Made by a program: the position numbers and the translations under genes | Shown: positions 1-64,000 of the stretch, in pieces | Layout: each line of letters begins with the position of its first letter | Position numbering within the stretch: the first letter of the stretch is position 1 | NCBI RefSeq assembly: GCF_900182545.1 | Contig: NZ_FXTJ01000015.1 | Location: 1 to 64,000 of the forward strand | DNA length: 64,000 nt | Direction of reading: 5' to 3' | Source of the DNA: Geodermatophilus aquaeductus | GTDB lineage: Bacteria; Actinomycetota; Actinomycetes; Mycobacteriales; Geodermatophilaceae | Notes under the pieces: generated by a model | What the model was told of the DNA's origin: nothing | What the model saw: only the letters and a program-made list of their open reading frames with translations | Database searches by the model: none

Positions 1-1258
1 CGACGCGCTGCCCGCCGACCCCGCCGATGGGCGCTCCCGTGGGCAGAAGATGGCCGACTGCCTGCTCGACCTGGTGCTGCGCCCCGGCGAGACCGTTCTC
101 CCGCCGGTGCAGGTCGTGTTGTCGGTGATCGCACCGCTGGGCGCGCTGCTCGGTGGGGACCAGCCGTGCGAGATCGACGGACAGGTGGTGCCCGCCGAGA
201 CGGTCCGCGCCCTGCTCGCCGCCCTCACCGGGCACCCGCCGGCCACCACCGCTGCCGCCCCCGCCGAGGACGCCGCCACGACCGACGCCGGCACCGGCAC
301 CACCTCCACCACCACCCCCACCGGCAGTCGCGGAGGAGGCCAGGGCACCGCTGGCGATGACTCCCCGCTGGGCGATCAGGCGCTGCGCGGCATCACCGCC
401 GCTGAGGCGGCGCGTTACGAGGCCGAGGCCGGAGAACTGGCGGCGTGGTGGGCCGAGATGGAGCGTCGGGTGCTGGCCGGGGAGTTCGATGCCGAGCCGC
501 CACCGCAGTTCATCGACGAGGACGGGCCACCCGACCTCCTGGCACGGACCCACTCCGCACCACCTCCGCACCCAGCCGGTCCCCCGGATGGCTGGTGGGC
601 GCGCGCCGACCGCGCGATCGAGGACGCCGGGGATGCGGTCCTGACCGCGCAGCAGGAGCTGAGCCGCGCCCACCGCCTGGTGGCCACCGCCGCCCGGGCC
701 GACGCCGCCGATGAGGCCGCCTGGGCGCACGGCCCCGCCGGGCGGGTCACCGCCGCCCCCGACGCCCTCACCGCCCTCGCGGCCGCCACCGACGAAGCCC
801 GTCAGGCGCTCGCCGGCCTGCTGGCCACAACCGGCGGCGGCGGGCTGGCCGACCGGCCCCGCCTGGTCCTCACCGACGCCCTGACCGGTGCGCTGCTCGG
901 CCTCACCGACCTGCCTGCCCTGCGCCGCGCCGCGACCACCGGCACCGGGCTGAGCACGCCCGGCCCGACCGCCGGCTACCGCCCCGGCGTCGCCCTGGAC
1001 CGGCACGTCCGCGCCCGCGACCGCCGCTGCCGCTTCCCCGGCTGCCGCCGCCGCGTCCCGAGAAGCGGCGAACTCGACCACGCCGTCGCGTGGCCGGCCG
1101 GACCCACCGCCGCGGGCAACCTCACCGGCTACTGCACCGGCCACCACCGCGGCAAGCACCAGGCACCCGGCTGGCGACACACCCTCGCCCCCGACGGCAC
1201 CCTCACCGTCACCACACCCACCGGCCTCACCGCCGCCACCACCCCACCGCCGTACTGA
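1..1258 (+). CDS. DUF222 / HNH endonuclease-domain protein, 5' end cut by window
   Basis: The frame is open from the first complete codon (base 2), so the true start lies to the left; the ATG at base 50 falls inside the DUF222 region and is not a convincing start. An Ala/Thr/Gly/Pro-rich stretch follows about 65 residues after that Met. The last ~90 residues hold the HNH zinc module: CRFPGC, then ELDH as the catalytic His region, and CTGHHRGKH. These proteins are multicopy in actinobacteria and have been linked to 13E12-type repeats in mycobacteria. Nuclease activity is assumed from the HNH motif; the biological role is unknown. No other mobile-element gene is visible next to it. Confidence 0.9.
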   Translation, partial: DALPADPADGRSRGQKMADCLLDLVLRPGETVLPPVQVVLSVIAPLGALLGGDQPCEIDGQVVPAETVRALLAALTGHPPATTAAAPAEDAATTDAGTGTTSTTTPTGSRGGGQGTAGDDSPLGDQALRGITAAEAARYEAEAGELAAWWAEMERRVLAGEFDAEPPPQFIDEDGPPDLLARTHSAPPPHPAGPPDGWWARADRAIEDAGDAVLTAQQELSRAHRLVATAARADAADEAAWAHGPAGRVTAAPDALTALAAATDEARQALAGLLATTGGGGLADRPRLVLTDALTGALLGLTDLPALRRAATTGTGLSTPGPTAGYRPGVALDRHVRARDRRCRFPGCRRRVPRSGELDHAVAWPAGPTAAGNLTGYCTGHHRGKHQAPGWRHTLAPDGTLTVTTPTGLTAATTPPPY

Positions 1259-1294
1259 GCGGGTCGGCGCAGCACCGAGGGCAGGCGGGCGCAC

Positions 1295-1300
1295 TACGGT
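1295..1300 (+). promoter_or_regulatory. -10 element TACGGT, leaderless arrangement
   Basis: TACGGT fits TANNNT and ends six bases before the ATG at 1307. This places the likely transcription start at or next to the start codon. No Shine-Dalgarno sequence is visible in the six-base gap. Confidence 0.5.
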
Positions 1301-1306
1301 CCGCGG

Positions 1307-1783
1307 ATGGCGCTGCCGAGGCTCCTCATGCGGGTGATCGACCCGGCGCAGGCGTATCTCGACGAGCACCGGCTCGACGGCGGTCCAGGTCACCAGCCGG
1401 TCCACCGAGGAGCGGTCGTCTTCGGACCGGGTGTCCCGGGCGGGAGCCGTCCGGCCACGGACGCCGAACGGGCAGCGCTCGCCGAGGAGGCCGCCCGTTC
1501 CCGCACCGACCGCGAGGCCGACCTGGCGGACGTCGAACAGCGCTGGGGACCGGAGCTGCACCGCGCTGCCGACGAGCTGCTGGCCACCGGCGCCGCGGAG
1601 CTCGTCCTGGGCGACCGGACGGTCCACGCCCGGCTCGTCCGGTTCTGGCGCGGCGACGACGTCCTGGAGACCACGACGCAGGCACCACGCAGCGACGGCC
1701 GGTCGCTGACCCGCATCAGCCGGGACCCGCGCCGCGGCGGCCGCGCCGTCCTGGCCGCCCACCTGGCCGACGCCGCGGTCTAG
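1307..1783 (+). CDS. hypothetical protein, 158 aa
   Basis: I do not recognise this protein. It has an N-terminal segment with basic and hydrophobic residues and no clear signal peptide. A charged helical region rich in Ala, Glu and Arg covers about residues 50-95, and a mixed C-terminal half contains a possible beta segment around AELVLGDRTVHARLVRFW. The start at 1307 is supported by a TACGGT -10 element six bases upstream, giving a leaderless transcript. Its TAG stop overlaps the stop of the convergent hydrolase gene by four bases (CTAG), so the two 3' ends are packed without a terminator. No function is proposed. Confidence 0.65.
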   Translation: MALPRLLMRVIDPAQAYLDEHRLDGGPGHQPVHRGAVVFGPGVPGGSRPATDAERAALAEEAARSRTDREADLADVEQRWGPELHRAADELLATGAAELVLGDRTVHARLVRFWRGDDVLETTTQAPRSDGRSLTRISRDPRRGGRAVLAAHLADAAV

Positions 1784-2589
1784 CGCTGGTCGGCGGGCTG
1801 CCAGAGACGGGAGCCCGTCACCCGGCCGTGCGCGAGCTGCGGGAAGTGGGCGCCCACGCCCGAGGTCCCCTCCTCCCCCAGCACCCGCCACAGCCGCGCG
1901 CGGGTGCGGCCGGCCAGCGCCGGGTCGACGTCCCCGAGGGACCGCCAACCGGGCTCGGCGAGCTGCACCGGGCAGGTGATCGCGTCCCCGAGCAGCAGCA
2001 GGCGCTCGCCGGCCGACGTCACCGACACGCACAGCGAGCCGGGCGTGTGCCCGGGCGTCAGCACGGCCTCCACCCCCGGCGCCACGACGGCGTCCTCGGC
2101 GAGGGCACGCAGCCGCGGCGTCCCCGCCCACCGCCGGAAGCCGGTGCGGACGTGCGCGGCCATCTCCCCCGGCCCGTCCACGAAGTGCGCCGCGTCGCCG
2201 GCGCCGAACCAGACCGTCGCGCCGGGGAACACCGGCTCGCCGTCCGGGCCGAACAGCCACCCGACGTGGTCGGCGTGCAGGTGCGTGCACACGACATCGG
2301 TCACGTCGTCCGGCCGCACGCCGAGCGCCCGCAGGCCGGTGGGCAGCTGCCCGCCGACGAGGAGCATCCCGTCCGGCAGCGACTGCGCCTCCGGCCCGAG
2401 TCCGGCGTCGACCAGGACGACGCGGTCGCCGGTGCGGACGACGAAGCAGCCGATCGGCAGCCACGCGGCGTCGTCCCGGTCGAAGAGCTCCGGGTGCGCG
2501 TCGGCCGGCACCGCCTCGCCGAAGTAGCTCCGGCGGGCGACGAAGGTCCCGTCCGCGACGGCGTCGACCCGCACCTCGCCGACACGCAC
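1780..2589 (-). CDS. metallo-beta-lactamase-fold hydrolase (lactonase-like)
   Basis: The 269-residue protein has the binuclear-metal signature HLHADHVGW at about residues 103-111, a third ligand His in LTPGHTPGS, an Asp in LLGDAI and a late His in HFPQLAHG. This is the order seen in MBL-fold hydrolases of the AHL-lactonase/arylsulfatase-like branch. The fold and metal site are secure; the substrate is not. The GTG start lies 14 bases after the uvrA stop on the same strand, preceded by GGGAGCGGGACGG, so it is probably cotranscribed with uvrA. Its 3' end overlaps the convergent hypothetical gene by four bases. Confidence 0.88.
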   Translation of the reverse strand: MRVGEVRVDAVADGTFVARRSYFGEAVPADAHPELFDRDDAAWLPIGCFVVRTGDRVVLVDAGLGPEAQSLPDGMLLVGGQLPTGLRALGVRPDDVTDVVCTHLHADHVGWLFGPDGEPVFPGATVWFGAGDAAHFVDGPGEMAAHVRTGFRRWAGTPRLRALAEDAVVAPGVEAVLTPGHTPGSLCVSVTSAGERLLLLGDAITCPVQLAEPGWRSLGDVDPALAGRTRARLWRVLGEEGTSGVGAHFPQLAHGRVTGSRLWQPADQR

Positions 2590-2603
2590 CCGTCCCGCTC
2601 CCG

Positions 2604-5501
<2,898 letters not shown>

Positions 5502-5580
5502 TGTGATCCCTGTCGGTCAGCCGGGCCGGCCGGTCGTGCCGGGGCCCTGGTGGTGTCGAGATGTCGATACGGGCAACGCC

Positions 5581-5606
5581 GTCACGGACCGCGCGCAATC
5601 CGTGAC
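5581..5606 (-). promoter_or_regulatory. inverted repeat between amidase gene and uvrA
   Basis: GTCACGGA and TCCGTGAC form a perfect 8-bp inverted repeat with a 10-base spacer. It lies 32 bases after the amidase stop and 80 bases before the uvrA start. It could be a weak terminator for the amidase transcript or an operator for uvrA; the sequence does not decide. There is no T-run. Confidence 0.4.
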
Positions 5607-5637
5607 GACGGTGACGTTGCCGCCTGGGTGCGGGTGC

Positions 5638-7068
5638 TCAGGCGGGAGCCGGGGACGGCACTCCGGCGGGGTCGAAGACCGGCGCGTGACGGCGCCAGGG
5701 CGCACGGCGTTCCAGCTCTCCGGCCAGCCAGAGTAGTCGCGTCTCGCTCCCCGGGGGGCCGACCAGCTGGACCGCCAGCGGGTGCCCCTCGGAACGCGTC
5801 CCCGCAGGCAGCACGACCGCCGGGACCCCGGCCAGGTTCCACGGCGAGGCCCACGGCGCCCAGCGCGCGTTGGCCGTCACGTTGGCCCAGAACCCGCGCT
5901 CGTGCCACGGCCGCGCGGGCAGCGGCGGGCCGTTGGTGATCGGCGTCAGCAGCACGTCGATCCCGTCGTCGGCGAAGAAGGCCACCGTCCGCTCGCGGAA
6001 CCGCTCGGCCGTCCGCGGGCGGACGAGCCCGGCCCGGCGCACCAGCCGGCCGAGCCGCGCGTGCGTGCGGCTGCGCGGCTGCAGCGCCGCCCGGTCCAGG
6101 CCCAGGAACGCGGCGTCGTCCTCCGCGCCGGCCAGCCAGCGGGCGATGCCGCCGGCCGCGGCACCGGGCGGGACCACCGGGTCCTTCTCGACCACGACGT
6201 GCCCGGCGCCGCGCAGCAGCCGCGCCGTGCGCTCGACCGCCGCCCGTGCGGGACCGTCGGGCCGCGCGCCGGGGACCGGGGAACGCCGGGCGACGGCGAT
6301 CCGCAGCGGCCGGCCCGGGGCGGACGGCCCCGCCCAGTCCAGCGCCGAGATCTCCCCCGCCAGGACGGCGGTGCCCAGCGCGACGTCGTCGACCGTGGTG
6401 GCGAGGACGCCGTTGACGGCCATGCCCGACCAGTCGTCGGCGCCGATCCCGCCGGGCAGCACGCCGCGGCCGGGCTTGAGCGTGACCAGGCCGCACGCCG
6501 CGGCGGGCAGCCGCAGCGAGCCCATGCCGTCGTTGCCGTGCGCCAGCGGGACGACGCCCGCGGCGACCGCGGCGGCGCTGCCCCCGGAGCTGCCGGCCGG
6601 CGAGCGGGCGGTGTCCCACGGGTTGCGGGTGACCGTGCCCGGGCCGTCGGTGGCGGCGTAGAGGCACAGCTCCGGGACGCGGGTGATCCCGACGACGACG
6701 GCACCGGCGGCGCGCAGCCGGGCGACGACCTCGTGGTCGGCCCCGGCCGGGCCGGCGGAGGACGCGGCGCAGCCGTCGGTGGCCACCTCGCCGGCCACCG
6801 CGACGTTGTCCTTCACCGCGACCGGGACGCCGGCCAGCGGCAGCGTGCCCCGGCGCGGGTCGGCGTCGACCGCGGCCGCCTCGGCCAGCGCCGCCGCCGC
6901 CCGGACCACGCGGAAGGCGCCGATCCGGGGCTCGACGTCGGCGAGGTGGGCGAGGTGGGCGCGCACCACGTCGACCGCGGACAGCTGCCCGGAGCGCACG
7001 CCCGCGGCGATGACGGAGGCGGGCAGGCCGACGAGCCGGGCGCCGCCCGGAGCTCCGCTAGCGTCCAT
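5638..7068 (-). CDS. amidase-signature family amidase
   Basis: The 476-residue protein carries the Ser-cisSer-Lys machinery of the amidase signature family: Lys in AVKDN, the cis-Ser in SPAGSSGGSA, and the nucleophile Ser in GNDGMGSLRLPA. It should hydrolyse a C-N amide bond; the substrate is unknown. The frame is open far upstream on the minus strand, but the start is placed at ATG 7068 because MDASGAP leads into a normal family N-terminus. A TACGGT -10 element also sits seven bases before that ATG. The gene is divergent from the hydrolase at 7117, leaving only 48 bases for both promoters. Confidence 0.92.
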   Translation of the reverse strand: MDASGAPGGARLVGLPASVIAAGVRSGQLSAVDVVRAHLAHLADVEPRIGAFRVVRAAAALAEAAAVDADPRRGTLPLAGVPVAVKDNVAVAGEVATDGCAASSAGPAGADHEVVARLRAAGAVVVGITRVPELCLYAATDGPGTVTRNPWDTARSPAGSSGGSAAAVAAGVVPLAHGNDGMGSLRLPAAACGLVTLKPGRGVLPGGIGADDWSGMAVNGVLATTVDDVALGTAVLAGEISALDWAGPSAPGRPLRIAVARRSPVPGARPDGPARAAVERTARLLRGAGHVVVEKDPVVPPGAAAGGIARWLAGAEDDAAFLGLDRAALQPRSRTHARLGRLVRRAGLVRPRTAERFRERTVAFFADDGIDVLLTPITNGPPLPARPWHERGFWANVTANARWAPWASPWNLAGVPAVVLPAGTRSEGHPLAVQLVGPPGSETRLLWLAGELERRAPWRRHAPVFDPAGVPSPAPA

Positions 7069-7075
7069 GGGGCCG

Positions 7076-7081
7076 ACCGTA
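7076..7081 (-). promoter_or_regulatory. -10 element TACGGT for the amidase gene, leaderless
   Basis: Read on the minus strand, TACGGT ends seven bases before the amidase ATG at 7068. It lies in the 48-base divergent region shared with the plus-strand hydrolase gene. Confidence 0.5.
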
Positions 7082-7116
7082 TCCGCGGTCGCCGACAGTT
7101 CTCGAACGGAGGCCCG

Positions 7117-7791
7117 ATGAGCGGCAGCGGCGACGTCTACAGCGGCGACGTGCAGGTGGGCGGCCCGGCCGACGTGCGGGAGCTGCCCGGCCTGACGATC
7201 AGCAAGGTCGCGGTCAGCGAGATGGCCAACAACGCCTACCTGCTGCGCTGCACGGCCACCGGGCAGGCGCTGCTCGTCGACGCGGCCGCGGAGCCCGAGA
7301 CGCTGCACCGGCTGATCGGCAGCGCCGACCTGCGCACCGTCGTCACCACGCACGGCCACTGGGACCACCACCGCGCGCTGCCCGACGTCGTGGCGGCCAC
7401 CGGGGCGCAGACGGTGGCGCACGCCGCCGACGCCGCCGACCTGCCCGTCCCGGTCGACCGCACCGTGGCGCACGGGGACACCGTCGCCGTCGGCGAGCAG
7501 GTGCTCGAGGTGGTGCACCTGCGCGGGCACACGCCGGGCAGCATCGCGCTGGTCTGGCGCGGGGAGGGCGACGCCGGTACGCACGTCTTCACCGGCGACA
7601 GCCTCTTCCCCGGCGGCGTGGGCAACACCCAGCAGGACCCGGAGCGCTTCACCAGCCTCCTCGACGACGTCGAGCAGCGGCTGTTCGCCGTCCTCCCCGA
7701 CGGGACGTGGGTCTACCCGGGGCACGGCAAGGACACGACGCTCGGCGCCGAACGCCCGCACCTCGGGGAGTGGCGCGAGCGGGGCTGGTGA
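7117..7791 (+). CDS. metallo-beta-lactamase-fold hydrolase (glyoxalase II-like)
   Basis: The 224-residue protein has the THGHWDHH metal motif near residues 75-82, a His in RGHTPGS, FTGDSLF as the bridging Asp, and PGHGKDT at the end. This set is typical of glyoxalase II-like MBL hydrolases and their thioesterase relatives. GGAGG lies six bases before ATG 7117, which fixes the start. The gene is divergent from the amidase. It is convergent with the CPBP protease gene, whose stop lies three bases past this one. The specific substrate is not evident. Confidence 0.88.
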   Translation: MSGSGDVYSGDVQVGGPADVRELPGLTISKVAVSEMANNAYLLRCTATGQALLVDAAAEPETLHRLIGSADLRTVVTTHGHWDHHRALPDVVAATGAQTVAHAADAADLPVPVDRTVAHGDTVAVGEQVLEVVHLRGHTPGSIALVWRGEGDAGTHVFTGDSLFPGGVGNTQQDPERFTSLLDDVEQRLFAVLPDGTWVYPGHGKDTTLGAERPHLGEWRERGW

Positions 7792-7794
7792 GGG

Positions 7795-8580
7795 TCAGGC
7801 GTCCGCGGGGCGCCGGTCGTAGACGTCGGAGCGGTCGGCGAACAGCGGCGGCAGGAAGCGCAGCATCAGCGCCGACCAGGTGACGTGGGTGAGCACGGGG
7901 GCCTGGATGCCGCCGGTGACCCGCCGCTGCATCCCGAACAGCGCCCCCATCACCAGGGAGGCGATCAGCAGGGCCGGGTTGCGGGTGGCCGCGGTGGCCA
8001 GGCCGTAGACCGCCGTCGAGGTGAGCACCGGGCGGTCGACGCCGATCGCGGCGTACAGCGCGCCACGGAAGAAGACCTCCTCGGCCACGCCGTTGGCCAG
8101 CGCCGTCGTCGCCACCAGGGGGGTCGAGCCCTGGTACGCGTAGCGCATGACCTTGGTGATCGCCCGGTCGAGGGCGGGGATCCGGCGGGCCACCAGGGCC
8201 GCGCCGTAGAACAGGCCGAACGCGCCGGCGCCGGTGAGCACCGGCGTCACCACGGGGCGGCGCAGCTGGTGGTCGGGGGTGAGCATCCAGCCCAGGTGCA
8301 GCGGACCCGACGCCAGGCCGCCGGCGATCCACGTGCCGGCGACGGCCATCGTGAGGCCGTAGAAGCCCGGCGACCCGGGCCGCGTCGACAGCGAGACCCC
8401 GAGCAGCCCGGCACCCCCCAGCGTCACGCCGGCGGTGACCCTCCGGCGGCGGCGGAAGGCCGCGTCGGTCTCGCGATGGTCGCGCGGGACGGGCTGGACC
8501 AGCCAGTCCGGCAGCCGGTCGGCCGCCCGGGCGAGCAGGCCACCGCGCCGTCGGCTCACGAGCGGGTGCCGTCGGCTCAC
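7795..8580 (-). CDS. CPBP-family intramembrane metalloprotease
   Basis: The 261-residue membrane protein has several hydrophobic segments and the CPBP/Abi signature EEVFFRGALY near residue 165, followed by later His-containing helices (LTHVTWSAL). These are membrane-embedded glutamate metalloproteases related to CAAX prenyl proteases; bacterial roles vary and none is indicated here. The N-terminus is basic and hydrophilic. The GTG start at 8580 overlaps the stop of the upstream gene as GTGA. A 21-bp tandem duplication spans this junction and provides a second in-frame GTG 21 bases downstream at 8559, so the exact start is ambiguous. Confidence 0.85.
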   Translation of the reverse strand: MSRRHPLVSRRRGGLLARAADRLPDWLVQPVPRDHRETDAAFRRRRRVTAGVTLGGAGLLGVSLSTRPGSPGFYGLTMAVAGTWIAGGLASGPLHLGWMLTPDHQLRRPVVTPVLTGAGAFGLFYGAALVARRIPALDRAITKVMRYAYQGSTPLVATTALANGVAEEVFFRGALYAAIGVDRPVLTSTAVYGLATAATRNPALLIASLVMGALFGMQRRVTGGIQAPVLTHVTWSALMLRFLPPLFADRSDVYDRRPADA

Positions 8581-8591
8581 GAGCGGGCGCC
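8550..8591 (+). repeat. 21-bp tandem duplication at a stop/start junction
   Basis: Two adjacent 21-base copies (8550-8570 and 8571-8591) differ at one base (GGTGCC against GGCGCC). Each contains the minus-strand GTGA that combines a start and a stop codon. The duplication adds seven residues to the CPBP protein N-terminus and preserves both reading frames. Confidence 0.8.
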
Positions 8592-9518
8592 GCGGGCGAG
8601 CAGGCCGGCCCGGCGGGCGCGGGCCGCGCGACGGCGGTCGGCCGCCCGCTCGCCCAGCGCCACGAGCACCATCTGGTCGTAGTCCATCGGCTCGAAGGGC
8701 ACCACCGTGCGGATGGCGTCGTCGGTGACGACCACCTCGTTGATCATCGAGTCGACCAGGGACCGGCCGGTGGTGACGTCGACGTCGGTGACCAGTGCCA
8801 GCCAGCGCGAGGACAGGCTCGGCGTCAGCAGCGGCACCGGGACGACGAACAGGCGCCGGCCCTGGATGTCGGCGACCCGGCTGAGCATCTCGAGGTAGGT
8901 GAGCACCTCGGGGCCGCCGACCTCGAACACCCGGCCCCGGGCGTCGGGCGCCTCGAGGACGCCCACCAGGTAGCGGACGACGTCGGCGACGGCGATCGGT
9001 TGCGTGCGGGTGTGCACCCAGCGCGGCGTGACCATCGCGGGCAGGTGCGCCACGAGCTGGCGGGTCATCTCCCAGGAGACGCCGCCGTGCCCGACGACGA
9101 TGCCGGCGCGCAGGGTCGTGACGGGGACGCCGGTCGAGGCGAGCAGCCGTTCCACCTCGCGGCGGCTGCGCAGGTGCGCGGAGAGCTGGTCGCCGTCGCG
9201 GCCGAGGCCGCCGAGGTAGACGATCCGCTCGACGCCGGCGTCGGCGGCCGCGCGGGCGAAGGTGCGCGCGGCCTCGGCGTCCTTGCGCCGGAAGTCGGCG
9301 TCGCCGAGCGAGTGCACCAGGTAGTAGGCCGCCTCGCAGCCGCGCAGCGCCTGCCGCAGCGACGCCTCGTCGGTGACGTCACCGGCCACCGGCGTGCCGG
9401 CGCCGCCGTAGTCGTCCGGCCGGCGGGTCATGGCGCGGACGTCGTGCCCCGCCTTCACCAGGGCCGGCGCGAGCCGGCCGCCCACGAACCCGGACGCGCC
9501 GGTGAGGAGGAGCTGCAC
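8577..9518 (-). CDS. NAD(P)-binding SDR-like protein (atypical short-chain dehydrogenase)
   Basis: The 313-residue protein begins with an extended-SDR Rossmann motif, LLTGASGFVGGRLA (residues 3-16). It continues with GDVTDEASL and YYLVHSLG, as in the NmrA/YbjT-like NAD(P)H-binding proteins. The classical YxxxK pair is not clearly present, so it may be a redox sensor or an atypical epimerase rather than a standard dehydrogenase. The C-terminus is Arg/Ala-rich. It overlaps the following protease gene by four bases (GTGA), so the two are translationally coupled. The gap upstream holds the terminator of the TerA-like gene, so this gene probably has its own promoter. Confidence 0.85.
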   Translation of the reverse strand: MQLLLTGASGFVGGRLAPALVKAGHDVRAMTRRPDDYGGAGTPVAGDVTDEASLRQALRGCEAAYYLVHSLGDADFRRKDAEAARTFARAAADAGVERIVYLGGLGRDGDQLSAHLRSRREVERLLASTGVPVTTLRAGIVVGHGGVSWEMTRQLVAHLPAMVTPRWVHTRTQPIAVADVVRYLVGVLEAPDARGRVFEVGGPEVLTYLEMLSRVADIQGRRLFVVPVPLLTPSLSSRWLALVTDVDVTTGRSLVDSMINEVVVTDDAIRTVVPFEPMDYDQMVLVALGERAADRRRAARARRAGLLARGARS

Positions 9519-9600
9519 GAGCAGCGGGTACCCGTGGGCGCCGACCGGAACCGGGCCCGCGCGGCTCAGGATCGGCCGCGCGGTCTCCTGGGGTGGAGTT

Positions 9601-9636
9601 CGTCCTCCGGGGGTCCCGCAGGACCCCCGGAGGACG
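9601..9636 (-). terminator. strong hairpin terminator after the TerA-like gene
   Basis: A perfect 16-bp stem (CGTCCTCCGGGGGTCC and its complement) with a four-base CGCA loop lies 34 bases downstream of the stop at 9670. There is no U-tract, which is usual for actinobacterial intrinsic terminators. It isolates the Ter island from the SDR/protease pair. Confidence 0.8.
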
Positions 9637-9669
9637 AGGACGGCTCCAGGAGTGGGACCGCTCAGGACG

Positions 9670-10605
9670 TCACTTGCGGCCGGGCGTCCAGTCCATGCCC
9701 CAGCCGTACTGGCGGTCCAGGACGTCCTGGCCGCCGTGCACGTAGCGCACCTCGCGGTTGACGACGAGCTGGCCGCCCTGGTTCTCGATCATCGCGATGG
9801 CGCAGATCCGGGCGCGGGGGTCGTGCTCGTCGAGGCGCACCTCGATCTGCGGCCCGTTCGCCGGGAACATCGTGACGACGGCGTCGGCCTGGCCCCAGTT
9901 CGGCACGCCCTCGTAGATGAGCGCGAACACGAGGATGCGGCGGATCAGCTGGGTGTGCTGCAGGTCGACCATCAGGTTCTCGCCACCGCTGTTCGAGCCC
10001 GAGCGGTCGTCGCCGTCCAGCCACACGATCGACTGGCCGTTGCCCAGCGTGTGCTGCCCGCGGAAGGCGTTGCCCAGGGCCTGGATGACGCCCTTGGACC
10101 CGTCGGCGTACTCGTAGAGGCAGCCGAGGTCCAGGTCGATGGCCCCCGAGCCGGCCGAGGCGAGCCGCTTGAGGAAGCCACCGCCCCCGCCGCCGCCGGG
10201 CCGGGAGTTCCAGTTGAGGTTGACCCGCAGGACGCCGGTGGTGCCGGCCGTCTTGGTCAGCGAGACCGACGGCGCCGACTTGGTCAGCGACACCTTGCCC
10301 AGGTTCACGCCGCCCTGCTGGGGAGGCGGCGGCGGGGCCTGCTGACCGTACGGCTGCTGCCCGTAGGGGCCCTGCGGCGGCTGGGGCTGGCCGTACGGCT
10401 GCCCCGGCGGCGGGTACGGCGGCTGGCCGTACGGCTGCCCCGGCGGCGGGTACGGCGGCGGGTAGGGCGGCTGCCCGTACGGCTGGCCCGGCGGCTGCTG
10501 GTGGGGCGGCGGCGGGGGCGGCTGGTACGGCGGCGGCTGCGGCGGCGCCGGAGGGGTCTCCGGCTGCGGCGGCGGGGACTTCTGGCGCTTCGTGTAGTCG
10601 ACCAA
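9670..10605 (-). CDS. TerA/TerD-superfamily protein with Pro-rich N-terminus
   Basis: The 311-residue protein has two parts. Residues 1-100 are Pro/Gln/Tyr/Gly-rich, with repeated GQPYGQPPYPPP units. Residues 105-311 form a TerD-like domain beginning [15 protein letters not shown] and containing [26 protein letters not shown] and ending WTPGRK. TerD-type domains are Ca2+-binding stress proteins tied to tellurite, DNA-damage and envelope stress. It is a paralogue of the shorter protein at 27278-27922: both start MVDYT and share the final GRK. The start is TTG at 10605, with GGGAGG upstream. It is divergent from the Hsp70-like gene, leaving 96 bases for both promoters. The disordered N-terminus resembles that of the AIM24 protein at 16382. 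Confidence 0.88.
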   Translation of the reverse strand: MVDYTKRQKSPPPQPETPPAPPQPPPYQPPPPPPHQQPPGQPYGQPPYPPPYPPPGQPYGQPPYPPPGQPYGQPQPPQGPYGQQPYGQQAPPPPPQQGGVNLGKVSLTKSAPSVSLTKTAGTTGVLRVNLNWNSRPGGGGGGGFLKRLASAGSGAIDLDLGCLYEYADGSKGVIQALGNAFRGQHTLGNGQSIVWLDGDDRSGSNSGGENLMVDLQHTQLIRRILVFALIYEGVPNWGQADAVVTMFPANGPQIEVRLDEHDPRARICAIAMIENQGGQLVVNREVRYVHGGQDVLDRQYGWGMDWTPGRK

Positions 10606-10688
10606 GGAGGGCCTCCCCGCAGGTCACCCCCGGAGGCGGACCTGCGCTCTGAGCGGCGGACACGTCACCCCGAGACTAGAGGCGCCGC

Positions 10689-10694
10689 TACCCT
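10689..10694 (+). promoter_or_regulatory. -10 element TACCCT before the Hsp70-like gene, leaderless
   Basis: TACCCT ends seven bases before ATG 10702 and no Shine-Dalgarno sequence is present. The spacing matches the leaderless arrangement seen at several other genes in the window. Confidence 0.5.
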
Positions 10695-10701
10695 CCGGCC
10701 C

Positions 10702-12408
10702 ATGCCGGCCGGTGCCCCCTCGCCCTCCCCCACCGTCCACGGGATCGACCTCGGCACCACCTACAGCTGCCTGGCGCAGGTCAACGACGACGGCACCGCC
10801 CGCGTCGTCCCGCTCCTCGACGGCGCGCCCACGCTGCCCAGCGTTGTGCTCTTCGTCGGCCCCGACGACTACGTCACCGGCGAGCGCGCCCGCGTCCTGG
10901 CCCGCGCCCAGCCCGACGACGTCTGCACGCTGGTCAAGCGGCGCATGGGCGACAGCACCTGGCGCTTCGTCAGCCACGGCCGGTCCTGGTCGGCGCCCGC
11001 GGTGAGCAGCCTGGTCCTCAGCGCGCTGGTCAGCGAGACCAGCTTCTCCACCGACGGACCGGTGCGCGACGTCGTCATCACCGTGCCGGCCTACTTCGGC
11101 GACGAGGAGCGGCGGGCCACCCGGCTGGCCGGCGAGTACGCCGGCCTGACCGTCCTCGACGTCATCAACGAGCCGACCGCGGCCGCGCTGTCCTACGGCT
11201 TCGCCCGCCTCGACGGCGGCGGCCCCTCGGACCACCTCGAGGAGGTCGCGCTCGTCTACGACCTCGGCGGCGGCACCGTCGACGTCGCGGTCGTGGAGCT
11301 CGCCGACCGGCGGCTGGCCGTCGTCGCCACCGATGGCGACCACGAGCTCGGCGGCGCCGACTGGGACGAGAAGCTCGCCGTCCACCTCTCCCGCGCCTTC
11401 CTCGCCGCCCACCCCGACGCCGAGGACCCCCTCGACGACAGCGCCGGCGGCCAGGCCCTCGTGCTCGCCGCCGAGCGGGCCAAGCGCGAGCTCAGCGTCC
11501 GCGACGCCGTCGTCGTGCCGGTCGAGCACGACGGCCGCCGGGTCGACGTGCCGGTGACCCGGGCGGAGTTCGAGCAGCTCACCGCGGGCCTGCTCGACCG
11601 CACGATGGCGCTGACCCGCGCGGCGGTCGCCGCGGCCCGCGCCCGCGGCGTCGACCGCATCGACCGGGTGCTGCTGGTCGGCGGCTCGACCCGGATGCCC
11701 GCCGTCGCGCAGCGGCTGACCGCCCAGCTGGGCGTGCGCGCCGAGGTGCACGACCCCGACCTCGCCGTCGCCAAGGGCGCCGCGGTGTACGGCCGCAAGA
11801 AGCAGCTGGAGCGCCTGCTCGTCGCCGACCTGGTCACCCGCGGGCAGCTGCGCGCCGGGACGCCGCTGGAGTACGCCGCCCCCGCCGACGTCGACGCCGC
11901 CTGCGCCCGCCTCGGCGACGCCTTCGGGCTCTCGGCCGCGCAGGTGCGGCGGACCGTGGAGATCCAGGTCCTCAACACCGTCTCCCGCGGCTTCGGCGTC
12001 CTGGCGCTCGACCGGTTCGGCGAGCCGGCCACCGTCTTCCTCGTGCACCGCAACGACCGCCTGCCCGTGGCCGTGCGCCGCTCCTTCGGCACCGTGCACG
12101 ACGACCAGCGGCGGGTCACCATCCGCGTCGTCGAGCAGGGCGGCGGGACGGAGTCCACCCGGCCCGAGGACGCCAAGCTGCTCGCCGAGGCCTCCATCGA
12201 GGACATCCCGCCCGGCCACCCCGCCGGCACCGAGATCCAGGTCGTGCTGCGCATGGGCTTCGACGGCATCCTCGAACTCACCGCGCTGCACGAGGGGCTC
12301 GCCGACCGCCCGCTCACCGTGCGCGTCGAGACCGGCGCGGCGCTCAGCCAGGCCGACGTCGCCCGCGAGCGCGCACAGGTCGGCCGCATCCGCCGCCGGC
12401 GGGACTGA
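10702..12408 (+). CDS. Hsp70-family chaperone (DnaK-like, divergent)
   Basis: The 568-residue protein has a complete actin-fold ATPase: phosphate-1 motif GIDLGTTYSC (from residue 14), phosphate-2 DLGGGTVDVAV (near 188) and adenosine motif LVGGSTRMPAV (near 325), with INEPTAAALSYG between. A short substrate-binding-like region follows (about 400-550) with FDGILELTA. It is shorter than DnaK (about 610-640) and lacks the C-terminal lid tail. There is no grpE or dnaJ beside it, so it is not the housekeeping DnaK. The next gene starts four bases after its stop, so the two are an operon. It is divergent from a TerA-like gene, placing it in the Ter stress island. Client and regulation are unknown. 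Confidence 0.93.
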   Translation: MPAGAPSPSPTVHGIDLGTTYSCLAQVNDDGTARVVPLLDGAPTLPSVVLFVGPDDYVTGERARVLARAQPDDVCTLVKRRMGDSTWRFVSHGRSWSAPAVSSLVLSALVSETSFSTDGPVRDVVITVPAYFGDEERRATRLAGEYAGLTVLDVINEPTAAALSYGFARLDGGGPSDHLEEVALVYDLGGGTVDVAVVELADRRLAVVATDGDHELGGADWDEKLAVHLSRAFLAAHPDAEDPLDDSAGGQALVLAAERAKRELSVRDAVVVPVEHDGRRVDVPVTRAEFEQLTAGLLDRTMALTRAAVAAARARGVDRIDRVLLVGGSTRMPAVAQRLTAQLGVRAEVHDPDLAVAKGAAVYGRKKQLERLLVADLVTRGQLRAGTPLEYAAPADVDAACARLGDAFGLSAAQVRRTVEIQVLNTVSRGFGVLALDRFGEPATVFLVHRNDRLPVAVRRSFGTVHDDQRRVTIRVVEQGGGTESTRPEDAKLLAEASIEDIPPGHPAGTEIQVVLRMGFDGILELTALHEGLADRPLTVRVETGAALSQADVARERAQVGRIRRRRD

Positions 12409-12412
12409 GCGC

Positions 12413-14383
12413 GTGCTCCCTCCTCTCGACGGCAACGACTACCGCAAGCGCGTCCTCGCCGCGATCGAGGCGCGCGGCGGCCCCGACGCGTCCGATCCCT
12501 TCGAGGTCTACGACCTCCCCCTGGACGGGCTCCTCCCCGACGACGACGTCGCCCGCCGGGTCGGCGAGGTCTGGGCGTTCTGGCAGAAGCAGCGCGACCA
12601 CCCCAAGTACCGGGGCCTGGTGACGGCGCTGCTGCAGACGCACGACGCGCTGGCCGCCCAACTGCGCACCGCCGACGGACGCGCCCGGCTCGCCGAGCAG
12701 ACCCGCGCCGAGCGCGCCCGGCGGGAGGCCGCCCGGTACGCCGAGCTCGACGCCGCCCTGCAGCGGCTGGTCGAGCGCTTCGGCGGCGTGCCGGCCGACA
12801 AGGTCGAGGGGCTGCGTGGCCTGGCCGCCGCCGCGGGCATCGACGACGCCGCGTTCGAGGCGCGCCTGCGCCGGCACCGGCAGCTCGGCTCGGGACCGGC
12901 CGCCGGGGACGCCGTGCTGCGGCAGGTCCGGGACGGGCTGGAGGAGCTCGGCCGGATCGAGGGCGCCCGCGTACCGAGCCTGCACGCCTTCCTCGAGCTC
13001 CCGCCGACGGCGGACCGCGACACCGTGCGCCGCCGCCGCGACGCGCTGGTCGTCCTCAACCGCCAGCGCCGCCCCGACCGGCGGCGGGCGCTCGTCGACG
13101 ACCTGCTGGTCGCCGTCGGCGCACTCCTCGTCGACGGCGACCCGGACGCCTACCTCGACGCGCTGGCCGCCGACGTCCGCGAGGCACTGCGGCCGCGGGT
13201 CGCCGCCGCGGTGCTCGTCGAGGACCGGCTCACCCCCGCCGACGCGGCCGTCCTCGTGCAGGAGGCGATGGCGGCCGGCCTGGACCCGCAGCGGGCCTCC
13301 GCCGTCGTCACCGCGCTGGCCGGCGAGGCCGGCTCCCCCGTCACGCCGCCTCCTCCCCCGCCGGCCGTGCGCCCGGGCGGGACGCCGGACTGGTCGGCCG
13401 AGGTGTCCGCCGCCCGCGCCGCTCTGCGGGCCGGCCGGCCGCGCGCCGCCGCCCGGCACGCCGCCGCCGCGCTCGCCGCGGCCGGGGGCATGCACCCGCC
13501 GATCCGCGCCGCCCAGGACGAGGCCGCCGAGGTCGCCGCCCGCGCGGAGGCGTCGTGGCGGACGCTCGCGCCGGTGCTGGCCGCCCGCCGGCACGCCGCG
13601 GCCGCCGCCACGCTGGAGCGGCTGGCCGCCGACGCCGCGGACGTGCCCGGCCCGGCCGGCGAGGACGCCGCGGAGCTCCTCGCCACCTCCCGCGCCGCGC
13701 TCGCCGCCGCCGACGCCGCCCTCGCCGCGGCACCGCCGTCGGGACCCGGGCGGGAGGCCGCGCTGCTCGCCGCCCTCGGCGCGGTGGCCGACCACCCGGC
13801 CGCGCAGGCGGAGCTCGCCGCGCTGGGCGTCGCGCCGGCCACCGGCGTCGTGGTCGCCCCGGCACCCGGCGGTGCCCGCGAGGTGCGTTGGACGGCGTCG
13901 GCCTCCCCCGGCCCGGTCGGGTACCGGGTGCTGCGCGTGCGGCCCGACGGCACCCGCCAGGTGGTCGGGTCGACCGCCACCACCGCGCTGGAGGACGGCG
14001 GCTACGGCCCGGTCGCCGGCTACGTCGTCGTCGCCTCGCGGCTGGGCGTCGTCGCCCCCGAGGCCGTCAGCGGGGAGACCCGGCCGCCGGCCGCCGCTCC
14101 CGTGTCCCTGCCGCCGGTCACCGGCCTGGCCCTCGCCGGCGACCGGCTGCGCTGGACCTGGCCCTCGGGCTGCACCGAGGTGGTCGTCCTGCTGCGGCCC
14201 GACGCCCCGCCCGCGGACCCCGACGACCCAGTCGCCACCCGCCGCAAGGTGACCAACGCCCGCTACGAGATCGACGGCGGGTTCCCGGTCCCCGGCTCCG
14301 GCCACGTGGCGGTCTTCCCGTGCACCCGCGACGGCGGCCGGCTGGTGGTGTCCGCCGAGGGCGCGCGGCTGCGGCTCGGCTGA
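12413..14383 (+). CDS. Hsp70-partner protein with J-like N-terminus and fibronectin-III-like C-terminus
   Basis: I know no named family for this 656-residue protein. Residues 10-90 contain DPFEVYDLP followed by helices and DHPKYRG, which resembles a degenerate J-domain with HPK in place of HPD. A second similar unit starts near residue 188 (LHAFLELPPTADRDTVRRR). A Pro run near residue 310 leads into a long Ala/Arg helical region (325-470, TPR- or coiled-coil-like). Two beta-rich modules follow near 477-560 and 562-656, with fibronectin-III-like patterns (VGYRVLRVRPDG; PVTGLALAGDRLRWTW). The GTG start lies four bases after the Hsp70 stop, so a co-chaperone role is inferred from coupling. Its last 121 bases overlap the convergent S9 peptidase gene. 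The J-like reading is an inference only. Confidence 0.8.
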   Translation: MLPPLDGNDYRKRVLAAIEARGGPDASDPFEVYDLPLDGLLPDDDVARRVGEVWAFWQKQRDHPKYRGLVTALLQTHDALAAQLRTADGRARLAEQTRAERARREAARYAELDAALQRLVERFGGVPADKVEGLRGLAAAAGIDDAAFEARLRRHRQLGSGPAAGDAVLRQVRDGLEELGRIEGARVPSLHAFLELPPTADRDTVRRRRDALVVLNRQRRPDRRRALVDDLLVAVGALLVDGDPDAYLDALAADVREALRPRVAAAVLVEDRLTPADAAVLVQEAMAAGLDPQRASAVVTALAGEAGSPVTPPPPPPAVRPGGTPDWSAEVSAARAALRAGRPRAAARHAAAALAAAGGMHPPIRAAQDEAAEVAARAEASWRTLAPVLAARRHAAAAATLERLAADAADVPGPAGEDAAELLATSRAALAAADAALAAAPPSGPGREAALLAALGAVADHPAAQAELAALGVAPATGVVVAPAPGGAREVRWTASASPGPVGYRVLRVRPDGTRQVVGSTATTALEDGGYGPVAGYVVVASRLGVVAPEAVSGETRPPAAAPVSLPPVTGLALAGDRLRWTWPSGCTEVVVLLRPDAPPADPDDPVATRRKVTNARYEIDGGFPVPGSGHVAVFPCTRDGGRLVVSAEGARLRLG

Positions 14384-16314
14384 CCGCCGGCGGGCAGCCA
14401 GCGGTCCCACCACGCGAGCAGGTGCTCGAAGCGGGCCAGCCGGTGCCGGGGGCGGCCGGAGCGGGACAGCTCGTGGCCCTCGCCGGGGAACAGCAGCAGC
14501 GCACTCGGCACGCCCTGCTGCTGCAGCGCGACGAACAGCCGGCGGCCCTGCTCGACCGGGCAGCGCTCGTCCTGCTCGGAGTGCACGACGAGGGTGGGCG
14601 TGCGGATCGCGGCCGCCTGCGCCAGCGGGCTCACCGGGTCGGGCCCCATGTAGGCGGCGGCGTACCACCAGCCGATGTCGCTGGAGCCGGCGAACGACGC
14701 CGGGTCGGTCACCGCCCGCTCCACGACGGCGGCGGCGAACCGGTCGGTGCGGGTGAGCAGCAGCGCGGTGAGGAAGCCGCCGTAGGAGCCACCGTGGACG
14801 CCCACCCGGCCGGCGTCGAGCGCCGGGTCGGCGAGCGCGGCGTCGAGGAAGGCCAGGACGTCGTCGGCGTCCCGCTGCCCCCATGCACCGACGACGGCCC
14901 GCGCGTGCTCCTCCCCGTACCCCGAGGACCCGCGCGGGTTGCACTGCACCACGGCGTAGCCGGCCGAGGCGTACACCTGCGTCTCGTCGAGCAGCGACCA
15001 GCCGTACTGGGTGAACGGCCCGCCGTGCACGGTCAGCAGCACCGGGTGGGGCCCGGGGCCCTCGGGCACGGTGACCCAGCCGTGCACCCGCGTGCCGTCG
15101 GGCGCGACGACGGTCCGCTCGGTGCTGCGGTGCAGCCGCCCGGTGGCGCCCAGCGCGGAGCCGAAGCCGGTGAGCAGCCGCCGCCGGCCGGGCGTGAGGG
15201 CCACCAGCTCCCCCGCCGACCGGTCGTGCGCCACGGTGGCGACGACGACCCCGCCGCCGGCGCCGATCCCGCGCACGGTGAACGGCCCGTCGACCAGCGT
15301 CTCGGGTGCGCCGCCGTCGAGGGGCACCCGCAGCAGCGCCACCGAGCCGCGCCGCTCGACGCCGACCAGCGCCGCTCCCTCCGCCAGCACCGTCGCCGGG
15401 GTGTCGTCGCCGCGGTGGTGCTCTCGCGGGTCGAGCACCGGCTGCAGCGGGCCGCCGGCGACCGGCACCCGGCACAGGGTGAGGCCCCGCGCGGCGACGT
15501 CGAGGCCGTCGGGGCCGAGGTCGGGCCGGGCGGTCACGTACAGGGACGCGCCGGCCGGGTCGAACGCCGGCATCCGGCACTCACCACGGCCGCGGGTGAC
15601 CCGCCGCGGCTCGCCGCCGGTCACCGGGACCAGCCAGACGTCGCGCACCAGGTCGCGGTCGGCGCGGGCGTGCCGGGCGGAGACGAAGGCCAGCGTCCGG
15701 CCGTCGGGTGACCAGGCGACGTCGGTGTCCTCGCCGCGGCCGTCGGTCACCTGCCGCGGCTGCGGGAGCTCGGCGGTGTCGTCGAGCGGGTCGGCGGGCA
15801 GGTCGAGGACGAACACGCAGCTGGGCCGGTCGGCGGTGTACCCGACGTCGTCGACGCGGTGCCGCAGCCGGGTGACCAGCCGGGGCGGCTCGGCCTCCGG
15901 CGGCACCCCCTCGGCCGTGCCGTAGCGGCCGGGCTCCGGGACCCGGGCCACGAAGGCCAGGCGGCGGGAGTCCGGCGACCAGACCGGGACGCCGCACCCG
16001 AGCGGGGCGTCGGTGAGCCGGCGGGGGGCGCCGCCCGCGGTGGGCAGCAGGTGCAGCTGGGGGTGCCCGCCGTCGGCGGCCGACAGGTAGGCCAGCCAGC
16101 GGCCGTCCGGGGAGAACGCCGGCGCGGTGTCGCGCGCGCCGGAGGTCAGCGGGCGGGCCGGCGCCGAGCCGTCGGTGAGGACGGCCCAGAGCTGCCCGCG
16201 GTAGCGGTCGGCATCGAGGTCGGGCCGGCCGACGGCGACCACCGCCATGCGCCCGTCGGGCGAGACCGCCGGCACCCCGGGGGTCCGGAGCAGGGCGAGG
16301 TCGGCGGGCCGCAT
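14263..16314 (-). CDS. S9-family prolyl oligopeptidase-type peptidase
   Basis: The 683-residue protein has an N-terminal beta-propeller of repeated SPDGRWLAY-like blades (about residues 15-390). A C-terminal alpha/beta hydrolase follows, with nucleophile GGSYGG near residue 510, acid SEQDERCP near 580 and His in GEGHELSR near 613. It should cleave short peptides, acylaminoacyl-peptidase style. No signal peptide is visible, so it is probably cytoplasmic. The fold ends near LAWWDRWL; about 43 further residues rich in Ser, Arg and Pro run antisense to the end of the Hsp70-partner gene. A TACGCT -10 element lies nine bases before ATG 16314. It sits between the two Ter segments but has no established Ter role. 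Confidence 0.93.
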   Translation of the reverse strand: MRPADLALLRTPGVPAVSPDGRMAVVAVGRPDLDADRYRGQLWAVLTDGSAPARPLTSGARDTAPAFSPDGRWLAYLSAADGGHPQLHLLPTAGGAPRRLTDAPLGCGVPVWSPDSRRLAFVARVPEPGRYGTAEGVPPEAEPPRLVTRLRHRVDDVGYTADRPSCVFVLDLPADPLDDTAELPQPRQVTDGRGEDTDVAWSPDGRTLAFVSARHARADRDLVRDVWLVPVTGGEPRRVTRGRGECRMPAFDPAGASLYVTARPDLGPDGLDVAARGLTLCRVPVAGGPLQPVLDPREHHRGDDTPATVLAEGAALVGVERRGSVALLRVPLDGGAPETLVDGPFTVRGIGAGGGVVVATVAHDRSAGELVALTPGRRRLLTGFGSALGATGRLHRSTERTVVAPDGTRVHGWVTVPEGPGPHPVLLTVHGGPFTQYGWSLLDETQVYASAGYAVVQCNPRGSSGYGEEHARAVVGAWGQRDADDVLAFLDAALADPALDAGRVGVHGGSYGGFLTALLLTRTDRFAAAVVERAVTDPASFAGSSDIGWWYAAAYMGPDPVSPLAQAAAIRTPTLVVHSEQDERCPVEQGRRLFVALQQQGVPSALLLFPGEGHELSRSGRPRHRLARFEHLLAWWDRWLPAGGQPSRSRAPSADTTSRPPSRVHGKTATWPEPGTGNPPSIS

Positions 16315-16323
16315 GGGGCACCG

Positions 16324-16329
16324 AGCGTA
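16324..16329 (-). promoter_or_regulatory. -10 element TACGCT for the S9 peptidase gene
   Basis: On the minus strand TACGCT ends nine bases before ATG 16314, so the transcript would have at most a few untranslated bases. Confidence 0.4.
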
Positions 16330-16341
16330 GTGCAGTCGTCA

Positions 16342-16375
16342 CCCGGCCGGGTCCCCGAGCGGGGGCCCGGCCGGG
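16342..16375 (-). terminator. hairpin terminator of the AIM24 operon
   Basis: CCCGGCCGGG-T-CCCC pairs with GGGG-G-CCCGGCCGGG around a GAGC loop, immediately downstream of the stop at 16382. Each 10-base arm is also self-palindromic. Confidence 0.7.
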
Positions 16376-16381
16376 CGACGG

Positions 16382-17353
16382 TCAGTGCTGCTGCTGGGCG
16401 CGGGCGACCAGCCGCTGGCCCAGGCTGCCTGCCTGGGCGTTGGTGAGCAGCTGTGTCTGCGACTCCACCAGCCGCAGCACCGCCGGGTCCTCGCGGGCCA
16501 CCTCAGAGGACTGCAGCAGGATCGTCCCCTTGCCGGTGAAGTCGTACTGCCGCTCCTCGCCCGAGGCCCGACCCAGCGCCCCGGAGAGGGCGCCGAGCAT
16601 GCTCTGCGTCATCCACTGCGCGTCGTGGTGCACCGACGGCGAGGGGCAGTCGGCCCAGCCGAGCAGCGCGTCGGGGTCGGCCCGGAACGGCGGCTCCACG
16701 AAGATCACCGGCCCGTTGGACGAGGCGATGAACTTGCCCGTGCCGATGAGCGTGACGAACCCGGGCACGATCGACTGCTTGAGCTCCAGCGCCGGGGAGA
16801 ACGCGCAGAGGTTGCTCGCCTTGATCGTCAGGTTGCCGTCGTCGAGGTCGTAGGCGTTGAGGTCGAACCCGCGGTCGCCGATGAGCACCTTGCCGTGGCC
16901 CTGGGCGACCACCCAGTCCTGCACGTAGATCGGGCTGGAGAACTTGGCGCCCACCCACGCCTGCACCGACGAGTACTCGGTGACGGCGTCGAACTGGACG
17001 TTGCCGTAGTACGCCAGCATCGCGCCCTTGCTCATGAACCACTCGCCGTTGAGCGTGATGCAGAAGACGTAGGGGTTGACGTTGTCGTCGTCGGGCAGCG
17101 ACTGCACGTTGAGCGTCGTCGGCACGCCGGCCGGCGGGCCCGAGGGCTGCGGCGGGCCGCCGTACGGCGGCTGCGGCTGACCGCCGTAGGGCGGCTGGCC
17201 GTAGCCGGGCTGGGGCTGGCCGTAGCCGGGCTGGGGCTGGCCGTAGCCGGGCTGGGGCTGGCCGTAGCCGGGCTGGGGCTGGCCGTAGCCGGGCTGGGGC
17301 TGACCCCCGTAGGGGTTGCCGCCGCCGTAGGGGTTGTTCGGCGGGTAGGTCAT
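16382..17353 (-). CDS. AIM24-family protein with Gly/Pro/Tyr/Gln repeat N-terminus
   Basis: The 323-residue protein has a disordered N-terminal ~75 residues made of NPYGG and five exact QPQPGYG repeats. An AIM24/TIGR00266-type beta-rich domain follows (about residues 85-290), with GEWFMSKGAMLAYYGNVQF near its start. It is the third gene of a leftward AIM24 trio and starts 11 bases after the preceding stop, at ATG 17353. AIM24 was named for a yeast mitochondrial-organisation gene; bacterial members are uncharacterised but often sit beside TerD genes. The low-complexity N-terminus resembles that of the TerA-like protein at 9670, suggesting a shared localisation or phase-forming property (inference). 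Confidence 0.88.
   Translation of the reverse strand: MTYPPNNPYGGGNPYGGQPQPGYGQPQPGYGQPQPGYGQPQPGYGQPQPGYGQPPYGGQPQPPYGGPPQPSGPPAGVPTTLNVQSLPDDDNVNPYVFCITLNGEWFMSKGAMLAYYGNVQFDAVTEYSSVQAWVGAKFSSPIYVQDWVVAQGHGKVLIGDRGFDLNAYDLDDGNLTIKASNLCAFSPALELKQSIVPGFVTLIGTGKFIASSNGPVIFVEPPFRADPDALLGWADCPSPSVHHDAQWMTQSMLGALSGALGRASGEERQYDFTGKGTILLQSSEVAREDPAVLRLVESQTQLLTNAQAGSLGQRLVARAQQQH
17198..17302 (-). repeat. five perfect 21-bp tandem repeats inside the AIM24 gene
   Basis: Five identical 21-base units run head to tail and keep the reading frame, each encoding one QPQPGYG heptad. Identity at the third codon positions indicates recent expansion, so copy number is likely to vary between strains. Confidence 0.92.
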
Positions 17354-17364
17354 CGTCGCCGTCC

Positions 17365-18009
17365 TCAGAACTTCTGCTCGCTGGCCTGCACGTACACCGT
17401 GCCGGAGCCGCTGATCTTCAACTGGAAGGCCTCGCCGGAACCCCGGCCGACCACGTCGCGGAAGCCGACCTTCGCCGCCAGGTCGACCGAGAGCTGGCCG
17501 ACGTGCCCGACGTAGGCCTGCGGGTCGACGCCGACCTGCGTGCCGTTGAGCTGCAGCGGGAAGGCGCCGCCGTGCGACAGCAGCGCCACCGAGCCGCGGC
17601 CGTGCACGTTGGTGGTGAACAGCCCCTGCCCGGTCATGGCGCCGGAGATCGCCGACTTCACGCCGCCGGAGCCGAGGAACTGCACGCTGGTCTGCAGGTT
17701 CGCGTCGTGGGCCAGGAGCCGGTCGGCCTCGCACACCAGCGGGGCGTTGCCGTCGAGCTCCAGGACGGTGACGTGCAGGCCCTTGTAGCCGTAGAGCACC
17801 TGGCCGGTGCCCTCGGTGGCCATCATCGGGTTGGACTCGCCCGACATCGCGGCACCGAGCATCCCGCCGACGCCACGGCCCTGGCCGTGCACCGGGCGGA
17901 AGGTGACCTGGCCGGAGTAGCCGAGCATCGCCCCGCGGCGGGCCAGCACGGGGCTGGCCGGGCCGACGTGCGCGCGCACGACCTTGCTGTTGACCGTCTC
18001 GAACGACAA
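17365..18009 (-). CDS. AIM24-family protein (214 aa)
   Basis: This is the middle gene of the AIM24 trio and consists of a single AIM24 domain: an N-terminal strand set ending LARRGAMLGYSGQVTF, a Gly/Met-rich loop (residues 45-65), then repeated beta segments ending SGEAFQLKISGSGTVYVQ. The TTG start at 18009 lies three bases after the stop of the previous gene, so expression depends on translational coupling. No signal peptide or membrane helix is seen. It is similar in layout to the gene at 18013, suggesting tandem duplication followed by divergence. Its biochemical role is unknown. Confidence 0.85.
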   Translation of the reverse strand: MSFETVNSKVVRAHVGPASPVLARRGAMLGYSGQVTFRPVHGQGRGVGGMLGAAMSGESNPMMATEGTGQVLYGYKGLHVTVLELDGNAPLVCEADRLLAHDANLQTSVQFLGSGGVKSAISGAMTGQGLFTTNVHGRGSVALLSHGGAFPLQLNGTQVGVDPQAYVGHVGQLSVDLAAKVGFRDVVGRGSGEAFQLKISGSGTVYVQASEQKF

Positions 18010-18012
18010 CGC

Positions 18013-18630
18013 TCAGCGCTCCGAGGACTGAACGAGCACCAGGCCGTGCCCGGTGAAACGGAGGGAGAAGGGCTCGCCGGAGCCCTCGCCCACGAGGGAC
18101 TTCCAGGAGACGCCGCTGACCAGGTTCATCGACAGCTGGCCGCGGGACCCGACGTAGGCGTCGGGGTCGACGACGAGGTCCTGGCCGGGCGCGACCTCGA
18201 GGGCCATCACCGGCCCGTCGGACACGATGGCCACCTGGCCCTGGCCGGTCACGGTCGTGGTGGCGAGCCCCTGGCCACTGGTCATGCCGCGCAGGCCGGC
18301 GAACTGGACGTCGAGGCGCAGGTGCTCGGTGTGAGCGAGGATGTGCTCGCTCTCCACGGTGAGCGTGTCGCCCCCGAGGTCGACGACGAGGACGTCCATC
18401 GCGTCCTTGGCGAGGTGCACGCGGCCGTGGCCCGTGCAGTCCATGAGGGAGATGCTCTCGCCGGCGACGGCCCGCTTGAGCGCGGCGCGCATGCCGCCGC
18501 CCCCGCCCATCCCGGAGTTCTTGAAGTCGACGTTGCCCTCGTAGGCGACCATCGAGCCGCTGGCGGCCCGGATGCGGTCCCCGTGCAGGTCGGCGTGCAG
18601 GACGCGTTTCTGGGCGGTGAGTTGTGCCAC
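18013..18630 (-). CDS. AIM24-family protein, first of the trio
   Basis: The 205-residue AIM24 domain protein contains GSMVAYEGNVDFKNSG, a Gly/Met-rich loop, then repeated beta segments including TGQGQVAIVSDGPV and ending RFTGHGLVLVQ. The start is placed at GTG 18630 because CGAGAGG lies just upstream and the N-terminus VAQLTAQKRVL aligns with the paralogue; an ATG 93 bases further up gives a basic, unrelated extension. A TACGGT -10 element at 18666-18671 would give a leader of about 29 bases. It heads the three-gene AIM24 operon. Whether it binds lipid or forms oligomers cannot be read from the sequence. Confidence 0.85.
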   Translation of the reverse strand: MAQLTAQKRVLHADLHGDRIRAASGSMVAYEGNVDFKNSGMGGGGGMRAALKRAVAGESISLMDCTGHGRVHLAKDAMDVLVVDLGGDTLTVESEHILAHTEHLRLDVQFAGLRGMTSGQGLATTTVTGQGQVAIVSDGPVMALEVAPGQDLVVDPDAYVGSRGQLSMNLVSGVSWKSLVGEGSGEPFSLRFTGHGLVLVQSSER

Positions 18631-18665
18631 GGATGCCTCTCGGTGCAGGGGACGGGACCGGGCGG

Positions 18666-18671
18666 ACCGTA
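18666..18671 (-). promoter_or_regulatory. -10 element TACGGT of the AIM24 operon
   Basis: TACGGT on the minus strand lies 35 bases before the GTG start of the first AIM24 gene, leaving room for a normal ribosome binding site. Confidence 0.45.
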
Positions 18672-18725
18672 TCCGGCACCCTCCCGGCGCGGTAGGTCCC
18701 GCGCCGCGACCCACCCCGGACACGG

Positions 18726-18759
18726 CAGCGGCCCCGGGGCGGGTGCCCCGGGGCCGCTG
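18726..18759 (-). terminator. hairpin terminator after the DUF475 gene
   Basis: A perfect 15-bp stem (CAGCGGCCCCGGGGC and its complement) with a GGGT loop lies 14 bases past the stop at 18773. It separates the DUF475 gene from the AIM24 operon promoter. Confidence 0.8.
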
Positions 18760-18772
18760 GACGCCGTGCCGG

Positions 18773-19885
18773 TCAGCGCTGGCCGGCGGTGACCTCGTCG
18801 CGCTCGGCCTCGACGGGCTCCGGCTCGTGCGTCCGGTCGCGCCGGGTGGCGAGGACGCTGCTGATCACCGCGGCGACGATGAAGAGCAGACCGGTGAGGC
18901 CGGTGACGTACTCACTGATGTGGAACCGCAGCTCCAGGATCATGATCGCGGCCAGGAAGCCGATCGCCCACATCGCGCCGTGCTCGAGGTAGCGGTACTC
19001 GTCGAGCGTGCCCTTGTCGACCATGTAGATGGTCAGCGACCGCACCCAGAAGGCGCCGATGCCCAGGCCCAGCGCGATGACGAAGATGTCGCTGCTGATG
19101 GCGAACGCGCCGATGACGCCGTCGAAGGAGAACGACGCGTCGAGCACCTCGAGGTAGAGGAACGCCGCCGCGCCGGCGCCGGCCACGGCCTTGGTCGCCG
19201 TCCCCACGCCGTCGCGCGAGGTCGACTCGCCGGTGGCGGTGACGTCGTCGTCGTCGGTCTCCGGGGCCTCCATGAGCTCGTTGAGGCCGCCGATGAGCAG
19301 GTAGGTGAACAGGCCGGCGAGGCCGGAGACCAGGACGGTGGCGTACTTGTCGTCGTCGGCGATCTGCGAGCCGAGGTAGATGACCGCCAGCGCGATGACG
19401 ATCGCGAGGTAGGGCAGCTTGCCGGCCTTGGCCAGCGGCTTCTCCAGCCAGGACAGCCAGTGGATGTCGCGGTCCTCGTCGAAGAGGAAGTTCAGGAAGA
19501 TCATCAGCAGGAAGATCCCGCCGAAGGTGTAGATGGCCTCGGCGGCGTCCTCGACGGCCGAGCCGTAGGCCTCCTGGTCGCTGAGCGCGAGGTTCCACAC
19601 CTCGGGGATCGACAGCGAGGCGGTGACCGAGACCAGCACGATCGGCAGCAGCAGCCGCATGCCGAAGACGGCGATGAAGATGCCGACGTAGAGGAACAGC
19701 TTCCGCCAGAGCGGGCTCATCCGGCGCAGCACCTTGGCGTTGACCACGGCGTTGTCGAACGAGAGACAGACCTCGAGCACGCCGAGGACGGCGACGGCCA
19801 GCAGGGCGGCCGGTCCGCCGAAGAACACGGCGGTGACGAGCGCGGCCACCGTCAGACCGACGGAGAAGCCGAAGTAGCGGAGCAT
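18773..19885 (-). CDS. DUF475 / TerC-related integral membrane protein
   Basis: The 370-residue protein has about nine to ten hydrophobic segments. The charged TerC-superfamily signatures are LEVCLSFDNAVVNAKVLRRM (near residues 37-56) and LEVLDASFSFDGVIGAFA (near residue 245). The paired Asp/Asn residues within membrane helices are the feature shared with TerC and suggest metal-ion transport or binding. Loops are acidic (DDDDVTATGES). ATG 19885 is the start, with AAAGGAAACCCTG upstream. It stands alone between two terminator/promoter regions and is divergent from a coiled-coil gene. The leader contains an ECF-type promoter candidate, consistent with stress control. The transported ion is unknown. 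Confidence 0.9.
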   Translation of the reverse strand: MLRYFGFSVGLTVAALVTAVFFGGPAALLAVAVLGVLEVCLSFDNAVVNAKVLRRMSPLWRKLFLYVGIFIAVFGMRLLLPIVLVSVTASLSIPEVWNLALSDQEAYGSAVEDAAEAIYTFGGIFLLMIFLNFLFDEDRDIHWLSWLEKPLAKAGKLPYLAIVIALAVIYLGSQIADDDKYATVLVSGLAGLFTYLLIGGLNELMEAPETDDDDVTATGESTSRDGVGTATKAVAGAGAAAFLYLEVLDASFSFDGVIGAFAISSDIFVIALGLGIGAFWVRSLTIYMVDKGTLDEYRYLEHGAMWAIGFLAAIMILELRFHISEYVTGLTGLLFIVAAVISSVLATRRDRTHEPEPVEAERDEVTAGQR

Positions 19886-19969
19886 CAGGGTTTCCTTTCC
19901 GACGCCTGGCGGGCGAGGCGGCGACGACGACGGACGAGCCGGATCGGCCGGGAGGCGGGTCCTGCAGTC

Positions 19970-20012
19970 AACGGACCCCGGTGGGGCTCTGTTCCCGGCG
20001 CTGTTCCCGGCA
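19970..20012 (-). promoter_or_regulatory. candidate ECF-sigma promoter with duplicated -35 box
   Basis: On the minus strand GGAAC (19995-19991), 18 bases, then GTT (19972-19970) matches the GGAA(T/C)-N18-GTT pattern of SigR/SigH-type oxidative-stress sigma factors. The -35 lies in a 12-bp tandem repeat, CTGTTCCCGGC(G/A) at 19989-20000 and 20001-20012 on the plus strand, which gives two GGGAACAG copies. It would drive the DUF475 gene with a leader of about 75 bases. Confidence 0.45.
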
Positions 20013-20171
20013 CCCCCCGGGCGGGCGACGGGCGGTGCGGGGTCAGCGGACCGGGCGGCCCCGGCCGCCCGTTCCCACGGGAGCGGTGCCGGCGTGGTAT
20101 CCACAGGCCGCCGGGCCACGGAGGCGCCGGCCCGCCCCGCCGGACGCGGGCCACCGCGACGGGAGGCGACC

Positions 20172-21464
20172 GTGAGCGGACCGGTCGGCACCCCGTGGTG
20201 GCGCCGCGACCGCGACGCGCCCCGGCGGGAGGCCAGCGCGGCACGCGAGGCCGCGGCCGCGGCGATGCTGGAGCTGGACACCGCCCTGGCCGACCTGCCG
20301 GACGCGGTGGCCGCGGCCGAGGAGGCCGGGGGCGGCACGGGCGAGCGGGGACACGGGCGGGCAGGCGCGAGAGGGCTTCAGCACCGCATCTCCGCCCCCG
20401 ACTCGTTGACCCGCGACTGGCGCGACCTCTCGACCCACGCCGACGCGGTCATTGGACACTATCTGCAGGCGCTTTCCAACCACGACGCGGCCGCCGACGC
20501 CGACCCCGGCCGGGCTCGGACGGCGGCCACGGAGCTGGGCGCCGCCGCCACCGCGCTGCGCGAGGTCCACGCCCAGGTGGTGCGCTTCCGCGAGCAGTAC
20601 GGCGAGGTGCTGGCGACCGCCGCGCGGGCCCGGGCCACGGCCGCCCGCTCGGTGTCCGCCGCGCGGGAGACGACCGCCGCGGCCCGCGCCGCGCTCGACG
20701 CCGCGGGCGCCGCCGGGCTGGCCGACCCCGGGCTCGACGCCGCGCTGACCGACGCCGACCGCCTCGCCGCGGCCGCCGCCGCCGAGCTGGCCGCCCGCCG
20801 GGCCGGGCCCGCGCTGGACGCCGCCGAGCGGGGCCGGCACGCCGCGGAGGCCGCCGCCGAACGGGCGCGGGCGCTGCCGGAGCGGGCCGCGGAGGTGCGC
20901 CGGGGCGCGGCCTCGGTGCGCACCCGCCGGGAGGCGCTGGGCACCCGCCACGAGCGGCTGACGCCGGTGATGAGCGAGCTGCGCCGCCGCTATCCGCTGT
21001 CGGCGTGGGCCGACGTCGAACGCGCGCCGCAGCGGGCGGCCGAGGCGCTGGCGGAGGCCGACGAGGCGCTCAGCGCGCTGCAGGCGGCCCTCGACGCACC
21101 GGTGCTCGACGTCCCCGCGGCCGCGGCGCACCTGGCCCGGGTGCGGGCGGCGGCCGGGCGGGTCGACGAGGAGGTGCGGTCGGCGACCGGCCGGCTCGAG
21201 CGGCTCGACGCCGTCGCCGCGGACCCCGGGTCGCTGCTCACCGAGGTGCAGCGCGCCGTCGTCGACGCCCGGCGGTTCCTGGCCGGGCTGCCCGAGGACC
21301 GCGCGCGCCGCTTCCGCCGCACGTTCGAGGACCTCGCCCGGCGGCTGCCCCCGCTGGAGGACGCCGCGCGGGGCCGCCGTCCCGACTGGGGCGCGGTGCT
21401 GCGCGAGGCGCAGGCGATCGAGGACGCGCTCGACCGCCTGGTGCGGACCGCGCGGGCCGACTAG
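20172..21464 (+). CDS. Ala-rich coiled-coil protein, function unknown
   Basis: The 430-residue protein is almost entirely predicted helix, with long Ala/Arg/Glu heptad-like stretches from about residue 90 to 430 and no recognisable catalytic motif or signal peptide. I do not recognise the family; composition resembles the coiled-coil tails of PspA- or TelA-like stress proteins, but no signature supports either. GTG 20172 is chosen because GGGAGG lies seven bases upstream and the residues before it look like leader. It is divergent from DUF475 and convergent with the HAD gene, sharing a CTAG stop overlap of four bases. Position inside the Ter island suggests a stress role by context only. Confidence 0.75.
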   Translation: MSGPVGTPWWRRDRDAPRREASAAREAAAAAMLELDTALADLPDAVAAAEEAGGGTGERGHGRAGARGLQHRISAPDSLTRDWRDLSTHADAVIGHYLQALSNHDAAADADPGRARTAATELGAAATALREVHAQVVRFREQYGEVLATAARARATAARSVSAARETTAAARAALDAAGAAGLADPGLDAALTDADRLAAAAAAELAARRAGPALDAAERGRHAAEAAAERARALPERAAEVRRGAASVRTRREALGTRHERLTPVMSELRRRYPLSAWADVERAPQRAAEALAEADEALSALQAALDAPVLDVPAAAAHLARVRAAAGRVDEEVRSATGRLERLDAVAADPGSLLTEVQRAVVDARRFLAGLPEDRARRFRRTFEDLARRLPPLEDAARGRRPDWGAVLREAQAIEDALDRLVRTARAD

Positions 21465-22270
21465 CCGACCCGGTCGAGCAGCCAGCGCACGATCTCCTCC
21501 CCGGCGGCCGCGCCGCTCGCGGCGGTGACCGCGACGCGCGCGCCGGTCCAGCCCTGCTCGTGCAGCTCGCCGTGCGCGGGGCGGACGGCGGCGTCGGCGG
21601 CCAGCAGCATCGGGGCGTCGAGCAGGCTGTCGCCGGCGCACAGCAGCCGCGGCGCCGGCCCCTCCCCCGCGAGCAGCCGGCGCAGCCGCAGCAGCCCCGC
21701 GGCCTTCGACAGCCCGGCGGGCACGACGTAGACCTTGCGGCCCTGCACCGACAGCATGGCCCCGGCGGCGGTGACCGCGGCGCCGGTGTCGGCGAGCCAG
21801 CCGGCCGGGATCGCCTCCCGCGCGTGCGCGACGAGGTAGCAGAACAGGCCCTCGGCGGCGCGGACGGTGCGCACCCACGGCTCGCCCGCCACGGCCTCGA
21901 GCAGCGCGAGCAGCTCCGGCAACGGGGCGGCCTGCGCCGCGGTGGCCGCGGCCCAGTCGTCCCAGTCGGGGTCGCGGACGCCGTCGGCGAGCAGGACGCC
22001 GCCGTTGGCGCACAGCGCGTACCGCGGGACGACGGGCAGCCGGACCCGCTCGTACTGCGCCACGGTGCGGGTGGTCACCGGCACGAGCAGCGCCCGCTCC
22101 GCCAGGTCGGCCAGCAGCCGCCACGACGCCGGGGTGGCGTGCGACAGCGGGGCGCCGTCGAGGTGCTCGACGACCTGCAGGCCCTCGGCGCCGCCGGCCG
22201 CGGCGGCGGAGTAGATGAGCGTGCGGTCCAGGTCGACGGCGGCCAGGGCCGAGGTGAGGACGGCGGTCAC
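21461..22270 (-). CDS. HAD-superfamily phosphatase of the Ter biosynthetic module
   Basis: The 269-residue HAD-IIB-like hydrolase has motif I VDLDRTLIYS (residues 12-21), a Lys in GLSKAAG and motif IV GDSLLDAPML near residue 215. Such Cof-type phosphatases dephosphorylate small metabolites. It is the last gene of the terD operon; the GTG start overlaps the preceding stop as GTGA. In Ter systems a HAD phosphatase is a recurring part of a predicted pathway that makes a nucleoside-like metabolite (Anantharaman, Iyer and Aravind's analysis of Ter systems). Its substrate has not been shown and cannot be read here. Confidence 0.9.
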   Translation of the reverse strand: MTAVLTSALAAVDLDRTLIYSAAAAGGAEGLQVVEHLDGAPLSHATPASWRLLADLAERALLVPVTTRTVAQYERVRLPVVPRYALCANGGVLLADGVRDPDWDDWAAATAAQAAPLPELLALLEAVAGEPWVRTVRAAEGLFCYLVAHAREAIPAGWLADTGAAVTAAGAMLSVQGRKVYVVPAGLSKAAGLLRLRRLLAGEGPAPRLLCAGDSLLDAPMLLAADAAVRPAHGELHEQGWTGARVAVTAASGAAAGEEIVRWLLDRVG

Positions 22271-23394
22271 CTGCCCACCGGCCGGATCAGCCCCACGCAG
22301 GAGTACGGCAGGTCGGGAACCTCGACCAGCGGGACGCCGCGGGCCCGGGCCAGCGCGGCGACGTGGCGGAGGTCCTCGGCGCGGTCGGGCCGCACCAGCA
22401 CCTGCCACGGCACCCGGCGCAGCAGCACCCGCGTGGTCTCCCCCACCCCGGGCTTGACCAGGTTGACGTCGGCGATGCCGAACTCCGCGGCGATCGCCTC
22501 GACCGCCGCCCAGCCCTCCCACGTCGGACGCCGCTCGCCGGCCGGGACGTCGTCAACGGGTCGGGCCGCGGGGAACGCGGCGGCGACGGTGTCGACGAAC
22601 AGCGCGGAGACGTCGGCGTCGGCGAGCTCGGCGTAGTACTTCGCGCCGTGGAACATGCCGGGGCCGATGAGGTCCTCGCGCAGGACCGTCCGCGACACCA
22701 GCCCCGACACCGTGCTGTTGAGGCAGGCGCTGGGGATGAGGAAGTCGTCGCGGGTGCCGTACAGGTCGGTGCACACGCCGGGGTCGGCGAGGACGGCGAG
22801 CCGGTCGTCGAGGGCGGCGTCCTCGGGGTGCGCGGCGGTCCAGGCGCCGACGGCCTCGGTCAGCTGGCGCTGGATGGCGCCCTTGCCGGTCCACCCGTCG
22901 ACGAAGCGCAGCGCGGCGGCCGGGTGCCGGGCCAGCACGTGCGCCAGCGCCACCTCGTCGATGCCGCGGCCGCGGATGATCGAGACGGTGTAGTGCGGCA
23001 CGGCCACGCCGCGCGAGGCGAGGAACCAGCGCCGCAGCAGCACGCCGATCGGCGTCCCGGCGCGGGCGAGCGACACCAGCACCGGCGTCTGCCCGTGCGC
23101 GGCCGCGGCGTCCCACACCAGCTCGCCGACCCGGGCGACGGCGTCGGCGAGCCGGCCTGCGGACTGCGCCAGCGCGGCGGTGAACAGCGCCAGGTAGTCG
23201 TCGTCGGGCTGGTACTCGACCGGCAGCATCTCCGAGTAGTGGGTGCCCGACTGGATGGCCTCCTCGCGGTCCTCGGTGCCGCGCTCCAGCGCGACCGACG
23301 ACAGGTCGGTGAGCAGCCAGGTCACCTCCTCCGGCGCATACGAGCCGAACCGGCCGGGGACGGCGGGCGCGAGCCGGGCGGACAGCGCGGTCAC
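22267..23394 (-). CDS. StiP/PRTase-like protein with C-terminal PELOTA domain
   Basis: The 375-residue protein matches the StiP-type proteins of Ter operons. The N-terminal ~280 residues contain SGTHYSEMLPVEY, LVSLARAGTPIGVLLRRW, HYTVSIIRGRGID and FVDGWTGKGAI, the last resembling a phosphoribosyltransferase ribose-phosphate loop. LIPSACLNSTVSGLVSRT carries a conserved Cys. The final ~75 residues (DVNLVKPGVGETTRVLLRR onward) form a PELOTA-like RNA-binding module. Databases variously label the first domain cysteine protease or PRTase; activity is unproven. The GTG start and stop both overlap neighbours as GTGA, so it is tightly coupled with the PRTase-TRSP and HAD genes. Confidence 0.9.
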   Translation of the reverse strand: MTALSARLAPAVPGRFGSYAPEEVTWLLTDLSSVALERGTEDREEAIQSGTHYSEMLPVEYQPDDDYLALFTAALAQSAGRLADAVARVGELVWDAAAAHGQTPVLVSLARAGTPIGVLLRRWFLASRGVAVPHYTVSIIRGRGIDEVALAHVLARHPAAALRFVDGWTGKGAIQRQLTEAVGAWTAAHPEDAALDDRLAVLADPGVCTDLYGTRDDFLIPSACLNSTVSGLVSRTVLREDLIGPGMFHGAKYYAELADADVSALFVDTVAAAFPAARPVDDVPAGERRPTWEGWAAVEAIAAEFGIADVNLVKPGVGETTRVLLRRVPWQVLVRPDRAEDLRHVAALARARGVPLVEVPDLPYSCVGLIRPVGR

Positions 23395-24665
23395 GGGGCC
23401 GGCTCCGCGAGCGGCACGGTCACCAGGTGCACGGCGCGGGCGGCGAAGGGCCGCAGCGCCTCGGCCATCGGCGCGGCGTCGGCGGCCGACGCGTCCACCA
23501 CCACGACGACGTCGTCGGCGCGCCGGTCGGACCACGGGCCCGCGGCGGGCACGGCGGCCGGGTCGGCGAGGTTGTGCACGCGGGAGACCCGGGCGGGGTC
23601 GTCGGGTGCGGGGAAGGCCAGGCTGCGGCGCAGGGCGTAGCCGGGGTCGTCGGCGGCGTGCACGGGGCTCCGGGTGGTCGACTGGGTGGTGACGGGGACG
23701 CCGGGCAGCCGCCCGGCCAGCCGCGCACCCACGAGGGTGGGCGCGTGCATGAGCTCCTCGGTACCGAGGACGAGGACGCCACGGCTGCCGGCCAGCGCCG
23801 GCGCGAGGGCCGCGGCGACGGCGTCGGCGGCCTCGGCGAGGCGGGCGCTGCCGGCCGGGGTCAGGCCGTGCCGGGCGGTGGAGGGGACGCCGGCGGGCCA
23901 CAGCCCCTCGTGCACGGCCACGGACCCCGGCGCGCCCGACGGCGGCGGCGCCGCGGCGGGGAGGGCGGCGCGGGCGGCGGCAGCCCGGTCGAGGACGTCG
24001 GCCGGCAGCGTCAGCTCGGTGGCGAGGACGGCGGCGACGTCGACCCGCACGCCCAGGGCCGCCGCCCGCTCGGCGAACGCCGCCCGGGCGGCCGGGGTGC
24101 GCGCGTCGAGCAGCGTGGCGATGACGTAGCGCTCGCGCGGCCAGCGGACCTGCAGCTCGGCCACGGTGTTGAGCGCGGTGCGGCCGCTGGTGAGCTCGTC
24201 GTCGACCAGCACCAGCGGCCCGGGCACGTCGAGGGTCACCGCCCCGGTGGGCTGCAGCGCGTGCGCGACGGCGTGCGAGTGCTCCTCCTCGAACGCCGCG
24301 GCCACCGGCACGCCGGGGTGCACGCGCCGGGTGGTGTGCAGGTAGGCGGCGCCGAGCCGGTCGGCGGCGGCGTGGCCGAGGCCGGTCGCCGTCTCGCAGT
24401 AGCCGATGACCAGGCCGGGCCGCTCGTCCCCGAGGACCGCGGCGACGGCGTCGCCGACCGCCGCCCCGGCAGCGAGGACGGTGTCCGGCGCGGCCGGCAC
24501 GTGCTTGCCGAGCACGCGCGAGACGACGAGGTGGGCGCGGCGGGGGTTGTCCCGCAGCCCCAGTCCGCACAGCCGCGCGAACCGGTCGCGCGCGGCGACG
24601 TCGATCCCGAGCAGGCCGGAGACGGTGCCGCCCAGCCAGGCGGCACCGGGGAGGGTGGCGGTCAC
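23391..24665 (-). CDS. phosphoribosyltransferase with TRSP domain (Ter operon)
   Basis: The 424-residue protein has an orotate-PRTase-like N-terminal domain with the PRPP-binding loop LVLVDDELTSGRTALN near residues 165-180. The C-terminal domain contains the TTRSPVHA motif after which the TRSP domain is named, plus TARHGLTPAG and VLVLGTEELMHAP. The family occurs with TerD operons and is predicted to attach ribose-5-phosphate to a base-like acceptor. The GTG start overlaps the lyase stop and its own stop overlaps the StiP start, both as GTGA. The acceptor is unknown. Confidence 0.92.
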   Translation of the reverse strand: MTATLPGAAWLGGTVSGLLGIDVAARDRFARLCGLGLRDNPRRAHLVVSRVLGKHVPAAPDTVLAAGAAVGDAVAAVLGDERPGLVIGYCETATGLGHAAADRLGAAYLHTTRRVHPGVPVAAAFEEEHSHAVAHALQPTGAVTLDVPGPLVLVDDELTSGRTALNTVAELQVRWPRERYVIATLLDARTPAARAAFAERAAALGVRVDVAAVLATELTLPADVLDRAAAARAALPAAAPPPSGAPGSVAVHEGLWPAGVPSTARHGLTPAGSARLAEAADAVAAALAPALAGSRGVLVLGTEELMHAPTLVGARLAGRLPGVPVTTQSTTRSPVHAADDPGYALRRSLAFPAPDDPARVSRVHNLADPAAVPAAGPWSDRRADDVVVVVDASAADAAPMAEALRPFAARAVHLVTVPLAEPAP

Positions 24666-25864
24666 GCGCGCTGCGCCTCCCCGCCGGCGAAGACCTCGGC
24701 CAGCCGGCGCTGCCCGGTGGAGAGCAGGTCGACCAGCGCGGCCTCGTCGGCGACGACGCCGTAGACGGCGGCGCGGCGGCTGATCAGCTCCGCCCACAGC
24801 GCGTGCGGCCCGATCTCGTTCATCCGGCCGTTCGTCGACACCGCGATCCCGCCCCGGCCACGGGCCATGAGGATCTCGAGGGCGTCGTCGTATTCCGAGC
24901 GGGAGACGGTGAGCAGCGCGTTGACCACCGAGACGTGCGCCGGGTGGATGACGGTCTTGCCCAGCACGCCGTTGGCCTTGTCCAGCGTCACCTCGCGGAT
25001 GAGCCCGTCGAGGTCGCCGGCGATCATCCGCTGCCGCAACCCGCCCTCGTGCTGGTCGCTGAACGGCGTCGAGCGCAGCTGCGGCTTGAACAGCCGGGGG
25101 CCGGGGATGTGCTCCCACACCGCACCGGTGACCACCTGGTCGCCACCGCGGGTGAACCGGTTGACCACGTCGGCCAGGCAGTCCCGCACGACGGCGACGT
25201 CCCAGATGGTGGTGTCGCGGTCGCGCCGCAGGCCGAACAGCCCCGACAGGTCGGTGCCGCCCACTCGCAGGCACAGCACCGACTCCCGGTGGGCGTCGAC
25301 CACCGCGGCGAGGGCGGCGAGCGCGTCGGCGCGGGTCTCCCGCCAGGCGAGCTCGGCGGTCTCCAGGATCGGCATGCCGTACAGCGGCTGCCCGGTCGCC
25401 GAGCCCACCTCGGCGATGGCCTCGAGCATGGGCGCGAGCGTGGCGCCGGTGGCCTTGGGCAGGCTGAAGCCGGTGAGCCAGGCCAGCGCCGGCCCGGCGG
25501 CCAGCGCGATCGAGCGGATCTGCTCGGCCGAGCGCACCCGCACGAACAGCAGCGGCAGCGCCGGCTGCTCACCGGCGGCCGCCCGCGCGGAGATGCGCCG
25601 CAGTGCCGCGACGACGTTGGCCTCCGCGTCGGGGACCGCCGCGTGCGGGATGGCGTCCTCGAGGCACCAGACCACGCTGGTCGTCCCCACCGTGGCCGCG
25701 CGCGCGGCGTCGGCGTCCAGCGCCGGGCGGGTGGCGGGGCTGTACAGCGTCGCGCCGAGGGCGAGGGCGAGCATGCCGCGCGGCGTCGCCGGACCGACGT
25801 CGCCCGGCGGCACGGCGAACAGCCGCTCGCGCTCGTCGTCGGTGAGGTACGAGAAGTGGCGCAC
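24662..25864 (-). CDS. HpcH/CitE-like C-C bond lyase (Ter operon)
   Basis: The 400-residue TIM-barrel protein belongs to the aldolase/citrate-lyase-like group associated with Ter operons. Recognisable segments are VVWCLEDAIPH (about residues 67-77), FVRVRS, GFSLPKATG, ILETAEL and NGVLGKTVIHP. The Glu/Asp in CLEDA and ETAEL are the expected metal ligands. It should make or break a C-C bond in a small acid. GTG 25864 has GGAGGGAACGACC upstream and lies 23 bases after the vWA gene, so it is the first enzyme of the biosynthetic half of the operon. Substrate unknown. Confidence 0.9.
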   Translation of the reverse strand: MRHFSYLTDDERERLFAVPPGDVGPATPRGMLALALGATLYSPATRPALDADAARAATVGTTSVVWCLEDAIPHAAVPDAEANVVAALRRISARAAAGEQPALPLLFVRVRSAEQIRSIALAAGPALAWLTGFSLPKATGATLAPMLEAIAEVGSATGQPLYGMPILETAELAWRETRADALAALAAVVDAHRESVLCLRVGGTDLSGLFGLRRDRDTTIWDVAVVRDCLADVVNRFTRGGDQVVTGAVWEHIPGPRLFKPQLRSTPFSDQHEGGLRQRMIAGDLDGLIREVTLDKANGVLGKTVIHPAHVSVVNALLTVSRSEYDDALEILMARGRGGIAVSTNGRMNEIGPHALWAELISRRAAVYGVVADEAALVDLLSTGQRRLAEVFAGGEAQRA

Positions 25865-25887
25865 GGTCGTTCCCTCCTGCTGGGGAC

Positions 25888-27243
25888 TCACCGGACGAGC
25901 AGGCCCTGGGCGCGCGCCCGCCGGAGCCAGTCGGGGTACTCGGTCATGAGCCGGTCGAACAGCGCGTCGTCGCTGATCGGCCGGGAGCCCATGAGGTCGT
26001 CCTGGGAGACGGCGAAGAAGTCGGCGTTGTCGGTGTAGCGGCCGTCGAGGTCGTCGAGCCGCTGCAGGTAGCTGAACTGCCGCTCCGGGCCGATGCCCAT
26101 GAACTGCCAGAACACCGGCTCGAACGACGCCGACTTGATCTGCTTCGTCGCCACCGACTTGTCGCTGGGGGCGCCGTCGGTCAGGAACATGACGTAGACC
26201 GGGACCTGCGCCGGCTGGGGCTCGACCCGCTCGCGGCTGTCGCCGAAGTACGCCTGCCGGACGGCGGCCATCGCCGCGCCGTAGCGGGTGTCGTACTCCA
26301 GCGGGTACTGCCGCGACAGGTCGGCGATGTACTGCTGGTGGCCCTCCAGGCGCAGCCCCGGCTCGGGGCGGTGCACGTCCTTGCCGAAGAGGAACACGTC
26401 GACGACGCCGTCGTCGTCGAAGCGCAGGCCCAGCGCCAGGACCCGCTCGGCCAGCCGCTGCACGGCGCCGGCGCGGTAGAGCGCGGCCATCGACCCGGAG
26501 ATGTCGAGGACCAGCGCGACGCGGGCGGTGTGCTCGCCCAGGCCGCGCTTCTCCAGGCTGACGCCGGCAGTCTTGACCAGGCTGAGCATCTGCGGCGCCG
26601 ACGTCGCGAGCTTCTTCTCCAGGTCGACGATGCGGCGCTTCTCCATGCTCACCGGCGCGGCGGCGGGCTGGGCCTGGGGTGCGGGCTGCGCCGCGGGCGC
26701 CGGCTCGTCGTCGACGCGCACGCCGACGTCGGTGGCCATGCCGGCCAGGCCGTTGGTGAAGCCCTGCCCGACGGCGCGCACCTTCCACTCCGCGCCGCGG
26801 CGGTAGACCTCGGCGAAGACCAGCGCGGTCTCGGCGCCGGCGGCGAGCTCGCAGCGGATGGCCGCGGCACCGCCGTCGGGACCCACCTCGACGGCGAGCC
26901 CGGACAGCGCGCCGAAGGTGCCCGCGCCGTCGAGGGAGGCGCCGATGACGACCTTCTCGACGTCGGCGGGCAGCGCGGCGGGGTCGATGCGGACCTGGTC
27001 GACGGTCGCGCCGCCGCGGGCGGTCTTGCCGAGGTGGCGGACCGCGCCGCCGGCGCCGCTGGGCTGGTTGTAGAAGACGAAGTCGGCGTCGCTGCGGACC
27101 TTCCCCGCGGCGGTGGTGAGGAACGCCGAGAGGTCGGCGTCGACGCCGGGAGCCGGCGTCCAGGTGAGCGTGACGACGACGGGGCCGGTCAGGCCGGCCT
27201 GGGCGAGGCCGACGTTGCCGCCCCGGGTGAGGACGTGGACCAC
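25888..27243 (-). CDS. TerD-domain protein fused to a von Willebrand A domain (TerF-like)
   Basis: The 451-residue protein has a TerD-like domain (about residues 1-180; [47 protein letters not shown]). An Ala/Pro/Gln linker follows (185-205), then a vWA domain (about 240-440) with MIDAS motif LDISGSM, the Thr-containing DTRYG and [12 protein letters not shown] domains bind a divalent metal and mediate protein contacts; with TerD this gives a metal-dependent scaffold at the membrane or in a chaperone complex (family knowledge). It lies 34 bases after the TerA-like gene and 23 before the lyase gene, linking the structural and enzymatic halves of the operon. Confidence 0.93.
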
Positions 27244-27277
27244 TGCGCGGCCGTTCAGGCGGGGGTCGCGGCGGCGG

Positions 27278-27922
27278 TCACTTGCGCCCGCTCGTCCAGT
27301 TGAGGCCCCAGCCGTAGGCGCCGTCGAGGTCGCGCTGGACGCCGGGCAGGTAGCGGATCTCGCGCTGCACGGTCAGCGAGCCGCCGGAGTTGGTCAGCAG
27401 CGCGATGGCGCAGGAGCGGGCGCCCTGGGCGTGCTCGTCGAGACGGACCTCGATCGGCGCGGCACCCTGCGGGTACAGCGTGACGACGCCGTTGGCCGCG
27501 GCCCAGTTCGGCGCACCCTCGTAGATGTAGGCGAACACGAGCACCCGGCGGATCCGGTCGAGGTGGTCGAGGTTGACGAGCAGGTTCTCCCCGCCGGACT
27601 TGGCGCCGGAGCGGTCGTCGCCGTCGAGGAGCACGTAGGGCGGGCGGTCGAGCGCGCCGAAGGCGTTGCCCAGCGCCTGCACGACGCCCTTGCTGCCGTC
27701 GGCGGTCTCCCACAGGCAGCCGAGGTCGAGGTCGACGGCCGAGCCCTTGGAGAACAGGCCGCGGCGGCCGGACTCCCAGTTGAGGTTCACCCGCATCTGC
27801 CCGCCGGCGCCGCGGCCCTTGGTGAGCGAGACCGACGGCGCGCTCTTGGTGAGCGTCACCTTGCTCATGCTGACGCCGCCGCCGGACGGCGGCGGGGAAC
27901 TCGGGCGGGTGTAGTCGACCAT
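27278..27922 (-). CDS. TerA/TerD-superfamily protein (short paralogue)
   Basis: The 214-residue protein begins MVDYTRP with a short Ser/Pro/Gly segment, then a TerD-like domain starting [15 protein letters not shown] and containing [35 protein letters not shown] and a final WTSGRK. It is the shorter paralogue of the 311-residue protein at 9670, sharing the N-terminal tag and C-terminal GRK but lacking the long Pro-rich arm. ATG 27922 is the start. It lies 82 bases after terD and 34 bases before the TerD-vWA gene in the same leftward operon. TerA-like proteins are thought to assemble with TerD and TerC; no enzymatic residue is evident. Confidence 0.9.
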
Positions 27923-28004
27923 GACGGGACCTCCGGCTTCGGGGCTGGTGCGGGCAGGGTGCCGGGCCCGGACGCGGGTGCGCGTCCGGGCCCGGCGGCG
28001 GTGG

Positions 28005-28586
28005 TCAGCCGACGTTGACGCCGAAGTCCTGGGCGATGCCGCGCAGGCCGGAGGCGTAGCCCTGGCCGACGGCGCGGAACTTCCAGTCCGCGCCGTTGCG
28101 GTAGAGCTCGCCGAAGACCATGGCGGTCTCGACCGAGGCGTCCTCGGTGAGGTCGTAGCGGGCGACCTCCTGGCCGTTGGCCTGGTTGACGATGCGGATG
28201 AAGGCGTTGCGCACCGCGCCGAAGTTCTGCTTGCGGTTGTCGGCGTCGTAGATCGACACCGGGAACACGATCTTCTCGACCGTCGGCGGGACACCCGCCA
28301 GGTTCACCTGGACGACCTCGTCGTCACCCTCGCCCTCACCGGTGAGGTTGTCACCGACGTGGACCACGGAGCCGTCGGGGCTGCGCAGGTTGTTGAAGAA
28401 GATGAAGCCCGAGTCGTCGGGGGTGACCCTGCCGTCGGCACCGATCATGATCGCCGACGCGTCGAGGTCGAACTCGCCGCCGGAGAACGTGTTCACGTCC
28501 CAGCCGAGGCCGACGTTCACCGCGGTCAGGCCCGGCGCCTCCTTGGTCAGCGAGACGTTCCCGCCCTTGGAGAGGCTGACACCCAT
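28005..28586 (-). CDS. terD: TerD, calcium-binding stress protein
   Basis: The 193-residue protein is a canonical TerD/TerZ-type protein. It starts [20 protein letters not shown] and has the Ca2+-site segments FDLDASAIM and [11 protein letters not shown], then GEGEGDDE, and ends [16 protein letters not shown] and the short helix that closes the family. ATG 28586 is preferred over ATG 28601 because GGGAG lies nine bases upstream and the family N-terminus begins there. It heads the operon running down to 21461. TerD proteins confer tolerance to tellurite, colicins and oxidative stress; the molecular mechanism is not settled. Confidence 0.96.
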
Positions 28587-28703
28587 CAGTTGGACTCCCA
28601 TGTCACTGTCGGGGGCGCAGCGGCGGTCGCCGCTGTGCTGGACACCGGACGTGGCCGGCGCCGCCGGGGGACGGCGCGGGCGCGGGCGCCCAGCGCGGTT
28701 CCC

Positions 28704-28728
28704 CCGGCACCGCTGCGCAGGGTGCCGG
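28704..28728 (-). terminator. hairpin between terC and terD
   Basis: CCGGCACC and GGTGCCGG form an 8-bp stem with a nine-base loop, 110 bases past the terC stop. It may end the terC transcript. The surrounding 250 bases hold other GC-rich inverted repeats and must also contain the terD promoter, which I could not pinpoint. Confidence 0.4.
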
Positions 28729-28837
28729 ACGGGCACCCAGCGGAGCGGACGTGTCGTGGATGGTGCCGCACGATCACCGGGAGCAACAGGCTCACCGGCG
28801 CGAGAGGCCGGGCGTCCGCCCGCCGGTCACCTGTGCG

Positions 28838-29953
28838 TCACCGGGAGCCGCCGTCGGGCCGCTCGGCCGGCCTCGCCGCAGGGGTGCCGTGCTCCGGCCG
28901 GGACCCGGGGAGCGGCTCGGCGACCGGCTCGGCGGCCGACCCGACGACCGGCACGCCGGCGTCCCCGGCCGCGGCCGCCTCGCGGGCGTCGCGCCGGCTG
29001 CGGGCCAGGCTCGCCACCGTGGTGACCAGCAGGGTGAGGACGATGACCGACAGCGACAGCCAGGTCGGGATCTCCGGGACCACCGTGACGTGCTCGCCGC
29101 CGTTGATGAACGGCAGCTCGTTCTCGTGCAGCGCGTGGATCAGCAGCTTGACCCCGATGAAGCCGAGGATGACCGCCAGGCCGTAGTGCAGGTAGACCAG
29201 CCGGTCGAGCAGGCCGTCGATGAGGAAGAACAGCTGCCGCAGGCCCAGCAGGGAGAAGGCGTTGGCGGCGAAGACGAGGAACGTCTCCTCGGTCAGCCCG
29301 AAGATGGCCGGGATCGAGTCGACGGCGAAGAGGAGGTCGGCGCTGCCGATGGCGACCAGCGCGATGGCCAGCGGGGTGATGTAGCGCTTGCCGGCGAGCT
29401 TCGTCGTCATCCGGTCGCCGTGGTACTCGTCGGTCGTCGGGATGATCCGGCGGGTCAGCCGGAGGAAAGCGTTCTCGGTGAACTCCTCGTCCTCGCCGCC
29501 GCCGGCACGGGCCTGCGCGATCGCGGTGTAGATGAGGAACGCGCCGAACAGGTAGAAGACCCAGCTGAAGTTCTCGATCGCCGCGGCGCCGAGGAAGATG
29601 AAGACGGTGCGCAGGATCAGCGCGAAGGCGATGCCGAACAGCAGCACCTTCTGCTGCAGCTCCCGCGGCACCGCGAAGCTGGCCATGATCAGCACGAAGA
29701 CGAAGAGGTTGTCGACCGACAGGCTCTTCTCGGTGATGTAGCCGGCGAAGTACTCCCCGCCGTACTGGCCGCCGGCGAAGAGCCAGACGCCGATGCCGAA
29801 GAGGACGGCGATGGCGACGTAGACCGCCGACCAGGTCGCCGCCTCGCGCAGCGTCGGGGCGTGCGGCGTGCGCACGTGGCCGACGAAGTCGAACACGATC
29901 ATGGCCATGATGGCGGCGACGGTGATCGCCCAGACCCAGATGGGGACGTCCAT
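28838..29953 (-). CDS. terC: TerC-family membrane protein
   Basis: The 371-residue protein has eight or nine membrane helices. TerC signatures are EKSLSVDNLFVFVLIMASF (near residues 75-93) and LVAIGSADLLFAVDSIPAIF (near 200-219), with Asp/Asn residues inside the helices as in the TerC/Alx/MntP-like metal exporters. The C-terminal ~50 residues are Pro/Ala/Glu-rich and cytoplasmic. ATG 29953 has GGAGG at a normal distance. TerC relatives export Mn2+ and support metalation of secreted or membrane proteins (family knowledge). Here a yybP-ykoY riboswitch lies directly upstream, which fits that role. It precedes the terD operon but is separated by 251 bases. Confidence 0.96.
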   Translation of the reverse strand: MDVPIWVWAITVAAIMAMIVFDFVGHVRTPHAPTLREAATWSAVYVAIAVLFGIGVWLFAGGQYGGEYFAGYITEKSLSVDNLFVFVLIMASFAVPRELQQKVLLFGIAFALILRTVFIFLGAAAIENFSWVFYLFGAFLIYTAIAQARAGGGEDEEFTENAFLRLTRRIIPTTDEYHGDRMTTKLAGKRYITPLAIALVAIGSADLLFAVDSIPAIFGLTEETFLVFAANAFSLLGLRQLFFLIDGLLDRLVYLHYGLAVILGFIGVKLLIHALHENELPFINGGEHVTVVPEIPTWLSLSVIVLTLLVTTVASLARSRRDAREAAAAGDAGVPVVGSAAEPVAEPLPGSRPEHGTPAARPAERPDGGSR

Positions 29954-29959
29954 GCGGAT

Positions 29960-30092
29960 ACCTCCGGTCGACTGGCAGCTGTCAGCACCGGAGGTCTCTC
30001 CCACCGGCGACTGCAGCGACCGGCCGATGACGCCGGGGTGTCTCCACCCGTGTTGACGACGTCACCGCGAGCGGGATACTCCCCTCCACGGT
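29960..30092 (-). promoter_or_regulatory. yybP-ykoY (Mn2+-sensing) riboswitch controlling terC
   Basis: Read on the minus strand from about 30091, the leader contains GGAGGGGAGTATCCC, then GACGTCGTCAACACGG, GGCGTCATCGG and GGGAGAGACCTCCGG. These are the conserved elements of the yybP-ykoY RNA in order, with GGAGG at the 5' end and CCTCC at the 3' end forming P1. The same CCTCC (29990-29994) can instead pair within ACCTCCGGT/ACCGGAGGT (29987-29995 with 29960-29968), which buries the terC Shine-Dalgarno GGAGG. That predicts translational ON-switching when metal stabilises P1. Aptamer about 29986-30092; expression platform 29960-29995. Confidence 0.88.
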
Positions 30093-30140
30093 TCCGCGGG
30101 CACGGCTGACCGGGCCCGCGGAGTCACAGGGCAGAACGGA

Positions 30141-30173
30141 CGAGGGGCGCCCGGGGTTCCCGGGCACCCCTCG
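30141..30173 (-). terminator. hairpin terminator after the secreted hydrolase gene
   Basis: A 15-base arm CGAGGGGCGCCCGGG pairs with its near complement (one C/A mismatch) around a three-base loop, 26 bases past the stop at 30199. It insulates terC and its riboswitch from upstream transcription. Confidence 0.75.
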
Positions 30174-30198
30174 CTCCTGTGCGGGACCTGCGCAGCGG

Positions 30199-31752
30199 CT
30201 AGCGCGCGGCCAGGTAGGCGGCCCGGGCGGCGGCCAGCATCCCCGCCTTCTCCGACGCGTCGAGGTACCCGTCGCGGACCTGGGCGTCGACCGCGGCGGC
30301 GTACTGCGCGAGGTACCCGTCGACCGAGCCGTAGCGCTGCGCGAGCTCCGCCGCGGAGAACGGCTGCCAGCCGCCCCAGTTGCCGCAGACGTCGGTGATC
30401 GACGTCGTGCCGACCGGGGACAGCGCCACCGGGACCGGCCGGCCGAGCGGGACGACGGCGTCGGGGAAGCGCACCCCGCCCAGCGGCTGCGCGGTGACCG
30501 GGTCGGTCCGCGGGACCTGCAGCGCGACGCCGGGCAGGTCGTTGAACGACGCCCGGTCCCCCGCCGGGGCCGGCTGCAGCGCGAACGTCGCCGACGGCGG
30601 GAGCAGCCGCCGGTCGCCCTGGCCCGGGTGGCGCACCACCGCGACGACGTCGGCGAGGAGCGTGCGCAGGTGCGGGTTGTAGGAGATCGGGTTGCGCGGG
30701 ACGGCGACCCCGCCGTTGCACCGCAGCGCCCCGAAGACGACGGCGTCCGGATAGGCGGCGATGCCCGCGTGCGGAGCCGGCCAGTCGTAGCGGACGACGT
30801 CGCGCGGGCGCCCGGCCTCGGCGGTGACGCTCGCCCGGAGCCGGTGGTAGTCGGTGTAGGTGGCGACGTCGACGAACAGCGGGTCGCTCGTGCGGCGGGT
30901 GAGGATCTGGTCGTAGGTCAGCGGGACGCCGTCCTCGAGGACGTAGGGCCGCTGCGCCGCACCGCCGGCGAGCTGGTTGACCGCCAGCCAGTTCCCGGCG
31001 CCGGAGACCGCGACCGCGGCGTCGAAGACCCCGCGGCCGGTGCGGTCGTCGACGTTGAAGCCCTCGGCGACGAGGGTGTCGACGAACCAGGCGCTCTGGC
31101 TGATGCCGGCCAGCACCGCGGCCCGGTAGACCGGCAGCGCCGGGCCCGACGGCCGCGGCGCGGTGCCCCGCAGCAGCCGGCCGAAGTCGCGCACGATCAC
31201 CTCGCCGACGCCCTGGGCCGAGGCGGGCACGCCGGCGGAGATGGCCGTCTCCCACTGCACCCGCGCGTAGGACAGGTCCTGCCCGGCCAGCCAGCCGTTG
31301 CCGAGGCCGTCGGGGTAGACGGCGCCGTCGGGGGTGGTGTCGCCGGTGACCGGGAAGCCCTGCACCGAGGGGAGCACCGCCGGGCGGCCGCGGTTCTCCG
31401 CCTCGACGAGGACGACGTCGCTGCCGCCCGGGTCGGCGGGCGCGATGAGCTCGAACTCGCTCGTCCAGGGCACCAGGCCGCGGGCGTCCCGCGCCAGACC
31501 GGCGAGCCCGGCGACCTGCTCGCGCGGGTCGACGACGCCGGAGACGGTGCCCGTCGTGCGGGTCCAGGCCTCGCCGCCGACGGTGATCGGCGCGCTGGTG
31601 GCCTGCACCGCGGTGACCGCCGAGGCGAGCGGAGCGGAGCGGCCGTTCCCGCCCGGTGCGGCCAGCGCCGGCGCCGCCGTGCTCAGCGAGAGCGCGGCGA
31701 GGGTGGTGGCGACCAGACCGCGGCGCAGTCCGGGGGATCGCAGGAGGGACAC
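30199..31752 (-). CDS. secreted alpha/beta-hydrolase domain-containing protein
   Basis: The 517-residue protein begins with a Sec-type signal peptide: basic n-region MSLLRSPGLRRG, a hydrophobic core, and cleavage probably after APALA near residue 31. The mature part fits the large alpha/beta-hydrolase domain-containing family of actinobacterial secreted proteins, with a nucleophile-elbow candidate GISQSAW and a conserved CGNWGGW near the C-terminus. The last ~50 residues are helical (YGSVDGYLAQYAAAVDAQ). The substrate is unknown. It is monocistronic: a terminator follows and 60 bases separate it from map upstream. Confidence 0.82.
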   Translation of the reverse strand: MSLLRSPGLRRGLVATTLAALSLSTAAPALAAPGGNGRSAPLASAVTAVQATSAPITVGGEAWTRTTGTVSGVVDPREQVAGLAGLARDARGLVPWTSEFELIAPADPGGSDVVLVEAENRGRPAVLPSVQGFPVTGDTTPDGAVYPDGLGNGWLAGQDLSYARVQWETAISAGVPASAQGVGEVIVRDFGRLLRGTAPRPSGPALPVYRAAVLAGISQSAWFVDTLVAEGFNVDDRTGRGVFDAAVAVSGAGNWLAVNQLAGGAAQRPYVLEDGVPLTYDQILTRRTSDPLFVDVATYTDYHRLRASVTAEAGRPRDVVRYDWPAPHAGIAAYPDAVVFGALRCNGGVAVPRNPISYNPHLRTLLADVVAVVRHPGQGDRRLLPPSATFALQPAPAGDRASFNDLPGVALQVPRTDPVTAQPLGGVRFPDAVVPLGRPVPVALSPVGTTSITDVCGNWGGWQPFSAAELAQRYGSVDGYLAQYAAAVDAQVRDGYLDASEKAGMLAAARAAYLAAR

Positions 31753-31812
31753 GCGCAGGACTCCTTCGTCCGGGAGGGGGAGGACCCGAACGTAACGAAC
31801 CTGCGACGTGTG

Positions 31813-32598
31813 TCACACGGCAGGCACCCGCTCCGGGAGCGTGAGGACCTCGGCGCCGTCGTCGGTGATGGCGACCGTGTGCTCGCTGTGTGCCGTCCGG
31901 CAGCCCGTGGCGCTGCGCAGCGTCCAGCCGTCGGGATCGGTGACCAGCTCGTCGGTGTCGGCCATGACCCACGGCTCCAGCGCCAGCAGGAGCCCGGGGC
32001 GCAGCCGGTACCCGCGACCCGGTCGGCCGGAGTTCGGGACGTGCGGGTCCTGGTGCATCGTCGATCCGACGCCGTGGCCGCCGAACTCGGTGTTGACCCG
32101 GTACCCGGCCTCGCCGAGGACCGTGCCGATGGCGTGCGAGACGTCCCCGATGCGGGCGCCCGGGCGGGCGGCGGCGATCGCCGCGCTCAGCGCGCGCTCG
32201 GTCGCCCGGATCAGCGCGAGGCTCTCCGGCGACGCGGACTCGCCCACCACGAAGCTGATGGCGGAGTCCGCGACGATCCCGCCGAGGGAGACGGCGAGGT
32301 CGAGCGTCAGCAGGTCGCCGTCGGCCAGCGCGTAGGCGTGCGGCAGCCCGTGCAGCACGGCGTCGTTGACCGACGTGCAGATGTGGTGACCGAACGGCCC
32401 GCGCCCGAAGGAGGGCGCGTAGTCGACGTAGCAGGACTGCGCCCCGGCCTCGGTGATCATGGCCCGGGTCCACGCGTCGATCTCCAGCAGGTCGGTGCCC
32501 ACCTCGCAGCGGCTCTTGAGCGTCTGCAGGATGCCGGCGACCAGGGCGCCGGCCTCCCTGGCCCGGGGCAGATCCGTCGCGTCGAAGACCTCGATCAC
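31813..32598 (-). CDS. map: methionine aminopeptidase, type I
   Basis: The 261-residue pita-bread-fold enzyme removes N-terminal Met from nascent proteins. Metal ligands and substrate His are visible in order: HHICTSVNDAVLHGLP, LTLDLAVSLGGIVADSA, EFGGHGVGSTMHQ, LALEPWV and TAHSEHTVAI. GTG 32598 is the start, with GAGGAGG upstream. The segment GPFGHHICTSVND differs slightly from the housekeeping actinobacterial map, and there is no secY/adk context, so this is probably a second isoform. It is divergent from an XRE-family regulator across 66 bases with shared repeats. Confidence 0.93.
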   Translation of the reverse strand: MIEVFDATDLPRAREAGALVAGILQTLKSRCEVGTDLLEIDAWTRAMITEAGAQSCYVDYAPSFGRGPFGHHICTSVNDAVLHGLPHAYALADGDLLTLDLAVSLGGIVADSAISFVVGESASPESLALIRATERALSAAIAAARPGARIGDVSHAIGTVLGEAGYRVNTEFGGHGVGSTMHQDPHVPNSGRPGRGYRLRPGLLLALEPWVMADTDELVTDPDGWTLRSATGCRTAHSEHTVAITDDGAEVLTLPERVPAV

Positions 32599-32627
32599 CC
32601 TGCGTCCTCCTCGTTCGGCCGATAACG

Positions 32628-32657
32628 ATCCCGGTAAGACTATCCCGGTACTAGAAT
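32628..32657. promoter_or_regulatory. divergent promoter region with direct repeats between map and the XRE gene
   Basis: TAGTCT on the minus strand (32642-32637) is a -10 candidate for map. TAGAAT on the plus strand (32652-32657), seven bases before GTG 32665, is a leaderless -10 for the XRE gene. ATCCCGGTA occurs twice, at 32628-32636 and 32642-32650, spaced 14 bases, and overlaps or abuts both -10 elements. The XRE protein is the obvious candidate binder. Confidence 0.5.
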
Positions 32658-32664
32658 CGGTGCC

Positions 32665-32967
32665 GTGGTCCGGTTGCCGCTCACTCCCGCCGAGGTCGAA
32701 CGCGGACAGCGCCTCGGCGCCCTCCTGCGACGAGCCCGGGGGCCGAGGTCGATGCTGCACACCGCGCTGGAGGCCGGCGTCTCCCCCGAGACGCTGCGGA
32801 AGATCGAGTCCGGACGCGTGGCCACGCCCGCCTTCCCCACCATCGCGGCGATCGCCGACGTGCTCGGGCTCTCCCTCGACGCCGTGTGGGCGGAGATCAA
32901 CCCGTCCGACGGCGCGGCCGGCCCCGCGGGACCGGACCGCGCCGCGGGCCAGCGACTGGTCTCCTAG
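32665..32967 (+). CDS. XRE-family helix-turn-helix regulator
   Basis: The 100-residue protein is a single Cro/C1-type HTH domain: GQRLGALLRRARG, then ALEAGVSPETLRKIESGRV as the recognition part and FPTIAAIADVLGLSLDAVW (about residues 13-77). A short Gly/Ala/Pro tail follows. It has no ligand domain. GTG 32665 is seven bases after TAGAAT, so the mRNA is probably leaderless. It is divergent from map and likely binds the ATCCCGGTA repeats between them, making it a local regulator of itself and possibly map. It is convergent with uvrB. Confidence 0.88.
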   Translation: MVRLPLTPAEVERGQRLGALLRRARGPRSMLHTALEAGVSPETLRKIESGRVATPAFPTIAAIADVLGLSLDAVWAEINPSDGAAGPAGPDRAAGQRLVS

Positions 32968-32999
32968 CCGGTACGGCCAAGCGTGCCCAGCCGGTACGC

Positions 33000-33008
<9 letters not shown>
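32966..33008. repeat. imperfect 20-bp direct repeat between convergent stops
   Basis: AGCCGGTACG begins two 20-base copies (32966-32985 and 32989-33008) that match at 17 positions. Copy 1 overlaps the last two bases of the XRE stop; copy 2 contains the uvrB stop on the other strand. Confidence 0.6.
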
Positions 33009-35126
<2,118 letters not shown>

Positions 35127-35132
35127 GGGTCG

Positions 35133-35138
35133 ACGGTA
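35133..35138 (-). promoter_or_regulatory. -10 element TACCGT for uvrB, leaderless
   Basis: On the minus strand TACCGT ends six bases before the uvrB GTG. No SOS-type GAACnnnnGTTC palindrome is nearby. Confidence 0.5.
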
Positions 35139-35610
35139 CGACCGTCCGGTGACAGAACGCCGCGTGTGACGGGCGAGCACCCAGGGGCACGCGGGACGGG
35201 TGGCTTGCGGCCGCGACGGCGTCGTGCTCGTGCGCGTGCCCGGGACCCGATAGCGTGCCCTCTCGCAGGCGCGGTGCCGCGCCGGGGACCAGTGCCACCC
35301 GGGATGCCCGGACGAGGTCGGACCCCGGCGCCCCGCGACTCGGTACCAGGTGGGACCGGCGCCCCGCGCCGCGGCCTCCCGGACCTGCGCACGATGCCCT
35401 CCACGGCACGGCCCTCCACGGCCCCGCCGCGGAGGGCGTCGTCGTCCGAGCGGGCGCGCTCCCGTGATCTGCGCCGCGTCAGGTGTGGAGCCGCCCGGTT
35501 CGGGCAAGGGACCGGCGGGCACCGTGTGCCCAGACCCCCTGCCGACGGCCGTGGCGGGGGGCCACCGCGCCCCGGACCCGTCGGGCGCCAGTGCAGGAGG
35601 AAACACGTCC
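35139..35610. other. 472-base leader region upstream of glgX, no gene seen
   Basis: Between the uvrB promoter and the glgX start I find no convincing coding frame. TAGCGT at about 35251-35256 is a possible -10 for glgX and would give a leader of about 350 bases. Several GC-rich inverted repeats occur (for example around the CTCCACGGC duplication near 35400-35422). No known riboswitch consensus was recognised. Confidence 0.4.
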
Positions 35611-37716
35611 ATGACCCAGGTGTGGCCCGGCTCCGCCTATCCGCTCGGAGCCACCTACGACGGCACCGGGACCAACTTCGCGCTGTTCAGCGAGGCGGCC
35701 GAGAAGGTGGAGCTCTGCCTCTTCGACGAGGCGGGCAACGAGGAGCGCATCCGGCTCCCCGAGATGGACGGCTACGTCTGGCACGCCTTCCTCCCCGGCA
35801 TCCAGCCCGGGCAGCGCTACGGCTTCCGCGTGCACGGCCCCTACGACCCCGAGAACGGGCAGCGCTGCAACCCGAACAAGCTGCTGCTCGACCCCTACGC
35901 CAAGGCGATCGACGGCGCGATCGACTGGGACGAGGCCTGCTTCGGCTACCGGTTCGGCAGCGGTGAGCGCAACGACGACGACTCCGCGCCGCACATGCCG
36001 AAGTCCGTCGTGATCAACCCGTACTTCGACTGGGGCGTGGACCGCCCGCCGCGGACGCCCTACAACAAGACGGTCATCTACGAGGCCCACGTCAAGGGCC
36101 TGACGATGACCCACCCGCGGATCCCCGAGGAACTGCGCGGGACCTACGCCGGCATCGCGCACCCGGCGGTCATCGAGCACCTGCAGTCGCTGGGGATCAC
36201 CGCGATCGAGCTCATGCCGGTGCACCAGTTCGTGCAGGACGACACGCTCCTGCAGAAGGGCCTGCGCAACTACTGGGGCTACAACACGATCGGCTTCTTC
36301 GCGCCGCACAACGAGTACGCGCAGCAGACCGACGGCCAGCAGGTGCAGGAGTTCAAGGGCATGGTCCGGACCCTGCACGAGGCCGGCATCGAGGTCATCC
36401 TGGACGTCGTCTACAACCACACGGCCGAGGGCAACCACATGGGCCCGACGCTGTCGTTCAAGGGCATCGACAACCGGACGTACTACCGGCTGGTCGAGGG
36501 CGACGAGCAGTACTACATGGACACCACGGGCACCGGGAACTCGCTCAACGTCCGCACCCCGCAGGCGCTGCAGCTGATCATGGACTCGCTGCGGTACTGG
36601 GTCACCGAGATGCACGTCGACGGCTTCCGCTTCGACCTCGCCTCCACCCTGGCTCGCCAGTTCCACGAGGTGGACCGGCTGTCGGCGTTCTTCGACCTGG
36701 TGCACCAGGACCCGATCGTCAGCCAGGTCAAGCTCATCGCCGAGCCGTGGGACGTCGGCGACGGCGGCTACCAGGTGGGCAACTTCCCCGCGCTGTGGAC
36801 CGAGTGGAACGGCAAGTACCGCGACACCGTCCGCGACTTCTGGCGCGGCGAGGACGCCACCATCGGCGAGTTCGCCAGCCGCATCACCGGCTCGGCCGAC
36901 CTCTACAAGCACTCCGGGCGCCGGCCGGTGGCGAGCATCAACTTCGTCACCGCGCACGACGGGTTCACGCTCAACGACCTCGTCTCCTACAACGAGAAGC
37001 ACAACGAGGCCAACGGCGAGGGCAACAACGACGGCGAGAGCCACAACCGCAGCTGGAACTGCGGCGTCGAGGGCGAGACCGACGACCCCGAGGTCCTCGA
37101 GCTGCGCGCCCGGCAGCGGCGGAACTTCATCACCACGCTGATGCTCAGCCAGGGCGTGCCGATGCTGCTGCACGGCGACGAGCTCGGCCGCTCGCAGGGC
37201 GGCAACAACAACGGCTACTGCCAGGACTCCGAGCTGACCTGGATCGACTGGGAGTCCGTCGACGAGGGCCTGCTGGAGTTCACCAAGCTGGTCACCCGGC
37301 TGCGCACCGAGCACCCGACGTTCCGCCGCCGCCGGTTCTTCCACGGCCGGCCGGTGCGCCGCGAGGAGGGCGACCCGGTCCAGGACATCGCCTGGTTCAC
37401 CCCCGGCGGCGAGGTCATGGCCGACGAGGACTGGGACGCTGGGTTCGCCAAGTCGCTGGCGATGTACCTCAACGGCCACGGCATCCGGGAGACCGACGAG
37501 CGCGGCGAGGACGTCGTCGACGACTGCTTCTTCCTGGCCTTCAACGCCCACCACGAGCCGATCGAGTTCACCCTGCCCACCGGCGAGTACGCCGAGGGCT
37601 GGACGGTCGTCGTGGACACCGCGGAGATGGGCGAGGTCGAGCCGGTGCAGCTCAAGGCCGGTGACAGCCTGTCGGTCGCCGCCCGTGCCACCGTCGTGCT
37701 GCAGGCGGCGCCGTGA
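35611..37716 (+). CDS. glgX: GlgX, glycogen debranching enzyme
   Basis: The 701-residue protein is an isoamylase-type GH13 enzyme that cleaves alpha-1,6 branches of glycogen. It has an N-terminal CBM48-like domain ([20 protein letters not shown]). The catalytic barrel shows DVVYNHT, nucleophile region [10 protein letters not shown] near residue 337, acid [12 protein letters not shown] near 376, and [15 protein letters not shown] near 447. ATG 35611 has AGGAGGAAACACGTCC upstream. Its stop overlaps the treY start (GTGA), so the debranched glucan is made in step with TreY, which acts on linear maltodextrins. This is the TreX-like position of the TreXYZ pathway. Confidence 0.96.
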
Positions 37717-40040
37717 GCGGGCCCCGCGACAGCCGGGAGCGCCGGCGGGCGACGCCGTCGGCCACCTACCGGCTGCAGGTGACCGCCGACTTCACCCTGG
37801 ACGACGCGGCCGCCGTGGCCGGCTACCTGGCCGACCTCGGCGTCAGCCACGCCTACTCCTCCCCCCTGCTGCGCTCGGCGGCGGGGAGCACGCACGGCTA
37901 CGACACCGTGGACCACGCGCACGTCGACGAGTCGCGCGGCGGGCAGGAGGGCTTCGACCGGTTCGTCGCCGCGCTGCACGAGCACGGGCTGGGGCTGGTC
38001 CTCGACCTGGTGCCCAACCACATGGGCGTGGCCGACCCGGCCGAGGCGCCCTGGTGGTGGGACGTGCTGCAGCACGGGCGGGAGAGCGCGCACGCGTCGG
38101 CGTTCGACGTCGACTGGGACTTCGGCGGCGGCCGGATCCGGATCCCGGTGCTCGGGTCGGCCGACGACGTGCAGAAGCTTGAGGTCGTGGACGGCGAGCT
38201 GCGGTACTACGACAACCGCTTGCCGCTCGCGCCCGGCACCGGGGAGGGGACGCCGCAGGAGGTGCACGACCGGCAGCACTACGAGCTGGTCGACTGGCGC
38301 CGCGCGGACTCCGACCTCAACTACCGGCGCTTCTTCGCGATCAACACCCTCGCCGGGCTGCGCGTGGAGGACCCCGCGGTCTTCGACGCCACCCACGAGC
38401 TGGTGCTGCGGCTGGTGGAGCAGGGCGCCGTCGACGGGCTGCGGATCGACCACCCCGACGGCCTCGCCGACCCGAAGGGCTACCTCGACCGGCTGGCCGA
38501 GGCCTCCGGCGGCCGGTGGACGGTCGTCGAGAAGATCCTCGAGCCCGGCGAGGACCTGCCCGGCAGCTGGCGCTGCGCCGGCACCACCGGCTACGACGCG
38601 CTCGCCGAGGTCGACGACGTCCTGGTCGACCCGGCCGGCGAGGCGGCGCTGACCGCGCTGGACACCGAGCTGTCGGGGCGGCCGGTCGACTACGCGCAGC
38701 TGGTCCACGACTGCAAGCGCGAGGTCACCGACGGGATCCTCGGCTCGGAGGTCGCCCGGCTGGTGCGGGTCATCGGCGAGCTGCCGGGCGTCGACCGCGC
38801 GCAGCAGACCGAGGCGCTGGCCGAGCTGCTGGCCACCTTCTCCGTCTACCGCAGCTACCTGCCCGACGGTCGGGAGCACCTCGACGCCGCGGTGTCCGCC
38901 GTCCGCGACCGCCGGCCCGACCTGGTCGCCGCCGTCGACGCGCTGCACCCGGTGCTCGCGCAGGCCGGCACCGAGGCGGCCACCCGCTTCGAGCAGACCA
39001 GCGGCCCGGTGATGGCCAAGGGCGTCGAGGACAGCGCCTACTACCGGTGGGCGCGGTTCGTGGTGCTCAACGAGGTGGGCGGCGACCCGGCGCGCTTCGG
39101 CGCCACGGTCGAGGAGTTCCACGAGGCGCAGACCCGCCGGCTGGAGCGCAAGCCGGCGTCGATGACGACGCTCACCACGCACGACACCAAGCGCAGCGAG
39201 GACACCCGGGCTCGCCTGGCCGTCCTCGCCGAGGTGCCCACCGAGTGGGCGGAGCTGGTCCGCGGCTGGCTGTCCCGCCACCCGCTGGCCGACCGGCCGC
39301 TGGCGCACCTGGTCTGGCAGAACCTGGTGGGCGCCTGGCCGCTGTCGCGCGAACGGGCGCACGCCTACGCCGAGAAGGCCGCCCGCGAGGCCGGCCTGTC
39401 GACGACGTGGACCGACGTCGACGAGGCGTTCGAGACCGAGCTGCACGCGATGGTCGACGCCGCCTTCGACGACGCGACGACGAACGCCGAGATCGAGGCG
39501 TTCGTCGCGCGGATCGCCCCGGCCGGACGGTCCAACGCGCTGGCGCAGAAGCTGGTTCAGCTGACGATGCCCGGCGTCCCCGACGTCTACCAGGGCACCG
39601 AGCTCGAGGACCGCTCGCTGGTCGACCCGGACAACCGCCGCCCCGTGGACTACGACGGGCGCCGGGCGCTGCTGGCCCGCCTCGACGGCGGCTGGGTGCC
39701 CGAGGTCGACGACACCGGCGCGGCCAAGCTGCTCGTCGTCTCGCGGGCGCTGCGGCTGCGGCGGGACCGCCCGGAGCTGTTCACCGGGTACGCACCGGTC
39801 GAGGCCACCGGGTCCGCCGCCGGCTCCGTCGTCGCCTTCGACCGGGGCGGTGCGGTGACGGTCGCGACCCGGCTGCCGGTCGGCCTGGCCGGCACCGGCT
39901 GGGGCGACACCGCGCTCGCGCTGCCCACCGGCTCCTGGCGGGACGTGCTCACCGGCACGCGGGTGGTCTCCGACGCAGCAGGCCTGCCCGTGGCCGACCT
40001 GCTGTCCCGGCTGCCCGTGGCACTGCTCGTCCGGGAATGA
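37713..40040 (+). CDS. treY: TreY, maltooligosyl trehalose synthase
   Basis: The 775-residue GH13 enzyme isomerises the reducing end of maltodextrins to an alpha,alpha-1,1 linkage. Visible motifs are SATYRLQ at the start, STHGYDTVDHAHVDESRGG, LVLDLVPNHMGVADP, nucleophile VDGLRIDHPDGLADP near residue 245, MAKGVEDSAYYR and TTHDTKRSEDTRARL near 485-500. GTG 37713 overlaps the glgX stop by four bases. A strong terminator follows. The product is cleaved by TreZ (41176), which is separated here by an unrelated cell-wall gene. Confidence 0.96.
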   Translation: MSGPRDSRERRRATPSATYRLQVTADFTLDDAAAVAGYLADLGVSHAYSSPLLRSAAGSTHGYDTVDHAHVDESRGGQEGFDRFVAALHEHGLGLVLDLVPNHMGVADPAEAPWWWDVLQHGRESAHASAFDVDWDFGGGRIRIPVLGSADDVQKLEVVDGELRYYDNRLPLAPGTGEGTPQEVHDRQHYELVDWRRADSDLNYRRFFAINTLAGLRVEDPAVFDATHELVLRLVEQGAVDGLRIDHPDGLADPKGYLDRLAEASGGRWTVVEKILEPGEDLPGSWRCAGTTGYDALAEVDDVLVDPAGEAALTALDTELSGRPVDYAQLVHDCKREVTDGILGSEVARLVRVIGELPGVDRAQQTEALAELLATFSVYRSYLPDGREHLDAAVSAVRDRRPDLVAAVDALHPVLAQAGTEAATRFEQTSGPVMAKGVEDSAYYRWARFVVLNEVGGDPARFGATVEEFHEAQTRRLERKPASMTTLTTHDTKRSEDTRARLAVLAEVPTEWAELVRGWLSRHPLADRPLAHLVWQNLVGAWPLSRERAHAYAEKAAREAGLSTTWTDVDEAFETELHAMVDAAFDDATTNAEIEAFVARIAPAGRSNALAQKLVQLTMPGVPDVYQGTELEDRSLVDPDNRRPVDYDGRRALLARLDGGWVPEVDDTGAAKLLVVSRALRLRRDRPELFTGYAPVEATGSAAGSVVAFDRGGAVTVATRLPVGLAGTGWGDTALALPTGSWRDVLTGTRVVSDAAGLPVADLLSRLPVALLVRE

Positions 40041-40046
40041 GTCCCA

Positions 40047-40090
40047 GGTCACATCGCCGCGGGGGCAGGCCGCCCCGCGGCGGTGTGACC
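40047..40090 (+). terminator. hairpin terminator of glgX-treY
   Basis: Two 18-base arms, starting GGTCACATCGCCGCGGGG, pair with one G-U position around an eight-base loop, seven bases after the treY stop. It separates the trehalose genes from the riboswitch-controlled gene downstream. Confidence 0.85.
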
Positions 40091-40225
40091 AGGCGTTCCG
40101 CCGGAGGCCGGTGGGGTGTGCCGCGTGGGGCGGGAGTCGACCCGTGGGGTTCGGCGCGCCGTCTCGTGACCCACCCGTTACCTTTGCCCCGCGCACCGGC
40201 CGACCGAGAGCCGGGCGCCGGAGCC

Positions 40226-41062
<837 letters not shown>

Positions 41063-41068
41063 GGCACC

Positions 41069-41100
41069 CGGCCGCCGGGGGACCCTTCCCCCGGCGGCCG
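41069..41100 (+). terminator. hairpin terminator after the Rpf-like gene
   Basis: A perfect 13-bp stem (CGGCCGCCGGGGG and complement) with a six-base loop follows the stop at 41062. treZ therefore probably uses its own promoter; TTGACC at 41114-41119 is a possible -35. Confidence 0.75.
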
Positions 41101-41175
41101 TCGCCTCCGGCGGTTGACCGGGCACTGCGGGGGCAATGACCCCCCGTCACCCGCTCGATCCCCGGAGGCTCCCGC

Positions 41176-42948
41176 ATGTCCGCACCCGTCGAGTTCGCCG
41201 TCTGGGCGCCCGTGCCCGAGCGCGTGCGCCTGCAGGTCGACGGCGCGGTGCACGACATGCGCCGCGACCACGACGGCTGGTGGCGGGCCGAGGTCGAGGC
41301 CGCCGCGGAGGCCGACTACGGCTTCCTGCTCGGCGACGACGAGGACGGGGAGGAGGGCGGGAGGAAGGTCTACCCGGACCCGCGCTCGCGGCGGCAGCCC
41401 GACGGCGTGCACGGCTTGTCCCGGCGGTTCGACCCCTCGGCGTACTCCTGGGGCGACCGCGCCTGGACCGGGCGCCCGCTGGCCGGAGGCGTCGTCTACG
41501 AGATGCACGTCGGCACGTTCACGCCCGAGGGCACCCTCGACGCCGCCATCGACCGGCTCGGCCACCTCGTCGACCTCGGCGTCGACTTCGTCGAGGTGCT
41601 GCCGGTCAACGCCTTCAACGGCACGCACAACTGGGGCTACGACGGCGTCGCCTGGTACGCCGTCCAGGAGACCTACGGCGGGCCGGCCGCCTACCAGCGC
41701 TTCGTCGACGCCTGCCACCAGCGCGGCCTCGGCGTGATCCAGGACGTCGTCTACAACCACCTCGGGCCCTCGGGGAACTACCTGCCGCTGTTCATGCCGG
41801 TCTTCAGCGAGGGCGGCGCCAACACCTGGGGCAACTCGGTCAACCTGTCGGGTCCCGACTCCGACGAGGTCCGCCGGTACATCATCGACAACGCGCTCAT
41901 GTGGCTGCGCGACATGCACGTCGACGGGCTGCGGCTCGACGCCGTGCACGCGCTGGTCGACGAGCGCGCCACCCACGTCCTCGAGGAGATGGCGCGCGAG
42001 GTCGACCGGCTGTCGGTCGCCGTCGGCCGGCCGCTGTCGCTGATCGCCGAGAGCGACCTCAACGACCCGCGGATGGTGACGCCGCGCGGCGCCGGCGGGC
42101 TGGGCATGACCGCGCAGTGGAGCGACGACTTCCACCACGCGCTGCACTCGACGCTCACCGGCGAGGGGCAGGGCTACTACCGCGACTTCGCCGAGGCCGG
42201 CATCGCGGGGCTGGCCAAGACCCTGACCGGCGCCTACTTCCACGACGGCGCGTGGTCGAGCTTCCGCCGCCGCCACCACGGCCGGCCGGTGGACACCACG
42301 CGGCTGCCGGGCTGGAAGTTCGTCGGCTACCTGCAGGACCACGACCAGATCGGCAACCGCGCCGTCGGCGACCGGATCTCGGCGACCCTCTCCCCCGGCC
42401 TGCTCGCCGTCGGCGCGACGATCGTCCTCACCAGCCCGTTCACGCCGATGCTGTTCATGGGCGAGGAGTGGGGCGCCTCGACGCCGTGGCAGTTCTTCAC
42501 TTCCCACCCGGAGCCGGAGCTCGGGCAGGCGACGGCGGAGGGGCGCAAGCGGGAGTTCGCCGAGCACGGCTGGGACGCCGACGAGGTCCCCGACCCGCAG
42601 GACCCCGAGACGTTCACCCGCTCGAAGCTGGACTGGTCCGAGCTCGACCGGGAGCCGCACGCGACGCTGCTCGCCGTCCACCGCCGGCTGCTGGCCCTGC
42701 GCAGGGAGCACCCCGAGCTGGTCGACGCCGACCTCGCCGCCACCGAGGTCGGCTGGGACGACGAGGACCGGGTGCTCGTGGTGCACCGCGGCGGGCTGCG
42801 GGTGGTGGCGAACCTCTCCGGTGAGGAGCAGGAGGTCGAGCTGGACCGGCCCGCCACCGGGGTGCTGTTCGCGACCGGCGAGGAGCCGGCGCTGTCCGGG
42901 ACGTCGGTGACCGTGCCCGCCGAGAGCGCGGCCGTCGTCCGCACCTGA
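41176..42948 (+). CDS. treZ: TreZ, malto-oligosyltrehalose trehalohydrolase
   Basis: The 590-residue GH13 enzyme releases trehalose from maltooligosyl trehalose. It has an N-terminal CBM48-like domain, then [46 protein letters not shown], nucleophile [11 protein letters not shown] near residue 255, acid [11 protein letters not shown] near 288, and [12 protein letters not shown] near 385. ATG 41176 follows GGAGG. It completes the GlgX-TreY-TreZ route from glycogen to trehalose but is unlinked from treY by the Rpf-like gene. Its stop overlaps the next start by one base (TGATG), coupling it to a RibD_C reductase, an odd partner. Confidence 0.96.
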
Positions 42949-43667
42949 TGCGCCGGCTGCACCCGTCGCCGGCCACCGACCTGAACGACGCCGACCTCAC
43001 CGAGGCGTACCGGCTCCCGCCGGGGCGCTCCTTCCGCGTCGACTTCGTCGCCTCGCTCGACGGCGCGGTGACGGTGGACGGCGTCAGCGCGGGACTCGGC
43101 TCGCCCGGTGACCGGCGGGTGTTCTCGACGCTGCGCGCGCTGGCCGACGTCGTCCTGGTCGGGCAGGGGACGGCGGCCGGCGAGGGCTACGGGCCGGTGA
43201 CCGCGGACTCGCCCCTCGGCCGGCGCCGGGCCCGGCTCGGACGCACGCCCGAGCTGCCGGTCGCGGTGGTGTCGCGGCGGGCGTCGATGGCGCCCGGCGA
43301 CCGGCTCGCGCAGGCGCCGACGCTCCTGGTCACCTGCGCGGCCGCCGACCCCGCCCGCCGCGCCGCGCTGGCCGACGCCGGCGTCGACGTGCTCGTGTGC
43401 GGGGACGCCGACGTGGACCTGCCGCTGGCGGTGGACGCCCTCGCCGACCGCGGGTTCGAGGCGGTGCTGTGCGAGGGCGGCCCGTCGCTGCTGACGGCGG
43501 CGCTGGACGCGGGCGTCGTCGACGAGCTCGACCTCACCGTCTCCCCCGCGCTGGTCGGCGGTCAGGCGCGGCTGCTGGACCGGGCGCTGCGCGACGTCGT
43601 CCGCCCGCGGCTGGTCCAGGTGCTCGAGGAGGACGGCGTCCTCTTCACCCGCTACGCCCTCGGCTGA
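42948..43667 (+). CDS. RibD C-terminal-domain (DHFR-fold) reductase
   Basis: The 239-residue protein is a stand-alone RibD_C domain: RVDFVASLDGAVTVDG near the N-terminus, DVVLVGQGTA, and CEGGPSLLTAALDAGVVDEL in the C-terminal half. These are the NADPH- and substrate-binding segments shared by riboflavin-pathway pyrimidine reductases and DHFR-like proteins. No deaminase domain is attached and no rib genes are adjacent, so the physiological substrate is open. ATG 42948 overlaps the treZ stop by one base. An 88-base gap follows before ligC. Confidence 0.88.
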   Translation: MRRLHPSPATDLNDADLTEAYRLPPGRSFRVDFVASLDGAVTVDGVSAGLGSPGDRRVFSTLRALADVVLVGQGTAAGEGYGPVTADSPLGRRRARLGRTPELPVAVVSRRASMAPGDRLAQAPTLLVTCAAADPARRAALADAGVDVLVCGDADVDLPLAVDALADRGFEAVLCEGGPSLLTAALDAGVVDELDLTVSPALVGGQARLLDRALRDVVRPRLVQVLEEDGVLFTRYALG

Positions 43668-43755
43668 GCCCCCAGCGGCAGAGATGGCCATCCCTGCCAC
43701 CCGTCCGGTCGACGGCGACCTGCCCCGGGGAGGGCCCGCTGGTTGACTGACCGGC

Positions 43756-44826
43756 ATGGACCTGCCCGTGCTGCCGCCGGTCAAGCCGATGCTGGCCAAG
43801 GCCGCCACGAAGCTGCCCACCGGCGACGGCCTGTTCTACGAGCCCAAGTGGGACGGCTTCCGCTGCATCGTCTTCCGCGACGGCGACGAGGTGGAGCTGG
43901 GCAGCCGCAACGAGCGCCCGCTGACCCGCTACTTCCCCGAGGTCGTGGCCGCGGTGAAGGAGGCGTTGCCGGAGCGCTGCGTCGTCGACGGCGAGATCGT
44001 GGTGCCGCAGGGCGACCGGCTGCACTTCGAGTCGCTGCTGCAGCGCATCCACCCCGCGAAGTCGCGCGTCGACCTGCTCGCCGAGCAGACGCCGGCGCAC
44101 TTCGTCGCCTTCGACCTGCTGGCCGTCGGCGACGAGTCGCTGATGGAGACGCCGTTCGAGCAGCGCCGGGCGCGGCTGCGCGAGGTGCTGGGCAGGCAGC
44201 ACGAGCGGGTGCACGTCACGGCAGTCACGCGGGACGCCGGGACCGCGCAGCGCTGGTTCGAGGAGTTCGAGGGCGCCGGGCTCGACGGCGTCGTCGCCAA
44301 GGCCCCCGACCTGCCGTACGGCCCCGACCAGCGGCTGATGACCAAGGTCAAGCACGTGCGCACCGCCGACTGCGTGGTCGCCGGGTTCCGCTGGCACAAG
44401 AGCGGGCCGATCGTCGGCTCGCTGCTGCTCGGGCTCTACGACGACGGCGGCCTGCAGCACATCGGCGTCGCGGCGTCGTTCCCCATGGCGCGGCGCGCGG
44501 AGCTGGTCGAGGAGCTGGCGCCCTACCGCGCCGACGCCCTCGACGGGCACCCGTGGCAGGACTGGGCGAACGCGGAGGTGCAGGAGAACGGCGAGCACCG
44601 GATGCCCGGCGCGCAGAGCCGCTGGAACGCCAAGAAGGACCTCTCGTGGGTGCCGCTGCGGCCCGAGCTCGTGGTGGAGGTCAAGTACGACCAGCTCGAG
44701 GGCCGGCGGCTGCGGCACACCGGCCAGTTCCTCCGCTGGCGGCCCGACCGGGAGGCGCGGAGCTGCACCTACGACCAGCTGGAGGTCCCGGTGCGCTACG
44801 ACCTGGCCGAGGTGCTGGCCGGATGA
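43756..44826 (+). CDS. ligC: LigC-type ATP-dependent DNA ligase
   Basis: The 356-residue ligase has the adenylation motif EPKWDGFR with nucleophile Lys31, then GSRNERP, VDGEIV, FVAFDLLA, EGAGLDGVVAK and the KVKHVRTADCVV motif. An OB-fold domain follows with VGSLLLGLYDDG. Its size and lack of extra domains match LigC rather than LigB or the multidomain LigD. A stand-alone polymerase-domain gene lies at 46456. In mycobacteria LigC and Prim-PolC act together in base-excision gap filling, so a shared role here is likely. No Ku gene is in the window. ATG 43756; no clear Shine-Dalgarno sequence. Confidence 0.92.
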   Translation: MDLPVLPPVKPMLAKAATKLPTGDGLFYEPKWDGFRCIVFRDGDEVELGSRNERPLTRYFPEVVAAVKEALPERCVVDGEIVVPQGDRLHFESLLQRIHPAKSRVDLLAEQTPAHFVAFDLLAVGDESLMETPFEQRRARLREVLGRQHERVHVTAVTRDAGTAQRWFEEFEGAGLDGVVAKAPDLPYGPDQRLMTKVKHVRTADCVVAGFRWHKSGPIVGSLLLGLYDDGGLQHIGVAASFPMARRAELVEELAPYRADALDGHPWQDWANAEVQENGEHRMPGAQSRWNAKKDLSWVPLRPELVVEVKYDQLEGRRLRHTGQFLRWRPDREARSCTYDQLEVPVRYDLAEVLAG

Positions 44827-44856
44827 GCGGCGCCTGCGCGGGTGGCACCGGGCTCC

Positions 44857-44862
44857 TACGGT
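44857..44862 (+). promoter_or_regulatory. -10 element TACGGT before the lipoprotein hydrolase gene, leaderless
   Basis: TACGGT ends seven bases before ATG 44870. This spacing favours ATG 44870 over the in-frame GTG at 44861. Confidence 0.5.
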
Positions 44863-44869
44863 GGTGATC

Positions 44870-46432
44870 ATGCGTCTGCGCCGCGGCCTGCTCGCCGCCT
44901 CGACCGGACTGCTCCTGGCGGTCACCGGCTGTAGCTCGTTCACCGACTCGTCGTCGGCGGACTCCTCGTCGTCGTCCGCGACGACGACGCCGGCCGAGCC
45001 CGAGGCCGCCCCGATCACCTGGACCGACTGCGACGCGCAGATCACCGAGCTCATCTCCGGCACCCCCGGCAGCGAGCGCGACCTCGCCTTCGAGTGCGGC
45101 CGCACCGAGGTGCCCATCGACCACGACGAGCCCGACGGCGCCACGCTGCCGCTGTTCCTCGTGCGCGCGACGCTGGCCGGGCAGACCGACCGGATCGGCT
45201 CGCTGCTGGTGAACCCGGGCGGTCCCGGGGCCTCCGGGGCGGACGCGGCGCTCAGCCTGGCGCTGTCCATGCCCGAGGACGTGCTGCGCCGCTTCGACCT
45301 CGTCGGCTTCGACCCGCGCGGGGTCGGGCTGTCGACGCCGGTCGAGTGCATCCCCGCCGACCTCAAGGACCGCCTGGTCGCCGCCGAGCCGCGACCGGTC
45401 ACGCAGGAGCAGATGGACGAGGTCCTGGGGCTGACCGACGAGGCGGCCGACGCCTGCGCCGAGGAGTACGGCGACGCGCTGGGGACGTTCAACACCGTCG
45501 ACACCGCGCGGGACATGGACCTGCTGCGCGAGTCGCTGGGCGACGAGCAGCTGAACTTCCTCGGCTACTCCTACGGCACCACGCTGGGCTCCACCTACGC
45601 CGAGCTGTTCCCCGAGAACGTGCGCGCGATGGTGCTCGACGCCGCCGTCGACCCCGACGCCGACCCGCAGGCCGACGCCGAGGCGCAGGCCGCGGGCCTG
45701 GAGGCCGGCTTCGACGCCTTCGCCGCGAACTGCACGAGCCTGGTGTCGGGGTGCCCGATCGGCGGCGACCCGCGCCGGTTCGTGCAGGACCTGATGGGGG
45801 CGGCGTCGGCCGCGCCGATCGCCAGCAGCAGGCCCGGCGAGACCCGCACCGCGACGCCCGGCGTCATCCTGACCGCCGTCGCCGCGGCGCTGTACGACAC
45901 GTCGTCGTGGCCGCAGCTGTCGCAGGCGCTGGCCGCCGCGAGCACCGGCGACGCCGCGGGCCTGTTCGCCCTCGCCGACGCCTACGACGGCCGGCTCGAG
46001 GACGGCACGTACACCAACCAGCTCGACGCCAACATCACGGTCAACTGCGCCGACCGCCCCGAGGACGTGACGTACTCGGAGGAGGAGGTGCTGCAGCTCG
46101 CGCAGGACTGGAACCAGCGCTATCCGCTCTTCGGCGCCGGCGCGGCCTCCAGCCTCTACACCTGCGGGGTGTGGGACGCCGAGCGCACGCCGCTGCCCGA
46201 GCGCGACGCCGACGGCAGCGCGCCGATCCTCGTCGTCGGCAACACCGGCGACCCGGTGACGCCGCTGCCCGGCGCAGAGGACATGGCCGAGGACCTCAGC
46301 GCCGGCACGCTGCTGGTCTGGCAGGGCCAGGGGCACACCGCCTACCCGAAGACCGACTGCGTCACCGCGGCGGTCAACGCCTACCTCATCGACCTCACGG
46401 CGCCGCAGGACGGGCTGACGTGCCCGGCCTGA
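44870..46432 (+). CDS. lipoprotein alpha/beta hydrolase (TAP-like C-terminus, tripeptidyl-peptidase type)
   Basis: The 520-residue protein starts with a lipoprotein signal: MRLRRG, a hydrophobic core and lipobox LLAVTGC with Cys21 as the acylation site, followed by a Ser/Thr/Asp linker. The hydrolase has an oxyanion region LLVNPGGPGASG, DLVGFDPRGVGLSTP, nucleophile GYSYGTTLG near residue 232, and C-terminal TAP-like NTGDPVTPLPGA (Asp) and GQGHTAYP (His). Family members include secreted tripeptidyl aminopeptidases and CaeA-type esterases, so the substrate is a peptide or ester outside the membrane. It lies between ligC and the Prim-Pol gene with no obvious functional link. Confidence 0.92.
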   Translation: MRLRRGLLAASTGLLLAVTGCSSFTDSSSADSSSSSATTTPAEPEAAPITWTDCDAQITELISGTPGSERDLAFECGRTEVPIDHDEPDGATLPLFLVRATLAGQTDRIGSLLVNPGGPGASGADAALSLALSMPEDVLRRFDLVGFDPRGVGLSTPVECIPADLKDRLVAAEPRPVTQEQMDEVLGLTDEAADACAEEYGDALGTFNTVDTARDMDLLRESLGDEQLNFLGYSYGTTLGSTYAELFPENVRAMVLDAAVDPDADPQADAEAQAAGLEAGFDAFAANCTSLVSGCPIGGDPRRFVQDLMGAASAAPIASSRPGETRTATPGVILTAVAAALYDTSSWPQLSQALAAASTGDAAGLFALADAYDGRLEDGTYTNQLDANITVNCADRPEDVTYSEEEVLQLAQDWNQRYPLFGAGAASSLYTCGVWDAERTPLPERDADGSAPILVVGNTGDPVTPLPGAEDMAEDLSAGTLLVWQGQGHTAYPKTDCVTAAVNAYLIDLTAPQDGLTCPA

Positions 46433-46455
46433 GCCGCCCCTGACCCGGGGAGCTC

Positions 46456-47526
46456 ATGGTGGCCAGCAGCAAGGACGCCGTCGTCCTGACCGTCGACGGG
46501 CACGAGGTGCGCGTCTCCAACCCGGAGAAGCCGTACTTCGCCGAGCGCGGGATCCGCAAGATCGACGTCGTCGAGTACTTCGTCGCCGTCGGCGAGGGGA
46601 TCCTGTTCGCCCTGCGGGACCGGCCGACGACGCTCGAGCGCTGGCCCAGCGGGGTGTTCGAGGGCGCCCGGCTGTCGACCCGGATGGACAACACCGGCGA
46701 CGCCTTCTACCAGAAGCGGGTGCCCAAGAACGCGCCCGAGTGGGTGCCGACGGCGCACATCACCTTCCCCAGCGGCCGGACCGCCGACGAGATCGCGCCG
46801 GACTCGGTCGCCGTCGTCGCGTGGTGCGCCAACCTGGGCACCCTGACCTTCCACCCGTGGCCGGTGTCCAAGGGCGACGTCGAGCAGCCCGACCAGATCC
46901 GCATCGACCTCGACCCCCAGCCGGGCACCGACTTCTCCGACGCCGTCTGGGTGGCCCCGCACGTGCGCGAGCTGCTGCACGAGCTCGGCATGGAGGGCTG
47001 GCCGAAGACCTCCGGCGGGCGCGGCGTGCACGTGTACGTGCCGATCCAGCCGCGGTGGACCTTCCCCGAGGTGCGCCGGGCGGTGATCGCCTTCGGCCGC
47101 GAGCTGGAACGACGGATCCCCGACCGCGTGACGATGTCGTGGTGGAAGGAGGAGCGCGGCGAGAAGATCTTCATCGACTACAACCAGATGGCCCGGGACC
47201 GCACGATCGCCTCGGCGTACTCCATCCGGCCCAAGCCGCACGCCCCCGTCTCCGCGCCGCTGGACTGGGACGAGCTGCCCGACGTCTCGCCGTTCGACTT
47301 CGACGTGCTGACCATGCCGGAGCGCTTCAAGGCAGTGGGTGACAAGCACGCCGGCCTGGCCGGGCACGCCTTCGGCATCGAGCCGCTGCTCGAGCTCGCC
47401 GAGCGCCAGGCGAAGGACGACGGCCTGGGCGACCTCCCCTATCCGCCGGACTACCCGAAGATGCCGGGCGAGCCGATGCGCGTCCAGCCCAGCCGCGCCA
47501 GGCGTCCCACCAGCGCGGACGAGTGA
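46456..47526 (+). CDS. Prim-PolC-type DNA polymerase/primase (LigD polymerase-domain homologue)
   Basis: The 356-residue protein is an archaeo-eukaryotic-primase-fold polymerase equal to the LigD polymerase domain standing alone. Motifs are VRVSNPEKPYFAE, FYQKRVPKNAPEWV, catalytic IRIDLDPQPGTDF near residues 153-165, TSGGRGVHVYVPI near 188-200, and DYNQMARDRTIASAYS near 242. It extends primers and fills short gaps, preferring ribonucleotides. With ligC at 43756 it forms a plausible repair pair. ATG 46456 follows GGGGAG. The last 22 codons are duplicated at 49900-49971, downstream of a WS/DGAT gene. Confidence 0.92.
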   Translation: MVASSKDAVVLTVDGHEVRVSNPEKPYFAERGIRKIDVVEYFVAVGEGILFALRDRPTTLERWPSGVFEGARLSTRMDNTGDAFYQKRVPKNAPEWVPTAHITFPSGRTADEIAPDSVAVVAWCANLGTLTFHPWPVSKGDVEQPDQIRIDLDPQPGTDFSDAVWVAPHVRELLHELGMEGWPKTSGGRGVHVYVPIQPRWTFPEVRRAVIAFGRELERRIPDRVTMSWWKEERGEKIFIDYNQMARDRTIASAYSIRPKPHAPVSAPLDWDELPDVSPFDFDVLTMPERFKAVGDKHAGLAGHAFGIEPLLELAERQAKDDGLGDLPYPPDYPKMPGEPMRVQPSRARRPTSADE

Positions 47527-47576
47527 TCCGGCGCGCGACGCGAGTCGAAGCGCAGCGCCTACTCGACGGACAACCC
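47454..47576 (+). repeat. direct repeat copy A: 3' end of the Prim-Pol gene
   Basis: This segment covers the last 24 codons of the Prim-Pol gene plus about 50 downstream bases. Its first 68 bases match copy B (49899-49966) at 64 positions. After the stop, GAAGCGCAGCG and ACTCGACGGACAACC are shared at the same spacing. Confidence 0.85.
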
Positions 47577-48255
47577 CCGTCCTCCGGTGGTTCTCGCGTA
47601 CTCCCCAGTCGCTCCGTCGGGCGCGACAGCAGCCGCTGCCGAACCCCTGCGGACGACCGCGCTCTACAGCCGATGCGTCCGGCGCTTCTGCGACAGCGGG
47701 CCTCGGGGCCGTTCCAGCGGCCCTGCAGACGGGACGTGGTCGCGATGCACCCGGCACGCCGCCGCCCGACGCGAGGCGGTACCTGCTCCCGTCGCGCCCT
47801 CGGCAGACACGAGCCCCGCCCTTCCACACGACGGAGCGCGGAATCCGTGCACCTGCGCGGGCCGAGCTCCATCGACACCGCCCAGTTCGTGCTGACAGCA
47901 TGCGCGCGTGAGCCATCGGTGTCGCCGGCGAGGCGTGTCAGTCGAAGGCAGATGAGAGCCCGCTCCCCAGGGAGATCGTCATGGCCGGCCCACTGATCGA
48001 GACCGAGTTGCACGTCTCTCGCCGGTGGCGCGGCGTGGCGGCGCGTCTGCGGCTGGCCGAGCGCTTGAACCGGGCGGAGGAGTAGTCGCCGGCGCTGGTG
48101 TCGGCGCCTGCGCGGATCAGGAAGACGACGCTGCTGACGGAGTGGCCGGCCGCCGCCGTCCCCGTTCCGGTGCGGCGGGTCGCGTGGCCGTCGCTCGAGT
48201 GGGACAACGATCCGTACACACGGCCCGCCCTCTGGCGCAGGTGGAAGGAGCCCCC
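47527..48255 (+). other. 729-base region without a convincing gene
   Basis: Frames are open here on both strands, but none shows recognisable motifs, a good start site, or the strong codon bias of neighbouring genes. The base composition is less strongly GC-biased at third positions than in flanking genes. It begins with repeat copy A and ends with the ribosome binding site of the WS/DGAT gene. Possibly decayed or imported DNA. Confidence 0.5.
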
Positions 48256-49650
48256 ATGGCACGCCCACGACCTCTCAGCCCCGCGGACGCGGCTTTCCTC
48301 TATGCCGAGACGCGGGAGGCACCCCAGCACGTCGGCACCCTGATGCGACTGCGGCCGCCCGAGGATGCGCCGCCGGAGTACCTGCGCGGCGTCTTCGAGC
48401 GGCTCCGAACCGCACCGTCGGTCGCCAACCCGTGGAATGGCCGGCTCGCCACGCCGTGGTTCCAGTACAACCCTCTCCACGCCTGGGTCGAGGACAAGGA
48501 CTTCGACTTCGACTACCACGTACGCCGCACCGCCGTGCCCGCCCCCGGCGACGAGCGCGAGCTCGGCACCCTCGTCGCCCGGTTGCACGCCAGCCCCCTC
48601 GACCTGTCCAAGCCCCTGTGGGAGCTGCACGTCATCGAGGGACTCGAGGACGGCGGCTTCGCGCTGTTCGCCAAGGTGCACCACTCCCTCGTGGACGGCT
48701 ACACGCTCACGAAGGCCCACGAGCGCGCCTTCACCACCGACCCGGACAGCGCGCAGTCGCGCCTGTTCTACGACGTCCCGCTCAAGACCTCGGCCGCCTC
48801 CGACGACCTCGCCGCCTCGTGGGCGAGCCCGACAGGCCTGCTCCGCTCCGCCGGCCAGGGTGTCCGCGCGCTCGGCCCGTTGACCCGCGCGCTCAGCCGG
48901 CTCACATGGAACCGCGGCGCGCTGGTCGGGACCTTCCAGGCACCGCACACCCCGTTCAACCAGCGGATCACCCGCAACCGCCGCTTCGCGACGCAGCAGT
49001 ACCCGCTGGGGCAACTCAAGCGGCTGGCCAAGATCAGCGGGACCACGCTCAACGACATCGCCCTGGCCGTCTGCGGCGGCGGCATCCGGAGATACCTGCT
49101 CGAGCTGGGCGAGCTGCCGGACACCCCCCTGGTCGCCTTCGTCCCGGTGAACATCCGGCCCAAGGACGACCCGGGCGGCGGCAACGCCGTCGGCGCCCTG
49201 CTGGCTTCGATGGCGACCGACGTGGCCGACCCCATCGAGCGGCTGCGGGCGGTCAACGCATCCACGACCGAGGCCAAGAACCAGTTCGACGGGATGACCC
49301 CGGAGGCCATCACGGCCTACAGCTCGATGCTGATGGCGCCCGTCGGACTGCAGACGCTGAGCGCCGTCACCGGGCTCGGCCCACCGCGACACCTGTTCAA
49401 CGTGGTCGTCTCGAACGTGCCCGGGCCGGCCGAGCCGCTCTACTTCGCCGGAGCCCGCGTGGAAGCGATGTACCCGGCCTCGATCGTGAGCAACGGTCTT
49501 GCCCTGAACATCACGTTGTTCAGCTACGCGGGCCAGATGCACCTCGGGTTCACCGGCTGCCGCGACACCGTCCCCCACCTCCAGAAACTCGCCGTCTACA
49601 CCGGCGAGGCCGTGGCGGAGCTCGAGCAGGCGCTCCCCCTGGAGTCTTGA
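48256..49650 (+). CDS. WS/DGAT-family O-acyltransferase
   Basis: The 464-residue protein is a wax ester synthase/diacylglycerol acyltransferase-type enzyme. It begins PRPLSPADAAFLYAE, as the family does. The catalytic motif HHSLVDG (HHxxxDG) lies near residues 140-146, GTTLNDIALAVCGGG near 260-275, and a C-terminal VVSNVPGPAEPLYFAGA near 380. It should transfer acyl-CoA chains to diacylglycerol or alcohols, giving storage lipid. GGAAGGAG precedes ATG 48256. It is the only clear gene between the two copies of the Prim-Pol 3' end, and the flanking DNA is poorly coding, so it may have arrived by integration. Confidence 0.93.
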   Translation: MARPRPLSPADAAFLYAETREAPQHVGTLMRLRPPEDAPPEYLRGVFERLRTAPSVANPWNGRLATPWFQYNPLHAWVEDKDFDFDYHVRRTAVPAPGDERELGTLVARLHASPLDLSKPLWELHVIEGLEDGGFALFAKVHHSLVDGYTLTKAHERAFTTDPDSAQSRLFYDVPLKTSAASDDLAASWASPTGLLRSAGQGVRALGPLTRALSRLTWNRGALVGTFQAPHTPFNQRITRNRRFATQQYPLGQLKRLAKISGTTLNDIALAVCGGGIRRYLLELGELPDTPLVAFVPVNIRPKDDPGGGNAVGALLASMATDVADPIERLRAVNASTTEAKNQFDGMTPEAITAYSSMLMAPVGLQTLSAVTGLGPPRHLFNVVVSNVPGPAEPLYFAGARVEAMYPASIVSNGLALNITLFSYAGQMHLGFTGCRDTVPHLQKLAVYTGEAVAELEQALPLES

Positions 49651-49898
49651 CGGGCATCACACGCCTTCGACACGACGGCGCCATCAGGCTCGGAGGCCAG
49701 GTGCCGTGGCCCTCTCCCGCGTCTGCCGATGCGGCCGATCACTGCTCGAGCGGCAGCGAGCACGACTACCGTGAACGGTGGGCGGCCGGGATCGATGCGC
49801 CGCTCCCAGGCGTGAGAACTCGCCCGACAACTCCCGCACTCTCGCTCATGCGCGACCTGCGGTTCCGCCGCTCCGAACAGCGCTCTCGGGGTTCGCTC

Positions 49899-50020
49899 CC
49901 CGAAGATGCCCGGCGAGCCGATGCGGGTCCAGCCGAGCCGCGCCAGGCGTCCTACCAGCGCGGACGGATGAGTCACCGCTCGAGGCCAGGGAAGCGCAGC
50001 GATCACTCGACGGACAACCA
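49899..50020 (+). repeat. direct repeat copy B: detached Prim-Pol 3' end
   Basis: In the frame starting at 49900 this encodes PKMPGEPMRVQPSRARRPTS, then ADG and a stop, where copy A has ADE and a stop. The four differences within the first 68 bases are all synonymous. Similarity ends abruptly upstream of the CCGAAG codons. This is a fragment of a homologous gene end, not random similarity. Confidence 0.85.
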
Positions 50021-50100
50021 ACGATGACGACGAGGCGTGGGCCCCGGCGCTGCCGGCGCTCCCCGGCGACCCCTGGCCGAGCTCCTTGACCACAGCTGGC

Positions 50101-50116
50101 CAATTGACCACAATTG
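50101..50116 (+). promoter_or_regulatory. candidate autoregulatory operator of the toxin-antitoxin pair
   Basis: Two CAATTG palindromes (50101-50106, 50111-50116) lie 10 bases apart, just before the antitoxin ATG at 50122. They are unusually AT-rich for this window. Phd/YefM antitoxins repress their own promoters through short palindromes of this type. Confidence 0.5.
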
Positions 50117-50121
50117 AGGTC

Positions 50122-50397
50122 ATGACGACGCAGTCGCTGGCGGCGGTCAAGGCGCACTTCAGCCAGGTGATCGACGAGGTCGCCGGCACGCACGAACGCG
50201 TCACCGTCACCAGGAACGGCAGCCCGGTCGCGGTCATCCTCGCCGTCGAGGACTACGAGTCCCTGGTGGAGACCCTGGAGATCCTCTCCGATCCCCGAGC
50301 GCGATCGGAGATCAGGCAGGCCGAGGAAGCGATGGCCACCGGTGAGGTCTACGGCGAGGCCGAGGTGCGTGCCGCACTCGCGGCCCGCCGGCGGTGA
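50122..50397 (+). CDS. Phd/YefM-family antitoxin
   Basis: The 91-residue protein has the Phd/YefM N-terminal DNA-binding fold (SLAAVKAHFSQVIDEVAGTHERVTVTRNGSPVAVILAVEDYESL, here read as its consecutive elements). A charged, probably disordered C-terminal toxin-wrapping tail follows (from about residue 55). ATG 50122 gives the usual N-terminus; the frame is open 12 codons upstream but without similarity. Its stop overlaps the RelE start as GTGA, giving coupled translation with the antitoxin first. It lies directly after repeat copy B, in a region that looks mobile. Confidence 0.92.
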   Translation: MTTQSLAAVKAHFSQVIDEVAGTHERVTVTRNGSPVAVILAVEDYESLVETLEILSDPRARSEIRQAEEAMATGEVYGEAEVRAALAARRR

Positions 50398-50669
50398 CCG
50401 GCCCTCGTCATCACACCGTCGTCCTCTCGGCAGCGGCCAAACGTGCCATCGAGCGCGACCTCCCCGAGCCGGTGGCTGTTGCGGTCGTCGACTTCCTCTT
50501 CGGGCCGCTGGCTGCGGACCCGTACCGCGTCGGGAAGCCGTTGCGCTTCGATCTCGAGGGCTACTGGTCCGCGCGACGGGGCCAGTACCGCGTCATCTAC
50601 TCGATCCACGACGACGAGGTCCTCGTCAGGGTCGTGCGCATCTCGCACCGCGCCGACGTCTACGGCTGA
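50394..50669 (+). CDS. RelE/ParE-family toxin
   Basis: The 91-residue protein matches the RelE fold: HTVVLSAAAKRAIERDLPEP, ADPYRVGKPLRFDLEGYWSARRGQYRVIY (two conserved stretches) and VLVRVVRISHRADVY at the end. The Arg residues in YWSARRGQYRVIY and the final His/Tyr segment correspond to the usual mRNA-cleavage surface of RelE-type toxins. It starts at GTG 50394, overlapping the antitoxin stop. The intact length and motifs suggest a functional pair. A ribosome-dependent mRNase role is family knowledge. Confidence 0.92.
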   Translation: MTGPRHHTVVLSAAAKRAIERDLPEPVAVAVVDFLFGPLAADPYRVGKPLRFDLEGYWSARRGQYRVIYSIHDDEVLVRVVRISHRADVYG

Positions 50670-50933
50670 CCGGTCTCTCGGTGCCGGCGCGGGATCCGGA
50701 CCGAGAAGACGGGCTCGAGGACCCACTGGCGTCGTTCCCGCGGCATCTGCGAGACGCCGCGAAGCCGCGGACGATCGGGATCTCCAGCCAGGCCGTGCGG
50801 CACTTCGGCCGCTGGCGGAGCACCGGAGGAGAACGGGAGAAGGCCCCACCGACGGCAACGAACTCCCCAGCCCGCCTGACGAGCCCGTCCCCATCCCGGC
50901 CCCTCCCAGGGGTCGACGACCAGGGAGCCACCC

Positions 50934-51914
50934 GTGCGCGCTGCAGTCATCACCACCCTCACCGGTCCGGACGCGGTCGAGGTCCGCGACATCCCGGCCC
51001 CGGTGCCGCAACCGGGACAGGTGCTGGTCGACGTGCACGTCGCGGGCGTCGTCTTCCCCGACGTCCTGCAGACCCGCGGGGAGTACCAGCACCGGCCCGA
51101 GCTGCCCTTCACCCCGGGCTGGGAGGTCGCCGGGGTCGTCCGCGAGGACGCCGGTGGTCTCCGGGCCGGTGACCGGGTGGCGGCCATGCCGGTCACCGGC
51201 GGCTTCGCCGAGACCGTCGCCGTCGACGCGGACATGGTCTTCCCGCTGCCCGACGGCGTGCCGTTCGACAAGGGTTCGGCGCTGCCGTTGAACTACCTGA
51301 CCATGCACTTCGCGCTGCTCCGCCGCGCGCGGTTGACGACGGGCGAGACCGTTCTGGTGCACGGCGCGGCCGGCGGCGTCGGCACTGCTGCGTGCCAGTT
51401 GGCGGTGGCCTACGGAGCACGGGTGATCGCGGTCGTGTCGACCCCGGACAAGGGCGAGGTCGCCCGGGCCGCGGGTGCCCACGAGGTCGTGCCGGTGGAC
51501 GGTTTCCGCGAGGAGGTCCGCCGGCTCACCGACGGCCGAGGGGCGGACGTCGTCGTCGACCCGGTCGGCGGTGACCGCTTTCCCGACTCGCTGCGTTCCC
51601 TGGCCAGGGAGGGCAGGCTCGTCGTGCTCGGCTTCACCGGCCGCGAGATCCCCACGGTGGAGGTCAACCGGCTGCTGCTGGCCAACACCACGGTGATGGG
51701 TGCCGCTTCCGCGGAGTTCTGGCGGACCGAGCCCTCCTACGTCGGCCGGCAGTGGCGCGACCTGGTGCCCCTGGTGCAGTCGGGTGCGATCGACCCACCG
51801 ATCGGCTCGGTGTTCGGCCTGGACGACGTCGCAGCGGCGATCCGCGAGCTCGACGAGCGCCGGGCGACAGGACGGGTCCTCCTCCGCGTGCGCGAGACGA
51901 CCGCGTCCCGGTGA
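50934..51914 (+). CDS. NADPH:quinone oxidoreductase-like zinc-free MDR enzyme
   Basis: The 326-residue protein is a medium-chain dehydrogenase/reductase of the quinone-reductase branch. The N-terminal GroES-like domain includes PGQVLVDVHVAGVVFPDVLQ and FTPGWEVAGVV. The Rossmann domain contains LVHGAAGGVGTAACQLA near residues 140-156 and ADVVVDPVGGD. The catalytic zinc Cys and His ligands of alcohol dehydrogenases are absent. It should reduce quinones or enones with NADPH. GTG 50934 follows CAGGGAGCC. The 264 bases upstream hold no gene I can support. It is not part of the TetR-controlled operon on the opposite strand. Confidence 0.92.
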   Translation: MRAAVITTLTGPDAVEVRDIPAPVPQPGQVLVDVHVAGVVFPDVLQTRGEYQHRPELPFTPGWEVAGVVREDAGGLRAGDRVAAMPVTGGFAETVAVDADMVFPLPDGVPFDKGSALPLNYLTMHFALLRRARLTTGETVLVHGAAGGVGTAACQLAVAYGARVIAVVSTPDKGEVARAAGAHEVVPVDGFREEVRRLTDGRGADVVVDPVGGDRFPDSLRSLAREGRLVVLGFTGREIPTVEVNRLLLANTTVMGAASAEFWRTEPSYVGRQWRDLVPLVQSGAIDPPIGSVFGLDDVAAAIRELDERRATGRVLLRVRETTASR

Positions 51915-52047
51915 CCGGGTCGTCGCCACGGACCGGGGGCAGCTACTACTACGAGGACGTCCGCACCGGACCCTCTTCGACCAGCGCGACCAGGCCCTCC
52001 AGGACGGCGAGATCCCCGTGGTGGTCAGCCGCCGCCCCGCCGGCTGA
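51911..52047 (+). pseudogene. possible frameshifted small gene
   Basis: GTG 51911 overlaps the preceding stop (GTGA) and begins MTGSSPRTGGSYYYEDVRTG, which looks like a real small-protein N-terminus. A second frame then gives RTLFDQRDQALQDGEIPVVV and a stop at 52047, which has natural composition, while the original frame turns Ser/Arg-rich. One shift near 51970 would join them. I do not recognise the family; it may also be chance. Confidence 0.25.
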
Positions 52048-52098
52048 CCTCCCGGTCACGACCACCGCCCGGACGGCGGCGTCCCGCGATGGCTGGGG

Positions 52099-52845
52099 TC
52101 ACGAGTAGAGCAGCCGGTTCACCTGCACGAGGAAGTCCGGCCCTCGGTCGACCGTCGGGTCCCCCAGCAACTCGGCGAGGACGGTCATCGCCAGGTCGCG
52201 CCGCCGAGGTGAGCGGGTGGCGACCGCTGCCGCCAGGGCGCCGGGTACCTCCTCGCGGGTGAGGTCGGTGCAGTAGACCGGCGCTCCGGGCTGCTGGCGC
52301 CACGAGTCGGCCAGCGGCCCGGCGTCGACGGCGTCCAAGCCCGTGTCCTCGACCAGCGCCATGCCCAGCGCCCGGTCCGCCTCCGCATCCGCGGCGACGG
52401 GGATGGCGATCCGACCGGGGGTGCCGGCAGCCGCGTGCTTGGTGGCGAACGAGCCCGAGAGGATGGCGTTCCACGCCTTGACGACGGGGCGGCCGAGCTG
52501 CTCGGCGACCCACAGGCTCTCGACCTGTCCCTCGTCGAGGGCGGTGATGTGGCCGTCGCGGAACGGGTAGTAGTTCGAGGTGTCCAGCAGGACGGCGCCG
52601 GCCGGCAGCCGGTCCACGAGCGGCCGGATGTCCGGGACACGGACGAGCGGGATGGACACGACCAGTGCCTCGACGTCGGTGACGACGTCGTGGGCGTGGA
52701 CGGCCCGTCCGCCCGAGGCGGTCACCTCGGCCGGGATGGTCTCCGGGCCGCGGGAGTTGGCGACCTTGACCTCGTGCCCGGCGGTGCTGAGTCGTTGGGT
52801 CAGGGTGGCGCCGATGTTGCCGACGCCGAGGATGCCGATCTGCAT
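52099..52845 (-). CDS. F420-dependent NADP reductase-like NAD(P)-binding protein
   Basis: The 248-residue protein begins with a Rossmann motif, IGILGVGNIGATLTQRLSTAG, read with GxGxxG at residues 6-11, followed by VANSRGPE as in NADPH-dependent F420 reductases (F420_oxidored family). VVSIPLVRVPDIRPLVD and LLDTSNYYPFRDG match the family core. The last gene of a three-gene leftward operon with a flavin monooxygenase and an MFS pump, it may supply reduced cofactor or act on the same substrate. AAGGAGAACCAGC precedes ATG 52845. The real electron partner (F420 or other) cannot be read from sequence. Confidence 0.85.
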   Translation of the reverse strand: MQIGILGVGNIGATLTQRLSTAGHEVKVANSRGPETIPAEVTASGGRAVHAHDVVTDVEALVVSIPLVRVPDIRPLVDRLPAGAVLLDTSNYYPFRDGHITALDEGQVESLWVAEQLGRPVVKAWNAILSGSFATKHAAAGTPGRIAIPVAADAEADRALGMALVEDTGLDAVDAGPLADSWRQQPGAPVYCTDLTREEVPGALAAAVATRSPRRRDLAMTVLAELLGDPTVDRGPDFLVQVNRLLYS

Positions 52846-52866
52846 GCTGGTTCTCCTTGGTCGTGT

Positions 52867-52886
52867 GGTCAGGTCAGGTCAGGTCA
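52867..52886. repeat. four tandem GGTCA pentamers at the MFS gene stop
   Basis: GGTCA is repeated four times; the MFS gene stop codon falls inside the third copy. Because the stop is met in the first units read, changing copy number would not alter the protein. Confidence 0.7.
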
Positions 52887-54360
52887 GGTGGGGCGTGGGC
52901 GCGGTCGGTGCGCGCCGCACGACGAGGGTGCCGAGGACGGCGCCGAGGCCGAGGACCGCCGCGGTCACGAAGGCGGCCTGCCCCGCGGACTCGGCCTGGG
53001 CGAGGGTGAGCACGCCGGCGTCCGCGGCGTCCGAGCCGATGGTGTAGGCCGAGATGAGCACAGCCCCGCCCGCGGCGCCGGCCAACTGCTGGACGGTCGT
53101 GAAGGCCGCGGTGCCGTGCGGGTAGAGGTCGGCGCGGAGGCCTGCGAGCGCCGTCGTCGTCATGGGTGCCCACATCAGGGCCTGTGATCCGGACATGACC
53201 AGGTAGGCCACCAGGGCCGTGCCGACCCCGGTGCTCTCGTCCACCGTGGCGAGGAACCACAGGGACGCCGTCCAGATGACCGCGCCGGGGACGGCCAGGG
53301 GGCGCGGGCCGACCCGGTCGTACACCCGCCCGCCCAACGCCGAGACCAGCGAGATGGCCGCTCCGCCCGGCACCAGGAACAGGCCGAGGGACAGCGTGCT
53401 CAACCCGAGGACGCTGGTCAGGATCAGCGGCAGCACGATCAGGCTGCCGAAGCCGATCATCGCGATCACGAGCATCACCAGCAGGGGGAGCACGAACGAC
53501 CGGGACCGGAAGATCCGCACGTCCAGCAGCGCATCGCCGGAGCGCTGCAGGGCGACCTGGCGCAGGACGAAGGCCGCGACGCCGGCCACGCCCACCGTGA
53601 TCGGGACGTACGGGGCGACGGGCACGTGCCCGGACACCGACTCACCGATCGACGCCAGCCCGTAGACCAGCGCCCCGAAACCGACCGCGGACAGCACCAG
53701 GGACAGCACGTCGAGCGTCACCGGCTCGGGCGTGGTGGTGTTGCGGAGCTTCCACGCCCCGAAGGCCAGAGCGAGGACGGCGACCGGCAGCATCAGGAGG
53801 AACAGCCAGCGCCAGCTCAGCTGCGACAGCACCACGCCGGACAGCGCGGGTCCGACCGCCGGAGCGACGGCCGGCACGGCCGTGACGATCGCCATCATCG
53901 AGCCGCGGCGCGCGGCGGGCACCAGTCGCATCGCGGTGGTCATCAGCAGGGGCAGGAAGACGGCGGTCCCGACGGCCTGGATGATCCGGCCGGCGAACAG
54001 GACGCCGAAGCCCGGGGCGGCGGCGGCGATGGCCGTCCCGACGGCGAACAGCGACATCGCGCCCAGGAAGATCGTCCGCAGGTGCCAGCGGCGCATCACG
54101 AAGCCGGTCGCCGGGATGAGCACCGCCAGCGTCAGCAGGTAGCCGGTCGTGAGCCACTGCCCGGTGGTCGGGGTGATGCCCAGGTCGGCGATGAGGGTCG
54201 GGAGCGCGACGCCGAGCATCATCTCGTTGAGCAGGACGGTGAACGTCGAGGCCATGAGCAGGCCGATGACGAGGGCGCTCCCTGGCGCCAGCCGGTCACT
54301 GGAGCCGGTCTGGGGTGCGAGGGGTGCGAGGTCGGGTGCCGGAGGGTCCTGGATGGCCAT
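52879..54360 (-). CDS. DHA2-family MFS drug exporter
   Basis: The 493-residue protein has about 14 hydrophobic segments. The DHA2-type helix 1 contains LNEMMLGVALPTLIADLG with TTGQWLTTGYLL in helix 2, and motif C-like AVAPAVGPALSGVV near residue 145 marks it as an antiporter. It should export a small toxic compound using the proton gradient. ATG 54360 is the start, 38 bases after the monooxygenase gene, and the F420-reductase-like gene follows by 33 bases. With the divergent TetR gene this makes a classic inducible export/detoxification operon. Confidence 0.92.
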   Translation of the reverse strand: MAIQDPPAPDLAPLAPQTGSSDRLAPGSALVIGLLMASTFTVLLNEMMLGVALPTLIADLGITPTTGQWLTTGYLLTLAVLIPATGFVMRRWHLRTIFLGAMSLFAVGTAIAAAAPGFGVLFAGRIIQAVGTAVFLPLLMTTAMRLVPAARRGSMMAIVTAVPAVAPAVGPALSGVVLSQLSWRWLFLLMLPVAVLALAFGAWKLRNTTTPEPVTLDVLSLVLSAVGFGALVYGLASIGESVSGHVPVAPYVPITVGVAGVAAFVLRQVALQRSGDALLDVRIFRSRSFVLPLLVMLVIAMIGFGSLIVLPLILTSVLGLSTLSLGLFLVPGGAAISLVSALGGRVYDRVGPRPLAVPGAVIWTASLWFLATVDESTGVGTALVAYLVMSGSQALMWAPMTTTALAGLRADLYPHGTAAFTTVQQLAGAAGGAVLISAYTIGSDAADAGVLTLAQAESAGQAAFVTAAVLGLGAVLGTLVVRRAPTAPTPHLT

Positions 54361-54398
54361 GGGTGTGCTCTGTCTTCCTTGTCGAGGAGGGTGAGGAG

Positions 54399-55745
54399 TC
54401 AGCTCGACGCGTGCGCCGCTCCGGCGAGGCGCGGGTCGAGGCCGTACTGGTCGGGGGCGCCGAGGTGGTCGCGCAGGGTGGCGCCCTCGTAGTCGCGGTG
54501 GAACAGGCCGCGCTCCTGCAGCAGCGGGACGACCTGGTCGACGAAGGCGTCGATGCCGTCGGCGTGGACGTCGATGGCCAGGGAGAAGCCGTCGCAGGCG
54601 CCGGCCTCGAACCACTGCTGCATGTGGTCGGCGACGTCGGCGGCCGTGCCGGGTACGACCGGGTGGTAGTCGATGACCCCGTGGGCGAGGACGTCCCGCA
54701 GGGACCAGCCCTCCCGCGCGATCTCCAACGTGTGCGGAGCGCGGGGGTCACCCGGACTGGGGCGGGCCGCGGCCAGCTGCTGGTCGGTGAGCGGCTCGTC
54801 CAGCTGCTCGGCGCCCAGCCGCAGCCCGAGCATCGCGCCCAGGTAGGTCACGCGCTGGTCCAGGTCGACCACCTCGTCGAGGCGGCGGCGCCGGTCCAGG
54901 GCGGCGCGACGGGAGGACGCGACGCTGGGCATGAACCCGGCGAACAGCTCCACCTCGTCGGGGTCGCGGCCGACGCGCTCGGCGGCCGCCCGCAGGGCCG
55001 TCCGGTGCGCCCGGCCCTCCTCGATGCTGAACGGGTTGGCGTACACGCCGCTGGCGTAGCGGGCGGCCACCTCCAGCCCGTTCCCTCCGCCGCCGGCCTG
55101 GAAGACCACGGGCTGTCCCTGCTCCGACGGCGGGATGGGCAGTGGCCCCCGGGAGGCGACGTGCCGGCCCTGCAGGTCCACCGGCCGGATCTTGCTCGTG
55201 TCGGCGAACCGCCCGCCGGCGACGTCGCGCACCCAGGCGGCGCGCTCCCAGCTGCCCCACAGCGCCTGGACGATCTGGACGACCTCGTGAGCGCGCTCGT
55301 ACTTCTCCGCCCGCGGGGGCAGCGCCAGGCCGTGGTTCGCGGCCGCCGCCGGGGACGAGGTCGGGACGGCGTTCCAGCCGGCCCGGCCGTGACTGGCCAC
55401 GTCCAGCGCCTTGAACTGGCGGGCGATCGTGTACGGCTCGTTCAGCGTCGTCGAGGCGGTGGCCACCAGTCCGATCCGCTCGGTGCCCCGCGCCATCGAG
55501 GTCAGGACCACCAGCGGGTCGACGGCCATCTGCGGCGCTTCGCGCTCGAGGTCGACGGTCAGCGCCGGGGTGTCGGCCAGGAAGACCAGCTGGATCTTGC
55601 CCCGCTCAGCGGCTTGCGCGTGGCGGACGAGAACGTCCATGTCGGTGTACCCGGACGGGTCGACGCCGGGCATGCGCCAGGCGCCGGGCTGGGCGCCGTA
55701 GCCGTTGGCGATCTGGATGGCGAGGAGCATCTGAGGGGTGGTCAC
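54399..55745 (-). CDS. LLM-class flavin monooxygenase, NtaA/SnaA/DszA type
   Basis: The 448-residue TIM-barrel enzyme has family motifs near LLAIQIANGYGAQPGAWR, LVFLADTPAL, LVATASTTLNEPYTIARQF (residues ~95-113), ASHGRAGWNAVPTSSP and GNGLEVAARYASGVYAN. These belong to the reduced-flavin-dependent monooxygenases that attack chelators, sulfones or antibiotics. It needs FMNH2 or a similar cofactor from a partner reductase. GTG 55745 is chosen because GAAGGA lies upstream. It is the first gene of the operon with the MFS pump and the F420-reductase-like gene, and is divergent from the TetR gene across two palindromes. Confidence 0.92.
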   Translation of the reverse strand: MTTPQMLLAIQIANGYGAQPGAWRMPGVDPSGYTDMDVLVRHAQAAERGKIQLVFLADTPALTVDLEREAPQMAVDPLVVLTSMARGTERIGLVATASTTLNEPYTIARQFKALDVASHGRAGWNAVPTSSPAAAANHGLALPPRAEKYERAHEVVQIVQALWGSWERAAWVRDVAGGRFADTSKIRPVDLQGRHVASRGPLPIPPSEQGQPVVFQAGGGGNGLEVAARYASGVYANPFSIEEGRAHRTALRAAAERVGRDPDEVELFAGFMPSVASSRRAALDRRRRLDEVVDLDQRVTYLGAMLGLRLGAEQLDEPLTDQQLAAARPSPGDPRAPHTLEIAREGWSLRDVLAHGVIDYHPVVPGTAADVADHMQQWFEAGACDGFSLAIDVHADGIDAFVDQVVPLLQERGLFHRDYEGATLRDHLGAPDQYGLDPRLAGAAHASS

Positions 55746-55821
55746 GACTCGTCCTTCGTCTGGAGGCAAGGGCGCCGGTTCCCTGGAGCGGGTGGGACGG
55801 CGGTCGCCGAGGAGCTAAGGT

Positions 55822-55869
55822 GGAGAAGGTCTCCGGTTGACTGCTCAGACCATACGGAGACAGTCTCCG
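55822..55869. promoter_or_regulatory. two palindromic operators between the monooxygenase and TetR genes
   Basis: GGAGAAGGTCTCC (55822-55834) and CGGAGACAGTCTCCG (55855-55869) are palindromes sharing the GGAGA/TCTCC core; the second is perfect with 7-bp arms. They lie 33 bases apart, centre to centre about three helical turns. TTGACT (55837-55842) between them is a possible -35. They are the likely TetR binding sites controlling both directions. Confidence 0.65.
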
Positions 55870-55893
55870 CTTTGCAACGAAGGGTGGTCGGAC

Positions 55894-56529
55894 GTGTCCG
55901 AGACGACAGGAGCGCGTGAGCGCCGGCCACGGACGGACGCACAGCGGAACCGGACGCACATCCTCGACGTCGCCGAGCGGCACTTCTCCGAGCACGGCAT
56001 CACCGGCTCGCTGGACGCCATCGCCAAGCGGGCCGGTGTCGGCGCGGGCACCCTCTACCGGCACTTCCCGAACCGGGACGCGTTGCTCGCCGCGCTGCTC
56101 CGCGCGCGCGACGAGGACCTGATGACCCGCCGCGACGAGATCCGCCGGGAGGAGGCGGACTCCGCAGCAGCGCTCGCCCAGTGGCTCGACGCGCTCGGAC
56201 GCTGGGCCACTGCCTTCGACGGGCTGCCCGAGCCCCTGCGGGCGGCGCTGACCGAGGACAGCTCCCCGCTGGCCCTCACCTGCCAGGGTTATGTCACCGA
56301 CACCGACGAGTTCCTCCGCGCGGCCCAGCGCGACGGCGGCGCCCGTCCCGAGGTGCGCGGCAGGGACCTGTTCCTGGGTGTGCTCGCGACGGCCTGGGTC
56401 CGCGGCGCCGCCATGGCCGACGAGTCCTCGGCCCGGGCACTCACGGCCATGATGCGGTCAGGCTGGGCCGGCCCTGCCCGGATCGCACGCACGGTCTCCG
56501 ACGCTCCGCACCGGCCCGACCAGACGTAG
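55894..56529 (+). CDS. TetR-family repressor
   Basis: The 211-residue protein has an N-terminal HTH (about residues 17-65): ILDVAERHFSEHGITGSLD, AIAKRAGVGAGTLYRHFPNR, then a helical ligand-binding domain. The C-terminal part resembles the SbtR-like group. GTG 55894 is used because AAGGGTGG lies about 10 bases upstream and the frame before it is leader. It is divergent from the monooxygenase operon and two matching palindromes fill the gap, so autoregulation and ligand-released repression of that operon are expected. Ligand unknown, probably a substrate of the monooxygenase or pump. Confidence 0.92.
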   Translation: MSETTGARERRPRTDAQRNRTHILDVAERHFSEHGITGSLDAIAKRAGVGAGTLYRHFPNRDALLAALLRARDEDLMTRRDEIRREEADSAAALAQWLDALGRWATAFDGLPEPLRAALTEDSSPLALTCQGYVTDTDEFLRAAQRDGGARPEVRGRDLFLGVLATAWVRGAAMADESSARALTAMMRSGWAGPARIARTVSDAPHRPDQT

Positions 56530-56576
56530 CTCGCCCGGGTCAGGAACGGGGCACACCTCTCCCTCCGGAGGTCGCC

Positions 56577-56717
56577 ATGGATCTCAGAGACCGACTGCTC
56601 CGGTCCGCGATCGCGGCCGCCGCGGCCGTCGCGGCCGGCCTGCTGACCCGGTCGATGGTGAAGGCCGTCAGTGCTCCCGAGGGCGGGACCACCGACCCTC
56701 CTCCTCGGCCGGGGTGA
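56577..56717 (+). CDS. small membrane protein, DUF4235-like
   Basis: The 46-residue protein has one hydrophobic Ala/Val helix (AIAAAAAVAAGLLTRSMVKAV, read as residues 12-32) followed by a short Gly/Pro tail. GGAGG lies seven bases before ATG 56577, which is the main evidence that it is a gene. The helix and following basic residues recall the start of DUF4235 proteins, but those are about twice as long, so it may be a truncated member. It lies 47 bases after the TetR gene on the same strand. Confidence 0.45.
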   Translation: MDLRDRLLRSAIAAAAAVAAGLLTRSMVKAVSAPEGGTTDPPPRPG

Positions 56718-56736
56718 TCCCGACTGAGCGACCGGC

Positions 56737-56988
56737 ATGGTCCGCGTGTCAGAGGGCACGACACCACGGGTGGAGGACGACTGGAGGAGCCTGCTGGCGG
56801 ACCTACCGCTCGAGCAGCGTCTGAAGGCGCTCGCCGTGTACGAGCTGGCGAGGGATCGAGCGATGGGCCAGCCGCTCGAGACGGCGGCAGCGACCCTGCG
56901 CGCCGCAGCCACCGCCGAGGGACTCGATGCCGGTCACGCCTGGATCCCGGCGGCCGCGGCCAGCATCAGCGCCGACACGGGCCCGTGA
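56737..56988 (+). CDS. hypothetical small acidic helical protein
   Basis: The 83-residue protein contains a well-formed amphipathic stretch WRSLLADLPLEQRLKALAVY, then ELARDRAMGQPLETAAATL. It has good codon bias, which suggests a real gene. I do not recognise the family. ATG 56737 has no strong ribosome binding site. It lies 19 bases after the small membrane protein gene and could be cotranscribed. Confidence 0.5.
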   Translation: MVRVSEGTTPRVEDDWRSLLADLPLEQRLKALAVYELARDRAMGQPLETAAATLRAAATAEGLDAGHAWIPAAAASISADTGP

Positions 56989-57039
56989 CCACGAGAGGCC
57001 GGCCGACCGCCGCCCGGGCGCGCGGTGGGGAGGGAGGGA

Positions 57040-57225
57040 TCAGGCGGCCTTCCGGCTGCTCTTGGCGAGCACCTTGTCGGCCTTGTCCAGCTTGACCAGG
57101 CGGCGCTTCTTGACCGTGTAGCCCGGCGGGAGCGTCCCCTCGGCGAGGGCGCGGAGGGGACACCGCTTGCAGCGCGGCCTGTCCTGGCAACACTTCTTCT
57201 TGGGCATGCCCGCCGACTTGGCCAC
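57040..57225 (-). CDS. small basic Cys-rich protein
   Basis: The 61-residue (from GTG 57225) or 55-residue (from ATG 57207) protein is rich in Lys and has four Cys in the arrangement KKKCCQDRPRCKRCPL, suggesting a small metal-binding or nucleic-acid-binding knuckle. The remainder is basic (VKKRRLVKLDKADK). It is a conserved-looking actinobacterial type, but I cannot name a function. It is divergent from the ferritin gene, and the IdeR-like box lies at its start, so iron control is possible. Confidence 0.6.
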   Translation of the reverse strand: MAKSAGMPKKKCCQDRPRCKRCPLRALAEGTLPPGYTVKKRRLVKLDKADKVLAKSSRKAA

Positions 57226-57243
57226 CCGGTGAGGCTAGCCTTG
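57225..57243. promoter_or_regulatory. IdeR/DmdR-like iron box
   Basis: The core AGGCTAGCCT (57232-57241) is a perfect palindrome matching nine of ten core positions of the IdeR consensus (AGGCTAACCT); about 12 of 19 positions match overall. It lies 81 bases before ferritin and at the start of the divergent Cys-rich gene. IdeR is known to control ferritin genes in mycobacteria. Confidence 0.45.
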
Positions 57244-57272
57244 CCTTCGCGGGCGATCCACGGGCACCGGCG

Positions 57273-57297
57273 GGTCACCGGTTAACGTCCGGTGACC
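57273..57297 (+). promoter_or_regulatory. palindrome enclosing the ferritin -10 element
   Basis: GGTCACCGG (57273-57281) and CCGGTGACC (57289-57297) form perfect 9-bp arms around TTAACGT, which contains a -10 candidate TAACGT. A repressor bound here would block the promoter; as RNA it could only form if transcription starts upstream. Confidence 0.45.
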
Positions 57298-57323
57298 GCC
57301 ACCCCACACGCCCGGGAGTCCCG

Positions 57324-57848
57324 ATGGCCGCCCCTGCCTTCGTCGAGCTGCTGAACACGCAGATCGGCAACGAGTTCGCCGCGCACCAGCAGTACGTCTC
57401 CTGCGCCGTCTACTTCGACCAGCTGACCATGCCCCGGACGGCGCAGCTCTTCTTCGACCAGGCGCTCGAGGAGCGGCAGCACGCCATGATGATGGTCCGC
57501 TACCTGCTCGACTCCGACGCGCCGGTGCGCATCCCCGCCGTCGCGGCCCCCGTCAACGAGTTCCCCGACGTCGTGGCGCCGGTCGCCCTGGCGCTGGAGC
57601 AGGAGAAGCGGGTCACCGAGCAGATCGGCGCGCTGATCGGGGTCGCGCGGCGGGAGAACGACTTCGCCTCCGACCAGTTCATGCAGTGGTTCATCAAGGA
57701 GCAGATCGAGGAGGTCAGCAAGATGAGCGACCTGCTCACGATCGTGAAGCGCTCCACCCACGACCTGGAGACCATCGAGGACTACGTGCTCCGGGAGGTC
57801 ACGACCGAGGCCGCCGACCCCACCGCGCCACCGGTGGCAGGGGCCTGA
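57324..57848 (+). CDS. ferritin (BfrB/Ftn type)
   Basis: The 174-residue four-helix protein matches non-haem bacterial ferritins. Ferroxidase ligands are visible as Glu in IGNEFAAHQQY (near residue 17), Glu and His in EERQHAMMM (near 50-55), and Glu in LALEQEKRV (near 94). It ends with a helix E region and a flexible Ala/Pro tail. It stores iron as a mineral core and limits Fenton chemistry. There is no haem Met ligand typical of Bfr. GGGAG precedes ATG 57324. The upstream region has an IdeR-like box and a palindrome over the -10, consistent with iron-dependent control. Confidence 0.93.
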   Translation: MAAPAFVELLNTQIGNEFAAHQQYVSCAVYFDQLTMPRTAQLFFDQALEERQHAMMMVRYLLDSDAPVRIPAVAAPVNEFPDVVAPVALALEQEKRVTEQIGALIGVARRENDFASDQFMQWFIKEQIEEVSKMSDLLTIVKRSTHDLETIEDYVLREVTTEAADPTAPPVAGA

Positions 57849-57990
57849 GCCGAGGGCCGCGTGGCGCTCACGTCCGGAAGGCGCCGCGCTCCACCGGGCG
57901 ACACCTCAGGACATCGAGGACGACCGGGCCTCGCGGCCGAGGGGGAACTCCCGATGCCGGTCCTGGCCGTCGGAGGCGCCGCCGTCCGGC

Positions 57991-58863
57991 TCACTCGAAG
58001 ACGACGGTCCGGTTCCCGCGGATGAGCACGCGGTTCTCCGTGTGCCAGCGCACCGCGTGCGCGAGCGCCCGGGTCTCGGCCTCCCGGCCGCGGGCGGCGA
58101 GCTCCTCGGGGGTCACCGTGTGGTCGACGCGCAGCATCTCCTGCTCGATGATCGGGCCCTCGTCGAGGTCGGCGGTGACGTAGTGCGCCGTCGCGCCGAT
58201 GAACTTCACGCCGCGGGCGTGCGCCTGGTGGTAGGGCCGGGCGCCCTTGAAGCTCGGCAGCATCGAGTGGTGGATGTTGATCGCCCGGCCGGCGAGCTCC
58301 TGGCACAGCCCGTCGGAGAGGATCTGCATGTAGCGGGCCAGCACCACGAGGTCGATCCGCTCCTCCCGCACCATCTCGAGGAGCGCCGCCTCGGCCTCGG
58401 GCTTGGTCTCGCGGGTCACCGGGATGTGCCGGAAGGGCACGCCGTAGAAGGCGGCCGTGTCGGCGAGGTCGGGGTGGTTGGACACGACCGCCACGACGTC
58501 GAGGTGCAGCTCGCCGATCGAGTTGCGGAACAGCAGGTCGTTGAGGCAGTGCGCGTACCGGCTGACCATGATGAGCGTCCGCTGCCGCTGCGCGGTGTCG
58601 ACCATCCGCCAGTCCATCCCGAACCGCTGCGCCGTCTCCTCGAAGGCACTGCACAGGTGGGCGAGGTCCAGCGGTGCGCCGTCGACGTGGGCGAACTCGA
58701 CCCGCATGTAGAACATGCCGCTCGTCGGGCTGTCGAACTGGTGGCTCTCCACGATCGTGCACCGCTCCTGCAGCAGCAGGCCGGACACCGCGTGGACGAT
58801 GCCCGGGGCGTCCTCGCAGGACAGCACCAGGACGCCGTGCTGGGCCTCGGCGGGCCGGGTCAT
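57991..58863 (-). CDS. purU: PurU, formyltetrahydrofolate deformylase
   Basis: The 290-residue enzyme has an N-terminal ACT domain (about residues 8-85; VLVLSCEDAPGIVHAVSGLL) and a formyltransferase-like domain with RISEL-type core variants. The latter includes catalytic INIHHSMLPSFKGARPY near residues 195-211 and DEGPIIEQE near 233. It hydrolyses 10-formyl-THF to THF and formate, balancing one-carbon pools. ATG 58863 is the start. It stands alone between ferritin and the esterase gene. Length and motifs are normal. Confidence 0.96.
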   Translation of the reverse strand: MTRPAEAQHGVLVLSCEDAPGIVHAVSGLLLQERCTIVESHQFDSPTSGMFYMRVEFAHVDGAPLDLAHLCSAFEETAQRFGMDWRMVDTAQRQRTLIMVSRYAHCLNDLLFRNSIGELHLDVVAVVSNHPDLADTAAFYGVPFRHIPVTRETKPEAEAALLEMVREERIDLVVLARYMQILSDGLCQELAGRAINIHHSMLPSFKGARPYHQAHARGVKFIGATAHYVTADLDEGPIIEQEMLRVDHTVTPEELAARGREAETRALAHAVRWHTENRVLIRGNRTVVFE

Positions 58864-58978
58864 CGCGCCTCCTCGGCGGGTGGTCGGGCTCGCTGAACCT
58901 ACGGCCGCGCGGAGGTGTGCCGCACGCCACAGATGACGTCTCTGCCGCGGCGGAAGTCAGCACCCCGACCGCGACAAT

Positions 58979-59017
58979 CGACGCAGGCCGGGGACGGGTC
59001 GCCCCCGGCCTGCGTCG
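58979..59017 (-). terminator. hairpin terminator after the tannase-family gene
   Basis: A perfect 15-bp stem (CGACGCAGGCCGGGG and complement) with a nine-base loop lies immediately past the stop at 59023. Confidence 0.8.
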
Positions 59018-59022
59018 AGTCG

Positions 59023-60600
59023 TCACGCCTGCCGCAGCTCCATCCGCGTGGCGGGCACGCAGCGGTAGGTGCTGCCGTCGGACGCGTCGCCCCGGCCGGT
59101 CCACCGCGCCACGGTCGGGTAGGCGCAGATCGGACGGGTGGCCCCGTCAGCGGTGGCGGCGTCGAGCGTCCGGGGTGCCCGGCCGCCCTCCACCCACTCG
59201 ACCAGCGCGCCGAACGGGTCGACCAGCTGGGCGCCGGCGCCGCCACCGCAGTGCCCCACGCCCGGAGCGAGGAACAGCCGCGCGAACTGCTGCGTGTGGC
59301 CCGGGCCGAGCTCGGCGAGGACCCGCTCGACGTAGTCGACGGTGCCACGGACCGTCACGCCGAAGTCGGCGAGCCCGTGCCACATCAGCAGCTTGCCGCC
59401 GCTGTCGCGGAACGCAGACAGGTCCGGGTCGCTGGCCCCCATCATGTCGCCGTACCGCTCGACGGCGAGGTCGAACAGCGCCTCGAAGGAGGCGCGGTCG
59501 AGGGTCCGCCAGTCGAACGTCGGGTCGTCGGTCAGGAAGTAGCGGATCCACCAGATGTCGTAGACGAACGGGTCCCCGACGAGCTGGCCGGACTCGTCGA
59601 GCGTCACGTTGTGCAGGCCCGCGTAGGGGGCGCCGTAGGGCAGCCCGTACCAGAGGAAGCGGCCGTCGGTGCCACGCGGACCCTCGTGGATCCGCTGCAT
59701 GACCGCGACGTCCTCCGCCGTGATGGTCCCGCACGGGGTCACCGTGCCGACGAGCGTGGTCAGGTCGAAGTCGCAGGCGAAGGGGTCCCCGATGACGCCG
59801 TCGACCACGCCGTCACCGACGGTGTCGCAGGCGGCGATCGCCGCTGCCAGGGCCGCCTCGAACTTGCAGGCGGGGATCGGGTTGTCCTCCTGCAGCATCA
59901 CGATCTGGCCCCAGATCTGGCCGGTCTGCATCTCCGGGAAGTTGATCACCGGCGCGCCGGCGAGGACACCGTCGTAGTCGTCCGGGTACCGCTGCGCCTC
60001 CATCAGTCCCTGGCGGCCGCCGGTCGAGCAGCCGTTCCAGTACGAGTAGGCAGGCTGCTGCCCGTAGTAGGCCGCCACGACCGCTTTCGCGGTCAGGGTC
60101 ATGTCGTGCACGCCCTCGTGGCCGAAGTCCTCCCTCGCCGCCTGGTCGGGGGTGCCGTCGGGACGGAGGCCGAAGGTCCCCGAGGGCCCCACGTGTCCCG
60201 CGTCGGTCGCCGCCGCGGCGTAACCGGCGCGCAGCGGCGCCTCCAGGCTGCCGGCGCTCCCGCCGGAGAACCCCCCGCCGCCCACGCCCTGGAACCGGCC
60301 GTTCCAGGTCTCCTCGGGCAGGTACACCCAGACCGTGACGGCGCCGCCGTCCTCCGGGTCCTCGACGCGCAGCGTGACCCGGCAGGAGGCCGGGGTCGCG
60401 TCGTCGCCGCGGTGCTGCTCCACCGCGGTGACCGTGGTGTCCGGGCGGGTGAACTGCGCGAGTTCCGCGCAGTCCATGACAGGCAGGACGGGTGCGGGCT
60501 CCGGCGCCGGGGGCGCGGCGTTCGCGCCGGGCGCGACGAGCACCGCGGCCGCGGTCGCTGCCAGGACCGAGAGCACGGCGAGGTGTGGACGTGTTCGCAT
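59023..60600 (-). CDS. secreted tannase/feruloyl esterase family protein
   Basis: The 525-residue protein has a Sec signal peptide (MRTRPHLAVLSVLAATAAAV, cleavage probably after ANA near residue 28). The catalytic domain has the family nucleophile GCSTGGRQG near residue 195, with the adjacent Cys that pairs with the Cys next to the His in APGVGHCGG near residue 440, giving the disulfide-supported Ser-Asp-His triad. A Ca-binding-like lid region contains ACDTVGDGVVDGVIGDP. It should hydrolyse aromatic esters such as feruloyl or galloyl esters outside the cell. The nearby aromatic ring-cleavage genes could use the released acid. Start ATG 60600. Confidence 0.92.
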   Translation of the reverse strand: MRTRPHLAVLSVLAATAAAVLVAPGANAAPPAPEPAPVLPVMDCAELAQFTRPDTTVTAVEQHRGDDATPASCRVTLRVEDPEDGGAVTVWVYLPEETWNGRFQGVGGGGFSGGSAGSLEAPLRAGYAAAATDAGHVGPSGTFGLRPDGTPDQAAREDFGHEGVHDMTLTAKAVVAAYYGQQPAYSYWNGCSTGGRQGLMEAQRYPDDYDGVLAGAPVINFPEMQTGQIWGQIVMLQEDNPIPACKFEAALAAAIAACDTVGDGVVDGVIGDPFACDFDLTTLVGTVTPCGTITAEDVAVMQRIHEGPRGTDGRFLWYGLPYGAPYAGLHNVTLDESGQLVGDPFVYDIWWIRYFLTDDPTFDWRTLDRASFEALFDLAVERYGDMMGASDPDLSAFRDSGGKLLMWHGLADFGVTVRGTVDYVERVLAELGPGHTQQFARLFLAPGVGHCGGGAGAQLVDPFGALVEWVEGGRAPRTLDAATADGATRPICAYPTVARWTGRGDASDGSTYRCVPATRMELRQA

Positions 60601-60864
60601 GGGCTGGATCCCCCCAGGGGTCGAGGACTTCCGTCGACCGGGCGGGGCGCTGAGCGGTCGACTGTCCCCCGCGGTCCGCACCGCGTCGCGTCCGGCTGGC
60701 CCCGATCCTGACCACCGGGTGATACGGATCGCAGGCGTTCCCGTCGTACGTCGAGCGCGACGTTTGACTCGGTTGCCCGTCCGCGGCGACGACGGGCACC
60801 CTGTGCCGCGCCGGCCGCCCGCTCCGGGCACCGCCGGCTCGCGCAGGACCGACGGGAGGCCCCA
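60601..60864. other. 264-base divergent promoter region
   Basis: No gene is seen. A 16-base palindrome ACGTCG-AGCG-CGACGT at 60748-60763 lies midway between the divergent esterase and ABM-protein genes and is a possible operator. I could not assign promoters confidently. Confidence 0.4.
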
Positions 60865-61494
60865 GTGACCGAGATGCGTGCCCGGTCCACCGAGATCTCC
60901 GGGCCCCCCGGGTCGGTGGACGCCGCGGTCGACCACGCCCGGGACGAGGTCCTGCCGGCGGTGCAGCGGATGGCGGGGTGCCTCGGCCTGTCGGTGCTCG
61001 CCGACCGCGCCGGCGGCCGCTGCATCGTCACGACGTCCTGGCGGGACGAGGCGGCGCTGCAGGACAGCCGGGAGGACGTGCGGCCGTTCGCCGAGCGGAC
61101 CGCCGCGATCCTGGGCGGGCGGCCCGAGGTGCAGGAGTGGGAGATCGCGGCGATGCACCGCGTCCTGGACGCCGGGGAGGGCGCCCGCGCCCGGGTCACC
61201 TGGCTGCGCACCGCGCCCGACGCGGTCGACCGCGCCGTCGACGCCGTCCGCCTGTCGCTGATGCCCAAGCTCGACGACCTGCCCGGTTTCTGCAGCGTCA
61301 GCGTCATGGTCCGCCGGGCGGAGGGTCTGACCGTGGCCGCCGTCTCCTACGACAGCCGGGCGCACGCCGAGCAGGCCGGCGAGGGCGCGCGGGAGTTCCG
61401 CGAGGAGTTCGCCCCGGCCATGGGCCTGGAGGTGCTCGACTCGGCGGAGTTCGACGTCGCGGTCGCCCACCTGCGGGTCCCCGAGACGAGCTGA
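60865..61494 (+). CDS. two-domain dimeric alpha/beta-barrel (ABM-like) protein
   Basis: The 209-residue protein consists of two ferredoxin-like ABM repeats (about residues 1-95 and 105-205). Each has the pattern of an internal strand, a helix and a following strand, as in LGLSVLADRAGGRCIVTTSW and FCSVSVMVRRAEGLTVAAVS. Such domains are found in quinol monooxygenases and in stress-response barrels; no cofactor site is evident. GTG 60865 is the start. It lies between the secreted esterase (divergent) and the aromatic catabolism operon (convergent), so a role with aromatic compounds is possible by context only. Confidence 0.75.
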   Translation: MTEMRARSTEISGPPGSVDAAVDHARDEVLPAVQRMAGCLGLSVLADRAGGRCIVTTSWRDEAALQDSREDVRPFAERTAAILGGRPEVQEWEIAAMHRVLDAGEGARARVTWLRTAPDAVDRAVDAVRLSLMPKLDDLPGFCSVSVMVRRAEGLTVAAVSYDSRAHAEQAGEGAREFREEFAPAMGLEVLDSAEFDVAVAHLRVPETS

Positions 61495-61504
61495 CCCTCC
61501 CCGG

Positions 61505-62518
61505 TCACCGCCCGGCGAGCGCCGCCTCCAGCCGCGGGTAGACCCGCCGGACGTTGCCCTCGAAGACGGCCGCGCGCGCGTCGTCGTCGAGCCCGGCCGC
61601 CTCCACGTAGCGGCGGGTGTCGTCGAAGTGGTGGCCGGTCCGGGGGTCGATGCCCCGGACGGCGCCCACCATCTCCGACCCGAACAGCACGTTCGGGGTG
61701 TCCACGACGTCGAGGAGCAGGTCGATGCCGGGCTGGTGGTAGACGCAGGTGTCGAAGAAGACGTTGCCCATGACGGCGGACTCCACGGGCGGCCGGCCGA
61801 GCATGTCGGCCAGTCCCCGGTAGCGGCCCCAGTGGTAGGGCACCGCTCCCCCGCCGTGCGGGATCACCAGCCGCAGGTCCGGCAGGTCGGTGAACAGGTC
61901 CCCCTGCACGAGCTGCATGAACGCCGTCGTGTCGGCGTTGATGTAGTAGGCGCCCGTGGCGTGGAACACCGGGGTGGCGGAGGCCGAGACGTGCACCATC
62001 GCCGGCACGTCGAGCTCGACCATCGCCTCGTAGAGCGGATACCAGTGCCGGTCGGTCAGGGGCGGTGAGGTCCAGAACCCGCCGCTGGGGTCGGGGTTGA
62101 GGTTGCAGCCGACGAACCCGAGCTCGTCCACGCACCGGCGCAGCTCGTCGATCGAGGCCTGCAGGTCCACCCCCGGCGACTGCGGCAGCTGGGCGACGGG
62201 GACGAACCGGCCGGGGTGCAGGGTCGCCACGCGGTGCACGAGGTCGTTGCACCGGCGCGACCACTCCAGGCTCACGCCCGCGTCGCCGACGTGGTGGGCC
62301 ATCGCGGAGGCGCGCGGCGAGAAGAGCGTGACGTCGATGCCCCGCTCGTCCATCAGCCGCAGCTGGCTCGACCGGATCGTCTCGCGGATCTCGTCGTCGC
62401 TGATGGACGGATAGGCGGGCGGCGTCGTCCCGGCCTGCCAGGCCGCCACCTGCTGCTCGCGCCAGGCGGTGTGCGCGGCCGGCGCGGTCGTGTAGTGCCC
62501 GTGGCAGTCGATGATCAC
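61505..62518 (-). CDS. amidohydrolase-family protein, 4-oxalomesaconate hydratase (LigJ)-like
   Basis: The 337-residue protein starts VIIDCHGHYTTAP, with the metal-binding HxH variant CHGH, and has MVHVSAS, VIPHGGGAVPYHWGR near residue 220 and LFGSEMVGAVRG near 275. The Glu in GSEM replaces the usual amidohydrolase Asp and is a feature of LigJ-type hydratases of the protocatechuate/gallate cleavage route. It would hydrate 4-oxalomesaconate. It is last in an operon with an NAD-dependent enzyme and an extradiol dioxygenase; GTG 62518 overlaps the preceding stop. An ACMSD-like decarboxylase is the main alternative. Confidence 0.8.
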   Translation of the reverse strand: MIIDCHGHYTTAPAAHTAWREQQVAAWQAGTTPPAYPSISDDEIRETIRSSQLRLMDERGIDVTLFSPRASAMAHHVGDAGVSLEWSRRCNDLVHRVATLHPGRFVPVAQLPQSPGVDLQASIDELRRCVDELGFVGCNLNPDPSGGFWTSPPLTDRHWYPLYEAMVELDVPAMVHVSASATPVFHATGAYYINADTTAFMQLVQGDLFTDLPDLRLVIPHGGGAVPYHWGRYRGLADMLGRPPVESAVMGNVFFDTCVYHQPGIDLLLDVVDTPNVLFGSEMVGAVRGIDPRTGHHFDDTRRYVEAAGLDDDARAAVFEGNVRRVYPRLEAALAGR

Positions 62519-63300
62519 GTGTCCTCCTGCGCGGCGGCGTCGCGGAGCTCCACGAGCAGGTCGCGGGCGGCCGGCGCGACGCGGGCCGGCACGCCGAGCT
62601 CCTCCAGCTGCTCGGTGGCGGCGGCCATCTCGTCGGCCCGCCGCCGGGCGTGCACGCGGGTGCCCTCCACCAGCCGGTCGACGGTGCGCGCGTCGAACCC
62701 GGTCAGCTCGGCGGCGATGTTCCCCCGCAGCCAGTCGGCGCACCCGGCCGCCTCGGCACCGCGCAGGGCCTCCACGACGGCGGCGGCCAGTCCCTTGTAG
62801 AAGACGCTGCGCAGGAGCTTGCGGGAGATGGCGGTGCCGACCGGGCCCTCCTGGACCTCGGCCTCGGCGCCCAGGGCGGTGACGAGCCCGACGTACCGGT
62901 CGGCCGCCTCGCCCGACACCAGCATCGGCGTGCGCAGGCCCCTGCCCGGCACCGGCGACATCAGCGCGACGTCGACGACGTCCACGCCGTGCCCGGCGGC
63001 GCGCTCGGCCAGCGCGACCTTCAGTCCCGGGCTCGCGGTGTTGAGGTCGGCCCACAGCGTGCCGGGACGCAGCGCGGGGAGCGCGTTGCCCAGCGCGGTC
63101 ATGGCGTCGTGCGAGCTGTTCACGCTGAGCACCAGGTCGGCGTCGGCCACCGCCTCGGCCTCGCTCCCCCGCGGCGCGACCCCGTCGACGACGATGCCGA
63201 GGGGGTCGTAGCCGCGCACGTCGGCCCCCGCCGCGACGAGGTCGCGGGCGATCTCCGAGCCGGCCTCACCGAGCCCGAGGACGGCGATGCAGGTGGTCAC
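62515..63300 (-). CDS. NAD(P)-dependent oxidoreductase with DUF1932 domain
   Basis: The 261-residue protein resembles 6-phosphogluconate/3-hydroxyisobutyrate dehydrogenases: Rossmann motif VLGLGEAGSEIARDL at residues 7-21, VLSVNSSHDA, LWADLNTASPG and DVALMSPVPGRG. A helical DUF1932 C-terminal domain begins near SRKLLRSVFYKGL with the conserved Lys. It should oxidise a hydroxyacid intermediate. Both ends overlap neighbours as GTGA, so it is tightly coupled with the dioxygenase and hydratase genes and probably acts on a ring-cleavage product. Confidence 0.85.
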   Translation of the reverse strand: MTTCIAVLGLGEAGSEIARDLVAAGADVRGYDPLGIVVDGVAPRGSEAEAVADADLVLSVNSSHDAMTALGNALPALRPGTLWADLNTASPGLKVALAERAAGHGVDVVDVALMSPVPGRGLRTPMLVSGEAADRYVGLVTALGAEAEVQEGPVGTAISRKLLRSVFYKGLAAAVVEALRGAEAAGCADWLRGNIAAELTGFDARTVDRLVEGTRVHARRRADEMAAATEQLEELGVPARVAPAARDLLVELRDAAAQEDT

Positions 63301-64000
63301 TGCCCGGGCACCTCGACCGGCGGCGTGCCGTGGGTGTGGAAGGTGCTGATCGTCTGCAGCCCCCACGCCTGGCCCTTGGCCCGCTCGGCCGCCGACCAGT
63401 CGATCGGCTGCCAGTCGGGGGCCATGACCAGCCGCGCGGCGGGGTTGTCCAGCTCGATCCGGTTGCCGGCCGGGTCCCAGACGTAGAGGAAGAAGCTCTG
63501 CTGGATGGTGTGCTTGTGCGGCCCGGTCTCGATGTGGATCCCGTGCTCGAGCGCGAGGTCCGCGGCGCGGATGACGTCGTCGCGGCTGTCGACGGCGAAG
63601 GACAGGTGGTGCAGCCGGCCGGAGGTGCCGGTGTTGTCCCGGGTCCAGACGGCGTCGTAGCCCTTGTTCGTGAACGTCGTCCAGCTCCCGGCGACGCCGT
63701 CGTCGAGGACGATCTGCTCGGTGACCATCCCGCCGAGGACGTCGCGGGCGAAGTCGCGGTTGGCCACCACGTCGACGCCGAGGTAGTTGATGTGGTCGAT
63801 CCGCCGGACGCTCACGCCGCGGCCGGGATAGGCCTGGGCCTGGTTCTTCAGCGCCGGCACGAGGTCGCCGGTCGGCCGGTACCACTCCGTCTCGTAGTAG
63901 ACGCCCATCTCGTGGCCGTCGGGGTCGGTGAAGACGTACACCGGGCCGTAGCCGGGGTCGCCGTCCTCCCAGCCGCGGCCCAGCCCGGTCGCCTCGATGG
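63297..64000 (-). CDS. VOC-family extradiol (catechol 2,3-dioxygenase-like) enzyme, 5' end cut by window
   Basis: The frame continues to the right edge of the window, so at least the N-terminus is missing. The visible ~234 residues end the first VOC module (VYVFTDPDGHEMGVYYE) and include the catalytic second module: RIDHINYLGVDV with a His ligand, LHHLSFAVDSRDD with the second His, and WDPAGNRIELDN with the Glu ligand. These are the Fe2+ ligands of type I extradiol dioxygenases. It opens a catecholic ring next to the diol. It leads an operon with the NAD-dependent enzyme and the LigJ-like hydratase. Confidence 0.9.
   Translation of the reverse strand, partial: IEATGLGRGWEDGDPGYGPVYVFTDPDGHEMGVYYETEWYRPTGDLVPALKNQAQAYPGRGVSVRRIDHINYLGVDVVANRDFARDVLGGMVTEQIVLDDGVAGSWTTFTNKGYDAVWTRDNTGTSGRLHHLSFAVDSRDDVIRAADLALEHGIHIETGPHKHTIQQSFFLYVWDPAGNRIELDNPAARLVMAPDWQPIDWSAAERAKGQAWGLQTISTFHTHGTPPVEVPGQ

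Follow-up and report, generated by a model that had tools for sequence, protein, structure and literature searches.

Genes and features of the locus

The window, a 64,000-nucleotide stretch of DNA from Geodermatophilus aquaeductus (contig NZ_FXTJ01000015.1), contains seven leftward genes on the minus strand at 28586-21461, which carry the domains named by the original prediction. The profile search that it had proposed was run, and the TRSP, PRTase_2, PELOTA_1 and C-C_Bond_Lyase Pfam models all match proteins of the window. The genes and neighbouring features are as follows, with profile matches in brackets.

28838..30004, minus strand: TerC/Alx family membrane protein, upstream of terD (PF03741 3.4e-49, TIGR03718 9e-115)
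28005..28586, minus strand: terD, 193 aa (PF02342 3e-82, search run on 28005-28652)
27961..27996, minus strand: RNA hairpin of 16 bp directly 3' of terD, terminator- or processing-like, without a T run
27278..27922, minus strand: TerA-like gene, 214 aa, resembling IncHI2 terA, without a TerD domain match
25888..27243, minus strand: TerD-vWA fusion, 451 aa (PF02342 6e-39; vWA-TerF-like PF10138 1.9e-55)
24662..25864, minus strand: CitE/HpcH-type C-C bond lyase, 400 aa, GTG start (C-C_Bond_Lyase PF15617 3.9e-104)
23391..24665, minus strand: PRTase_2-TRSP protein, 424 aa (PRTase_2 PF15609 3.9e-58; TRSP PF12500 2.4e-28)
22267..23394, minus strand: StiP-PELOTA protein, 375 aa (StiP PF11202 1.1e-101; PELOTA_1 PF15608 3.6e-35)
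21461..22270, minus strand: HAD-IIB phosphatase, 269 aa, of the PDB 6D3V/6CJ0 family
20094..21464, plus strand: coiled-coil gene, 456 aa, convergent with the HAD gene, the two stop codons overlapping
18773..19885, minus strand: DUF475 (TerC superfamily) membrane protein (PF04332 5.5e-109)
16382..18633, minus strand: three tandem AIM24-domain genes (PF01987 3.8e-41, 4e-34, 2.5e-11)

The proposed single leftward operon has its seven genes on one strand, and the three GTGA junctions that join the enzyme genes are exact (24662-24665, 23391-23394 and 22267-22270). It stays a proposal, however, because an 82-nt gap with the 16-bp hairpin lies between terD and the remaining six. The 96-nt stretch around this hairpin folds at -56.5 kcal/mol with a z of -4.26, a shuffle-based value for the window sequence only, and folding without shuffles places a hairpin of different sequence at the same position in 4/4 Geodermatophilus-type relatives (L050, L058, L071 and L072). 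The TerA-like protein has no match in a Pfam search and shares 49% identity with a section of the IncHI2 plasmid gene between terZ and terB, taken as terA by its position, in a BLAST comparison run without a low-complexity filter; the gene occupies the same place in relatives L050 and L072 and was not found in L058 or L071.

GC content along the window is 0.69-0.82 and a tRNA search of the window returned none, giving no sign of recent transfer of the locus. The host is a soil bacterium, and the stress gene set is widespread. An anti-phage defence system of the PADLOC catalogue was rejected, as its models matched 0/8 window proteins, and matches in a PHROGs scan were limited to the TerD and vWA proteins.

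Calling the module "complete" proved too strong, because the ATP-grasp gene of the IncHI2, Pseudomonas and Paenibacillus modules was not found here, although ATP-grasp is optional in the modules of relatives. The ATPgrasp_Ter model PF15632 matches the host genome on contigs C2 and C3 only, away from the window, and these matches are not specific because the model exceeds its cut-off in 12/14 control genomes, so that a candidate module ATP-grasp at another site in the host genome was rejected. The match on C2 adjoins a putative UDP-sugar epimerase gene. The locus represents the Ter-linked biosynthetic module already predicted and is no new system; Anantharaman, Iyer and Aravind reportedly described the Ter biosynthetic module in 2012.

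Distribution, gene order and a coiled-coil partner

Among 101 genomes of the host's order, StiP, PRTase_2 and the lyase occur in the same 35, a joint occurrence of three enzyme families that is far beyond chance, and TerD occurs in those 35 genomes plus one. Loci were compared within the order (33) and among named relatives, the latter being the best 80 of at least 594 confirmed relatives and mostly Streptomyces; their genes were detected by BLAST without a low-complexity filter, and the HAD genes of L033 and L037 with their own proteins among the queries. The order lyase-PRTase-StiP-HAD on one strand is kept in 31/33 order loci and in 74 of the best 80 named loci, and the eight exceptions comprise six cut contigs, L067 with its lyase on the opposite strand and L116 with no lyase within 21 kb. 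PRTase_2-TRSP and StiP are fused in the same frame in 59 of these best 80 and, in the order, in 16 intact loci and one frame-broken locus of 33.

TerD lies within the locus in 71 of the best 80 named loci (of at least 594) and in 29/33 order loci, some contigs being short. Within 2.5 kb upstream, the nearest TerD gene is divergent in 12, absent in 11 and on the same strand in 9 of the 32 order loci with a lyase; the corresponding figures for the 74 named loci with a lyase, all belonging to the best 80 of at least 594 relatives, are 60, 4 and 10. A transcript shared with terD is therefore not supported as a general rule. Of 72,556 plasmid records, 2568 carry StiP-type genes and 2505 carry lyase-type genes, most of these records being enterobacterial, and such genes also occur in many actinobacteria.

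The best 80 named loci (of at least 594 relatives) include 59 with a DUF475 homologue near the module and 60 with a homologue of the coiled-coil gene. The coiled-coil protein has no family in four libraries, and its gene is present in 19/36 genomes of the order with TerD versus 0/65 without; it was found by profile in 18/35 module genomes and by BLAST in 7/33 order loci, and a search on plasmids found no homologue. Judged by these sequence comparisons, the gene belongs to the Ter system as a conserved partner. A match to EzrA (E 4.5e-6) is not claimed as kinship, because other coiled coils match the gene too.

Enzyme families and predicted folds

The lyase matches citrate/malyl-CoA lyases in the PDB and keeps the residues E69, D70, R109, R111, K137, E168, D205, R213, R214 and H307 in 111/111 sequences, a count that, like those for PRTase_2, StiP and HAD below, is not of wholly independent sequences because some loci enter twice (L033 and L153, for example, are the same phage). 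PRTase_2 has D156, E157, G161 and T163 in 118/118 sequences and D155 in 117/118, and by these residues carries the canonical PRPP loop of a type I PRTase. The PRTase_2-TRSP protein is possibly this canonical domain followed by a degenerate second PRTase-like domain: the TRSP part aligns weakly with the PRTase_2 profile (hhalign probability 18%, controls 0.2 to 4%) and its strands and helices follow the order of a PRTase domain in the predicted model, which is suggestive of duplication only. In the PDB, the PRTase_2-TRSP profile found weak matches of PyrR type across the PRPP loop, and single-sequence searches found no such PRTase match. The fused model has APRT fold matches.

StiP is predicted to be a divergent type I PRTase with an L7Ae/PELOTA-type domain. 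Its AF2 model (pLDDT 93) was searched with Foldseek, and 45 of the 50 matches listed, of 1123, are PRTases or PyrR (E 5e-4 to 8e-3, TMt 0.28-0.50), the rest being one unnamed protein and four other proteins; only 3 matches reach E 0.001. The PRTase fold is thus seen in the predicted model, whereas sequence profiles lack that link: StiP against PRTase_2 (1.0%) and against TRSP (2.9%) falls within the control range of hhalign, and a PDB search with the StiP profile, taken up to E 1, brings up no PRTase. In an alignment from which two short rows were left out, the loop VDGWTGKG keeps D166, G170, K171 and G172 in 120/120 sequences. It departs from the canonical PRPP loop of two acidic residues and TGxT, and StiP may bind rather than catalyse because the second acidic residue is missing. 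The names in the Pfam and RefSeq records, and nothing else, point to a cysteine protease. This identity, which would be very surprising, was rejected, since no cysteine is invariant in the 120 sequences (C208 in 114, C224 in 115 and C366 in 113) although many other residues are, and no peptidase is named among the 50 fold matches listed.

The PELOTA part of the original prediction's RNA-binding module is borne out as a domain, with invariant K-P, E, T-R and R-R residues, and RNA binding itself is possible given a weak alignment to ribosomal L7Ae (E 0.049). These features, the altered PRPP loop and the presence of PyrR as 4/5 best fold matches of StiP would suit a PyrR-like RNA-binding regulator, responding to PRPP or the product rather than serving as a pathway enzyme. 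The scores of HPRTs are close to those of PyrR, however, and the fusion to PRTase_2 and the all-or-none occurrence suit an enzyme equally, so that a regulator is considered unlikely.

The window HAD protein has no Pfam match, OtsB PF02358 included, and scores 24 bits against NCBIfam HAD-IIB, below the cut-off of 42. The module HAD profile matches the 6D3V/6CJ0 family in the PDB (E 3.2e-55), and 6D3V is 30% identical to the window protein over 234 positions and keeps all 15 alignment-invariant residues. The motifs DxD, T, K and GDxxxD are present as D13, D15, T66, K189, D214 and D218 in 120/120 sequences. The structures 6D3V, 6D3W and 6CJ0 thus belong to the same family as the window HAD, but entered the PDB, and were used, as a trehalose phosphatase; 6D3V/6CJ0 is named a "trehalose 6-phosphate phosphatase", comes from Pseudomonas and is encoded inside a Ter module, and no mention of Ter was found in the accessible portions of the literature on the three entries. 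The HAD of the Pseudomonas aeruginosa plasmid locus L155 has no OtsB PF02358 match, and that of IncHI2 scores 16 bits against this model (cut-off 27) and 20.1 against S6PP (cut-off 20.3).

By analogy, the product might be an O-ribosylated sugar or cyclitol instead of a nucleoside, with PRTase_2 phosphoribosylating a hydroxyl and HAD removing the phosphate, a reading that is conceivable though doubtful. In ribostamycin formation, BtrL and BtrP carry out phosphoribosylation of a hydroxyl and then phosphate removal. The closest relatives of the window HAD are HAD-IIB phosphatases acting on trehalose, mannosylglycerate and sucrose phosphates, and the target may be something other than trehalose, because separate OtsA and OtsB family genes adjoin each other in the host genome. 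As far as the accessible text of PMC6838324 goes, a Ter module member of the family was made as a trehalose 6-phosphate phosphatase and inhibited as such. That activity in vitro may be promiscuity, however, and the best fold matches of the fused model are base PRTases (APRT). Because of the published family name, the nucleoside-like pathway first proposed is retained as one option beside an O-ribosyl glycoside.

Proposed pathway and comparison with known systems

The analysis upholds a module of four coupled enzymes linked to TerD, as it fits the published computational prediction and signature residues are conserved in all four enzymes. These probably attach ribose to a small molecule, and a PRPP-dependent pathway is regarded as fairly likely, in which the PRTases and the lyase would make a ribosylated phosphate compound that HAD dephosphorylates. 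PRTase_2 would place the 5-phosphoribosyl group of PRPP on an acceptor; StiP, physically coupled to it as one chain in many relatives, would receive or pass on the phosphoribosyl compound; the CitE-like lyase would form or cleave a C-C bond on the acceptor; and the HAD-IIB phosphatase would strip the sugar phosphate, releasing a ribosylated small molecule. TerD, TerA and TerD-vWA, with TerC and the coiled-coil protein, may act as sensor or effector at the membrane, the gene neighbourhood being the sole basis for a signalling role. Tellurite, among the test conditions proposed earlier, is a doubtful trigger for the enzymes, because Klebsiella terZ-F without them sufficed to make E. coli tellurite-resistant according to the accessible text of PMC8115787.

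The lyase and phosphatase would also suit degradation, and Ter systems are tied to stress, so that the module might salvage or detoxify damaged nucleotides or phosphorylated sugars and build no metabolite; two PRTase-type proteins, and ATP-grasp in several modules, suggest ATP- and PRPP-driven synthesis instead, and salvage appears improbable. A bolder reading, in which a two-PRTase RNA-binding complex with a trehalose-6-phosphate-type phosphatase makes an O-ribosylated glycoside-like signal or protectant and the coiled-coil protein couples this to TerD at the membrane, is quite doubtful.

To the known module the present analysis adds the co-occurrence, the fusion, the predicted StiP fold, the HAD-6D3V/6CJ0 family link, the coiled-coil partner and the hairpin after terD. 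The module product is named nowhere in the accessible parts of the literature and database records searched. A HAD family already crystallised as a sugar phosphatase is a foothold for finding it, and this link, the PRTase-like StiP fold and the coiled-coil partner offer concrete ways to identify the product.

The Ter-linked module was predicted computationally by Anantharaman, Iyer and Aravind, as cited in the accessible text of PMC7824862 and PMC8115787. The window resembles it in having the lyase, PRTase_2-TRSP, StiP-PELOTA and HAD beside terD and terC genes, and differs in lacking ATP-grasp, in having TerD genes directly upstream on the same strand and, as far as the module is known from citing papers and Pfam names, in its coiled-coil partner and nearby AIM24 genes. 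The IncHI2 ter locus (L035) and L155 have the same four enzyme families by TerD/TerB/TerC genes, but in the order ATP-grasp, PRTase, HAD, StiP, lyase, and the enzyme block of L035, unlike that of the window, is divergent from its terZ-to-terD block. The Ter cluster of Acinetobacter phage vB_AbaM_ME3 (L033), already described in the accessible text of PMC7824862, shares vWA, TerD, PRTase_2, HAD and StiP with the window, but no lyase or ATP-grasp was found there and the TRSP model falls short of E 0.1. In a Rhizobium set, no lyase or ATP-grasp was found alongside and no TerD within its 17-kb stretch. These phage and Rhizobium sets count against the proposed pathway. PyrR, HPRT and APRT, as type I PRTases, share their fold with the predicted StiP model and the fused model, whereas StiP is set apart from them by its altered PRPP loop and fused L7Ae-type domain.

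Organization of the Ter locus and its conserved enzyme set

Seven genes, every one on the - strand, lie where the original prediction had placed a complete seven-gene Ter operon (21461-28586), and five of them are borne out by Pfam domain models at very low E-values. These genes and their neighbours in the window are as follows.

28586-28005, - strand: terD (Pfam)
27922-27278, - strand: TerA-like gene (49% identity to part of the gene in the terA position of the IncHI2 plasmid)
27243-25888, - strand: TerD-vWA gene (Pfam)
25864-24662, - strand: lyase gene (Pfam)
24665-23391, - strand: PRTase_2-TRSP gene (Pfam)
23394-22267, - strand: StiP-PELOTA gene (Pfam)
22270-21461, - strand: HAD gene (profile matches in the PDB, without a Pfam match)
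20094-21464, + strand: coiled-coil gene, ending on the HAD gene
16382-18633: three AIM24-domain genes in tandem, adjoining the Ter region

The four enzyme genes are joined by GTGA overlaps that are exact at all three junctions, as predicted. The module itself was correctly observed, and was overstated in being called complete and one operon. The gap of 82 nt between terD and the TerA-like gene contains a 16-bp hairpin that lacks a T run and may or may not end transcription. A strong hairpin is present at the same place in 4/4 relatives inspected, with differing sequences. The TerA-like gene (27278-27922) is a variable component of the locus; among Geodermatophilus-type relatives it is present at the matching place in L050 and L072 and was not found there in L058 and L071. 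Upstream of terD sits a TerC/Alx gene; past the HAD gene come a DUF475 gene and the three AIM24 genes. AIM24 genes are also close to the module in five related loci (L036, L038, L040, L054 and L138), and a second full-length terD is present in the same genome (G000:C6:117492-118055). StiP homologues 91 and 94% identical to that of the window are found in Geodermatophilus obscurus and G. amargosae, which places the window in or near that genus.

Across the 101 genomes of the order, StiP and PRTase_2 are each present in 35 and the lyase in 38; the three surplus lyase genomes have weak matches only (E 1e-11 to 1e-15), and the remaining 35 are identical to the StiP and PRTase_2 sets. TerD is present in 36, namely those 35 and genome G073, and the co-occurrence has a Fisher p of 2e-26 (kinship ignored). 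StiP is present in 14/296 of the phylum sample. The one-strand order lyase, PRTase, StiP, HAD is found in 31/33 order loci (L038-L070, with the 3-kb contig L028 left out) and in 74/80 named loci, which are the best 80 of 594 confirmed relatives and mostly from Streptomyces. Six of the eight exceptions are cut contigs, and the others are L067, where the lyase is on the opposite strand, and L116, where a lyase was not found within 21 kb.

TerD genes are less fixed in position than the enzyme genes. When loci containing a lyase were scored for the closest TerD gene up to 2.5 kb upstream, it lay on the same strand in 9/32 order loci and 10/74 named loci, was divergent in 12/32 and 60/74, and was absent within that distance in 11/32 and 4/74. 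The unit is the four-gene enzyme set and, since TerD orientation varies among loci, the seven-gene arrangement is only a local form.

Optional genes, mobile elements and a coiled-coil partner

The modules of the IncHI2 and Pseudomonas plasmids carry ATP-grasp genes, whereas an ATP-grasp gene was not found at the window locus, and the prediction of completeness therefore went too far. ATP-grasp genes also occur at two Bacilli loci (L115 and L122) and on two viral-collection contigs (L151 and L152), and adjoin the module in six order loci. A match to the ATPgrasp_Ter Pfam model PF15632 alone does not mark a Ter module, because 12/14 control genomes exceed its cut-off.

Acinetobacter phage vB_AbaM_ME3 and a Rhizobium plasmid carry a PRTase, StiP and a HAD-like gene as in the module, but the lyase was not found in the phage, and neither the lyase nor TerD was found in the plasmid stretch. 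Given these sets without a lyase, and with ATP-grasp optional, the shared core most likely consists of PRTase_2, StiP and HAD. Among 72,556 plasmid records, 2568 have StiP, 2505 have the lyase and 2554 have the HAD (searched with 6d3v), each gene being counted singly. On a Rhizobium leguminosarum plasmid (L154, 5252-7924), a remnant of a Ter module appears by eye to be broken by transposase-like genes, with only the PELOTA end of StiP left, followed by the start of the lyase. An unverified 15-kb 'Bacteriophage sp.' scaffold from human faeces (L034, MT836648) holds PRTase_2, StiP, an opposite-strand lyase and three TerD genes, and may not be a phage.

The coiled-coil gene, which the original prediction had missed, is a conserved partner of the Ter module, judging from its distribution and position. 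Searches of Pfam, PHROGs and PADLOC gave no match for its product, and NCBIfam gave only coil-type matches far under the cut-off. Relatives scoring at least 60 bits, with conserved motifs, are present in 60/80 named loci; some Streptomyces homologues have, by eye, a hydrophobic N-terminus. Of the 101 genomes, 19 carry the gene, namely G073 and 18 of the 35 with the module. None of the 65 TerD-less genomes carries it (Fisher p 5e-11, kinship ignored), and at the sensitivity used it was not found in 17 module genomes. Judging by listed coordinates, 16 of the 18 copies in module genomes are no more than 10 kb from module genes; the exceptions, in G004 and G033, are located elsewhere. G073 is the only TerD genome of the 101 without StiP, PRTase_2 or lyase matches, and its terD and coiled-coil gene are about 3 kb apart (G073:C16:178764-183186); loss of the enzymes and a gap in the draft assembly are both possible.

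Conserved residues and predicted folds of StiP, PRTase_2-TRSP and the lyase

StiP is labelled a cysteine protease in Pfam and in plasmid records, and no invariant cysteine was found in an alignment of 120 StiP sequences (two short sequences left out, some from the same organism). Invariant in this alignment are R111-A-G, H134, D166, W168, G170-K-G, D204, D217 and H249, together with K314, P315, E319, T321, R322, R326 and R327 of PELOTA. PyrR and other PRTases constitute 45 of the 50 fold matches listed for the StiP model (pLDDT 93), including 1ufr, which was identified from a sequence search; the other five are one unnamed protein and four other proteins. TM-scores are modest, and only 3/1123 matches reach E 0.001. 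StiP may thus be PRTase-like, a claim that rests on the predicted fold since sequence profile comparisons revealed no link to PRTases. The family was once named PRTase_1 in Pfam. Distant StiP-like proteins are encoded in another family of the phylum (G226:C104:15245-15748 and G381:C51:25143-25649), with matches of E about 1e-30 covering only roughly model positions 43-202.

PRTase_2-TRSP and StiP-PELOTA are two separate genes in the window and share a single stop-free frame in 59/80 named loci (PRTase present in 79) and in 17/33 order loci, or 16 given that L070 is frame-broken. In a predicted fused protein (L100) the mean pLDDT is 91.8 and residues 428-438 form a low-confidence linker; the pTM of 0.65 leaves the arrangement of domains uncertain. 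Adenine PRTases are the best 14 fold matches of this model, and they presumably fall on its PRTase_2 part. A PRPP loop, an E-T-A loop, a T-R pair and F-x-E-x-H-S-H are conserved in nearly all of 118 PRTase_2 sequences. The modelled strand/helix order of TRSP is the same as that of PRTase_2, and the two give a weak, in-register profile match; TRSP is thus possibly another PRTase-like domain, lacking the PRPP loop. In the lyase, E69, D70, R109, R111, K137, E168, D205, R213, R214 and H307 are kept in 111/111 sequences.

The phosphatase and comparison with known systems

The module phosphatase family is already represented in the PDB. The window HAD profile matches two PDB sequences named trehalose phosphatase (E 3e-55), the HAD of the IncHI2 module aligns with 6d3v and 6cj0 over almost its full length, and the catalytic motifs are kept in 120/120 HAD sequences. 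Identity between the window HAD and 6d3v is 30%, and 6d3v has all 15 invariant residues of the Ter HAD alignment. At 99.6% identity, 6d3v corresponds to a gene of the Pseudomonas aeruginosa plasmid whose neighbours are PRTase_2-TRSP on one side and StiP-PELOTA on the other. Beyond StiP-PELOTA come the lyase, a HAD-IB gene and TerD, and an ATP-grasp gene lies upstream across an insertion element. The gene annotated HAD-IB is a second HAD (L155, 11784-12512), with the lyase on one side and TerD on the other.

In PMC6838324 the extrachromosomal TPP of P. aeruginosa is regarded as a trehalose 6-phosphate phosphatase, and its Cys85 and Cys231 are named. The 6d3v chain has cysteines only at 87 and 233 (counted from alignment output), which fit with an offset of two, and the two are therefore taken to be the same protein. 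Mg-dependent hydrolysis of trehalose 6-phosphate by the extrachromosomal phosphatase was reportedly described by Cross et al. in 2018. No paper turned up in a literature search requiring three of six terms on trehalose phosphatase and Ter genes, though the link may nonetheless be published. OtsA and OtsB family genes adjoin each other on contig C1 of the window's own genome, and so trehalose synthesis need not rely on the window HAD.

A ribosylation pathway in which the phosphatase would act as the end step is consistent with the parts of the module. O-ribosylation via a PRTase and a phosphatase occurs in butirosin biosynthesis (BtrL and BtrP). Published work of 2012 (Anantharaman et al., as cited in PMC7824862 and PMC8115787) predicts a nucleoside-like metabolite, and the phosphatase evidence makes a sugar-like acceptor a further candidate. 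The genes terZ-F are enough for tellurite resistance (PMC8115787) and the Klebsiella ter operon is tied to envelope stress tolerance (PMC9933665), so tellurite resistance need not be what the module enzymes themselves provide. The window locus is a real, well-conserved member of a known system, to which the analysis usefully adds the phosphatase relative of solved structure, a PRTase-like predicted fold for StiP, the PRTase_2-TRSP/StiP-PELOTA fusion and the coiled-coil partner.
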